From Hyphomicrobiales bacterium (GTDB lineage Bacteria; Pseudomonadota; Alphaproteobacteria; Rhizobiales; BM303), in NCBI GenBank assembly GCA_002869085.1, contig PKTQ01000194.1:1-39309 (forward strand): a stretch of DNA of 39,309 bases. Reading direction: 5' to 3'. Both the position numbers and the translations under genes were made by a program. The notes beneath the pieces were generated by a model. That model was given only the letters and a program-made list of their open reading frames with translations, was not told where the DNA came from and ran no database searches. This document shows, piece by piece, positions 1 to 39,309 of the stretch. Position 1 is the stretch's first letter. Every line of letters begins with the position of its first letter.

Positions 1-95
1 ATCGGCCTTGGCCTTGGCGGCTGCGGCTTCCTCATCGGCCTTGGCCTTGGCGGCTGCGGCTTCCTCATCGGCCTTGGCCTTGGCCTTGGCTTCCT
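1..95. repeat. 33-bp in-frame tandem repeat, left copy
   Basis: Tandem 33-bp units (core atcggccttggccttggcg, then gctgcggcttcctc) encode an 11-residue Ala/Lys/Asp/Glu unit on the minus strand. Bases 1-52 are identical to 39258-39309. The last unit decays near position 95. Confidence 0.9.
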
Positions 96-246
96 TTTCC
101 GCTTTGCCCTCACCCTTCTCCGCCCAGCCATTCTTGACGGCCACATCAGCCAGATCCCCGGTGAGCTCATCACCTTTGTTGAACAGGCGCGGGTGGCATT
201 CGCCATCCGGAACGCCGCGAAACGGCTTTTTCACAATAATCGCCAC
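1..246 (-). CDS. Repeat-rich head-operon protein, N-terminal part (crosses contig ends)
   Basis: This is the start of a small structural-operon protein that runs off the left edge and resumes at 39309. The start is GTG at 246, preceded by AAGGAATTCACC. The first ~45 residues form a compact domain (begins MAIIVKKPFRGVPDGE). After it comes an Ala/Lys/Asp/Glu-rich tail made of an 11-residue unit, AKAKADEEAAA. If the 52-base terminal overlap is merged, the frame continues to TAG at 39180 and gives about 107 residues. The gene lies between the decoration-like gene and the phiE125 gp8-like connector, so a head role is likely but unproven. The repeat number is uncertain because the contig breaks inside the repeat. 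I know no specific family function. Confidence 0.7.
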   Translation of the reverse strand, partial: MAIIVKKPFRGVPDGECHPRLFNKGDELTGDLADVAVKNGWAEKGEGKAEKEAKAKAKADEEAAAAKAKADEEAAAAKAKAD

Positions 247-263
247 GGTGAATTCCTTTCATG

Positions 264-293
264 AAAAAGGGGCAGCCGCGACCGGCCGCCCCT
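264..293 (-). terminator. Hairpin with T-run between decoration and linker genes
   Basis: On the minus strand AGGGGC and GCCCCT pair around an inner GGCC/GGCT stem, followed by TTTTTC. It lies between the stop at 320 and the GTG at 246. It may attenuate the late transcript rather than end it, because the operon continues. Confidence 0.5.
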
Positions 294-319
294 GCAACGC
301 TCAAGCAGTTGGCCCAGAC

Positions 320-754
320 CTAAATCTGATCCGCCTGCGGATTGTCGGTGCCGCGCAACAGAGCCACAGCCGCCATCGGCGTGGCCGTGCCATGGGTGCC
401 GGAGAAATCGGGCACCAGTTGCAGATAGCGTTTCGAGCCGCGATAGCCAAAGCGATAGACCGCCGCGGCGGCGTGAGCCGCAACCAGCGACTTGACAATG
501 CCGCCGGTCGCCACCGATGCGCCCAACACATCGGCATCGGCGACAGCGGTATAGGTGCTGTCATCATCGGATTCGGTGAGCTTGTATTCGATCTTATTGG
601 TGGCGTCGAAGGTGATACCACCCGCGCCGATTTCGAGAACGAATTCGGCGCCGTCATAACCTTTCAGATCGATTGTCACCGCCGTGGGATCAGCGTCAAG
701 GGCCGCCGCCGCGATGGCAACGACAGCCTTCATATTTGAATGAAAGTCTTTCAT
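320..754 (-). CDS. Putative capsid decoration / small head protein
   Basis: A 144-residue acidic protein directly downstream of the capsid gene and upstream of the connector genes, where HK97-type phages carry decoration or head-completion proteins. ATG at 754 is chosen over GTG at 760 because AAGGACGTGAAA places the Shine-Dalgarno at good distance only for the ATG. The middle (VTIDLKGYDGAEFVLEIGA ... EYKLTESDDDSTYTAV) looks like the beta-rich small proteins often found in this position in alphaproteobacterial prophages. No catalytic motif is seen. The cement role is inferred from position only. Confidence 0.6.
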   Translation of the reverse strand: MKDFHSNMKAVVAIAAAALDADPTAVTIDLKGYDGAEFVLEIGAGGITFDATNKIEYKLTESDDDSTYTAVADADVLGASVATGGIVKSLVAAHAAAAVYRFGYRGSKRYLQLVPDFSGTHGTATPMAAVALLRGTDNPQADQI

Positions 755-832
755 TTTCACGTCCTTTTCAGAAACTCAGAGACGGCGGCGAACTGGAGGC
801 CACCGGGCCAGAGTTGAATGGTTAAGGTGAAA

Positions 833-854
833 CGGCGGCGGAACACCGCCGCCG
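833..854 (-). terminator. 9-bp perfect hairpin after capsid gene
   Basis: CGGCGGCGG / CCGCCGCCG with a 4-base loop lies just past the capsid stop (871). On the minus strand only TTTC follows, so it is a weak terminator or an mRNA-stabilising 3' hairpin that would favour abundant capsid message. Confidence 0.45.
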
Positions 855-870
855 CAATAGTGTCAGCCCG

Positions 871-2289
871 TCAGGTCGCGCACTTCAACAGCTTGATGGC
901 CTCGAAGTTCTGGACCCCGCCGCCGACCTGCTTGGTGGTGTAGAAGTGGACATAGGGCTTGTTGGTGAAAGGATCGCGCAACACCCTGGCACCCATCCGG
1001 TCGACAATCAGATAACCGCGATTGTAATTGCCAAACGCCATCGGGATGGCATTGGCGCCGAGCGCGGGCATATTGTCATCAGTCACCGCCGGCTTGCCGA
1101 GAATGGTCGCAGGCATATCGACACCGGTCGGCGGCGCCCACAGATAATTGCCCTGGCCATCCTTGAACTTGCGCACCGTACCCATCACGGCATCGGAGAT
1201 CAGGAAGCTGGCCCCGTTGCGATACCCGGCTTTCAGCGCATAATAAAGATCGATAATCGCATCGGCCGGATTGGAGCTGGCAAAACCAGCGGCACCGCCC
1301 GTGGCGATAAAGCCCAGCTTGCCCCAGGCATAGGCCGAATCGGCGACTGTGTCATAGCCGCCGATCATGCCGCGCGGCTTGCTCACACCGTCGCCGGTGA
1401 TAAAAGCTGCACCTTCCTGCTCGGCAAACTCGATGGCAACTTCATCACCGAGCCACTGCTCAATGTTGAAGCTGGGATCATCCAGCGCGCGCTGGGTGAC
1501 AGCCGGATTCGCATAGATTTCCATGGCCTGGAAGATCAGTTCACGCAAAACCGCCGTGTCGGTTTCAGGGCGGCTTTCGCGCTCACCAACCCAACCCGAG
1601 CCGGTGCCACCCATGTTGACCAGCTTCCTATATTCATGGCTGGAAATGGTGATAACCCGCGAAAGTCCGCGCATCGCCGAGACGGTGCCGAGAACGCGGG
1701 TGATTTCGCTGTCCATTTCCGGCGTCACGAGATAGCCGCCATCCGGATTGGAATCGGTGGTCAACGCCGCTTTGACAGCAAGATCGCCAAGGTCAGCCAC
1801 TCCGGCACGGTCACCGCGGCGAAACCAGGAATTGAACGCCTTGTTATATTCCGCCACAGCGGCGTTGACGGGCTCGCCGGCGCCGCCGCCCAGCCGAAGC
1901 GCGGCCAGCGAAGCATTCACCTCATCGAGCGACTTTTGCAGATTGGTGATTTCGGCATTGATGCGGTCCACCTTTTCGGTCTGCACCACATCGGCGAATT
2001 TGGCGTCGATGCCTTTCAGTTCCGCTTCACGCTCGGCCTTGAATTCCTCGAAGGTTTTCTGCAGCTCGGCGAGAATTTTTTCCGCCGTGCCGGCATCGGC
2101 CCGCACACCGTAAAGCCCGCGCGCGCGAGCATTGAGCGGGGTCATCATCGCCGTGGCCGTGATCACATCCATGTGGAACGGAACCCGGCCGAGTTCGGCC
2201 GTCAGGTCGAAAGCCCAGGCATCAGCAATGCCAAAGCCGGCAAGCGCCAGCACCGCAAACGCGATGGCTGCTGTGAGAAAGTATTTCAT
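871..2289 (-). CDS. HK97-fold major capsid protein with signal-peptide-like leader
   Basis: A 472-residue major capsid precursor of the HK97 family. From about residue 70 to 130 there is a charged coiled-coil delta/scaffold region (AEKILAELQKTFEEFKAERE). The capsid fold follows from about 170 (DGGYLVTPEMDSEI, then GSGWVGERESRPETDT, and later AFGNYNRGYLIVDRMG). It follows the protease gene by nine bases. The start is firm: GAGGTGAAACT precedes ATG 2289. Oddly, the first 27 residues read like a secretory signal (MKYF, a hydrophobic stretch, then ADAWA). No ribosome site precedes the internal ATGs at the end of this leader. The protease would be expected to remove leader and delta domain during maturation. 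Confidence 0.92.
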   Translation of the reverse strand: MKYFLTAAIAFAVLALAGFGIADAWAFDLTAELGRVPFHMDVITATAMMTPLNARARGLYGVRADAGTAEKILAELQKTFEEFKAEREAELKGIDAKFADVVQTEKVDRINAEITNLQKSLDEVNASLAALRLGGGAGEPVNAAVAEYNKAFNSWFRRGDRAGVADLGDLAVKAALTTDSNPDGGYLVTPEMDSEITRVLGTVSAMRGLSRVITISSHEYRKLVNMGGTGSGWVGERESRPETDTAVLRELIFQAMEIYANPAVTQRALDDPSFNIEQWLGDEVAIEFAEQEGAAFITGDGVSKPRGMIGGYDTVADSAYAWGKLGFIATGGAAGFASSNPADAIIDLYYALKAGYRNGASFLISDAVMGTVRKFKDGQGNYLWAPPTGVDMPATILGKPAVTDDNMPALGANAIPMAFGNYNRGYLIVDRMGARVLRDPFTNKPYVHFYTTKQVGGGVQNFEAIKLLKCAT

Positions 2290-2298
2290 AGTTTCACC

Positions 2299-3147
2299 TC
2301 AGTTTTTGAGAGTTTCGATCAGCCGCTGAACATCAGCGACACTCACACCTGCATCGCGCTCGGTGGTGGGGCTTGCATCGCGCCGGGCCCCTACGCCCAT
2401 TTCCTGCATCATGCGGGAACGGTCATTTCTTGAAAAACCAGCCCGAGCCAAAGCGGCTTCGGTCTGGCGGCGGGCCATAAGGCCCTGATTTTCTGCTTTG
2501 GCATCCGCCTCGATGGCTTCGATGCCCTCATCGACGATATCGGCAAACCCGTGCTTGACGGCTTCACCTGGCCCCATGAAGGTTTCAGCGTCCATCAGAT
2601 CTTCGATATCCTTGCGGGCCTGGCCGGTGCGCGCCTCGTAAATGTCGGCAATCGCGCTGTCGAACTGATCAAACAATCCTGCAGCCTCGCGCATATCATG
2701 GCGGTTTCCGACCACCATGCCCCAGGCGTTATGCACCATCATGAAGGTGCCAAGGCCCATGCGGATTTCATCGCCGGCCATGGCGATGATCGAGGCTGCC
2801 GAGGCCGCCCAGCCTAAAACCTCGATCGTGACCTTTGCCTTGTGCTGGCGCAGCAGATTATAGATTGCAATGCCCTCGAACATATCGCCGCCGGGCGAGT
2901 TGATCAGCACCGTAACATCGCGCTCACCGATGGACCGCAGCGCGCCGGCCATGCGCTTTGCCGTGAAGCCGCCACCCGTCCACCAGTCCTCGCCGATCAC
3001 ATCGAGAATGCTGATTGTGGTTTCATCCTCACTTGCCGCCAGCATCGGAGTGTCGGCCCATTTGGTCAGCACATCGCTGGGCGCATCCCATTGGTAGTTT
3101 TGCGGGCGCGGAAAAGTTTTTGCTTCAGGCAGATGGCGCAGGCTCAT
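2299..3147 (-). CDS. Prohead protease, ClpP-like (S14 family)
   Basis: A serine protease of the Clp/crotonase-fold prohead type, 282 residues, that would cleave the capsid delta domain during maturation. Visible motifs are NSPGGD at 83-88 (oxyanion strand), the nucleophile region GWAASAAS with Ser116, and MVHNAWG with His139. ATG 3147 follows AGGAGAGACAAGCG. The open frame extends further upstream to 3261, but that part lies wholly inside the portal gene and has no better ribosome site. It overlaps the portal 3' end by 23 bases, indicating tight coupling. The C-terminal ~90 residues are charged and may act as a scaffold or targeting tail. Confidence 0.92.
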   Translation of the reverse strand: MSLRHLPEAKTFPRPQNYQWDAPSDVLTKWADTPMLAASEDETTISILDVIGEDWWTGGGFTAKRMAGALRSIGERDVTVLINSPGGDMFEGIAIYNLLRQHKAKVTIEVLGWAASAASIIAMAGDEIRMGLGTFMMVHNAWGMVVGNRHDMREAAGLFDQFDSAIADIYEARTGQARKDIEDLMDAETFMGPGEAVKHGFADIVDEGIEAIEADAKAENQGLMARRQTEAALARAGFSRNDRSRMMQEMGVGARRDASPTTERDAGVSVADVQRLIETLKN

Positions 3148-4411
3148 CGCTTGTCTCTCCTGTGTTGTCTGGCTGCGCCCCGGCTGTGTTCGGCGGATCG
3201 TAATACTCACCGCCACGGCCATCCGGACGCGGATTTTGATCTTCGAGGGCGCGGACTTCATCCGGGCTGAGAACGCCCCATGTCAGCATGGCCACGTAAT
3301 ATGCCTGGCGAGATTTGATATCGCCGCGCACCAGAGCCTTGCGGTTGAACCTGGTATAAATCCCCTTGTCGGACTCGCTCACCAGATCCCGGTCAGCGCT
3401 TTCTTCCCAGGTGGTCAGATGATCTTCGAGCGTATAAGTGACAAAGCCGATTGACTGCTGCTCAATGCCGCTGCCCCAGCTGGTGGTTTTCTCGGTATCG
3501 CCGAGCATGTGAGGAGGAACCCCGAAGAACATCGCGATATCTGCCCGCGTGAATTTGCGGCTTTCAATCCACTGTGCGTCCTCTGCGGTCATGGACAGCT
3601 TTGCTATGTCCATGCCCTCTTCAAGGATCAGCGATTTGCCCTCGCTATCACCACCGGAACGGAATGCTTCAAGGGAAGCGCGCAGAAATTCCTGGCCTTC
3701 CTTGCCAAGGTGCTTTGGATGTTTCAGCACCGAAGAAGGACGCAATCCGTTTTTGAAGGTCGAGGCCCCGTGCTGTTCCATAGCGAGCGATAGGCCGACA
3801 GTTTCACGGGCATATTCCAGCACCGACACACCATGAACCCCGTCGAGCGACAACCCGACCAGATGCATGACCTCAGCCTGCTTGAGAATGGTTACACCGC
3901 CATCTTTGCGCCTGTACTCATAGACCAATGAAAAATCATCAGCTTGTTTGCAGGTCACCCGATCTGGGTGAAGCGGAATGATTTCCTGCACCATGCCGCG
4001 CGAGCGGCTGATCATTGCATAGGCAGTGCCCCGCAACAGCAAATGCGCCTGCATCATGCGCTTGAACTGCGATGGCGTTTGCCAACGGTTTGGGCGCTTT
4101 CGCAAAATCCGCCATAGCGGATGGTCTGATGCTTCCTCGCGAGTTTTATCATCGATGCGGCGCATCACCGACAAAGGCAGATTCGCCACCGCGCCAGCAA
4201 TGATCCGGATACAGGCATAAACCGCCGCCACCCGCATGGCGGAATCCGCCGTTACTGATGGGCCGGCAATTGATTGAACCGCATTGGCAATGGCTTTCGA
4301 AAGATCGTCGGACGTGGCGATAATCTTGCCGCCGCCGGCATCCTGCACCGCGGCGCGCGGGGATGCGCCCCCGGCAGCCATGCGGCCACCCAGCCATTGA
4401 AGAAAGCCCAT
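3125..4411 (-). CDS. Portal protein, HK97 family
   Basis: A 428-residue portal subunit, the dodecameric ring at the packaging vertex. Recognisable parts include VYACIRIIAGAVANLPLSV near residue 68, a central HLLLRGTAYAMISR, and FFGVPPHMLGD near 295, all typical of HK97-type portals. The C-terminus is Pro/Asp/Glu-rich and disordered. ATG 4411 has AAGGACAAAAAC upstream and lies ten bases after the terminase stop. The order terminase, portal, protease, capsid is the classical one. Confidence 0.95.
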   Translation of the reverse strand: MGFLQWLGGRMAAGGASPRAAVQDAGGGKIIATSDDLSKAIANAVQSIAGPSVTADSAMRVAAVYACIRIIAGAVANLPLSVMRRIDDKTREEASDHPLWRILRKRPNRWQTPSQFKRMMQAHLLLRGTAYAMISRSRGMVQEIIPLHPDRVTCKQADDFSLVYEYRRKDGGVTILKQAEVMHLVGLSLDGVHGVSVLEYARETVGLSLAMEQHGASTFKNGLRPSSVLKHPKHLGKEGQEFLRASLEAFRSGGDSEGKSLILEEGMDIAKLSMTAEDAQWIESRKFTRADIAMFFGVPPHMLGDTEKTTSWGSGIEQQSIGFVTYTLEDHLTTWEESADRDLVSESDKGIYTRFNRKALVRGDIKSRQAYYVAMLTWGVLSPDEVRALEDQNPRPDGRGGEYYDPPNTAGAQPDNTGETSDEPAPSA

Positions 4412-4421
4412 GTTTTTGTCC

Positions 4422-6134
4422 TTAAAGGATCAGCGCGCCGCGCCCTTGATAAACGGTGGGTCCGGACGCCACCGGGTTGCGGCTCATTAGTGAAAACGCA
4501 TTGAACAGCGCAATCAGCGGGTCAATCTTGGCCGATCCGCTGACCTGCTTTGTGATCAGAATAGCCGACCCGCGCCGCTCGGCCCGGGCATTGCCCACGC
4601 ACCAGGTCATAAGGTCGGAGCCGTCATGCCACAATGTGCCGCTTTTCAGTTTGCGTTCGGCGCCCTGAATATTGCCAGAGAGGCGATAGCCCTGCGGCAC
4701 GGCCACCATCAGATCGTCCGGAATGCCCCGGCCCGACATTTCGTCGACGATCACCGCCACGCCGACCGGATCAAGACCGATAGCCGCATCCTCCGGGAAC
4801 AGGCCCGCCTGATAAACCGTCTCGATCATCTCCCCAAGTTCCTCGATATCCTGGGTCGAATAATCGCATATCGTCATCTGGCCGGTATCCGCCAAATCCT
4901 GCAGCCGTCCTGCAATTTCTTTCCGGCGCTCCAGCACATCAGGATGCGCCCAGGCATATTGCCAGCACAGCCAGTCTTTCGTTACCTTGTCCCGCCCGAT
5001 CAGTGACAGACCGAGCAGATCGTCGAGCCCGCCGCCGTCGATGCCGGCCGTAATGACCTCGCAGCGCTCAATCAGCGTTTCAATGCTCAACCCTTCCGGA
5101 TCAGCAGCATCAGGCCAGTATGGCGCGCCGGCCCAGCCATCGGTTGTCAGCGCTACGCCGATCTGAATGTTCAGATGCTGGCTGGCCCAGATCGACAGAG
5201 CCTCGACACCAGTTGCCTGCGCTTCTCGGAATTTTGTAACCAGGCGGGGCAAGGCGATCGACCTGTCCAGATTTGGCAGTACCATTCTCCAATTCTCTGG
5301 ATCTTCCCAGGGGCGCTCCTTTGCGGACTGGAAGTCCATGGGAAACTCATACAGCATCGGCAGCGTGTCGGTGCCAAGAACTTTTCCGTCACGGATCTGG
5401 CGGGCAAGGCGCAGATCATCGGCAAACACACCAGCCGGAGGGCTGTCTGACTGCGTCGTGATAATGATCACAAAGCCTTCCTCGTTCGGAAGCACACCGC
5501 CATCGATCTGCGTCATGACCTTGCGGGCATATGAAATTTTACCGAGCTCGTGTTCCTCGTCGATCAGCACCCCGACCGGCTTTGAACCGACAAGCACCTT
5601 GTTATCAAATGACCTGATTTTCAGTTCCGCGCCGTTCGCCCGATCCTTAATCGTCTTGACATGATCCCGACACTGAAATTTCTTTGACAGCCATGGATCA
5701 GCCTCGATAATTCCGCTGGCCTGATCATAAGCCAATTCTGCAACGGCCTGAGTTGGCCCTATCAGCAGAAATTCGGCATTTGGCCGCCTGTTCCGCAACA
5801 GCGCCGTGACCATGATCGCCGCACCATTGGTGGTCTTTGAATTTTTCTTCGGGACAAGCTGGAAAAACTTCCGAACCGTCCTGTCGATAATGACGCTCCG
5901 ATCATCCGACATGACCACAGTGCCAAAAACGACCCGAACAAAACTGCGAGCCCAATCTCCCCCGACCTCGCCAAAAGTCGGTTTTCCAGGAACATCCGGC
6001 AATCGCAGCCTGTCAAATACCTCAACCGCGAGACGGGCCTCAACTTCATCGATCGGCAAGTCCGGAGGCAAAGGCGGCCGACCCGCTTTCAGCAAGTCAA
6101 ACCAGTTCGGGCACGACAAGTCCAGCGCTTCCAT
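4422..6134 (-). CDS. terL: Terminase large subunit (TerL), HK97-like
   Basis: A 570-residue packaging motor: an N-terminal ATPase pumps DNA and a C-terminal RNase H-like nuclease cuts it. A deviant Walker A is seen as VPKKNSKTT at about 94-102, and Walker B as VGVLIDEEHE at about 187-196. Candidate nuclease acidic residues occur in AGIDGGGLDD, in DPVGVAVIVDEM and in the C-terminal region. The start ATG 6134 follows the TerS stop by one base (TGA-T-ATG), so translation is coupled. The HNH gene upstream suggests a cos-type HK97-like packaging module, but I could not identify a cos site. Confidence 0.95.
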   Translation of the reverse strand: MEALDLSCPNWFDLLKAGRPPLPPDLPIDEVEARLAVEVFDRLRLPDVPGKPTFGEVGGDWARSFVRVVFGTVVMSDDRSVIIDRTVRKFFQLVPKKNSKTTNGAAIMVTALLRNRRPNAEFLLIGPTQAVAELAYDQASGIIEADPWLSKKFQCRDHVKTIKDRANGAELKIRSFDNKVLVGSKPVGVLIDEEHELGKISYARKVMTQIDGGVLPNEEGFVIIITTQSDSPPAGVFADDLRLARQIRDGKVLGTDTLPMLYEFPMDFQSAKERPWEDPENWRMVLPNLDRSIALPRLVTKFREAQATGVEALSIWASQHLNIQIGVALTTDGWAGAPYWPDAADPEGLSIETLIERCEVITAGIDGGGLDDLLGLSLIGRDKVTKDWLCWQYAWAHPDVLERRKEIAGRLQDLADTGQMTICDYSTQDIEELGEMIETVYQAGLFPEDAAIGLDPVGVAVIVDEMSGRGIPDDLMVAVPQGYRLSGNIQGAERKLKSGTLWHDGSDLMTWCVGNARAERRGSAILITKQVSGSAKIDPLIALFNAFSLMSRNPVASGPTVYQGRGALIL

Positions 6135-6135
6135 A

Positions 6136-6600
6136 TCAGTTCACCACATCGCGCGGCGGCACCAACCCTTCCCAGCCAGACACCGGCTGCTCAGTATCGC
6201 GGCGCAGCTGCTCTTTTTTCCCCACTTGCTGTTTCTCGGTTTCAACCTTGCGCTTGAAAGTCTCCGGCATAAGATTGGACATAATCCGCGCGAACTCTTT
6301 CAGCGCCGCCACATTGCCGGCTTCGCACTGATTCCAAAGCAACACCAGATGCCTGGCGTTGACCATGTCCGCCGCAGTGTCCCGGGTCTTAAGAATAGAA
6401 AAATAATGCTTCCGCAGCGTGGGAACTGTGATGTTCATCGCGGCCGCAATCCTTTGATTGCTCCAGCCCTGCGCCAGTAACAGCATGACTTTATTAGCGT
6501 TTTCTGGACTTGCTATATGTTCCGGGCGCCCCCGTCGCCCATGGCCTGCCGGGATAAGCACCCCGAACAGGTCATAATTCTCGCCTGAAATTTCTGTCAT
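6136..6600 (-). CDS. terS: Terminase small subunit (TerS)
   Basis: A 154-residue DNA-recognition subunit for packaging. A helix-turn-helix is visible around MLLLAQGWSNQRIAAAMNI, followed by a helical oligomerisation region and a charged C-terminus (KRKVETEKQQVGKKEQLRRD). ATG 6600 (MTEISGENYD) is chosen because the longer in-frame extension runs into the HNH gene region and has no good ribosome site. Its own site is weak (TAGG well upstream). It ends one base before TerL. Confidence 0.85.
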   Translation of the reverse strand: MTEISGENYDLFGVLIPAGHGRRGRPEHIASPENANKVMLLLAQGWSNQRIAAAMNITVPTLRKHYFSILKTRDTAADMVNARHLVLLWNQCEAGNVAALKEFARIMSNLMPETFKRKVETEKQQVGKKEQLRRDTEQPVSGWEGLVPPRDVVN

Positions 6601-6662
6601 AGAAAAAAAACCTACGAATGAGAGGGGGGCAGGTGTTTCGGGAAAGGGCTGTAGAGATTTGA

Positions 6663-6968
6663 CTACCCCCCCAGCACACGCTGCCGGGCTGCTGTTGCTG
6701 TTTTCCTGTTGTGGCACGGGTAACAAAGAACCTGGATATTCCTGCGGCTCAGCCTGTCGCCACCGTCTTTGATCTCAATGATATGGTCAGCGATCAGACG
6801 AACATTCGTCGCGCCGCATTGTTCACATGTGTTCCCGCGCTCGCGCTTCACTATCGCCGCCAACCGACGCCATGCCTTTGACTGATAGAAGGCATCGGCC
6901 TTTTTTGGAGGCACCTTCAACCGCCCGCTTAGCGATTTCAATCGGCTGGGAACTGACTTCAACCCCAC
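6663..6968 (-). CDS. HNH endonuclease upstream of terminase
   Basis: A 101-residue HNH nuclease. The zinc ligands CEQCG and CYPCH bracket the ADHIIEIKDGG catalytic His strand, and the N/H of the motif are in NIQVLCYPCHNRK. In HK97-like phages a small HNH protein next to TerS/TerL is needed for cos cleavage and packaging, so it is assigned to that role. GTG 6968 is chosen because GAGGGTCATATC lies at ideal distance. The longer frame upstream has no such signal. Confidence 0.88.
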   Translation of the reverse strand: MGLKSVPSRLKSLSGRLKVPPKKADAFYQSKAWRRLAAIVKRERGNTCEQCGATNVRLIADHIIEIKDGGDRLSRRNIQVLCYPCHNRKTATAARQRVLGG

Positions 6969-7131
6969 GATATGACCCTCGCTAAGCTGCTTCAAATGGC
7001 GCCCATTACAGGCGCGGATTGCATGGCTCCGACCCCCAAAACAGAAACGCCCGGGGATCGGTTTTGATCTCCAGGCGCAATGCGTCATCATTAGTTGATT
7101 TAGCGATAATGTCGGACATTCGGGACAAAAA

Positions 7132-7137
7132 AGTCAA
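7132..7137 (-). promoter_or_regulatory. Possible -35 box of a late promoter, beside a HicAB-operator-like repeat
   Basis: TTGACT on the minus strand lies upstream of the HNH-terminase operon, in the 170-base gap 6969-7138. The -10 is unclear (GACATT or CATTAT at 18-20 bases). The 13-mer GGACAAAAAAGTC at 7123-7135 is identical to bases 10899-10911 in the hicAB control region. Confidence 0.35.
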
Positions 7138-7138
7138 A

Positions 7139-7609
7139 CTATTTTTGAGATAATTCGTAAGCCCTTGATATTCCGTTATTGTAACAGCGCCGCGCTGTCT
7201 TTTCCGAACACCGAAACCGCTGTGCGATTCTCCACCATGAGACCCCATAGGCCCGGAGCGTGATCACCAGATACTCCCGCTTGCCGCCGCGCATATTCTT
7301 CAACCTGGTGAGCAGCGCCAGCGCCGGCAACATATCGTCAACGTCATGGGCGCTCGCCTCAAACCGTATCCTGGCCGGCGCGGCGGCATATGCATCCCGT
7401 GCGGCTTGCACGATCTCCGGCCAGCCAGATCCCCGCCCCGCGACCATGGCCAGTTCCCGGTCCGGCTGCGCCGCCAATGTGAGAATTGCCCGGCGGATGC
7501 GTTCGGCGATATTGGCCTTAGCCGATTGTTCCGCCGCAGCCCGATCAGCGCTGGCCCGGCGGTATTGCCTGACCTGATCAGCTGGAACGATATCCCAATG
7601 CTCGCTCAT
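7139..7609 (-). CDS. DUF6362-like HTH protein
   Basis: 156 residues. The C-terminal part (REYLVITLRAYGVSWWRIAQRFRCSEKTARRCYNNGI) is a clear helix-turn-helix of the kind often placed just before the terminase genes in alphaproteobacterial prophages, annotated as DUF6362. A role in late-gene control is inferred from HTH and position. Its start overlaps the stop of the initiator gene by four bases (ATGA), so it belongs to the replication operon transcript. Confidence 0.7.
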   Translation of the reverse strand: MSEHWDIVPADQVRQYRRASADRAAAEQSAKANIAERIRRAILTLAAQPDRELAMVAGRGSGWPEIVQAARDAYAAAPARIRFEASAHDVDDMLPALALLTRLKNMRGGKREYLVITLRAYGVSWWRIAQRFRCSEKTARRCYNNGISRAYELSQK

Positions 7610-8640
7610 TCCGCCGCCTCCTGGTCCTGGTGCTGATCACTGTCCTGCCCGCCGTCATGCCCATGCCCTGGCGGCCATTCGCTCGGGAATGTCCACCCGT
7701 CGAATTTCTTGCCGCCGACCTCGCCGCCCGCCTCGATGGTCTGCATCACCGCCACCGACTTTCCGCGCTGGATTTTGTATTCCCTCCATGCCTCCCATTG
7801 CGGGGTGCCTGGGCGGAGTGTCACCGAACGGTTGGCGATCTCGGCCCGCGCCGCCGCAGGATCGTCGGCAAACGACGCCCAGCGCTTTTCGGCGAGCCAG
7901 CGCCAGACATGGGTGACGCCCAGCCCTGGCCGCTGTCGAAGGAACTCGGCATATCGCGGCAGCGCCGCATAGGCCGCCTCCATTTCGGAGCGTTTGATCT
8001 TGTACCACTCCGACCGGGCTTTCTTTTTGCTGTGATTGGCCGTCTCAGGATATTCTTTCCAGAACAATTCGAACAAATCATCGTCCGAATGCCGAACAGG
8101 CTTCGGACAAGAGTTTGTTATTGTCTGTGTATTTTCTTGTATTATATGTGTGCCAAGCTTTGGCACTTGAAGTGGTCGTGGTTGGCACGGGGGGGTGTCA
8201 CTGGTGTCACGTGACAAACCCGCTTCACCAGGTGCCAATTTGGCACATGGAGACCCATCATCCTCGTAACCGACCATATCTTCATCTGCGGATTTTTCGC
8301 CGGTTTCTGACACCACAACCCGCTCATGCGGGAAACCATTCCGGTCCACGACAACGTCCGGAAATTCATGATCGTCAACTGCAAGTAAAATCAGATTTGA
8401 ACATCTCCGACCGTCCGCCCCGCGGCGGTAGTATCGCGCCAGTAAGCCCATCCGCTCAAGATCCTGAACGCAGCGGATAATTGTCCGGCGGCTCTGGTTG
8501 GTTTCAACGCTGAGGGTTTTCTGCGACACCCAAGCGTGGTTCTTATCGTCGGCATAGGTGGCATAGGTGAGCAGCACCGCCTTGCGCCCAACCGTTCTTG
8601 TATCCTGCTTTCTCGCCCAGGATGATGCGTGATCGCTCAT
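7606..8640 (-). CDS. Replication initiator, HTH domain (lambda O-like layout)
   Basis: 344 residues. The N-terminal ~100 residues form a winged helix-turn-helix (AWVSQKTLSVETNQSRRTIIRCVQDLERMGLLARY), as in phage O-type initiators. Residues ~105-195 are a low-complexity linker. The C-terminal half contains FELFWKEYPETANHSKKKA and HVWRWLAEKRW, common in phage replication proteins. The DNA encoding the linker holds an AT-rich stretch and palindromic repeats (8111-8246) that look like the origin itself, as in the lambda O gene. It is coupled to both neighbours by ATGA overlaps. It probably recruits the host helicase, since no helicase gene is present. Confidence 0.75.
   Translation of the reverse strand: MSDHASSWARKQDTRTVGRKAVLLTYATYADDKNHAWVSQKTLSVETNQSRRTIIRCVQDLERMGLLARYYRRGADGRRCSNLILLAVDDHEFPDVVVDRNGFPHERVVVSETGEKSADEDMVGYEDDGSPCAKLAPGEAGLSRDTSDTPPCQPRPLQVPKLGTHIIQENTQTITNSCPKPVRHSDDDLFELFWKEYPETANHSKKKARSEWYKIKRSEMEAAYAALPRYAEFLRQRPGLGVTHVWRWLAEKRWASFADDPAAARAEIANRSVTLRPGTPQWEAWREYKIQRGKSVAVMQTIEAGGEVGGKKFDGWTFPSEWPPGHGHDGGQDSDQHQDQEAAE
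8111..8246. other. Candidate replication origin inside the initiator gene
   Basis: An AT-rich block (about 8111-8150) sits next to a palindrome GTGCCAA-GCT-TTGGCAC (8150-8166). Further along come a half site TTGGCAC (8182-8188), two direct GGTGTCAC copies (8194-8201, 8203-8210) leading into GTCACGTGAC (8206-8215), and a second perfect palindrome GTGCCAATTTGGCAC (8232-8246). All lie in the region coding the initiator's linker. Clustered iterons plus an AT-rich unwinding element inside the initiator gene is the lambda ori arrangement. The origin call is inferred. Confidence 0.6.
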
Positions 8641-8900
8641 AACCCCTCCACATCAAAAACCAGAGTTAAGACCCGATACCCTCTTTCATTCGAAACTTTG
8701 ACAAAGCCGTCACTTATCAGCGCCTTAAGGTGTTTCCTCACCGTTCTAACCGAATAGCCGTAAAGACCCGCAATCTCATCATCAGATGCCAAGCATCGGT
8801 TGTCATCAAAGGCCAAAAATGCGATCGATGTAAACACGGCTTTGCGTGTCGACTGCCCAACCATGACCTGCATGGCCTTTCGATATAAATCTCCGCTCAT
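8637..8900 (-). CDS. Small winged-helix protein of the replication operon
   Basis: 87 residues with a winged HTH: DDEIAGLYGYSVRTVRKHLKALISDGFVKV is a recognition helix plus wing. It lies between the leader-controlled first gene and the initiator with four-base overlaps on both sides. It resembles the N-terminal domain of the initiator, so it may be a duplicated DNA-binding partner or a local regulator. The role is unknown. Confidence 0.7.
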   Translation of the reverse strand: MSGDLYRKAMQVMVGQSTRKAVFTSIAFLAFDDNRCLASDDEIAGLYGYSVRTVRKHLKALISDGFVKVSNERGYRVLTLVFDVEGL

Positions 8901-9127
8901 GCCGCCTCTCCTTTTTCCGCAAAGGCCGCCGCATAAACATCCGCAACATTTGCCTTGAGCGCCTTGGATGCGCGCCAGATCCCTTCCTCAAGTTCGGCGG
9001 CCAAGCTTCGATATTCATCCTTGAGATAAATCGCATCGAAGGCGCAAATCAGCTCATGCAGAAGGCCCTGGGCCTCCTCCAGTTCGGTAGCTATGTCAAA
9101 TAGGGATTTCGGGTGTGGCTTGGTCAT
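8897..9127 (-). CDS. First gene of replication operon, target of the C4-type RNA
   Basis: 76 residues, mostly helical and acidic (begins MTKPHPKSLFDIATELEEAQ). No family function recognised. The start is ATG 9127 with an excellent site, TAGGAGGTCTACC. The open frame continues far upstream, but that part crosses the leader RNA region and the opposite-strand gene and is not coding. Its Shine-Dalgarno is embedded in CCGTAGGAGG, which is complementary to CCTACGG in the C4-like RNA just upstream. Control of this start would affect the whole coupled operon. Confidence 0.75.
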   Translation of the reverse strand: MTKPHPKSLFDIATELEEAQGLLHELICAFDAIYLKDEYRSLAAELEEGIWRASKALKANVADVYAAAFAEKGEAA

Positions 9128-9133
9128 GGTAGA

Positions 9134-9183
9134 CCTCCTACGGTTGGTTGCGCAAACCAGCCGCCAGAGAGACCAATCCCTGG
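9134..9183 (-). promoter_or_regulatory. C4 RNA target in the leader of the replication operon
   Basis: Hairpin CCAGGGATTGGTCTCTCTGG (9183-9164) displays TTGGTC in its loop. CCGTAGGAGG (9143-9134) then includes the Shine-Dalgarno for ATG 9127. Both segments are complementary to the C4-like RNA segments at 9197-9208 and 9214-9220. Confidence 0.7.
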
Positions 9184-9196
9184 TGGCCGGACGAAC

Positions 9197-9322
9197 AAGA
9201 TTGGTCTTACCGCCCGTAGGAACGGCGAGCCCGAGGGCTCTCCTGAACGCCCGACCATAAAAAGGAAACCGCGCTTTCTGGGCGCGGTTCGAGCGCCTAC
9301 GGACAGAAGGGAGACCAATCCC
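9197..9322 (-). ncRNA. c4: C4-like antisense RNA (phage immunity RNA)
   Basis: Read on the minus strand, CCGTAGG (9302-9296) pairs with CCTACGG (9220-9214). This stem encloses two hairpins: AACCGCGC/GCGCGGTT (9267-9289) and GAGCCC-TC-GGGCTC (9227-9240). A short hairpin AAGACCAATCTT (9208-9197) follows. This layout matches C4 antisense RNA of phages P1/P7 and related P4-type immunity RNAs (Rfam C4). Its two pairing segments, CCTACGG and AGACCAATC, are complementary to CCGTAGG and GATTGGTCT in the downstream leader. The order is right for an antiparallel duplex over the Shine-Dalgarno of the gene starting at 9127. A GGGATTGGTCTCCC copy (9322-9309) also lies just upstream. The mature RNA ends are not determinable here. 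Confidence 0.8.
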
Positions 9323-9374
9323 CGCACGCCCTTTTTCGACGTGCTGGTCAGCTTTGAACCGCTGACTTGTCCCT

Positions 9375-9403
9375 AATTTGCGCTGATTTGCCGCTATTGT
9401 CAA
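9375..9403 (-). promoter_or_regulatory. Candidate promoter for C4 RNA and replication operon
   Basis: On the minus strand TTGACA (9403-9398) is followed after 17 bases by CAAATT (9380-9375), a poor -10. The transcript would begin near 9368 and run through a GTCAGC/GCTGAC hairpin (9366-9347) into the C4 region. Intergenic stretch 9128-9475 holds this promoter, the RNA, its target and a divergent promoter; no protein gene is supported in it. Confidence 0.4.
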
Positions 9404-9417
9404 TTTTGGGCTAGACT
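9388..9417 (+). promoter_or_regulatory. Candidate promoter of the TagO-like moron
   Basis: TTGCCG (9388-9393), 18 bases, TAGACT (9412-9417). It overlaps the divergent C4 promoter. The gene starts at 9476 with GGAGGG upstream. Confidence 0.4.
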
Positions 9418-9475
9418 CTGCAACCTTCCAGTGCATGATTTCGCCATAAGAAAATATTTTCTGGAGGGTGTCCCC

Positions 9476-10108
9476 ATGAAGATTGTCAGCCTTTTTTTTG
9501 CAATCGCTGCCGCTTTGTGCTTGGCACCTCAGGCTCGCGCCACCGACAATCCAAAAGCCTGCGCCGCTATCAAGAAAGACGCGGACCGCCTGGAATGCTT
9601 TGACCTCATTTTCAAAAAAACCATCATCTCCAGCCCTGCGAACGACACTAAATACAAAGGCAATGGAAGTTGGGATGTTTACATAGAAAAGTCTAAGATT
9701 GACGACACTGAAAACGTGCGCCTGCGCCTCAGATCGGACAAAAAACACCAAACCCGTTTCAGACGTGAAGAATTTATCGAGCTGAACATTCTTTGCCGGG
9801 AAAACAAAACCGACATGTATGTCAACTTTGGAAGCTCCTTCATGTCCGACACACTTGGAGCGGGAAAAGTCACCTACCGAATTGACGCCAGAAAAGCCAG
9901 GAAACGACAGTTCACAGGCTCGACTGATCATTCCTCCCTGGGTCTTTGGGGTGGCGGCAATGCTATTCCATTCGTCAAGCAGCTTTTCGGCGCCAGGAAG
10001 CTTCTGATCCGCGCCGTGCCTTATTCCGAAAATGCCATCACGGCAGATTTTTCCATTACCGGAATTGAAAACGCCATCAAGCCGCTGCGCAAAGCCTGCC
10101 ACTGGTAA
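9476..10108 (+). CDS. TagO/VasI-like periplasmic protein (moron)
   Basis: 210 residues with a clear Sec signal: MKIVSLFFAIAAALCLAPQARA, cleavage expected after ARA. The mature start KACAAIKKDADRLECFDLIF and the GSWDVYIEKSKIDDTENVRLRL segment match the pattern of the TagO/VasI family, known mainly as a type VI secretion accessory protein. No other T6SS gene is nearby. It stands alone on the plus strand between two leftward replication genes, has its own ribosome site (GGAGGGTGTCCCC) and looks more A-rich than its neighbours, all typical of a lysogenic-conversion moron. The function in the prophage is unknown; envelope modification or superinfection exclusion is plausible. A generic secreted protein is the alternative. 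Confidence 0.6.
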   Translation: MKIVSLFFAIAAALCLAPQARATDNPKACAAIKKDADRLECFDLIFKKTIISSPANDTKYKGNGSWDVYIEKSKIDDTENVRLRLRSDKKHQTRFRREEFIELNILCRENKTDMYVNFGSSFMSDTLGAGKVTYRIDARKARKRQFTGSTDHSSLGLWGGGNAIPFVKQLFGARKLLIRAVPYSENAITADFSITGIENAIKPLRKACHW

Positions 10109-10113
10109 GCCGT

Positions 10114-10410
10114 TCATCCCCTCGCCTCCTTTCCGTCCGCCTCGATCGGCCAATGTGCCGGGCGGCGCACAATCAGCCACGGCCCCGTCCTGGCGTGATT
10201 GCCGATCTCCAGCACTCCGCGCCGGTGCAGGCTAAAAGCGATGCGCCATGCCTCCTGCTGTGACAACTCGCAGTCCCGCGCGAGCTTGCCCATGTCGACC
10301 GCAACGGCGCGGTCAAACTTGGCCTGACAGGCCAGCGCCAGCGCCACCATGCGCCGCTGCGGCCCGCCCCATCTCTGCTCAAAAACAGCATGAACCGTGG
10401 TTTTGTGCAT
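10114..10410 (-). CDS. Small winged-helix DNA-binding protein
   Basis: 98 residues. LARDCELSQQEAWRIAFSLHRRGVLEIGN is a winged HTH. It follows the DnaA domain IV-like gene. Two starts are possible: ATG 10416 (ATGA overlap with that gene's stop) and ATG 10410, which has AGGGGG at better spacing; 10410 is given. It is probably a replication or early regulatory protein. Confidence 0.65.
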   Translation of the reverse strand: MHKTTVHAVFEQRWGGPQRRMVALALACQAKFDRAVAVDMGKLARDCELSQQEAWRIAFSLHRRGVLEIGNHARTGPWLIVRRPAHWPIEADGKEARG

Positions 10411-10412
10411 GT

Positions 10413-10847
10413 TCATTCCCCCTCGACAGATTCTTGCCGCGCCAGCTCGTCGAAGCGGCGCAATCCGTGCATGATGCTGGTATGACACCGGCCGCCCATG
10501 GCCCTGCCGATTTCGGGAAGCGACAGATGCGGGCAATTGTGGCGGATCAGCGCCGCGGCATGCCACCGCGCCGCGACCAGCGACTTGAACCGCCTCTGCC
10601 CGATGATTTCATGCGCGTGGCAATGCCAGGCCCGCGCCGTGGCTTTGATGATCCATTCCGGCTCCAGCGGCGGATATCCCCCCGCCGCATCCCGGTAAAA
10701 ATAAACCTCCGGTGTGCCGGGCGGCACCGGCCCACCCACGCTAAGCAAAATCCGGCACTCGAGGCGCAGAATATCGCGGCCCTTTAACCCAGGATTCGGT
10801 GGCCAGGCCGAACGTATCCGGGTTTGCGCCTGGTACAGACCGATCAT
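10413..10847 (-). CDS. DnaA domain IV-like protein
   Basis: 144 residues. The C-terminal half (IGQRRFKSLVAARWHAAALIRHNC ... LSLPEIGRAMGGRCHTSIMHGLRR) has the pattern of the DnaA DNA-binding domain: the basic HTH and the GGR-HT-S signature helix that reads DnaA boxes. There is no AAA+ domain. The N-terminal ~65 residues are unrecognised. The start ATG 10847 has GAGGTGGCGGA upstream. It could bind the phage origin or host DnaA boxes. It shares an upstream region with hicAB, transcribed away from it. Confidence 0.75.
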   Translation of the reverse strand: MIGLYQAQTRIRSAWPPNPGLKGRDILRLECRILLSVGGPVPPGTPEVYFYRDAAGGYPPLEPEWIIKATARAWHCHAHEIIGQRRFKSLVAARWHAAALIRHNCPHLSLPEIGRAMGGRCHTSIMHGLRRFDELARQESVEGE

Positions 10848-10897
10848 TCCGCCACCTCACAAGGCGCTTGCCCGCCGCCACAAAAACCGTAAAAACC

Positions 10898-10913
10898 CGG
10901 ACAAAAAAGTCCG
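10898..10913. promoter_or_regulatory. hicAB operator 1
   Basis: CGGACAAAAAAGTCCG, arms CGGAC/GTCCG with a six-base centre. The centre lies 33 bp (about three helical turns) from operator 2, which suits cooperative binding by HicB dimers. Confidence 0.6.
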
Positions 10914-10922
10914 AAATAATTG

Positions 10923-10951
10923 TTGACAGCCGGACAATATTGTCCGATAAT
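10923..10951 (+). promoter_or_regulatory. hicAB promoter with embedded palindromic operator
   Basis: TTGACA (10923-10928), 17 bases, GATAAT (10946-10951): a near-consensus sigma-70 promoter. The spacer contains the perfect 16-bp palindrome CGGACAATATTGTCCG (10931-10946). Bound repressor would occlude RNA polymerase. This is the usual arrangement for toxin-antitoxin autoregulation. Confidence 0.8.
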
Positions 10952-10984
10952 ACAGACATTAAAGAGACACCGAGGAAAGCCGAA

Positions 10985-11179
10985 ATGACCCGCGAACAGC
11001 TTATCAAGACCCTGAAAAAAGAAGCCCGGAAGGCTGGCGTTCGCTTCGAAATCGACACCAAAAAGGGCAAGGGCAGCCACTACCGGGTCAAATACGGCAA
11101 CCGGGTTTCGACAATCCAAAGCGGTGAACTCAGCCCCCTTCACGTCAAGACAATTCGCCGCCAGCTGGGCCTGAAATGA
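10985..11179 (+). CDS. hicA: HicA-type mRNA interferase toxin
   Basis: 64 residues, the normal size for HicA, a double-stranded-RNA-binding-fold ribonuclease that cleaves mRNA and arrests growth. KGKGSHYRVKYGN carries the catalytic His32 in the G-S-H motif. ATG 10985 follows GAGGAAAGCCGAA. An upstream in-frame extension to 10799 overlaps the promoter and is not coding. Toxin-first order followed by the antitoxin 42 bases later is the classical hicAB order. Confidence 0.88.
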   Translation: MTREQLIKTLKKEARKAGVRFEIDTKKGKGSHYRVKYGNRVSTIQSGELSPLHVKTIRRQLGLK

Positions 11180-11221
11180 CCCAGCCCGCCGGGGCTTTAA
11201 ACAACTGAAAAGGCTAAACGG

Positions 11222-11662
11222 ATGATGCAGTTTGAATATCGCGCAAAGCTTACCACAGACCCAGAAGGCGGCTATCTCGCCACCTTCCCCGATGTCCCCG
11301 AGGCGATCACCTCCGGCGCCACCAAAGCGCTGGCGCTTGAGTCCGCCGCCGACGCCCTGGCCGTGGCCCTGCTTGGCCGCATGGAAGACGGCGACGACCT
11401 GCCCGCCGCCTCGGCTTCGGGCCGTGGCCTTCACCCCGTGGCCGTTCCGGCGCCGGTCGCCGCCAAGCTGGCGGTCATGGCGGCGTTCAAGGCTTCGGGC
11501 TGGGCAAAGATCAAACTGGCCGAGGAACTTGGCGTGAACGAAAAGGAAGTGCGCCGCATCCTTGATGCGAGCCACAACACCCAGCTGGGCCGCTTGAACG
11601 CCGCCATGCAAGCCCTGGGCGGCCGCCTTATCGTCTCGGCCGAATGGAAGCTGGCGGGCTGA
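11222..11662 (+). CDS. hicB: HicB-type antitoxin and autorepressor
   Basis: 146 residues. The N-terminal half has the degraded RNase H-like HicB fold (YRAKLTTDPEGGYLATFPDVPEAITSG) that binds HicA. The C-terminal half has an HTH (KIKLAEELGVNEKEVRRILD) for operator binding, so it belongs to the HTH type. Starts at ATG 11222 or 11225 share AAAAGG upstream. It ends nine bases from the convergent methyltransferase stop. It likely binds the CGGAC-N6-GTCCG sites at 10898 and 10931. Confidence 0.88.
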   Translation: MMQFEYRAKLTTDPEGGYLATFPDVPEAITSGATKALALESAADALAVALLGRMEDGDDLPAASASGRGLHPVAVPAPVAAKLAVMAAFKASGWAKIKLAEELGVNEKEVRRILDASHNTQLGRLNAAMQALGGRLIVSAEWKLAG

Positions 11663-11670
11663 ATCCGATC

Positions 11671-13047
11671 TCATTCCGCCGCCTCTTTTTCTGGCGTCCC
11701 TGTCGCGGGTTCCCCGCTCCCCGCCTCTTTTTGTGGCATCCCTGTCGCGGCTGCGCCGCTCCGCGCCTCTTGGACAAGCTCGACCTCGGCCAGCAGCCCG
11801 GCATCAGACGCGATCCGGTTGCGGGCAATCTCTGCATATTCCGGGTTAAGCTCGATCAGGACAGCGTCCCGGCCCATGCGGTCGGCGACCAGGGCGGTTG
11901 TTCCGGCCCCGCCGAACGGATCAAGCACCGCGCCGCCTTCCGGGCAGCCCGCCTTGATGCATCGCTCCGCAAGCTCGGGCGGGAAGGTCGCGAAATGTGC
12001 CTCTTTGAATGGCCGCGTTGCAATTTTCCATACCTCGATCGGCGCCGGTGCCGGCTCCCAATTGCGCAAATTTCGGCCATTGGCCTGCTGTTCTTCCTTC
12101 GGCATCGCGTCCCACCGGTCATTAAACCCGGCATGACGCCGCCCATGGCCCCGCTGTTTGTCAGTAACCCGAACATTGCCGCTCTTTTCTCGCTTTCCGG
12201 TCTTGCCACCAGTGTAAGATCCGCCGCGAAATCCATTGGCGTTTTCGTTTCCGGTTCGTCCTTGACGCACCGCGTCGGCGTCATAGAAATAATCACGCCC
12301 CTGCCACAGGTTTATCCGCCGCCAGAATAGCCCTGTCCTGGCCTTATCCGTTTCCTCTCCGGTGCGGCGATGCACCCATCGGTAATCAGGTTCTGGGCGC
12401 TCAAACACCCATTCCCTGCGGTCGCGATGAACCCAGCAGGTCGTTACCCCGCTCCGGCTCAACAGAAAGATTTTTTCATGCGCCGTCGCGGGCCGGTCCG
12501 TAATGCTTTCCGGCATCGGATTGGGCTTGGCCCAGATGATTTCTGAGCGCACCCACCACCCCGCCTCCTGCAGCGCTATGGCAAGGCGGTTCGGCACCAT
12601 GCACAGATCCTTCGGCTTCAATGTTCCGCCGGCAACGATTCTGCCCGTATGCACATATGCCTTTTTTGCCTTGCTATCAGGAACTTGTCCGCGAGCCGGA
12701 TCATAAATCGGCCCCACAGTCGAAAGCGGCTTATCGCGGAATGTCCGATCATCCCCGCCCGCCGCCTTGGCCTCGGCTGCGCTGCGCCCGTTCGGCGTGG
12801 TCGCGTAGCAATCGCCATAGTTCAGCCACAGCGTTCCGTCTGGCCGCAGCACGCGGCGGATTTCCTCGAATACCGCCACCATCACGGCCAGATGCTCGCC
12901 GAGCGTCGGCTCCAGCCCGATCTGCCCGGCGACCCCATAATCCCGCAGCCCCCAATATGGCGGCGAGGTCACGACGCAATGGATCGAATTATCCGGCAGT
13001 TCAGCCAACCTATCCATCACATCGCCGAGAAGGATTTTCACGCCCAT
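11671..13047 (-). CDS. Beta-class DNA methyltransferase (N6-adenine or N4-cytosine)
   Basis: 458 residues. Motif IV TSPPYWGLRDY is near residues 27-37 and motif I DPFGGAGTT near 376-384, so the order IV ... I defines the beta class. LIELNPEYAEIARNRI completes the SAM-binding region. A target-recognition domain lies between. ATG 13047 overlaps the stop of the GcrA-like gene by one base (TGATG); a longer frame upstream is internal to that gene. The last 28 residues are two 14-residue repeats encoded by a 42-bp tandem duplication (11679-11762). No cognate restriction enzyme is nearby, so it is an orphan enzyme, for protection from host restriction or for regulation. SPPY does not settle the target base. 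Confidence 0.88.
   Translation of the reverse strand: MGVKILLGDVMDRLAELPDNSIHCVVTSPPYWGLRDYGVAGQIGLEPTLGEHLAVMVAVFEEIRRVLRPDGTLWLNYGDCYATTPNGRSAAEAKAAGGDDRTFRDKPLSTVGPIYDPARGQVPDSKAKKAYVHTGRIVAGGTLKPKDLCMVPNRLAIALQEAGWWVRSEIIWAKPNPMPESITDRPATAHEKIFLLSRSGVTTCWVHRDRREWVFERPEPDYRWVHRRTGEETDKARTGLFWRRINLWQGRDYFYDADAVRQGRTGNENANGFRGGSYTGGKTGKREKSGNVRVTDKQRGHGRRHAGFNDRWDAMPKEEQQANGRNLRNWEPAPAPIEVWKIATRPFKEAHFATFPPELAERCIKAGCPEGGAVLDPFGGAGTTALVADRMGRDAVLIELNPEYAEIARNRIASDAGLLAEVELVQEARSGAAATGMPQKEAGSGEPATGTPEKEAAE
11679..11762. repeat. 42-bp tandem repeat, two copies
   Basis: Bases 11679-11720 and 11721-11762 are near-identical 42-bp units encoding the duplicated 14-residue Gly/Ala/Pro/Glu/Lys tail of the methyltransferase. 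Confidence 0.85.
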
Positions 13048-13634
13048 CAGAACCGCGACCCCGCAACTCGATAGGTGTTCAGCGCCTGTTCCTGCCGGTG
13101 AAGGCTGCAAAGCCGATGGTGCGGACCCTCGCTCTTGATCTCCACCCCGCAGGTCATGCATTTGCGGATGGTGACTTGCTGGTTATCGGGCCGGACTTTC
13201 CGTCGCAACCCGGCGTTTTCGCGCGCCTCAGCAACAACAGCCTCGTCATAGGGCTTTAGCATGGCATATGTGTTGAACCTGCCGCAGCGGCCCGTTTGCC
13301 CCAGAAACCCGCCGAGAACCAGCGCCCGAACATCGTTCTGAATCTGTGCCACGGATACGTTGTATTTTTCGGCCATGCCCCGCCGCAGATCATGGCTCAG
13401 CACACCGCTTTCGCTTATTTTTTCCAGCACATCCGCCATGCGCAAATGCATATCGTCGGCGGTGCGCAGCGTCGGGCGCGATTTTATCCCGTCCGCATAG
13501 CGCCACAGCGCCCACCTGACCGTTGACGCGCTCCGACCGCCGACCCGAAGGCCGATTTCCTTGTAAGAAAGCCCCTCGCCGCGCAGCCGGTGCGCCAGGG
13601 AAATCTGATCATTTGTCCACCCCTTGGCCGTCAT
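13047..13634 (-). CDS. GcrA-like HTH / zinc-knuckle regulator
   Basis: 195 residues. The N-terminus (GWTNDQISLAHRLRGEGLSYKEIGLRVGGRSASTVRWAL) resembles the GcrA/resolvase-type HTH of Alphaproteobacteria. A second HTH-like segment lies at KYNVSVAQIQNDVRALVL. The C-terminus has CMTCG and a CSLHR, a likely zinc knuckle. ATG 13634 (ATGA overlap, GGGGGC upstream) is preferred to ATG 13652. It is directly upstream of, and overlaps, the methyltransferase. GcrA in Caulobacter reads CcrM methylation with sigma-70; whether this phage protein does anything similar is inference. Confidence 0.6.
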   Translation of the reverse strand: MTAKGWTNDQISLAHRLRGEGLSYKEIGLRVGGRSASTVRWALWRYADGIKSRPTLRTADDMHLRMADVLEKISESGVLSHDLRRGMAEKYNVSVAQIQNDVRALVLGGFLGQTGRCGRFNTYAMLKPYDEAVVAEARENAGLRRKVRPDNQQVTIRKCMTCGVEIKSEGPHHRLCSLHRQEQALNTYRVAGSRF

Positions 13635-14011
13635 GACGCCCCCGAAAGCCATGGAATCAGATCAGCAAAAACGGCAAAGGCCACCCCGAAGCACATGCCC
13701 CAAAAGAACCCGCTGAACATCAGGTAAATGTATCTGGCAATGCGCCTTTTCCACACATTGGCGCGGGGTGCCGGGGCGGGGCTTTCAACGCCGATGCTCC
13801 GTCCGGCATACTTGTCCGCCATGCGATACAAATGCTTAGCGGCGGTGGCTGGCCCCCGCTGGACCGAAAGAATGCGCGCCCCGCCAATCACAAGAGCGGC
13901 GGACAACTCATAAAGCTGCTGCTTGTTTTCAGATCCTTGCGTGAAGGTTTCAACAAGCGATTTTGCGTACCAGCCAATCCGCTTTGTCTGTTCCTTTTGA
14001 TCAGCGTTCAT
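13631..14011 (-). CDS. Single-span membrane protein, unknown
   Basis: 126 residues. A soluble N-terminal ~90 residues is followed by one strong membrane segment near the C-terminus (YIYLMFSGFFWGMCFGVAFA). Both ends overlap neighbouring genes of the leftward early operon by 4 to 11 bases. No family recognised. Confidence 0.65.
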   Translation of the reverse strand: MNADQKEQTKRIGWYAKSLVETFTQGSENKQQLYELSAALVIGGARILSVQRGPATAAKHLYRMADKYAGRSIGVESPAPAPRANVWKRRIARYIYLMFSGFFWGMCFGVAFAVFADLIPWLSGAS

Positions 14012-14279
14012 CGCAGCCCCCCGCCTCTTGGTCCTGCATCTCGGCCTTGAATTCGGCGCTGGCCGCCGCCGGGCAAAGCGCGGCTATGGCCCGCTCCGCC
14101 GCCGCCACAGTGTCGGCGATCACATCAGGGGCGGTTTCGTTCCAAGTCAAATAGGCTGAAAGCGCATGGCGCATCGTGTCCGCATTCGCCCGGCATGGCA
14201 CCAGCAAGAACTGAATTCCGGCGCTGGCCAATTGCCTCGCGGCGTGGCCTGAGATTTGCGAAGGGAATATCTCGACCAT
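14001..14279 (-). CDS. Small early protein, unknown
   Basis: 92 residues, helical, beginning MVEIFPSQISGHAARQLASA. ATG 14279 overlaps the preceding stop (TAATG) and has GGAGGGGG upstream. It overlaps the next gene by 11 bases. It is supported as coding by operon coupling; no function recognised. Confidence 0.6.
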   Translation of the reverse strand: MVEIFPSQISGHAARQLASAGIQFLLVPCRANADTMRHALSAYLTWNETAPDVIADTVAAAERAIAALCPAAASAEFKAEMQDQEAGGCDER

Positions 14280-14878
14280 TATCCCCCCTCCCCTGGTGTA
14301 GCGTTTATGTCGGGGCCGTCACCAAGTCCGCGCCGCGATTTTTCATTCAGCCAAACACCGACTTCACGGTCAAAAGCCTCTTGCTCCCGCGCCGCGATCT
14401 CCCCGGCCCCGCCGCCATATCCGCAGATATCGCGGAAATCGTCGGGGTTGAACGCGCCCTCGTCGGCCCGCACCGTTTTGTATTGAGCCATCATCAGCGC
14501 CGCCTGTTTGGCGGTGATCTTGACCCCGAGAAAGCCGGACCACATCGCCGCCACGCGGCGGTGCAGCGTCAGCCAGTCGCCGTGTTGCTCGGCCCGCTCG
14601 CCGGAGACAAGCCCGGCCGCCTCGCGGCATATCCGGTCGGCTGTGACAGCCTGAAAATCGTCGGGCGCGGCAGGATCAGCGATCATGTCATCCGGGCAGG
14701 GTTGAGGCCGGCCGGCGGCGCGGGGCTGCGCCCCCTGGCGCGCAATCTGGTGCCGGATCGTTCCAGCTGCGCCGGATACAGCATCCCATCCCCGCCCATT
14801 TCTTGACGGCGGCGGCGGCGGATCTGATTTGGGTGCCGTGTCAGGTGCTGTCGGCTGAAATCTGTAATTCCAAATCAT
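14279..14878 (-). CDS. DUF6378-containing protein
   Basis: 199 residues. The N-terminal ~85 residues are Pro-rich and poorly ordered. The C-terminal ~110 residues (HGDWLTLHRRVAAMWSGFLG ... FNPDDFRDICGYGG) have the pattern of the phage DUF6378 domain, of unknown role and common in alphaproteobacterial phages. ATG 14878 overlaps the previous stop (ATGA). Confidence 0.7.
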   Translation of the reverse strand: MIWNYRFQPTAPDTAPKSDPPPPPSRNGRGWDAVSGAAGTIRHQIARQGAQPRAAGRPQPCPDDMIADPAAPDDFQAVTADRICREAAGLVSGERAEQHGDWLTLHRRVAAMWSGFLGVKITAKQAALMMAQYKTVRADEGAFNPDDFRDICGYGGGAGEIAAREQEAFDREVGVWLNEKSRRGLGDGPDINATPGEGG

Positions 14879-15357
14879 TTCTCGCCCCCATGCGTGGCAA
14901 CGAAGTCCTGAATCATGGGCAGCAAGGCCCGGGCCGATGCAACAAGCTCGGCCCTTTCGCGGTGGTCGATGCGGCCGTCCTCAAGCGCGGCGGCGAATTG
15001 GGCCATCAGGTCAGATATCTGCCGGTTGACCGTTAAGGCCGAAACCGCGTCCGGCTCCAGCCGCGCCGCCCCGCCGAACCCGGCCAGGGCGAGAACCCGA
15101 TTTATGAATTCGTCGGGCAGCACCGCCGCGATGGTGAGAAACTTGGCCAGGCTCGGCCCGTTTGCCCCGGCGTGGTAGCCTTTGACGGTGGCGAAATCCA
15201 AAGCCGTCGCCGCCGCCAGCGCCTCGACGCTCCAGGGCTTTCCCCGGCCCACATGCACCCGAAGGGCGTCCGAAAACGCCTCGGCGACGAAACCACCATC
15301 CAAAGACGCCCCTTTGGCTTTTGCATTCTGGCCGCCGCAGCCGCAGTCTCGTGTCAT
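14875..15357 (-). CDS. CII/CP76-like regulatory protein (tentative)
   Basis: 160 residues starting MTRDCGCGGQNAKAKG. ATG 15357 has GAGGAA eight bases upstream; the longer frame is unlikely. The segment WSVEALAAATALDFATVKGYHAG is HTH-like, and the C-terminal QISDLMAQFAAALEDGRIDHRERAEL resembles the helical region of phage CII (CP76)-type regulators. Position, third gene after the Cro-like gene on the PL transcript, suits a lysis-lysogeny regulator. The assignment is by pattern and is not firm. Confidence 0.5.
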   Translation of the reverse strand: MTRDCGCGGQNAKAKGASLDGGFVAEAFSDALRVHVGRGKPWSVEALAAATALDFATVKGYHAGANGPSLAKFLTIAAVLPDEFINRVLALAGFGGAARLEPDAVSALTVNRQISDLMAQFAAALEDGRIDHRERAELVASARALLPMIQDFVATHGGEK

Positions 15358-15383
15358 GAAAAAGGTTCCTCGATCTCGCCCGG

Positions 15384-15572
15384 CTATTTGCCCGAGCCCC
15401 ATTTCAGCGCTGGCAGCGTCACCGCGCCGCGCAGCCTTTCGTTTCGTGCCGCGATGCACCCGGCCCGGCCGGCGGCGCTGCGCCGCGCCGCCACCGCATC
15501 AAAGCCCAGCGCCCGCGCCTGATGCGCCCTGGCCCGGTTTTCGGGCGAGCAATTTGACGGAAGCGGGCTCAT
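15384..15572 (-). CDS. Small basic protein, unknown
   Basis: 62 residues, Arg/Ala-rich (NRARAHQARALGFDAVAARRS). It starts by ATGA overlap with the Cro-like gene stop, so it is probably translated from PL. No family seen. Confidence 0.5.
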   Translation of the reverse strand: MSPLPSNCSPENRARAHQARALGFDAVAARRSAAGRAGCIAARNERLRGAVTLPALKWGSGK

Positions 15573-15805
15573 TGCGCGGCCTCGCGCAAAGCTTTCCAGT
15601 TCATCCTGGTTTTCAGCTGATCTCCGACAGTCACCTTGCCTTCGGTTGCTGTCTCAATTCGCAGCATCATTTCAGACTTGGGCTGGTTTTCCCCGGTCTC
15701 ATAGCGCTGCAGCGTCCGGCCCGGATTTTTCCCGGTTATGCCGAACAATGCCGCGCATTCATCAAAGGATATTTTTTTGGCTTTGCGCCATTCGCTGAGT
15801 TCCAT
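15569..15805 (-). CDS. Cro-like XRE-family repressor
   Basis: 78 residues, begins MELSEWRKAKKISFDECAAL. An XRE-type HTH covers most of it, and the closing ~20 residues lack a dimerisation/protease domain, as in Cro. It is divergent from cI and is the first gene of the leftward early operon from PL. Its ribosome site is weak (GGTGCGG). It probably binds the CATAGC-type operators shared with CI. Confidence 0.75.
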   Translation of the reverse strand: MELSEWRKAKKISFDECAALFGITGKNPGRTLQRYETGENQPKSEMMLRIETATEGKVTVGDQLKTRMNWKALREAAQ

Positions 15806-15813
15806 AACCGCAC

Positions 15814-15842
15814 CATAGCGCATAATGCTATGTTTTAGTCAA
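15814..15842 (-). promoter_or_regulatory. PL promoter with embedded operator
   Basis: Minus-strand TTGACT (15842-15837), 17 bases, GCTATG (15819-15814). The operator CATAGC-N7-GCTATG (15814-15832) overlaps the -10 and the spacer. Its design is the same as PR at 17322. Confidence 0.75.
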
Positions 15843-15860
15843 GGGGAAATTTGCTGATAT

Positions 15861-15880
15861 CGCTATGTTGAGGCATAGCG
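15861..15880. promoter_or_regulatory. CI/Cro operator between cI and cro
   Basis: CGCTATGttgaggCATAGCG, perfect 7-bp arms around a six-base centre. It lies between PL and the cI start and overlaps the presumed -35 of the cI promoter, so it can mediate autoregulation. Confidence 0.75.
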
Positions 15881-15888
15881 TAAAGCGC

Positions 15889-15894
15889 TACAAT
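15889..15894 (+). promoter_or_regulatory. Presumed -10 of the cI maintenance promoter
   Basis: TACAAT lies only eight bases before the cI ATG (15903), and no Shine-Dalgarno precedes that ATG. Transcription would begin at or next to the start codon, giving a leaderless mRNA as for lambda cI from PRM. The -35 is poor (GTTGAG at 16 bp). Confidence 0.5.
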
Positions 15895-15902
15895 TTATAA
15901 TC

Positions 15903-16565
15903 ATGGCTGTTGACATCAAAAAATTCCGCAAACTTGCGAAACTCAATCAAGACCAAGTCGCCGAGCGGCTGGGACTTCACGTCACCAACTATAGCCGTCT
16001 GGAAAACGGGCATGTCGAGCTGACAATTCAGCGCCTTGAAGAACTGGCCGAAATATTCGGCACAACCACAGAAGCGATGGTTTCTGGCAAGATTGACATT
16101 GACCCACCCGAGCAACTTGAAGTCGATGAAACCCTGAAAATGCCGCCGCGCGAAAGCATGCCGCGCAACGTGCCGGTGCGCGGCACCGCCGCCGGCTCGA
16201 TCACCGGCGCCATTGAGATCAGCAGCGACCCGGTGGACTATGTCCGCCGTCCTCCCGGGCTTGGCGCTTCACCTGATGTTTATGCGATCTATGTCACCGG
16301 AGATTCCATGGAGCCGGCCCACCCTCATGGCGCGTTGCGATTCGTCCACCCGGGCCGCCCGGTCAGCGTCGGCGACACGGTGATTGTGATCACCAAGGAC
16401 GGCGAAAACGCGCCGCATACCGCTTACATCAAGACCATCCGCCGCCGCACAGGCAGCCACTATACCTTGTCGCAACTCAATCCCGAAGCGACGATTGAGA
16501 TCCCCACCGACAAGATTATCGCCACGCACAAAGTGCTGACCATGAACGATCTGTTCGGGGTGTAA
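15903..16565 (+). CDS. cI: CI-type repressor, XRE HTH plus S24 autoprotease
   Basis: 220 residues. The N-terminal XRE HTH is LNQDQVAERLGLHVTNYSRLENGH. A linker contains the Ala97-Gly98 cleavage pair (GTAAGSI). The S24 LexA/UmuD-type domain has Ser135 (TGDSMEP) and Lys177 (AYIKTI). All elements for RecA-stimulated self-cleavage are present, so the prophage should be SOS-inducible. It is transcribed rightward from the operator region at 15861 and convergent with the SNase gene three bases after its stop. It likely also acts on the operators near 17298 and 17334. Confidence 0.93.
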   Translation: MAVDIKKFRKLAKLNQDQVAERLGLHVTNYSRLENGHVELTIQRLEELAEIFGTTTEAMVSGKIDIDPPEQLEVDETLKMPPRESMPRNVPVRGTAAGSITGAIEISSDPVDYVRRPPGLGASPDVYAIYVTGDSMEPAHPHGALRFVHPGRPVSVGDTVIVITKDGENAPHTAYIKTIRRRTGSHYTLSQLNPEATIEIPTDKIIATHKVLTMNDLFGV

Positions 16566-16568
16566 AAA

Positions 16569-16907
16569 CTAATCACACCACCCCTTGCGGCGGCCGCCCC
16601 AATATGCCCGAGCATGGCCGGCGCGGATCATTTCATGCGCCACGTTGCGGCCATGCACCCGCACCACAGCCAGCGTCCGGCCATAGCGATCAATGCCCTG
16701 GCGCTTGATATCCAGTTCCTGCCCCTTCAACATTTTGAGCAGCGCCGCTTTGGCGGCATAGCCGCGCGACCGCTCGCTTTCACATTTGGCAAGGCGGGTT
16801 TCCGGAGCGTCGAGCCCGACAATCCTAATCCGCTCGCCATCAAGCCGGATCGTGTCGCCGTCCACCACATAGAGCGCCAGAACAATCACTGCCACCCAGC
16901 GGATCAC
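16569..16907 (-). CDS. Staphylococcal nuclease-like (SNase) protein
   Basis: 112 residues. The core motifs are complete: VVDGDTIRL (Asp for calcium), RIRIVGLDAPET (catalytic Arg and Glu), and DRYGRTLAVV (second Arg). GTG 16907 is chosen because it overlaps the zinc-ribbon gene stop by four bases (GTGA) with GGAG upstream. With this start only a short hydrophobic run (VIRWVAVIVLA) precedes the first strand, too short for a confident signal peptide. The pair lies in the immunity region and is convergent with cI. Confidence 0.85.
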   Translation of the reverse strand: MIRWVAVIVLALYVVDGDTIRLDGERIRIVGLDAPETRLAKCESERSRGYAAKAALLKMLKGQELDIKRQGIDRYGRTLAVVRVHGRNVAHEMIRAGHARAYWGGRRKGWCD

Positions 16908-17188
16908 CGGCCCACGCTCCAACCCTTTTGCAAATCGGCCTGGCAATGAGGGCATTTGCTTGCCGCCTGCATAATCATCTCTGCGCAACTCGGACATGGC
17001 CGCCGCCCTTCGGCCTGCAGCCGTTGCTGCACCGCCTCGGCCGAACGGGTCATCACCAAAGAATGCACCAATGCAATGGGCCAGAGCAAGAAACCATAAA
17101 TATAAAATCCGACCGCGCTGCGCCCTTTTGAATGAGCAATCATCGCCGGAATGATCGGCAAGACCAGCCACCAGAACAACAGCATCAT
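16904..17188 (-). CDS. Two-span membrane protein with zinc ribbon
   Basis: 94 residues. Two membrane segments (MLLFWWLVLPIIPAMIA and GFYIYGFLLWPIALVHSLVM) are followed by a cytoplasmic CPSC ... CPHC zinc ribbon. ATG 17188 has GGGAAGGGCT before it. It is coupled to the SNase by a four-base overlap. No family beyond zinc ribbon recognised. A role in superinfection exclusion is speculative, based on its location beside cI. Confidence 0.7.
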   Translation of the reverse strand: MMLLFWWLVLPIIPAMIAHSKGRSAVGFYIYGFLLWPIALVHSLVMTRSAEAVQQRLQAEGRRPCPSCAEMIMQAASKCPHCQADLQKGWSVGR

Positions 17189-17297
17189 AGCCCTTCCCCC
17201 ACAATCTTTGATTGCCGATTTAGACACACGTTTTGCGCGGAATCAAGGCGGTTCCAGTTGCAATTAAGTGTGCGATTTCCGTAATGAAACTAAAAAA

Positions 17298-17312
17298 TAG
17301 CGAATTTCGCAT
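17298..17312. promoter_or_regulatory. Upstream imperfect CI/Cro operator of PR
   Basis: TAGCGAA-TTTCGCA, an imperfect version of the TAGCGA/TCGCTA operator, 36 bp upstream of the operator in PR. The 17189-17456 intergenic region holds these operators, PR and a structured leader. Confidence 0.55.
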
Positions 17313-17321
17313 AATTTGCGC

Positions 17322-17350
17322 TTGACACTAACCTAGCGAATATCGCTATA
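17322..17350 (+). promoter_or_regulatory. PR promoter with embedded operator
   Basis: TTGACA (17322-17327), 17 bases, GCTATA (17345-17350). The perfect palindrome TAGCGA-ATA-TCGCTA (17334-17348) lies in the spacer and -10. It drives the rightward early block 17457-21873. The architecture mirrors PL. Confidence 0.8.
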
Positions 17351-17378
17351 TATCACTCAGGCAGTCACCCCAGCTGCC

Positions 17379-17434
17379 GCCCGCCTGGCGCGCCAAAGGT
17401 CTGTTGCCTCCCTCCCCGGGCGCGACGGGCGGGC
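17379..17434 (+). promoter_or_regulatory. Structured leader of the PR transcript
   Basis: GCCCGCC (17379-17385) pairs with GGCGGGC (17428-17434) around an inner GGCGCGCC palindrome, in the ~105-base untranslated leader between PR and ATG 17457. It may be an attenuator or antitermination element. Confidence 0.35.
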
Positions 17435-17456
17435 AAACAACCGGAGAGAGGATGCG

Positions 17457-17558
17457 ATGACACTTCAAACCCTGTTGCACACCGCCGCCGAGCTGCTGGC
17501 CCTGGCCATGTTCGGCGCCATGGTCATGGCATGGCTGATTGTCGGGGCTGCGGCATGA
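17457..17558 (+). CDS. 33-residue membrane peptide
   Basis: MTLQTLLHTAAELLALAMFG followed by a hydrophobic AMVMAWLIVGAAA and TGA: essentially one transmembrane helix. GGAGAGAGGATGCG precedes ATG 17457, and the stop overlaps the next start (ATGA), which supports real translation. It is the first gene after PR. Unknown role; single-span early phage peptides can be host-takeover factors. Confidence 0.6.
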   Translation: MTLQTLLHTAAELLALAMFGAMVMAWLIVGAAA

Positions 17559-17806
17559 CCGTCAAATACTGCCATATCAAAACCGGCTGGCGCTGCGCCA
17601 TTCAGAGTTGTTCGCAGCATTGCCGCCTTCGGGTCATGTTGCCCCGGCCTCAAATCCCGCCTGAGACAAACCCGGGCGCCAATGCCCTGCAAGATTTCAT
17701 CGACATGACCACCCGGCCGGGCCGCCCGGTCACGGTCCAGGCCATGCTGGCGGCTGGCTTCCGCCCCGCCGATATCCTGCGCCACCTGCCCAACCCCACC
17801 AGCTGA
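17555..17806 (+). CDS. Small Cys-rich early protein
   Basis: 83 residues. Four Cys/His positions in the first 23 (YCHIKTGWRCAIQSCSQHC) suggest metal binding. The C-terminal half (VTVQAMLAAGFRPADILRHL) looks HTH-like. It starts by ATGA overlap with the preceding peptide. Function unknown. Confidence 0.6.
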   Translation: MTVKYCHIKTGWRCAIQSCSQHCRLRVMLPRPQIPPETNPGANALQDFIDMTTRPGRPVTVQAMLAAGFRPADILRHLPNPTS

Positions 17807-17818
17807 GAGGAAACTCCC

Positions 17819-18010
17819 ATGGATCAACCCCATGAGCTTTTGAAGTTTTTCGATTACGGCCACTTGCCCGAGCATCTGCAGCAGGTCAGCCGGCCGTTTC
17901 ACGCCCTCGCCACCCGCATTCTGGAACTGACCAATGCGGGCAATGAGCAGGACATGGCCCTGCGCAAGCTGCTGGAAGCCAAAGACTGCGCCGTCCGCGC
18001 CAAACTCTGA
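17819..18010 (+). CDS. Conserved small phage protein (HEILKFF-type)
   Basis: 63 residues (MDQPHELLKFFDYGHLPEHL...). The short HLPEHLQQVSRPF pattern recurs in small early proteins of many alphaproteobacterial and actinobacterial phages; no function is established. GAGAGGAAACTCCC precedes ATG 17819. Confidence 0.75.
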   Translation: MDQPHELLKFFDYGHLPEHLQQVSRPFHALATRILELTNAGNEQDMALRKLLEAKDCAVRAKL

Positions 18011-18024
18011 GAGGAACCCCGCCC

Positions 18025-18393
18025 ATGAACGACGAACAGAACATTCCGGCCGCCACAACCTTTGGCCAATTCCTGCAGATGCTGGAGGACGGCGAACTGC
18101 ACGAGGATCTGAGCAACAAGCTGCTGCAGATCAACGAAACTTTGAATCAGCATTTTCAGGATTATGGCGGGAAGCCCAAAGCCCAGCTTGATCTGAGCAT
18201 CAAATTCTCGCTTGAAAGAGGCGCCTTCACCATCGAACCCAGCTTCAAGACAAAGCTGCCCGAGGCCCCGCGCGGAAAAACCGTCGCATGGTCGACCAAG
18301 GACCACCGCTTCACCCCGGCCAACCCGGCTCAGCTGAACATGTTCGGCGTCCGCGAAGTCGGCGGCGGCACCAGCGAAGTGAAGCAGCTTTAA
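18025..18393 (+). CDS. Conserved early protein, unknown
   Basis: 122 residues, beginning MNDEQNIPAATTFGQFLQML. A helical N-terminal half is followed by a beta-rich segment (AQLDLSIKFSLERGAFTIEPSFKTKLPEAP). GAGAGGAACCCCGCCC precedes the start. It sits next to DUF2303, with which it often travels in phages; a joint role in recombination or DNA metabolism is inference. Confidence 0.65.
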   Translation: MNDEQNIPAATTFGQFLQMLEDGELHEDLSNKLLQINETLNQHFQDYGGKPKAQLDLSIKFSLERGAFTIEPSFKTKLPEAPRGKTVAWSTKDHRFTPANPAQLNMFGVREVGGGTSEVKQL

Positions 18394-18421
18394 ACAATTC
18401 AATCACCGAAAGGACACTCCA

Positions 18422-19405
18422 ATGACTGAGACTCTTGAGAGCGGAAAGACCGCTGAAATCATCGCCAGATTGGCAGCCGCCAAACAGCCGATTCTGATTG
18501 ATATTACTGACAGCGATGGAGAACAGCGACAGATTCTCGCCTCCCCGGATGGCCTCGCAAAGTTCAAAATCGACAGCGTGAAAAAGCTGCTGGCCGAATA
18601 TCTGGAGACGCCGGAACACCGCACTGGCATCGCGGTGATGCTCGACATTCCCAGCCTCATTGCCCACGCCAACAGGTTCAAGAACTCCAACTCCGCGCTG
18701 TTCGCCACCCATGGCGAATCCATGACTCTGACCGCCAAGCTCGACTATCACGACGCTTGCAACACAGAGGACAAAAACGGCAAGCTGCAACCGGCGACCA
18801 ACCCCCTGCCCCGCTTTTGCCGGCACAGCACCAAATACCGTTTTCCGTTCTCGCCCGAATGGAACGCATGGATGGCGGCGGACGGCAACACCATGAACCA
18901 GGTTCAATTCGCCGAATTCCTTGAGGACCGGATCATGGACGTGATGGCCCCGCCGGAATGGCTGACCGAAAACACAAACGGAATCACCGACAGCGACAAG
19001 CAGCTGGCCGAAATGGTTTCCCGCACCGGCGGGCGGCCCTGCGGACACCAGCGGCTCATGGAGCTTTCGCGCGGGCTCAAGGTGCATGACAACCAGACCG
19101 TGACCGACAAGTTCAACACATCAACTGGAGAAACCAGCATCCAGTTTGAAAGCACCCACAAGGACACGGACGGCAAGCCGATCAAGGTGCCGAATCTGTT
19201 CCTGATCGCCATTCCGGTGTTCAAGGATGGCCCGCTTTATCGCATCGCCGTGCGGCTGCGCTATCGCCTTGGCGGCGGCAAAATCCAATGGACCCTGATG
19301 CTGCACCGGCCTGACATTTTCCGCGATCACGCTTTCCGCGAGGCTTGCGAGGAAGCGCGCGACAAAACCGGCTTGCCGCTGTTTTACGGCACCCCGGAGG
19401 AATAG
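18422..19405 (+). CDS. DUF2303 (YfdQ-like) protein
   Basis: 327 residues, the full length of the family. Recognisable parts are an early GIAVMLDIPSLIAHANRFK-like segment, LTAKLDYHDA near 103, and a C-terminal FLIAIPVFKDGPLYRIAVRLRYR near 265. YfdQ/DUF2303 proteins occur in early regions of many prophages; their biochemical role is not established. GAAAGGACACTCC precedes ATG 18422. Confidence 0.85.
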   Translation: MTETLESGKTAEIIARLAAAKQPILIDITDSDGEQRQILASPDGLAKFKIDSVKKLLAEYLETPEHRTGIAVMLDIPSLIAHANRFKNSNSALFATHGESMTLTAKLDYHDACNTEDKNGKLQPATNPLPRFCRHSTKYRFPFSPEWNAWMAADGNTMNQVQFAEFLEDRIMDVMAPPEWLTENTNGITDSDKQLAEMVSRTGGRPCGHQRLMELSRGLKVHDNQTVTDKFNTSTGETSIQFESTHKDTDGKPIKVPNLFLIAIPVFKDGPLYRIAVRLRYRLGGGKIQWTLMLHRPDIFRDHAFREACEEARDKTGLPLFYGTPEE

Positions 19406-19409
19406 GGGC

Positions 19410-19523
19410 ATGGCCCTCCGCGCCCTCTCCATTCGCCAGCCATGGGCGCGGGAATTCTGTCGATTGGCTTCCCGGATACGGGAAGCCAATTCCAAAACAC
19501 TCACCACTACCCAGGAGCGCATC
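19410..19523 (+). pseudogene. ASCH-domain gene remnant and hairpin (recombination scar)
   Basis: MALRALSIRQPWA is the signature start of ASCH-domain proteins, but the domain is cut off after about a dozen codons. A 12-bp perfect hairpin ATTGGCTTCCCG-gata-CGGGAAGCCAAT (19463-19490) follows, then a linker (19492-19527) also found at 19951-19985. The frame happens to continue into the MazG-like gene, so a fused 191-residue product from 19410 is possible. Confidence 0.55.
19463..19490. repeat. 12-bp perfect inverted repeat
   Basis: ATTGGCTTCCCG, loop gata, CGGGAAGCCAAT. It sits at the ASCH/MazG junction and argues that this stretch is structural, not coding. Confidence 0.85.
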
Positions 19524-19985
19524 GTGAAGGATTTCAAGAGCCGCGGGAGATACACAGTCAGCCGCGAAAAATATGACAGGGTGATTGAAGAAAACCAGCG
19601 GCTGCGGGCGGCGCTCGAAGGGCCATTCCAGCAGCGGGTTGGCAAGTGGGTGGAGAAGTGTCTCGGCGATGAATCCGCCATGGACGGAACCGAGCGCAAC
19701 CACCGCTTTCTCGAAGAGGCGTTAGAGCTGGTGCAAGCCTGCGGATGCTCCGCGTTCGAGGCACACCAGCTTGTTGAGTATGTCTTTGCTCGGACCATCG
19801 GGGAGAGAGCCCAGGAAGTCGGCGGGGTTATGGTGACTTTGGCCGCGCTCTGCAACGCGCAAAAAATTGACATGGCCGGGGCCGGCGAAGCCGAGCTTTC
19901 CCGTGTTTGGACGCGGATGGACGAGATCCGCGCCAAGCAAGCGGCAAAGCCCAAACATTCACCGTTACCCGGGAGCGCATCATGA
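19524..19985 (+). CDS. MazG-like nucleotide pyrophosphohydrolase
   Basis: 153 residues from GTG 19524, which has GGAGCGCATC before it. RFLEEALELVQACG carries the EExxE metal-binding helix, and ERAQEVGGVMVTLAAL the second acidic helix of the all-alpha MazG fold. This predicts hydrolysis of (d)NTPs to (d)NMP and pyrophosphate. It overlaps the HD-domain gene by four bases, so the two probably act together on nucleotide pools. The C-terminal tail (KPKHSPLPGSAS) is junction-derived. The alternative start at 19410 would add the ASCH remnant. Confidence 0.75.
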   Translation: MKDFKSRGRYTVSREKYDRVIEENQRLRAALEGPFQQRVGKWVEKCLGDESAMDGTERNHRFLEEALELVQACGCSAFEAHQLVEYVFARTIGERAQEVGGVMVTLAALCNAQKIDMAGAGEAELSRVWTRMDEIRAKQAAKPKHSPLPGSAS

Positions 19986-20611
19986 CCGACAACAACAACA
20001 CCGGCGGCCCCTGGCTGCAAACCCACTCCGGCAAGGCATGGCACATTTTGGAGCCCAGGCATGAGGATGTAGACTGGTTAGATATTACATTTGCGCTGGC
20101 CAAGATTTGCAGGTTCAATGGCCACTGCACCCAGCATTATTCCGTGGCTCAGCACTCCGTCGCTGTTGCCGAATCCCTCCCCGACGAGTGCCGGCGCTAT
20201 GCACTGCTGCATGACGCGCATGAGGCTTACCTTGGCGACTGGACGCGCCCGTTGAAAGCAGCGCTGGACGCGATATCGCCCGATGGCGCTTTGCAAGAAC
20301 TGGAAAGCCGAACCGCTTGCGCTATTCACCTGGCCGCTGGCTTGGCATACCCCGTACCGGTGGATATTGCCGAACAGATTAAAAAGGCAGATATCCGGCA
20401 ACTGTTTATCGAGCGCAACAACATCATGGCCAGGCCACCGTTAGATTGGGAGGGGGAACACCTGAACCCAACGCTGCCATATCGCGTGAAACCGGAAATA
20501 TGGGAAGATGCCGCCCAGCGATATTTCAACGCACTGGTGAGCGCAGGTATTGACGCCGGGAGCGTGTTTTTACCATTCGCGCTTAATCACGGCGGCACAG
20601 AGGGCAGGTAG
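19982..20611 (+). CDS. HD-domain phosphohydrolase, YfbR-like
   Basis: 209 residues. HYSVAQHSVAVAE and LLHDAHEAYLGDWTRPLK supply the H...HD...D metal ligands of HD hydrolases, and the second motif is typical of YfbR-type 5'-deoxynucleotidases. A substrate of dNMPs is predicted. It is downstream of and overlaps the MazG-like gene, so NTP to NMP to nucleoside steps are encoded side by side. ATG 19982 has GGGAGCGCATC before it. Confidence 0.82.
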   Translation: MTDNNNTGGPWLQTHSGKAWHILEPRHEDVDWLDITFALAKICRFNGHCTQHYSVAQHSVAVAESLPDECRRYALLHDAHEAYLGDWTRPLKAALDAISPDGALQELESRTACAIHLAAGLAYPVPVDIAEQIKKADIRQLFIERNNIMARPPLDWEGEHLNPTLPYRVKPEIWEDAAQRYFNALVSAGIDAGSVFLPFALNHGGTEGR

Positions 20612-20619
20612 ATAGCACC

Positions 20620-20805
20620 ATGGCCCAGCCCCGCCACCGCGCCAAGGCCCTGCAACTCTGGTCGAAGCTTTGCCGCATGGCCCAGGAATTCAAGCGCCAG
20701 GACGATGAGGCAGGGCGGCGCAGCTGGAACGATCCGGCCACGACGCTACAGCACCGCGCCGACCTCAATTCTGAAATCCTCGATCACGGGAGCCGCAAGT
20801 CATGA
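20620..20805 (+). CDS. Small early protein, unknown
   Basis: 61 residues, charged and helical (RAKALQLWSKLCRMAQEFKRQ). The ribosome site is weak (GGCAGG, far), but the stop overlaps the next start by four bases, and it fills an otherwise empty operon gap. Confidence 0.45.
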   Translation: MAQPRHRAKALQLWSKLCRMAQEFKRQDDEAGRRSWNDPATTLQHRADLNSEILDHGSRKS

Positions 20806-21011
20806 CAAACATGGACTGGAATGCAGTGGCGGATGACTGCGAAATGCGCGCCAACTTTTTCCGGCGGCAGGCTGATTACGTTTCTCGTCAAAATGCATCT
20901 GATAGCCCAGCCCATCTTTTGATGAAGATTGGTGAATTGGTTTTTGAGAATGCTGCTTCCACCATCCGAGTTGGCATCAAAGCCGCGCAACCCCAGGAGG
21001 ATGATGGATGA
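20802..21011 (+). CDS. Small early protein, unknown
   Basis: 69 residues (MTNMDWNAVADDCEMRANFF...). It is flanked by ATGA overlaps on both sides (20802-20805, 21008-21011), which is good evidence of translation. No family recognised. Confidence 0.6.
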   Translation: MTNMDWNAVADDCEMRANFFRRQADYVSRQNASDSPAHLLMKIGELVFENAASTIRVGIKAAQPQEDDG

Positions 21012-21682
21012 GCGAAACTTACCCAAAGCCGGAACACGGGTGGACCTGTTTTCACTGCGGCGAGACGTTCACCACGGTCGGCGCGGCCCGGGTTCATTTC
21101 GGGGAGCCGAACGCTAAGCCAGCCTGTCAAATCAAAGCTGGTGCGGAGCGTGGTTTGGTTATGGCCTTGAGAGAAGCGGAGGCCGCCGCCGCAAGAGCTT
21201 GGTCGGCGGTACACGCAGAGTCAACCGACGCTGTCAAAGCTTATCACCAGGCGGTTGCTCGGCATGCTGTCCAACTTCGTGAAGCCGAAGAGTCCGGCTA
21301 TGAGCGCGGCTTGGCGGATGGACGAGATCTGAGCCAAGTAGGAGAAAACCGAATGACCGAGCGCAAACAATGTGAGCCGGGTTGTCAACATTTCCATGGT
21401 GGCGAGGTTCGGCATCATAAGGACTGCTTGTTCTATCCAGAAAGCCGGACCAAAATGCACGACGATTGCTTAGCCGAGAATGAGGTTCTTAAAGTTGAGA
21501 TTGAGCGGCTGCGGGAGGCGATTTCCAAAGCTCTGAGTCTTTATGACGCTTGGCACAATATGCCGGCGGATCGAGGCGGCAAGAATGGGCCAAAAGGGCG
21601 CGCACATCAAAAATTCGTCGAAGCGAAACAAGATGCGCTGTTGGTGGCAAGTGGATTTGCGCACCCCCCGGAGGTGACTTGA
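21008..21682 (+). CDS. Zinc-finger / coiled-coil early protein, probable fusion of two genes
   Basis: 224 residues. The N-terminal GWTCFHCGETFTTVGAARVHFG is a C2H2-like finger found in many small phage proteins, followed by a coiled coil. At about residue 106 the sequence passes through a 25-bp stretch (21315-21339) that resembles 19913-19937 of the MazG gene in another frame. An internal ATG at 21353 with GGAGAAAACCGA then starts a second Cys/His-rich domain (CEPGCQHFHGGEVRHHKDC). It may therefore express two products. Confidence 0.6.
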   Translation: MSETYPKPEHGWTCFHCGETFTTVGAARVHFGEPNAKPACQIKAGAERGLVMALREAEAAAARAWSAVHAESTDAVKAYHQAVARHAVQLREAEESGYERGLADGRDLSQVGENRMTERKQCEPGCQHFHGGEVRHHKDCLFYPESRTKMHDDCLAENEVLKVEIERLREAISKALSLYDAWHNMPADRGGKNGPKGRAHQKFVEAKQDALLVASGFAHPPEVT

Positions 21683-21873
21683 CCGCTCCGACCCTTCATA
21701 ACCTCGACCATGCCCTGGCCAAGCTCGCCGTGATCATCGAGACGCACGGCCCGCAATATTGGCCCATCTTCGAGCGGCTGGAGGCGGAGCGCGACGAGCT
21801 TGCCACCCGGCAACAGCGCCTTTCGGCGGCGCGCCGGCGGGTCAGTCCAGATCGGGCGAATAATCCAGGGTGA
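21679..21873 (+). CDS. Small early protein with TTG start
   Basis: 64 residues (MTAPTLHNLDHALAKLAVII...). TTG 21679 overlaps the previous TGA and has GGAGGTGAC directly before it. It ends inside the 3' end of the convergent integrase gene (32-bp overlap). It is the last gene of the PR operon. Function unknown. Confidence 0.55.
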   Translation: MTAPTLHNLDHALAKLAVIIETHGPQYWPIFERLEAERDELATRQQRLSAARRRVSPDRANNPG

Positions 21874-23239
21874 TCTTGGCGAGCTCCTGCCGGCGATATT
21901 CCAGCGAGCCACCGTCGCCATATTTCGGCCGATCATTCTTGTGGCCGAACAAGGTTTTGCGCAGATCCCCGTCAATCCCCGCTTCCTGCATCCGCTTTTC
22001 AAAGCTGTGCCGCAGAGAATAAATTTTGTGATCAGGGCTGGGGAACAGGCCATTGTTGCGGAAATACTTGCCCAACAGCGCCGCAAGCGAATCCTCATTG
22101 TCACGATAGCGCGGGAAGCCCTGGGGATTGCGCCGCATCGCCGCCAGCGACACGCCAAGCAACGGGATATCCCGCTCGCTTGATGCGGTCTTGATTTCCC
22201 GGCCCGGGCGGTGGCGGATCGAAATATGCGGCACCGCGTGATCGAGCCGGATGCATTCCGCCGGCATGTTGCATAGCTCGGACGGCCGGCATCCCGTTTC
22301 CACCATGGCAAGCACAATATCGCGGGCCTGACTGTTCAAAGCCGCCATGGCGCCCGGCTTCAATATCACATCGCGAATCCATTCGGTCGGGAACGGCGGC
22401 CGGCTGATTTTGCGCTCGCGGAAGCTCAGCCTCCGGAATGGATTGGGCCGGTCATCCTCGCCGTGATAGCGGAAAAACTCGCCATAGAGCTTGCGCATAT
22501 TGCCGATATCGCGATTGCCGGAGGAAGGCGAAAGCGCCGCCGTGCCGTCATCGGACGGCCGAATCCGCTCGCCCCACCAGTGATAGAAAGCCTGGGCGTC
22601 GGCGCGGCTGATATCCTCGACATGCCGCGGGCCAACACAGGCCAGGAAGTTATTCACCGCCCGCAGCTTGAGCCCGCGCCAGATTCGCAATTGTTTGGGA
22701 GATTTGTCGCGCACATCGTCTCGCGCGATCACGTCAACATAAAGCTCAAAAGCCTCGATGAGCGTGGTCTTGGGCCGCGTCACGCCGCCGAGCACCGCCT
22801 CGACCTGGGCGGCGTGGCCCGTGCTGCCATTGGGGATCATATCAAGCCTGGCGAGGATCTGCGCCGCCGTCTCATTGGCGGCGATCTCGGCGGCGGTCTG
22901 GTATTTGACCCCCAGCGCCGCGGCGCGCGCCCGGGCAGCCTCATACCGCTCCCGCGCCCCGGCCTCGCCTCGCAGCGCTGCAGCCCAGAACAGATCATCC
23001 GCCTCGGCCATGCCGTCGCGCCTGGCCCGAGCGGTGGCCAGGTCGAGCGTGTCGAGGGTGACGCGGATCATCCCGCGCGAATCGACGGCTTGATATTTCT
23101 TCGGAACCCGGCGCACATAATGCCAATGGCCATGCGGCCCCCTGGCCTGCAGGAACAGATCCGGATTCCGCTCGATTTTCGCCTTGAGCCCGCCGATATC
23201 CGACACGCCAAAACCCCGCAAATTGCACCCTTGTTGCAC
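21842..23239 (-). CDS. int: Phage integrase, tyrosine recombinase
   Basis: Up to 465 residues. The catalytic domain shows ETGCRPSE (Arg I), EIKTASSERDIPL (Lys), YSLRHSF (Arg II, with Tyr in place of the usual first His), LFGHKND (His), and a candidate Tyr nucleophile in KYGDGG. The N-terminal SAM-like and arm-binding regions are present. GTG 23239 lies inside an arm-type repeat of attP; GTG at about 23203 (VSDIGGLK) is a likely alternative start. It catalyses integration at the tRNA-like core 23355-23377 and excision. No excisionase was identified. Confidence 0.92.
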   Translation of the reverse strand: MQQGCNLRGFGVSDIGGLKAKIERNPDLFLQARGPHGHWHYVRRVPKKYQAVDSRGMIRVTLDTLDLATARARRDGMAEADDLFWAAALRGEAGARERYEAARARAAALGVKYQTAAEIAANETAAQILARLDMIPNGSTGHAAQVEAVLGGVTRPKTTLIEAFELYVDVIARDDVRDKSPKQLRIWRGLKLRAVNNFLACVGPRHVEDISRADAQAFYHWWGERIRPSDDGTAALSPSSGNRDIGNMRKLYGEFFRYHGEDDRPNPFRRLSFRERKISRPPFPTEWIRDVILKPGAMAALNSQARDIVLAMVETGCRPSELCNMPAECIRLDHAVPHISIRHRPGREIKTASSERDIPLLGVSLAAMRRNPQGFPRYRDNEDSLAALLGKYFRNNGLFPSPDHKIYSLRHSFEKRMQEAGIDGDLRKTLFGHKNDRPKYGDGGSLEYRRQELAKITLDYSPDLD

Positions 23240-23255
23240 AATTTGTTACACAAAT
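23231..23255. repeat. Integrase arm-type repeat, left
   Basis: TTGTTgCACAA then TTTGTTACACAAA: two tandem TTGTTrCACAA motifs. It matches 23440-23464 at 24 of 25 bases, in the same orientation, 209 bp apart. Confidence 0.75.
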
Positions 23256-23354
23256 CAGGGGCGGATAGCAATATCTAAAGTGGCGAATGCGTGAAGGTGT
23301 TTGTTTATCTTATTGAATTATTTATGGTTTTAGCGAGTTTTCGCCAAAGATTTT

Positions 23355-23377
23355 TGGTGCGGGCGGAGGGACTTGAA
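23355..23377 (-). other. attP: attP core: 3' end of a tRNA gene (probably tRNA-Leu)
   Basis: On the minus strand the 23 bases divide exactly as a tRNA 3' end: TTCAAGT (T-loop 54-60), CCCTC (T-stem 61-65), CGCCCGC (acceptor 66-72), A73 and CCA. It stands alone, with no 5' half of a tRNA. Integration here would rebuild the host tRNA. Acceptor CGCCCGC with A73 fits alphaproteobacterial tRNA-Leu, though other tRNAs are possible. Arm repeats flank it at 23231 and 23440. Confidence 0.85.
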
Positions 23378-23439
23378 TAGAATTACCGCACCATATTTTA
23401 CAATGCGTTATGATGGTTTTTGAATGTGAATTTCTGCGA

Positions 23440-23464
23440 TTGTTACACAATTTGTTACACAAAT
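23440..23464. repeat. Integrase arm-type repeat, right
   Basis: Two tandem TTGTTACACAA motifs, the direct-repeat partner of 23231-23255. Together with the core this gives an arm-core-arm attP. Confidence 0.75.
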
Positions 23465-23475
23465 TCACCCTAAGT

Positions 23476-23760
23476 CTATTTTTCCTTGATCACCGCCGCC
23501 AGGATTTGATCAATACGCTCATTGGTGCGGCGCTGCTCATTGGCCATCTTGTCAACAGTCTGCTCCAAATGGCGGACATGGCTATTCAGATCATCGCGGC
23601 GCACATAGCCATCCTTCACATCATCAATCCGAGAATGCAGCTTGTTGTCGCCGTCCTGAATCTTGCTCATTGTCCGGCGATCAAGACCGATCAGCGTTAG
23701 AATGAATCCGGCGATGGCCACCGCCGAAGAGACCAGCCATATCAAATCCTGACCGCTCAC
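23476..23760 (-). CDS. Holin-like single-span membrane protein
   Basis: 94 residues. An N-terminal membrane helix (LIWLVSSAVAIAGFILTLIG) is followed by a charged coiled coil (HLEQTVDKMANEQRRTNERIDQIL). GTG 23760 overlaps the Rz1-like stop (GTGA). Position in the lysis cassette suggests a holin or lysis regulator; single-span class III-type holins are known, but the long coiled coil would also suit a structural membrane protein. Confidence 0.55.
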   Translation of the reverse strand: MSGQDLIWLVSSAVAIAGFILTLIGLDRRTMSKIQDGDNKLHSRIDDVKDGYVRRDDLNSHVRHLEQTVDKMANEQRRTNERIDQILAAVIKEK

Positions 23761-24035
23761 CGTTCAAACCCCCTCTTGGTATCGTCATAAAATTTGACCG
23801 TGTCGCGGTGGCGGCGGCTGCAGACGCCCAGAGCGCGCCGGGTGTGGGCGATCACCACCCTGGCGTCCTGGCCGGCCTTCACCCCCGGATCTGGGCAGGG
23901 CTGGCGCAGATCCTTGTCGAGCGGCGGCAGGGTGATCCCGGCCTTGATCCGCCCCAGGCTACTTGATGCGCCGCAGCCCGCTAACATCAGCATCAAACAG
24001 AATGAACCGCTTGCTTTCCGAAATGCCTGATTCAT
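23757..24035 (-). CDS. Rz1-like outer-membrane spanin lipoprotein
   Basis: 92 residues. The lipobox LMLAGC gives an acylated Cys near residue 21, followed by a Pro-containing periplasmic region. It starts (ATG 24035, GAGGT upstream) inside the Rz-like gene in a different frame, the hallmark of overlapping Rz/Rz1 pairs. It would fuse outer and inner membranes in the last lysis step. Confidence 0.75.
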   Translation of the reverse strand: MNQAFRKASGSFCLMLMLAGCGASSSLGRIKAGITLPPLDKDLRQPCPDPGVKAGQDARVVIAHTRRALGVCSRRHRDTVKFYDDTKRGFER

Positions 24036-24291
24036 AGGTCTGGACCTCTTTGTTGAGCCGGTTGATTTCGGCCTGGCGCGCCGCGCCTGCAGCGGCGGTT
24101 TTTTCGAGAATGGTTTTGGTGGCGGTAAGCTGGCGGGATAGCTCGGCGTTCTCGGCCCTCAGATTGTCAGCGCGGCAGTTCTGGCGGGCTTTGTGGTATC
24201 CGCCGCCCCAGAGGCCAGCCGCGACGATCAGGACCAGCAGCGGCTTCCAGTACTGCTGCAAGCCATATAGCAGCATGGGAAGAATGCTCAT
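23959..24291 (-). CDS. Rz-like inner-membrane spanin
   Basis: 110 residues. One N-terminal membrane helix (YWKPLLVLIVAAGLWGGGYH) is followed by a long periplasmic coiled coil (LRAENAELSRQLTATKTILEK). This is the expected layout of the i-spanin partner of the overlapping lipoprotein gene. The start overlaps the endolysin stop (ATGA). Confidence 0.78.
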   Translation of the reverse strand: MSILPMLLYGLQQYWKPLLVLIVAAGLWGGGYHKARQNCRADNLRAENAELSRQLTATKTILEKTAAAGAARQAEINRLNKEVQTYESGISESKRFILFDADVSGLRRIK

Positions 24292-25316
24292 GACGTTTTG
24301 CCCGTCCTGTGATCATCCAGCCGCGCCTGGCCGGCTTTCCAACCCAGCCAGGTGATCACCACCGCCGCACCAATCAGCGCAATAAGGCCGAGCGTCCCCC
24401 AGCCGCCGAACGGCTCGGCAATGGGGTCGAGGCTGGTTTTCACCGATGAAAATTCGCCGCTGACCTTGCCGGCCAGCCCGACCAGCCCGCCGATGCCGGT
24501 TGCTGCCCCGGCGGCCACCTGCTTTACCGAGGCATCCGCGATGCGCGACCCGCTCTTGGCGAGATCAGCCATCGAGGCGACTTGCCGCTTTGCGCTGACC
24601 TCGCGCGCCGCAGCATCGCCCAGGGCCTCGAACGTCATTTCGCCGGCAATACCATCGGTGATCAGGTCATTGTCGGCCTGAAAAGCCAGCACGGCGGCGC
24701 GGGTGCGGGCGCCGAAATCGCCGTCGACCGTGCCGACATGATAACCGAGCGCGGCAAGCTTGCGCTGCAGACCTTCGACCATGAACCCGCTATCGCCGAG
24801 TCGCAGCACCGGGCCGCGGCTGGCATGGGGCGCGGTTTTGAAACTGGCCTCGATATCGCCATCCGGCACCACGTTCCGATAATCCGGCTGGTGATTGTCC
24901 AGCAACCGGCCGGCGCCATCGAGCCCAAGCACTTTGCGATAGTCGAACACCGGGCAAAGCTTCGAACTCACCTCGCAATGACCATGGAAAGTCACTTTGC
25001 CGTCATAGGCGGTATGGATTTCCTGACAGAGCTTGCGCAGCGACTTGAACTGCGCCTCGGTGAAATCTTTCAGGCCGCCGCAGCAAATCGCAATGGTACC
25101 GCGATTGTGACCTCCCTGGGCCGCCGGCGTCTTTTTGATATCGCGGCCGGGCTCTATCGTGCCGTCCTTGCGGATATAATAATGATAGCCGATGCCAGCC
25201 CAGCCATTGGCTTTGTGCCAGCTATCAATGGTCGCGGCGTTATCGTATTTCGGATTGTCGGACGCGCTGCAATGCAGATAGACCTTGTTCACCCATCGGC
25301 GAGGCTTTTTGAACAT
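24288..25316 (-). CDS. Endolysin: amidase_2 + PG-binding + C-terminal membrane helix
   Basis: 342 residues. An N-terminal PGRP/T7 lysozyme-type N-acetylmuramoyl-L-alanine amidase has zinc ligands His15 (LHCSAS), His113 (HGHCEVSS) and Cys121. A peptidoglycan-binding domain at about 170-225 (VLRLGDSGFMVEGLQRKLAA ... DGIAGEMTFEAL) follows. After a linker there is a strong hydrophobic helix near 305-327 (LGLIALIGAAVVITWLGW). No N-terminal signal or SAR domain is seen, so export needs a holin, or the tail helix anchors the enzyme. Confidence 0.9.
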   Translation of the reverse strand: MFKKPRRWVNKVYLHCSASDNPKYDNAATIDSWHKANGWAGIGYHYYIRKDGTIEPGRDIKKTPAAQGGHNRGTIAICCGGLKDFTEAQFKSLRKLCQEIHTAYDGKVTFHGHCEVSSKLCPVFDYRKVLGLDGAGRLLDNHQPDYRNVVPDGDIEASFKTAPHASRGPVLRLGDSGFMVEGLQRKLAALGYHVGTVDGDFGARTRAAVLAFQADNDLITDGIAGEMTFEALGDAAAREVSAKRQVASMADLAKSGSRIADASVKQVAAGAATGIGGLVGLAGKVSGEFSSVKTSLDPIAEPFGGWGTLGLIALIGAAVVITWLGWKAGQARLDDHRTGKTS

Positions 25317-25330
25317 GTGATTTCTCCATA

Positions 25331-25362
25331 AAAAAAGCCCCGGCGGATGCTCGGGGCGGGTG
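25331..25362 (-). terminator. Rho-independent terminator after the tail fibre gene
   Basis: On the minus strand GCCCCG and CGGGGC pair and are followed by TTTTTTT. It lies between the fibre stop (25394) and the endolysin start (25316), so structural and lysis messages may be separated. Confidence 0.8.
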
Positions 25363-25393
25363 ATTTCCTATCGGGGCTTTTCAGCCCATTCAA

Positions 25394-28300
25394 TCAGGCA
25401 GCTTTGAAGCTGAAATCTATTGTGGTGACGCTCGCATCGAGCGTGGTCTGCGCGACTATGTCTCCGTTTGGGAGCACATAAAACGCCACATACACCCCCA
25501 GCCCAAATGATATAAATGGACCCGCCACTTTGGCCGGTCGATATCCGGCCGGCAAGGTAGCGACTACTGTCCCTGCGGTTGTCGTGCCGCTTTTCATGGC
25601 GCCCAGAACCCGAACTACATTGTCAGATCCTTTAAAATATGCAGGCACGTTCCAATTGGCATCATAGGCCACCCATGACGCTGACAGCGTGAGAACTGTC
25701 GGGTCAACCTGGTAACCGGCGCAACCCTCCGCAAAGGTGACTGCGCCGTCCGGAGTCGATACCGCACCAGTCAAATTGCCCTCAAGATCCACATCGCGGA
25801 GCGCGATGCCGGCGGTTCCGGTTTGAATGGCAATGCCATAGGTCTGCGTTTTTGTGCCTTGGCTGTCTGTGCAGCGCCCGCCGATCACTCGGCCATTATC
25901 GCTATCGGTCGTATCGCCGCCGCCGGTATCCGTCCAGAAACGAATGCCGCCATCACCGCCGGCCTGATTATTGTTCAAGCAGTACGGCTCGAGAAGATGC
26001 ACATAGCCCGAGCGGAACACGGAAATTCCTTCCGCGCCATTGCCTTCGCATCTATCAGCGACACTCCTATGATCACTGCTGCCGGAATCTATTTCAATTC
26101 CGCGCACGGCATTATTGTAACAGTAATTCCCGACACTGGCCCCGCCCGGAGAATTGTAAAAATCCAAGCCAGATAGTCCATTGCCAGTGCAGACATTCCC
26201 GATTGCCTGGGCGTCGGCGCAGCCGTTAAACTGAATGCCATGGCTGGCAGCGTTATCCTTGGCCTGGCAATTCGTGACTGTGACCTGATCAGAGCCGGAA
26301 ATTAAAATTCCGGCAGCGGCGGTTACATTCCCGTTGCCTTCGGAAGCGCAATTAGAAATGCGCCATTTATGAGAGCTCCCGGCTAGTTGGATGCCGGCAT
26401 CGTCATTGTCAAACGTCTCAGCCTGATCAAGCAACCCGTCCGTAAAGCCGGAAATCGAAATCCCGGGCTGGACACATGTCGCGGCCCTAACGCGGACGAT
26501 CCGCGCATTCTGGCCGGTGCCGGAGAGTGAAACCCCGGAATTCCGGCAGTTCTCTGCGTCAACATCGACGATTTGCACCCGGTCGGATGCACCCTCAATT
26601 CTAATGCCCTGTGATGCGGTCGCATTATTCGCTTTATTGCCGTCAAGCGTGAACCCTGAGAATGTCAGATCATTTTTTCCGGTCGCATAGAAAATGGGCG
26701 TATTTGTTGCGTCGGCAAGCTTATGCGTGGTTATAGGCTTACCGGCTCCGACAACTTTTGCCCCAGATGTGCCGATGGTAATCTGGCCGTGCAGCCAGGT
26801 GCCGGCGGGATAAAACACAGCCAGCCCATTGGCTTCGGCAAAGGTATGGGCTGCGGCGCAGGCGGTGGTCGAATCCGCCGGCGCGGGTGCGGCACCAAAA
26901 CAACGAATATCTATGACGGCGACGGCCTGCCGCACCCATGCTCCGGATGCGCCAGTCGGGTCTGAATTCGGCGGGGCGTAAACCCCGGATTCCGTGTCCG
27001 CCGCTACCTCCGCCGAGAGATCTGATCCAATCCAGTCAAATGTCCCCTCGCCGCCATCGCCAGCCGCCGTTCGCCCCTGCAACGTGACAACGTCATGAAC
27101 ACCGGCGGCCAGCGCCTTCAAGGCGGCCAGCGTGGCCACATAATTAGGCACCAGGTCGATTTCAATATCTTTGCCATTCAAGGCAACGGTGATCTTGTTG
27201 CTGCCGGGCGCGATATTGCGAAACTGCAGATCGACGCCAGATTTTGCGTCGAACGGGCCGACGCCGGCGCTGCCCCGGTTTGACCCGGTGTTGATTTCAC
27301 CGCCGCTGCCGGTCGCCACCGGAGAAAAAGCCAGAGAGGTGGTGCCGATGATGATCGGATCATCGGTTGCAACCCGCCATCCGGTATCCCCGTTTACCGT
27401 GCCCTCGCTGACCGGGATGGTGGTGCCGCCAACCACTTCCGAATCCGCATCAAAATCGGTTGCCCGGGTCCATGCCGAAGCGGAGCAGACGTAAATGCCA
27501 TTTTCCGCGCCGGCGGTCTGCCCCATCAGCAGAACCCGGTCGCCGGTAACGACCGATACTCCGTCAATGGTCTGTTCGCCGGAAAGAGTTATATTTGCGG
27601 CGGAAGCCGCGCGGCACGGGTGTTTCCGCGCCAGGCCGGCGATCAGGTTATCCACATATCTTTTCGTGGTCGCATCGCCATCGGCGGAGGGCTCGGCCAG
27701 GGTGGTGATATTGCGGCTGTTCATCGTCACCGCCGCAGTCGGCGCGGCGAACTGATCGAGGCGGCTTGTCCGCACCTGAGTGTCGAAATCGGAGATATCA
27801 GCAGCGACATGGCCATGCGCCGCCGCCGCCGCGCCGATATCGGCCAGCACCTCGGCCACGGTGCGCGGCTCGATCACCGCCGCCGCCGAAAAGCGGGCAT
27901 AATTGCCGGCAACCGGCGAGCCGGAAGTGTTGACTGAGCCAGACCCCGCGCCCCCCGAAGGGAATGCAACCTCGCCGCTGCTGCGGTCAAATGTGATGGA
28001 TTCATACCAGGTCACGCCATCGGCGCTGACCTCGATCGCCGCGTCATCAGAGCCGGATTTCAGGCGCAGCCTGGCCCGTCCGGCACCATTGGTCTGCAGC
28101 TCGATCACGGCCTCGTCCGAAGTACTGGCGCGGCCGATCTTCATCACCGTGGCCAGCGCGGTGATGCCGTCGAAAACCTGGGTAAACCAGCCCAGCAGAC
28201 TGACCAGCATGTTATGTGGTTTGTAAATAAATGAGCTGGTGCCGATCTGATAGTTCTTGCCGCTGCCGGTCGGGCCACCCCAGACCTCGCGCAGCGTGAT

Positions 28301-28456
28301 TTCGGTGGTGCTGACCACGGCAGCGATTTCGCCCAGCTGCGACCAATCATCGGTCGAAAGCGGCTTGCCTAGGTCTTGCGCAGAAAAATTGGTGCCGGTG
28401 CCGGTGACCGTGGTGCTGCCATTGGTGACTGCTATGGTGCCTTCACGATATGCCAT
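25394..28456 (-). CDS. Tail fibre / tailspike with right-handed beta-helix
   Basis: 1020 residues. The N-terminus (MAYREGTIAVTNGSTTVTGTGTNF) is the attachment-type start seen in many siphophage fibres. A repeat-type shaft domain follows at about 255-380 (RNITTLAEPSADGDATTKRYV). From about 555 to 900 there is a pectate-lyase-like/NosD parallel beta-helix with many N/G-rich rungs (CEGNGAEGISVFRS, NCRNSGVSLSGTG). A small C-terminal domain closes it. It would bind and perhaps cleave a surface polysaccharide; no catalytic residues could be assigned. GGAGCAATGA precedes ATG 28456. It is flanked by two terminators, as an exchangeable cassette would be. Confidence 0.85.
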   Translation of the reverse strand: MAYREGTIAVTNGSTTVTGTGTNFSAQDLGKPLSTDDWSQLGEIAAVVSTTEITLREVWGGPTGSGKNYQIGTSSFIYKPHNMLVSLLGWFTQVFDGITALATVMKIGRASTSDEAVIELQTNGAGRARLRLKSGSDDAAIEVSADGVTWYESITFDRSSGEVAFPSGGAGSGSVNTSGSPVAGNYARFSAAAVIEPRTVAEVLADIGAAAAAHGHVAADISDFDTQVRTSRLDQFAAPTAAVTMNSRNITTLAEPSADGDATTKRYVDNLIAGLARKHPCRAASAANITLSGEQTIDGVSVVTGDRVLLMGQTAGAENGIYVCSASAWTRATDFDADSEVVGGTTIPVSEGTVNGDTGWRVATDDPIIIGTTSLAFSPVATGSGGEINTGSNRGSAGVGPFDAKSGVDLQFRNIAPGSNKITVALNGKDIEIDLVPNYVATLAALKALAAGVHDVVTLQGRTAAGDGGEGTFDWIGSDLSAEVAADTESGVYAPPNSDPTGASGAWVRQAVAVIDIRCFGAAPAPADSTTACAAAHTFAEANGLAVFYPAGTWLHGQITIGTSGAKVVGAGKPITTHKLADATNTPIFYATGKNDLTFSGFTLDGNKANNATASQGIRIEGASDRVQIVDVDAENCRNSGVSLSGTGQNARIVRVRAATCVQPGISISGFTDGLLDQAETFDNDDAGIQLAGSSHKWRISNCASEGNGNVTAAAGILISGSDQVTVTNCQAKDNAASHGIQFNGCADAQAIGNVCTGNGLSGLDFYNSPGGASVGNYCYNNAVRGIEIDSGSSDHRSVADRCEGNGAEGISVFRSGYVHLLEPYCLNNNQAGGDGGIRFWTDTGGGDTTDSDNGRVIGGRCTDSQGTKTQTYGIAIQTGTAGIALRDVDLEGNLTGAVSTPDGAVTFAEGCAGYQVDPTVLTLSASWVAYDANWNVPAYFKGSDNVVRVLGAMKSGTTTAGTVVATLPAGYRPAKVAGPFISFGLGVYVAFYVLPNGDIVAQTTLDASVTTIDFSFKAA

Positions 28457-28472
28457 TCATCATTGCTCCATA

Positions 28473-28498
28473 AAAAAAGCCCGCCAAAGGCGGGCTGT
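28473..28498 (-). terminator. Rho-independent terminator before the fibre gene
   Basis: Minus strand AGCCCGCC-TTT-GGCGGGCT then TTTTTT. It follows the tail gene 28520-29464 and precedes the fibre start by 17 bases, so the fibre either has its own promoter or needs antitermination. Confidence 0.85.
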
Positions 28499-28519
28499 GC
28501 TGCGTCGGAACGGCCGGGG

Positions 28520-29464
28520 CTATGGCGCCGGCTCCCACGGATTGTCAAAAATCAGATATGCGAAATCGACCGGTGAAAAAAAACTGTTCACCACCGAAAT
28601 GCCGGTTTTGTAAATGTTGAATTCCACCCCGCCCAGGCCGGTATAGTCATGGACAAGGGTGCGGATCGGGTCATAGCCCCGGTCATAATTGAGCGTCATC
28701 GACCCAAAGCCAAAGCTGATCTCCCCGTCCGAATTGCTGGGCCGCCACATGAACAGCCCAAACGGAATGCGTGACCGCGCCGGAGAGAAAGCAATCGTGA
28801 CAGAACTGTTGCTGGCCAGCCCGGTGTAACTACCTGAAACCTCCGCATCGAGCGTTTCCAAGTCGGAACTGAAATTCAGCCGGTTGCCCTGCTGAGACGT
28901 GTCGGCGTTCAAGCCAGACTTGGTCACATAGACCCCGGTGCCACTGGCGTCCCGCCTGCCGATATGAACCCTGGTGGCGCTGCCGCTTTGCGGGGTTTCC
29001 GCATCGATCTGCTCGGCCAGCACCAGCGCCGCGACTCGGTCGCCCTCGGCTCCGAGCCATGCCTTGTCAGTGTGGCGGCCGTTTAAAAACTCGATTTGAT
29101 CCTGATCCACATCAACATGGCAATCCCCCGACACCCCGGAATAGTTCATCGAGTACCAGGTGCTAGAGCCGTTATGAATGCAATAAGCCGGCTCGACGAT
29201 ACGTTCCTGCCCCGGCATGTAAGGTGCATGCATCACAATGGGCCGGAACCCGTCATCGGCAATCGCCACCGTGTCGGAGGCATAAGCCGAGGCATTGGGC
29301 GGCAAGCCAGGCTCGCCTGTTGCCTTGCCGCTGGCCTGCAGCACTTTGTAAGAAACAGACACCATCAGCTCATCATCGAAACAGGCAGCCACGTCATAGC
29401 CTGCCATTGAGAGCCAAAAACCATATTGCGCGCCGCGCTTTCCAATAAAAACCCGCGTCGTCAT
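28520..29464 (-). CDS. Tail protein, unknown
   Basis: 314 residues, beta-rich with few charged clusters (MTTRVFIGKRGAQYGFWLSM). It lies between the J-like module and the fibre and overlaps the previous gene by four bases. It may be a baseplate or fibre-connector subunit. No family recognised. Confidence 0.7.
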   Translation of the reverse strand: MTTRVFIGKRGAQYGFWLSMAGYDVAACFDDELMVSVSYKVLQASGKATGEPGLPPNASAYASDTVAIADDGFRPIVMHAPYMPGQERIVEPAYCIHNGSSTWYSMNYSGVSGDCHVDVDQDQIEFLNGRHTDKAWLGAEGDRVAALVLAEQIDAETPQSGSATRVHIGRRDASGTGVYVTKSGLNADTSQQGNRLNFSSDLETLDAEVSGSYTGLASNSSVTIAFSPARSRIPFGLFMWRPSNSDGEISFGFGSMTLNYDRGYDPIRTLVHDYTGLGGVEFNIYKTGISVVNSFFSPVDFAYLIFDNPWEPAP

Positions 29465-29928
29465 CGCAGATCAAATGCCTTTACCTTGGTCACCACTACC
29501 AGGAATTGAGGGCTGGTCAGGCCGCCGCCGAGATACGTATATGGCGGTAGGACAATCCCCAGCACGTCGACCTTGGTCTTCGGCTCGTAAATGATGATCG
29601 AGCTATTCGACACCTCCATTGCATAGAGCGGGATAACTCCGCCAGGAATGCCGCCATTGCTGGCCACCCGAACTTCATCCTTGCGCAGCTTGTTGCCGGA
29701 GATGCGGTAGAAAAATGCAAACGGAATGAACGGCAGCGCATCAAACGTCACCGTGCCATAACCGCTTAATACAGCCTTTTTGTGGATCAGCGCGGTCTGA
29801 TCCCACTCAGACGAAATTGCGATTTCCTCGACGCTGGTAGACGTGTCCACATCAAAGCCAGGAATAGAGACCCGCAATTCCTTATTTCCGCCGACATTGT
29901 CGCTGATCTGGATTCTCTTGTTAGTCAT
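29461..29928 (-). CDS. Tail protein, unknown
   Basis: 155 residues (MTNKRIQISDNVGGNKELRV...). It overlaps the J-like gene stop by eight bases and the next gene by four. Co-translation with the tail tip genes suggests a small baseplate component. No motif recognised. Confidence 0.7.
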   Translation of the reverse strand: MTNKRIQISDNVGGNKELRVSIPGFDVDTSTSVEEIAISSEWDQTALIHKKAVLSGYGTVTFDALPFIPFAFFYRISGNKLRKDEVRVASNGGIPGGVIPLYAMEVSNSSIIIYEPKTKVDVLGIVLPPYTYLGGGLTSPQFLVVVTKVKAFDLR

Positions 29929-32623
29929 CGATCTGAATTGATCCGGCCGTTAGGTTGATCACCATTTTCTGATCAGCCGAGCGAATTATTCCCGCCTCGA
30001 TCACATCAACCGCAGCCGCTTTCATCACCACCACACCGTCGACCACTTCAAACGGAACGATGTTATCAGTCCCATCGCCAATGCTGACCTTGTCAGCTTT
30101 CAAGAATATCTGGCTTCCGACGCCGGACACCACGTCGATATAGATCCCCGCTTCCTCCCAGGAAGGCGTCCCAGGGGTGCCGGCATTGGCGAACATGGCC
30201 AGCCGCGCCGCAACCCCGGCCGGGGCGGAAACGGCTTCGATCTTGAAATAGCCGTTGGCCGTGCCTTGATCCGCCTTGGCCTCGACCGAAGTCACGCTGG
30301 CCGCCAGAGCCGTATCAGCACTGGCCCGGGTCACCGCCTCGCTGTTGACCGCAGCCGTGTTATTATTCACCGCAGCGGTCAGGGTATCAATCAGCGCCGA
30401 CAAGGCCCCGTCCGCGCTGGCCCGCGCCACCGCCTCGCTGCTGATCGAAGCAGTGTTTCCGTTTACCACGGCGGTCAGCGTGTCGATCAGCGCCGCCAGA
30501 GCCGTGTCACCATCGGCGCGGGCAATCTGCTCCTGGGTCACCGCAGCGGCGGTTTCGGCAACCCGGACGCTTATCCGCCGCGCTTCGGAAATATTCTTTT
30601 GATCCTCGATGAACTGTTCCAGCACTCCGGCGATGTCGGCCCACATATTATCGGAGTCCAGATCCTCGCGCGCCGTGGCGCCGATGCGGCGGGCCTGGGC
30701 AATCGAGCCGTCAACATCAGCCTCCGCCGTGATCAAATTGACCTCAGACCGGAGCGTCGGAACGAAATCATCCTTATCGATTGAATCGGGTGGAATGTCC
30801 TGCGCGAGCGCGGCCACATCAACGACATGATCGGCGGCCGTATCCGGCACCTGCACCCAGGCGGTCCAGCTCAGCGCCCGCTGCGGCGTGGTCATCGGGA
30901 TGGCGCGGATTTCATACTCAAGCCCGCCCTGCACCCCGTCGAGCCACAGAAACGCCCCATCGGACGGCGCAGGCGCGGTAATGCTCAGCGCGTCGGTATC
31001 ACCCACTTTGCGATACTGAATCTTGATCGCGTCGACGGTCGGGTCAGTGATCGGCGTCCATGTCGCCCGAAGTCCGGGGCGCTGCGCCCCACCGGTCGCC
31101 GTCACGGTGGCATTGGCCACGGCAAGGCCGCTGACCGTGGCAAGGCTCGGGCCGCCGCTCGGCAGCGGCTGGGTCACGCCCGGAGTGATTTCATCCGTGG
31201 CCGGCACCCACGCATAAACGTCTGCGTCGATCTCGCGCAGGGTTAGGGTTCCGGTATGATCCTCGGCCGACACCGGCGCGGATTCGACCGCCCAGAGCTT
31301 GGCGGTGAAGCCATAACGCTCCGAAGTCCAGCTTATCCAATCCCCCGCCTCCAGCACCGACAGGCCGGGCTTGACCGGCGCGGTGATGCTTTGCTGGCGG
31401 CGCGCCTGGCGGCGCAGCGCTTCCAGCACCCGCTGGCCCTGAGTGTTGCTGCTGATGAACGGGAAATCATACCGCGCCTCCAGCCGGTCACCGCCATCGG
31501 CGGTTTCATCAGCGGAGGACAAGCGCGGATCAAGAGGTTCCTCATTCCATTGCTTTGCCGGCTCGACATAAGCGCCGAAAAAAGCATTGGTCAGCTTGTC
31601 GGCCGAGTGATTGAGCCGCCATTTCACCGGCGCATCGGCCAGCAAATCGTCATCGGTTATCGACAGCACCGGCGATTGCGCCGCGCCGGCCATAATCCGG
31701 AACGTCCCGCCCAGGTCATATTCCTCGCCGGCCATGCAGCCCAGAATATTCTCGATGTGGCTGCGGTGATTGGTCGACGTGTCCAGCAGCCCGGAAATGA
31801 CATAGCGGGTTTCCGAACCGCCGACTTTCAGCGCGACAGATTCATCGCAGATATTGGCTGCTGCCGTGGCCGCGTCATGGTCAATGGCAACGCCCGGCGT
31901 GTTCATGCCGGCAATCCGCTGGCCGTTTAGCCAGATTCCGCGGCGCCAGTTGTACCACGCAACTACCGGATTCGCGCTCCATTCATAGGTGGACGCATCG
32001 CCGTGGCGATGGGAACCGCTGCCGCCATTTGTATCATCCTTGCGCCAGTCATAAAGTTTTGCCCCCTTGAACTGGAACAGGAATTTCGGGCGCCCTCCCG
32101 GGAACTTGGCCTCGTCATATTTCATCGTGACGCGCACATAACACACCCCTCGGCCGCGATCATTGGCGGTCCAGCGCCCGCCGCCATGGGCGACCAACTC
32201 AGAATCCGCCGCTTGATCCCATGCGCCATTGTGGAATTCGATCCACATCACGTCCGGGTATTCATCAACCGTGGTATCGCCTTGCACGGTCACCGGCTCG
32301 CCATTGACGAAAGCCCCGGTCAGGCTGTCGCATTCGCCCTCGGCCAGGGCAAAGACCATCTGCAGATATTCATTATCGCCGCCATAGAGGTTCCAATAAA
32401 CCAGGCTGCCGGCGGTCGCGGTTTCGCCAAAGGCGATCTGCCGCGGCACATTGGTCTCGGCCCGCAACGAGAGATGCGCCCCGGTGATCGCCGTCGCGGT
32501 CTTTGGCTTCGGCGCCAGCTTCCTGGCGATAAAGCTGAGGCCAAAGGATAGCGCTGCCCCGGCAATAGCGCGGCCGGCCAGCGAGGTGACCACGCCAGCG
32601 ACCAATGGAGCAAGGAAAGCCAT
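29921..32623 (-). CDS. Host-specificity / tail tip protein, lambda J-like
   Basis: 900 residues. A hydrophobic N-terminus (LVAGVVTSLAGRAIAGAALS) precedes the hub region (PRQIAFGETATAGSLVYWNLYGG). A fibronectin III-like domain lies at about 510-610. Ala/Asp-rich repeats of roughly 30 residues (ARADGDTALAALIDTLTAVV) lie near 690-790. The C-terminus resembles DUF1983 of J-type proteins. It forms the tail tip that contacts the receptor. It starts three bases after the NlpC/P60-like gene. Confidence 0.87.
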   Translation of the reverse strand: MAFLAPLVAGVVTSLAGRAIAGAALSFGLSFIARKLAPKPKTATAITGAHLSLRAETNVPRQIAFGETATAGSLVYWNLYGGDNEYLQMVFALAEGECDSLTGAFVNGEPVTVQGDTTVDEYPDVMWIEFHNGAWDQAADSELVAHGGGRWTANDRGRGVCYVRVTMKYDEAKFPGGRPKFLFQFKGAKLYDWRKDDTNGGSGSHRHGDASTYEWSANPVVAWYNWRRGIWLNGQRIAGMNTPGVAIDHDAATAAANICDESVALKVGGSETRYVISGLLDTSTNHRSHIENILGCMAGEEYDLGGTFRIMAGAAQSPVLSITDDDLLADAPVKWRLNHSADKLTNAFFGAYVEPAKQWNEEPLDPRLSSADETADGGDRLEARYDFPFISSNTQGQRVLEALRRQARRQQSITAPVKPGLSVLEAGDWISWTSERYGFTAKLWAVESAPVSAEDHTGTLTLREIDADVYAWVPATDEITPGVTQPLPSGGPSLATVSGLAVANATVTATGGAQRPGLRATWTPITDPTVDAIKIQYRKVGDTDALSITAPAPSDGAFLWLDGVQGGLEYEIRAIPMTTPQRALSWTAWVQVPDTAADHVVDVAALAQDIPPDSIDKDDFVPTLRSEVNLITAEADVDGSIAQARRIGATAREDLDSDNMWADIAGVLEQFIEDQKNISEARRISVRVAETAAAVTQEQIARADGDTALAALIDTLTAVVNGNTASISSEAVARASADGALSALIDTLTAAVNNNTAAVNSEAVTRASADTALAASVTSVEAKADQGTANGYFKIEAVSAPAGVAARLAMFANAGTPGTPSWEEAGIYIDVVSGVGSQIFLKADKVSIGDGTDNIVPFEVVDGVVVMKAAAVDVIEAGIIRSADQKMVINLTAGSIQIDD
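30290..30530. repeat. About 96-bp imperfect tandem repeats in the J-like gene
   Basis: Nearly three copies of a unit encoding the RA-DG/ADGAL-ALIDTLTA-VNNNTA pattern. They form a coiled or helical stalk near the C-terminus and could change in number by slippage. Confidence 0.7.
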
Positions 32624-32626
32624 AAA

Positions 32627-33031
32627 TCAAAATACCTTAAAAGCCCGCTTAATCAGGCTGCGCGACAGCGTCACCGGCCCGTTTTCATCCTTCGACACCG
32701 CCAGCGCCCCGGTGATCACCGCCGGCGAGGTGAGCGCGTCGGCAACCTCCGGCAAGCCGAGATCTCCGCGCCCGGCCTGGGCCAGCGGGATTTCCTCGAA
32801 CCGCGCCGCCACCAGCTCGGCCACCGAGGCAAAACCAGCGCGCCGCAGCACCCGCAATGCGCCGGCCTTGGTGCGATAGCCGCGCATCCCGGCGAGAGGA
32901 TCAAAGCCGGTCTGCGCAACAACCGCGTCGGCGAACAGAATGCCACAATCAGAAACGCCCCAGGCAAAGGGCCGCTCGACATGTTCATCCAGAATATCAA
33001 GCATCCGCGAGGGCCAATCAGGCTTGCGCAT
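32627..33031 (-). CDS. NlpC/P60-like (DUF6950) tail protein
   Basis: 134 residues. PFAWGVSDCGILFADAVVAQ has the W/DC pattern of NlpC/P60-type cysteine peptidases, placed in the tail-tip operon just before the J-like gene, as in GTA-like phages. It may locally open peptidoglycan during DNA entry or be a non-enzymatic hub part; a clear His could not be assigned. ATG 33031 overlaps the previous stop (TGATG). Confidence 0.7.
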   Translation of the reverse strand: MRKPDWPSRMLDILDEHVERPFAWGVSDCGILFADAVVAQTGFDPLAGMRGYRTKAGALRVLRRAGFASVAELVAARFEEIPLAQAGRGDLGLPEVADALTSPAVITGALAVSKDENGPVTLSRSLIKRAFKVF

Positions 33032-33291
33032 CACCAATCGTCCCCAGCTAATTCCTCGGATTGAGCTTCAATTTTTTCGTGTACCCTCAGAAAATTACTG
33101 GCAATGAGCCGCTTCTGATGGGAGGTAAAGCTATCCCAAGCCTCCCTCAGTTCTGGCTCGACAAGATCATGCCAATTCCAAATTGATTGATTATTCCAAT
33201 CAGGATGTATTGGTTTTACCTGCAAATCGAATTCTTCTTCTGATAGAAGTTTTTCAAACCAGCCACGATATTTCAGATCTTGACCAGCCAT
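33031..33291 (-). CDS. AT-rich inserted small protein
   Basis: 86 residues (MAGQDLKYRGWFEKLLSEEE...), acidic, Trp-rich (WNNQSIWNWHDLV). By hand count its DNA is about 43% GC, far below its neighbours. It is inserted between two conserved tail genes with one-base overlaps at both ends. It may be a recently acquired moron using coupled translation. No family recognised. Confidence 0.7.
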   Translation of the reverse strand: MAGQDLKYRGWFEKLLSEEEFDLQVKPIHPDWNNQSIWNWHDLVEPELREAWDSFTSHQKRLIASNFLRVHEKIEAQSEELAGDDW

Positions 33292-33860
33292 CACTCCGGC
33301 CCTTTCCTGCCCCAATAGATATTCGTCTCGACGCTCTGCGCCACATGCTTGAAAAAACCATCATCCGGATCAAGCTGGCGCTGATCGGCATCCGACCTGG
33401 TGCGGGTGCCGGAGCGGTTGAGCTCGCGCGACAGCGTCTCGGCGCTGATAATCAGATCGCCGCTGCCGCCGGGCTGTTCATCCCAATCGACCACGTCAAT
33501 CAGGCCCGACCACCATTGCTCGATCGCAATGACCGCACCGGTGGTTTTCGAAAGATATGCCTTGGAAACTGTTACCGGCTGGCGGCGCCAGGTTTCGTTT
33601 TGCACCACAGCCAGCGCGCCGCTGTCGACGCTTGAAAAGTTGACCTTGAGCCCGGCAATGACCAGCCCGCCGGCAGAAGAAAAATCCGACACGTTAAAAC
33701 GGCCCGCCTTGCCGGAATATACCTTTCCGGACACGGTCAGATCATAGACATCATCCCAAAAGCCATGCGCGCCCTCCGGGACATCAAACCACACGAGATT
33801 GCGCGTGACATAGCGGCCGGACTGCAGATCGGCCAGCGCTTGAGAGTCAAGAATTTTCAT
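33291..33860 (-). CDS. Tail protein, DUF2163-like
   Basis: 189 residues. GLVIAGLKVNFSSVDSGAL and the C-terminal region resemble the DUF2163 tail proteins found between the tape measure/DUF2460-type gene and the NlpC/P60 gene in GTA-like phages. It is probably a baseplate hub component. Confidence 0.68.
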   Translation of the reverse strand: MKILDSQALADLQSGRYVTRNLVWFDVPEGAHGFWDDVYDLTVSGKVYSGKAGRFNVSDFSSAGGLVIAGLKVNFSSVDSGALAVVQNETWRRQPVTVSKAYLSKTTGAVIAIEQWWSGLIDVVDWDEQPGGSGDLIISAETLSRELNRSGTRTRSDADQRQLDPDDGFFKHVAQSVETNIYWGRKGPE

Positions 33861-33864
33861 TTGA

Positions 33865-34527
33865 TCAGCTGAGAGTTTGAAGGGCTTTGAAACTCAAAAC
33901 CGTGCTGCGGTTGATATTGATTGGATCACTCACCGAATCCGGATCGATCTTCATCAGGCAGTACGGCTTTTCCAGATCGACAGCCGTTGTCGCAACCCAA
34001 CCCGGACGGACAAAAGGTTCAACGGTCCATGTGCCGACACCGGACGCATTGGCAACGGCACTTTCCACCACCTTGTGAAGCGCCCGCTTGTCCGTGTCAT
34101 AGGTGAAGGCGAGAAAATCGCCAGCGACCAATTGGAAGCCGTCCGGCAAGCCTGACAGTGTCACCGTATCGTTATTGGCGCCGACTGCATCCAGCGCAGC
34201 CTGCCCCGTGAATGCGCCGCCACCACCGGCAATCTGAAGCGTTCCCCAGCCACTTTGATAAACCAGCGGAAACCGGCGCATCGGCGGCCACAGCTTGATA
34301 TTTTCAATGCCGCCACGAAGGCTATCAATGATCCCGATCCACTCACCGGCCTGGGCCTCGGTCAGCGGCACGGTTTGCATATCCACCGCCCACAAGGGCG
34401 GCCCGATATCCGCCGCAGCAGCCAGGCCCGCCCGGGTCATGCGGCGGATCTGCATGCGCTGCAACTTGAATGGAGCCGGCCTGACCAGAGGCGGGTCCGG
34501 CATGTCGCGAGGATAAGTGATCGCCAT
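33865..34527 (-). CDS. Distal tail / minor tail protein
   Basis: 220 residues. DIGPPLWAVDMQTVPLTEAQ is a pattern seen in minor tail proteins directly downstream of tape measure genes. By position it corresponds to Dit/DUF2460-type proteins that cap the tube. Its start overlaps the tape measure stop by one base. Confidence 0.68.
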   Translation of the reverse strand: MAITYPRDMPDPPLVRPAPFKLQRMQIRRMTRAGLAAAADIGPPLWAVDMQTVPLTEAQAGEWIGIIDSLRGGIENIKLWPPMRRFPLVYQSGWGTLQIAGGGGAFTGQAALDAVGANNDTVTLSGLPDGFQLVAGDFLAFTYDTDKRALHKVVESAVANASGVGTWTVEPFVRPGWVATTAVDLEKPYCLMKIDPDSVSDPININRSTVLSFKALQTLS

Positions 34528-36275
34528 CAGAACTTACCCGCATATTCCGGGTGCCGCGAAAATAACTCATGCACGGTTTCCGCGATCTGGTTCGGCAGAT
34601 CCCGCTTCAACATGGCCACCGAATCCGGTGTGGAGTTGCGGGCATCAATCGAAACACTCAGATTAAGTCCACCTCCTTTGCCCTGGCGGATATTGCTTGC
34701 CTGGGCTGCAGGAATGACCATTTCCCCCTTGTGAATCTGGGCCACCATGTCACGCGGCACATTGTCGATGCCGCTCGCGAATTTTGGCAGATTGAACAGC
34801 CCGCTTAAAAGACTGCCGAACAGTCCGGAACCGCCAGACGAACCGCCGCCAAATAACGGCATCAGAACATTGCGCTGCAAGGTCAGCCGGGCCAGATCCT
34901 TCAGGATCGAAGAAACCATTTCCTTGCCGCCGAGCTTGCCGGTTTCAAACCAGCTCATGAAAGCGCTTTCAAGGTTTCCGGACACGGTCAGGCCCACGTC
35001 CTGCAGGGCCTCGAATTTTTGGTTGACCGCATCAAACCGATCCGTCGATTTTTCCAACCCGTCGAGCATGGAATTCAGCGTCTTTTTCTGGGCGTCGGTC
35101 AGCTTGATATTGCTGTCCTGAAGCTTGTTCCAGATATCCTGTTTCGCATTCATGCGGGCAATGGCGCCTTCGGACTTTCCGATGGACAGCGTGTGCTGAT
35201 CGGTCAGTTGGATTTGCCGCTCCAGATCCCGCAATATCGTCTGAGCCGTGGCCGATGATTTTGAACTGCTGGAGCCAGTTGGAATTTTCACATTGCTGAC
35301 CCGGCTGGGTGTTGACTTGGGCTTGCCCACCGGAGCACCTTTATTCTTGCCACTGTTGACCGGCAGCAGGCCATATTCCGCCAGCACTTTCGGATCATTG
35401 TAATCCTTACCGGTAATCATGGACTGCAGCCGGAGCAGGTTTTTCCAGCCCTCAGCATTGCCTGCCTTTTTCATCAATGAATCAAATGCATCACCCGCAT
35501 GAAAAGCCGCATCAGCCACCGACAGCAGGCTCGAAGTGACATTCCCCTTTAGCGTGGCGGAAAGCTCTTGAAGCCTGTCATTGGTTTTTACCGCTGACTT
35601 AATCAGATCTCCATCGATCACCGCGCTGGCATCACGGGCTTTCTGCCGCAAATCAGCAAGACCAGACGAGCCAGATTCAAGCATGTTGACCATGGCCGCG
35701 CCTTCACTGTCGAATGCCTTGAAAGCCAGCAACAGCCGCTCCTGATCTGAGCCGGCGCGTTGGATCAGATCAGCATAATCCGCCAGAATGGCATTCTGGC
35801 TGCGCATGCTGCCATCGGCGTTGCGCAGTGCGATATTGTTTGCAGTCAGAATTTTATACAGCTCGCCGCCGCCATTGGCGGCCTCGCCGACACGGCGGGA
35901 AAAGCGCTGCATGCCCAAATCAAGCGCATTGGTGGCCACCCCGGAACGCTCCGCGGCAAAACGCAGCTCCTGAAGCGCATCGGTGCTGAGCCCGACTTTT
36001 GCGGCAACCTTGGCGATATTGTCGGCGGCCTTGACAGCCTCGCGGCCCATGGATACAAGCCCGACAGCACTGAGCGCCCCACCCAGACCGAACACGCCGG
36101 AAAGCTTTTTGGCAGCGACGGAAGCGCGGTTCATGCTTTTTGACAGGCGGTTCACCTGCTTGGAGGAACGGCGCATCGCCGACCCGGTTTTTTTCTCAAC
36201 CCGGGCGATGGCGCGCTCATAGCTTTTTGTGTTTGCCTCGATCAGAACCGCGAGCTTTTCAATTTCAGTTGCCAT
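34527..36275 (-). CDS. Tail tape measure protein
   Basis: 582 residues, rather short. At the usual 0.15 nm per residue it would set a tail below 90 nm. There is an N-terminal coiled coil (EKLAVLIEANTKSYERAIARVEKKTG), helical Ala-rich segments and a hydrophobic FGLGGALSAVGLVSMG patch. The C-terminus (LTLQRNVLMPLFGGG, and KGEMVIPAAQASNIRQ) is typical of lambda/GTA-type tape measures. ATG 36275 overlaps the chaperone gene by 11 bases. Confidence 0.9.
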   Translation of the reverse strand: MATEIEKLAVLIEANTKSYERAIARVEKKTGSAMRRSSKQVNRLSKSMNRASVAAKKLSGVFGLGGALSAVGLVSMGREAVKAADNIAKVAAKVGLSTDALQELRFAAERSGVATNALDLGMQRFSRRVGEAANGGGELYKILTANNIALRNADGSMRSQNAILADYADLIQRAGSDQERLLLAFKAFDSEGAAMVNMLESGSSGLADLRQKARDASAVIDGDLIKSAVKTNDRLQELSATLKGNVTSSLLSVADAAFHAGDAFDSLMKKAGNAEGWKNLLRLQSMITGKDYNDPKVLAEYGLLPVNSGKNKGAPVGKPKSTPSRVSNVKIPTGSSSSKSSATAQTILRDLERQIQLTDQHTLSIGKSEGAIARMNAKQDIWNKLQDSNIKLTDAQKKTLNSMLDGLEKSTDRFDAVNQKFEALQDVGLTVSGNLESAFMSWFETGKLGGKEMVSSILKDLARLTLQRNVLMPLFGGGSSGGSGLFGSLLSGLFNLPKFASGIDNVPRDMVAQIHKGEMVIPAAQASNIRQGKGGGLNLSVSIDARNSTPDSVAMLKRDLPNQIAETVHELFSRHPEYAGKF

Positions 36276-36444
36276 CTGGATATCGTTTCATGAGTTCTTT
36301 CAGGCGGTCGCGGGTCATTCCGCCGCCTTGTGGCTTGCTGCCGTTGCGCTCCATATAGCCAGCAACAGCCGCATTGAATTCCGCCAGGGTCATACGCCAG
36401 AACACGTCCGGCGCCAGGCTGAGCACCCCCATCCCTACTTCCAT
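36265..36444 (-). CDS. Small tail assembly chaperone (DUF2376/TAC-6 type)
   Basis: 59 residues: MEVGMGVLSLAPDVFWRMTL, then EFNAAVAGYMERNG and TRDRLKELMKRYPDGN. It matches the short chaperone found between TAC-11 and the tape measure in GTA-like phages. A second ATG (36432) with GGAAG upstream may be the true start. It overlaps the tape measure start by 11 bases. Confidence 0.8.
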   Translation of the reverse strand: MEVGMGVLSLAPDVFWRMTLAEFNAAVAGYMERNGSKPQGGGMTRDRLKELMKRYPDGN

Positions 36445-36458
36445 GGCGCGCTCGATCG

Positions 36459-36785
36459 TCAGCGGCTCTCCGCCGCTGCCGGCTTTTTTTCCTCGGCCGG
36501 GCCCCCGCGCAAAGCCAGGGCGATTTTTTCGACCACTTCAGAATTGCCAAAAATCTTGATTGCCGGGATCGCGGCAATGTCAGCCGCATTTCCGGATACG
36601 TCGAGGCTTTCCAGCGCGGCAAGCAGCGCCTCCGGATCGGCCTGCCCCACCCGGCGGATAATGTCACCGATGCCGGCACCGCCCAGCTTGGAAGAAACTT
36701 CGGCCAGGGCGCCAAAGGTGCCAACCAGGACAAGCTTATGGCCCGCCACTTCAAGCGGCACTTCACCGCGATGCTCATTTGCCAT
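36459..36785 (-). CDS. Tail assembly chaperone, GTA-type (TAC-11-like)
   Basis: 108 residues (MANEHRGEVPLEVAGHKLVL...). A short beta segment is followed by helices (LGGAGIGDIIRRVGQADPEALLAALE) and an acidic, disordered tail. This resembles the gene-transfer-agent tail chaperone family, which sits after the major tail protein and coats the tape measure. No slippery frameshift site joins it to the next gene; a separate small gene does that job here. Confidence 0.8.
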   Translation of the reverse strand: MANEHRGEVPLEVAGHKLVLVGTFGALAEVSSKLGGAGIGDIIRRVGQADPEALLAALESLDVSGNAADIAAIPAIKIFGNSEVVEKIALALRGGPAEEKKPAAAESR

Positions 36786-37017
36786 TCGATTTCACCTTTG
36801 ACTTTTTCGGCGCTGGCGCCGGTTTCAGATGCACCGTGAAGCGCTCATGCAGCGGTTTGACTTTCGCGACCGTGAAGGCTTCTCCTTCGATTTCGACCGG
36901 AGCGCCGATCATAACCAGACTCAGACTTTCCAGTCTGACCGGTCGGCCGCCAATCGTTTTGACCCTGACCGCCAGCGTCTCGCCGGCGATCAGGGCATCC
37001 GTGTTCAGCCAGGCCAT
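36775..37017 (-). CDS. Small tail-operon protein
   Basis: 80 residues, beta-rich, with a basic tail (KPAPAPKKSKVKSNGK). It lies between the major tail protein and the chaperone and overlaps the latter by 11 bases. It may be a minor tail factor; no family recognised. Confidence 0.65.
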   Translation of the reverse strand: MAWLNTDALIAGETLAVRVKTIGGRPVRLESLSLVMIGAPVEIEGEAFTVAKVKPLHERFTVHLKPAPAPKKSKVKSNGK

Positions 37018-37019
37018 GA

Positions 37020-37433
37020 TCAGGCGGCGGTAAAGGTGAGCTCGCCGGCGCTTTCCAGCGAAATCGATTGCTTCACTTCGGCATTGTGATCACCAGAGAA
37101 TTCCAGCGCGGAAATCTGGAATGCACCGGCGATTGTGCCGAAATCCGGGATAATGACCTGCCAATCGACAATGGTGCCGGCGAAGAAATAGCCGCGCGCA
37201 ACCTCGATCGCCGCGTCATCGAGAAACACCCCATCACCGGAGATCGACGCCGTTTTGATGCCGGCGCCGGCCAGCAGCTCGCGCCACTTATTCACGGAAT
37301 CCGAATTGGTGATATCCACCGTTTCAGAATTGAGCGCCAAGGACCGGCTTTGAATGCCGCCCAGCGTCACGAATGTGCCGGCACCGCCCGAATCCACCTT
37401 GAGCAGCATTTCGCTGCCGATCTGTCCAGCCAT
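37020..37433 (-). CDS. Major tail (tube) protein, TP901-1/GTA type
   Basis: 137 residues. The pattern FVTLGGIQSRSLALNSETVDITNSDS, then RELLAGAGIKTASISGDGVF and IPDFGTIAGAFQISALEFSG, is that of the TP901-1/GTA major tail proteins, which stack as hexamers into the tube. It has the strongest ribosome site in the late block, AAAGGAGGAATAAACC, fitting a high-copy product. A short GGCCAT/ATGGCC hairpin (37450-37465) lies in the preceding gap. Confidence 0.88.
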   Translation of the reverse strand: MAGQIGSEMLLKVDSGGAGTFVTLGGIQSRSLALNSETVDITNSDSVNKWRELLAGAGIKTASISGDGVFLDDAAIEVARGYFFAGTIVDWQVIIPDFGTIAGAFQISALEFSGDHNAEVKQSISLESAGELTFTAA

Positions 37434-37487
37434 GGTTTATTCCTCCTTTGGCCATAAAAATGGCCGCTCAAGGCGACCTGAAAAATC

Positions 37488-37880
37488 CTATGTGCGAGAA
37501 ACTATTCTCAATCTCACCACACCGTGGCGCGTCTTGCCGTCTGGGTCGCGCAGGGTGCTGACCTGGTCAACCCAGCACAGCGCCGAAGCCCGGCCCGCCA
37601 CGGTCAGTTTCTTGCCGTGCAAAACGGTGTGGATCGCCTCCATGATCTGCTTGGTCTCGGCGAACCCCTGGGCGCGGCTCCAGACATGCAGGGTCAGAAA
37701 CTCTGCCGTTCCGTCTGTCAGCGATCCGTCATCCGGCTCGGCCAGTGTCTCGCCGATTTCCACATATGGGAAAGTGTCATAACCGTCTGACACATCGTCA
37801 TGCACCCCGCCGCTGGCGACGGCAGCCGCATCCAGCAAGGCATAAACCGCCTTTTGCGTGTTGAACAAAACCCCGGTCAT
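37488..37880 (-). CDS. DUF3168 tail completion protein (gp17-like)
   Basis: 130 residues (MTGVLFNTQKAVYALLDAAAV...). The segment DTFPYVEIGETLAEPDDGS and LHVWSRAQGFAETKQIMEAI are diagnostic of DUF3168, a tail terminator/completion protein. It overlaps the gp10-like gene by four bases. Confidence 0.85.
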   Translation of the reverse strand: MTGVLFNTQKAVYALLDAAAVASGGVHDDVSDGYDTFPYVEIGETLAEPDDGSLTDGTAEFLTLHVWSRAQGFAETKQIMEAIHTVLHGKKLTVAGRASALCWVDQVSTLRDPDGKTRHGVVRLRIVSRT

Positions 37881-38263
37881 TTACCCGCGACCTCTTTTGC
37901 CGCTTTGTTGATGGCCCGGGAAAACCGGCCTCGGATGCGCCGCCGCAGCAGGCGGTATGATGGGAACAGAAACGGCTGCGCCGGGGCTGTCCTGGTGCCG
38001 AACTCGACAAAGCGCACATAGAATAGCTTCGGATCAAACACCCCGACCCGGGCCGCCATGCCGCCGCGCTCGATGCGGGTTTTAATTCCAGCTTTCATGG
38101 CACCGCTATCCACCGGCGCGAAATGCTTGGCCGAGGATTCCAGCTCGGTTGCCGATTTCTCGACCGCCGATTTGATTTCTTTCTCAGCCGCCGGCGCCAG
38201 GGCCAGCAGTTTCTGGCGCAGCTTGTCCTTGCGGCGGATTTTCATCACAACCCCATCGCTCAT
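37877..38263 (-). CDS. HK97 gp10-like head-tail protein
   Basis: 128 residues from ATG 38263 (MSDGVVMKIRRKDKLRQKLL...). HFAPVDSGAMKAGIKTRIER and FYVRFVEFGTRTAPAQPFLFPSY are the family signature. ATGA overlap with the adaptor gene sets the start; the frame upstream is the adaptor gene's shadow. It joins head and tail with DUF3168. Confidence 0.87.
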   Translation of the reverse strand: MSDGVVMKIRRKDKLRQKLLALAPAAEKEIKSAVEKSATELESSAKHFAPVDSGAMKAGIKTRIERGGMAARVGVFDPKLFYVRFVEFGTRTAPAQPFLFPSYRLLRRRIRGRFSRAINKAAKEVAGK

Positions 38264-38595
38264 GTCGCAACCCCGCGCTGGACGATCATCTCCCAAAGCC
38301 GGCCACGTTCGGACGTGTCGACCTTTGAGCGAATTTGATATGGCACACCGTCGACCACGGCCCGCCAGCCCTCCGTGATGCTGTCCGTGTCGGCTGACTT
38401 TCTGACCGTCAGCACAAAGTCGGCACTGGCCGCCAGCCGCCCGGCCTCGCGGTCCTCGCGCGCACCGGTCGGGTTCAGCCGGCCCCAGACCGTGAATTGA
38501 TCTTCCCAGGGTTGCGGGCCGCCGCCGCCGCCATCGGCAACCCGCGCGCCCTTGGCCTGGAACGTGACACGCTCCCGCAAAGCCCCGGCGCGCAT
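38260..38595 (-). CDS. Head-tail adaptor (head closure) protein
   Basis: 111 residues. MRAGALRERVTFQAKGARVA, the W-x-D-QFTVWGRLNP region and VVDGVPYQIRSKV match the phage head-tail joining (SPP1 gp16/HK97 gp7-like) family. One-base overlap with the connector gene (TGATG). Confidence 0.85.
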   Translation of the reverse strand: MRAGALRERVTFQAKGARVADGGGGGPQPWEDQFTVWGRLNPTGAREDREAGRLAASADFVLTVRKSADTDSITEGWRAVVDGVPYQIRSKVDTSERGRLWEMIVQRGVAT

Positions 38596-39176
38596 CAGAG
38601 CCCGACCCGGCGATATGGAGCCAAAAGCCAGGCTGCGCCCATCGGCAAATCAGCAACCGAAGCTCCGACAAGTGTCGTTTCCCGGTTTTCATACCAGTGC
38701 GCGATCATCAGCAATATGGCCTGCTTGATCGCCTGCGGCACGGCAGCCGCCGCGCCATATCCGGCCACATATGTGATCGACACCGCATCCTCGCGGTTAT
38801 ATGTGCCTGGCCAGGACTGATCAGGCGCAAGTGTCATATATGGTCCAAGCGCATCGGCCCTCAGAGCATAGATCGAGGAATTCAATGTCTGTTCGGCATT
38901 GTCGCCGTCATAATAGCTGACCGCCGAAATCGACTGGCACGGCGCGAGCGGCAAGCGCATCACATCGTCAAATCCCGCAAAATCCTGTTGCCATGTCTGG
39001 GTGATGAGCGCCCGCCCGAGAATGCCAGCATAACCGTCAAGATGATCGGTTGCCGCTGCAATCAGGGCAGCCAGCAAATTATCATCATCGGCAAAATCGA
39101 CCCGGCAATGCTTTTTAACAGCATCGAGGTCAACCGGTGTTGTTTCTGGCGCAGCGGTGCGGACGGGCGCGAGCAT
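38595..39176 (-). CDS. Head-tail connector, phiE125 gp8 / HK97 gp6-like
   Basis: 193 residues. VDLDAVKKHCRVDFADDDNLLAAL begins the gp6-like domain and AVPQAIKQAILLMIAHWYENRE is its conserved C-terminal helix, with LLAPYRRV near the end. It forms the first ring below the portal. The start lies three bases after the repeat-protein stop. Confidence 0.88.
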   Translation of the reverse strand: MLAPVRTAAPETTPVDLDAVKKHCRVDFADDDNLLAALIAAATDHLDGYAGILGRALITQTWQQDFAGFDDVMRLPLAPCQSISAVSYYDGDNAEQTLNSSIYALRADALGPYMTLAPDQSWPGTYNREDAVSITYVAGYGAAAAVPQAIKQAILLMIAHWYENRETTLVGASVADLPMGAAWLLAPYRRVGL

Positions 39177-39179
39177 GGT

Positions 39180-39309
39180 CTATTTCCCGTTTTTGGGAGC
39201 CGCCTTGGCGGCTTCCTCATCGGCCTTGGCCTTGGCGGCGGCAGCGGCGGCTTCCTCATCGGCCTTGGCCTTGGCGGCTGCGGCTTCCTCATCGGCCTTG
39301 GCCTTGGCG
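39180..39309 (-). CDS. Repeat-rich head-operon protein, C-terminal part
   Basis: This is the continuation of the gene that starts at 246. It encodes the rest of the AKAKADEEAAA-type repeats and a short basic tail ending KAAPKNGK, with TAG at 39180-39182. Read straight across without merging the 52-base overlap, the frame is broken. Merging 52 bases (or 19, one repeat unit fewer) restores it. The connector gene starts three bases downstream at 39176, as expected for a head-gene operon. Confidence 0.7.
   Translation of the reverse strand, partial: AKAKADEEAAAAKAKADEEAAAAAAKAKADEEAAKAAPKNGK
39203..39309. repeat. 33-bp tandem repeat, right copy and terminal overlap
   Basis: The same repeat family as at the left edge, with one degenerate unit (ggcggcggcagcggcggcttcctc part). 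The last 52 bases duplicate window bases 1-52. This is typical of a circular assembly cut inside a repeat. It is not evidence for real physical ends. Confidence 0.9.

Follow-up and report, generated by a model that had tools for sequence, protein, structure and literature searches.

Is the replication operon of this phage controlled by an antisense RNA, and if so, by what means? The window, that is, the whole stretch of 39,309 nucleotides analyzed here, carries on its minus strand a region upstream of the ATG at 9127, for which the first-pass annotation had proposed a C4-type RNA and had asked for an Infernal run with the Rfam C4 model. That run matched RF01695 at 9179-9262 (minus strand) with 58.2 bits, where the cut-off is 45, and with an E-value of 7.1e-9 over the whole window. 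Nothing else in the window reaches an Rfam gathering threshold, and the 3.5-Mb host assembly has no second C4 match. Folded alone, the C4 antisense RNA has a predicted energy of -41.6 kcal/mol (z -4.5), and none of 200 shuffled sequences was as stable; in this fold the stem GGUCGGGCG/CGUCCGGCC closes a structure with two hairpins, which is the shape recognized by the Rfam C4 model. The stems covary, both sides being changed in 16 of 20 pairs in an alignment of 38 C4 sequences. I consider it likely that the locus is a complete C4/CI-type RNA immunity module that locks the replication operon by the mechanism proposed below.

The fold drawn in the first-pass annotation was a different one, a three-stem RNA closed by CCGTAGG/CCTACGG. 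When the whole leader is folded (9100-9350, minus strand), this stem does occur in the structure of lowest energy (-113.9 kcal/mol, z -4.3), but the drawing mixes the a1b1 target of the leader with C4: in the CCGTAGG/CCTACGG stem, b′ of C4 pairs with b1, the upstream target. Since the fold of the C4 family and the covariation use other stems, and the pairing is that of b1 with b′, the three-stem unit was rejected as the main fold. It is possible that it represents a conformation of the read-through transcript.

The pair of pairing words is present three times on the minus strand: in an IsrK/seqA/a1b1-like leader, in C4 itself, and in the Shine-Dalgarno region of ATG 9127. In the leader, a1 (GATTGGTCT, 9312-9320) and b1 (CCGTAGG, 9296-9302, the 5′ half of the supposed closing stem) are the complements of a′ and b′ of C4. 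The C4 model and the word search together place b′ (CCTACGG) in the loop of hairpin II at 9214-9220 and a′ (AAGACCAATCTT) around the core AGACCAATC at 9199-9207. Downstream, a2 is again GATTGGTCT and lies directly 3′ of C4 at 9170-9178, as found by word search and locus comparison, while b2 (CCGTAGGA, 9136-9143) overlaps the Shine-Dalgarno sequence GGAGG (9134-9138); the string CCGTAGGAGG at 9134-9143 spans this Shine-Dalgarno sequence, with the CCGTAGG word at 9137-9143. The loop words of C4 have perfect complements of 9 nt at +1 and of 8 nt at +36, around the ribosome-binding site of the first ORF, and their order fits a single antiparallel duplex with C4. The words and positions claimed from the letters alone were all recovered by word search, and the order claimed for one duplex was borne out. 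The count of copies needed correction, as the copies in C4 and downstream had been seen, and the upstream GATTGGTCT and a terminator-like hairpin at 9290-9266 had been missed. Neither GATTGGTCT/AGACCAATC nor CCGTAGG/CCTACGG has any other site on either strand of the 39,309 bases. Since the words are confined to three places, chance can be excluded as the source of the word pair.

Is this complementarity kept in other C4 loci? C4 matches at E up to 0.001 were found in 10 of 199 relatives and in 16 of 397 genomes of the order, 5 of 385 of the class, and 62 of 398 of the phylum, in samples that overlap. The best-scoring part of these matches was taken as the locus set (59 loci, 58 distinct). The pairing test required a complement of a′ of at least 6 nt within the 16 nt directly after C4 and a complement of b′ of at least 6 nt at +21 to +48. 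Of these 58 distinct, best-matching loci, 50 retain the two downstream complements, and the words differ between loci. When the C4 arms were swapped among loci in 300 permutations, the mean was 1.2 and the maximum 4 of 58. The eight loci that fail the test are L004, L007, L011, L018, L030, L035, L044, and L151. With complements of at least 7 nt, the first 49 loci have an upstream complement of a′ (a1) in 45 cases and of b′ (b1) in 33, and downstream complements of a′ in 45 and of b′ in 37, compared with 9-13% in a mismatched-locus control. Such variation of the words between phages, with the pairing retained, is expected under selection for pairing. Two further loci deserve mention. L145 (1400-1640), in another genome of the order, has a C4 module with the pairing words of the window in front of a different first gene, KilA-N-like by eye. 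In Escherichia phage D6, a second C4-like match (L156, 464-543, plus strand) scores 40.2 bits, below the threshold, and lies some 0.5 kb upstream of the main one.

The region upstream of C4 resembles a leader of known type. The isrK model (RF01394) matches at 9262-9344 (minus strand) with 30.2 bits (E 5e-4), below the curated cut-off of 50; position and words fit, so that the leader may act in an IsrK-like manner while standing outside the family. In a comparison of 29 C4 loci of the class, the window included, 20 (15 of 19 plus 5 of 10) have an isrK match immediately before C4 at E up to 0.5, none of them over the curated cut-off. All of eight phage records, taken from 48 found via the isrK consensus, have both isrK and C4. 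No match to c4-a1b1 (RF03163) was found in 8000-10500 at E up to 5, nor in the whole window at the gathering threshold.

A probable -35 box of a leader promoter, TTGACA, is seen directly at 9398-9403 (minus strand), followed after a 17-nt spacer by a weak candidate -10 box, CAAATT (9375-9380); CANNNT words occur at the same spacing in other loci of the class. A generic sigma-70 promoter scan found no promoter at the leader. Of the 29 class loci, again including the window, 26 have TTGAC in the interval from -160 to -100 before C4, compared with 7.4% of random 60-nt stretches. This test was prompted by a GTCAA word shared in an alignment of 18 loci, which mixed strands and was otherwise not used. 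Over the same promoter-like region lie two 16-nt direct repeats (9360-9396), 81% alike and 21 nt apart. A windowed repeat scan was excluded as a statistic, as it also fires on low-complexity GC repeats. The leader ends in an intrinsic-terminator-like hairpin at 9266-9290 (minus strand) with nine pairs and a CCTTTTT tail (one found, 0.6 expected in shuffles).

The terminator-like hairpin is located between b1 and C4. Does C4 act there rather than at the ribosome-binding site? It may be that early termination in the leader through a1b1 pairing is dominant and the cover of the Shine-Dalgarno sequence secondary, as the CI RNA of P4 acts by premature termination (excerpts of PMC4825925 and PMC10111431) and holds the P4 replication genes off in this way (same excerpt of PMC4825925). 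The predicted co-folding gain with C4 is larger for a1b1 (-5.8 kcal/mol) than for a2b2 (-1.3 kcal/mol), as this reading expects, although nested co-folding cannot represent loop-loop contacts. On the other hand, b2 lies over the Shine-Dalgarno sequence here, and most of 49 loci have their b2 at about +28 to +39, counted from C4, which would be needless if termination alone were at work. I regard the dominance of termination as rather unlikely. The duplex of C4 with a2b2 is predicted at -51.6 kcal/mol, while shuffled targets reach a mean of -43.7 and a lowest value of -59.2; as the sequence is GC-rich, this energy does not discriminate.

A second alternative concerns the leader RNA itself. The terminated RNA may be the active one and may behave like IsrK on orf45-anrP in Gifsy-1, either titrating C4 or opening the target and thereby activating the operon. 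The succession of leader, terminator, C4 region, and coupled small ORF matches the IsrK-STnc1160-orf45-anrP layout (as given in an excerpt of PMC4825925), and in the isolated target of the window phage the Shine-Dalgarno sequence is predicted to be already paired, with about 0.15 unpaired over b2. This closure is strong in the window but is not general: the mean unpaired value is 0.50 over 60 loci and 0.47 in shuffles. Closure of the Shine-Dalgarno sequence by a2 was thus rejected as a general feature, and this, together with the isrK match below the cut-off, makes an activating leader RNA an unlikely explanation.

What, then, would the C4 module control? The presumed direct target is a 76-aa ORF (8897-9127, minus strand), which has no match in Pfam or PHROG and does not resemble the first ORFs of other C4 loci. 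In a two-sequence BLASTP comparison with P1 Icd it gave E 0.002 over 34 residues, which was taken as chance. It is followed on the same strand by an 87-aa helix-turn-helix protein with an HTH_36 domain, resembling an O-like N-terminal half (8637-8900), a 344-aa lambda-O-like replication initiation protein (7606-8640; phrog_270 E 5e-24, HTH_36 E 4e-9), and a DUF6362 protein (7139-7609). Three ATGA overlaps link these first four genes. The replication genes claimed downstream of the RNA were thus found in the form of the lambda-O-like initiator. Beyond the DUF6362 gene lie genes for HNH, a probable small terminase, TerL, portal, and capsid; the probable small terminase is an HTH protein of phrog_12540, a family without a named function. 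The two HTH_36 neighbors at 8637-8900 and 7606-8640, both with matches to replication-initiator families, look like two copies of one gene, one truncated and the other full.

A short first ORF is common in the compared loci. It is at most 130 aa long in 43 of the 56 loci with a scorable first ORF, and these short ORFs are mutually unrelated. The next ORF of 60 aa or more begins at exactly -4 in 21 of the 43. No antirepressor gene, the mark of a P1-type C4 operon, is present in the operon at 7139-9127. Replication genes in the controlled operon, which mark the P4 CI type, are present here (phrog_270, 7606-8640), and no alpha-type primase was found there.

From position and gene order I infer that the RNA gates replication, and C4 very probably silences the replication operon through a block of translation, through termination, or through both. 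In the proposed mechanism, the promoter at about 9403-9375 (minus strand) would drive the leader, and most transcripts would stop at the 9290-9266 terminator as short IsrK-like RNAs bearing a1 and b1. Read-through transcripts would be processed into the C4 RNA (9262-9179), the loops of which would pair in trans with a2 and b2 of the leader and cover the Shine-Dalgarno sequence of the 76-aa ORF, while pairing of C4 with a1b1 would favor termination. Since the ATGA overlaps link the genes, silencing of the first ORF is proposed to silence those of the HTH protein, the lambda-O-like initiator, and the DUF6362 protein as well. Alongside its CI-type repressor, a resident prophage would in this way block both its own lytic replication and that of incoming phages sharing its pairing words.

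This protein repressor, which had been claimed for the phage from the letters alone, was indeed found: an HTH_3 and S24 peptidase protein of the CI type is encoded at 15903-16565 on the plus strand (phrog_4 E 1.7e-29; PF00717 E 5e-12). A CII-like gene with a weak match lies at 14875-15459. Between the repressor gene and the opposite gene (15780-15930) there are direct and inverted repeats of the CATAGCG/GCTATG type, which are likely operators; no operator common to the CI region and the surroundings of the C4 promoter was found. The phage also encodes an integrase and tail genes, and is a full siphophage with TerL, portal, and capsid. The ends of the window (1-52 and 39258-39309) are identical and lie inside a short alanine-rich tandem repeat. 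As the capsid genes are at the left end and the head-tail connectors at the right, the identical ends suggest that the window is a complete, circular or circularly permuted phage genome of about 39.3 kb. Several other genes were noted. A divergent gene beside the C4 promoter (9476-10108, plus strand) encodes a VasI-like protein (PF11319, E 4e-18; phrog_1848) and is probably a moron. A small protein with a DnaA C-terminal domain (PF08299, E 5e-13) is encoded in the early region (10413-10847, minus strand). HicA-like and HicB-like ORFs lie at about 10980-11662 on the plus strand, opposite to the early operon that contains them; the HicB match is weak (E 7.5e-4, under the cut-off) and HicA was judged by eye.

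Is the module a fixed part of this phage lineage? An IMG/VR contig (IMGVR_UViG_3300007102_000054, L060) is 99.9% identical to 36-6225 of the window. Of the IMG/VR loci with relatives of TerL or Rep of the phage, 0 of 89 gave C4 at E up to 0.05, many of these loci being short and possibly missing the homologous region. This argues that the module is not fixed in the lineage. No close relative of the Rep protein was found in phage records or confirmed among genome contigs, and nine distant ones were found in IMG/VR; the DNA of 8600-9420 has no similarity to phage records. The absence of C4 from the 89 related loci might also mean that the module is a decayed remnant of an older operon and controls nothing now. 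However, six pairing arms, both stems, the terminator, the promoter-like box, and the coupled frames are all intact, some of which would have been broken by drift, and decay is therefore very improbable. The reading of a working C4/CI-type module is preferred.

The arrangement of C4 before a replication gene is not limited to the window: at least two further phages of this bacterial order (L162 and L163) have it too. The survey of genes downstream of C4 covered 1.5 kb per locus and assigned part of the loci. An O-like protein lies downstream of C4, followed by TerL and portal, in L010/L162, while L012/L163 have a DnaD-like protein downstream and CI, Cro-like, and CII-like genes upstream. Primases are encoded downstream of C4 in L004, L013, L014, L022, and L033. 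Antirepressor families are also common there (AntA in 4 of 138 ORFs, KilA-N in 2, Bro-N in 1), and several PHROG anti-repressor families have three to five matches each among the ORFs downstream of C4. No account of a C4 RNA before lambda-O-like genes was found in the open-licence literature. It can be suggested, tentatively and with less than even confidence, that in CI/O-type phages of this order the C4 module was inserted into the replication operon itself, that the roughly 16 nt of its RNA code are free to change without a change in the CI repressor, and that the terminated leader is a built-in RNA antirepressor. If this is true, both immunity and lytic replication would answer to this code. 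Phages that have the 9-nt and 7-nt words in common are predicted to be mutually immune whatever their protein repressors, which offers a simple test system; cross-immunity with the window phage is predicted for L145 from its identical C4 words.

How does the locus compare with known systems? The first-pass annotation had inferred that the phage adds an RNA to its protein repressor and that this RNA controls replication in place of an antirepressor; neither is a new principle. P1 pairs its protein repressor C1 with C4 (PMC8546580, in excerpt), and the P1 annotation is consistent with this; for RNA control of replication genes, P4 CI is the precedent. With the immI region of P1/P7 (c4-icd-ant), the window shares the Rfam family, and with P1 the order a1-b1-C4-a2-b2-small first ORF (icd in the P1 annotation), the presence of a protein repressor, and nearly the same spacing after C4 (a2 +4, b2 +33, and ATG +51 in P1; a2 +1, b2 +36, and ATG +52 in the window). 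A 4-nt overlap couples the first ORF to the next gene, as annotated for icd-ant. P1 itself has C4, c4-a1b1 (51.0 bits), and a weak isrK match. In contrast to P1, whose operon encodes Icd and the Ant antirepressors, the window has an unrelated 76-aa ORF, the HTH protein, and the lambda-O-like initiator.

The Rfam profiles C4 and isrK pick up CI and seqA relatives (excerpt of PMC10111431), and the scan of P4 agrees, as its CI/seqA region gave 74.9 bits for C4 and 60.8 bits for isrK. As with the P4 CI RNA/seqA/seqC system, replication genes are the proposed object of silencing in the window. P4, however, is a satellite with the primase-helicase alpha, while the window is a full siphophage with an integrase and a CI-type repressor. 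The Gifsy-1 locus likewise has a short leader that terminates, an RNA formed by processing, and then a small ORF that is coupled, and the coupling of orf45-anrP has been demonstrated (both PMC4825925); in the window this order is read from the sequence. Gifsy-1 differs in that its operon is that of an antirepressor, and the leader of the window has only a sub-threshold isrK match. Citrobacter phage Shae_phiSM, a full tailed phage, also has isrK (66.6 bits), C4 (84.1 bits), a short ORF, and a replication gene, which encodes a P2-type replication endonuclease and not an O-like initiator. The locus of the window would thus extend the C4/CI principle to full-length lambda-like phages with replication initiators as the silenced genes.
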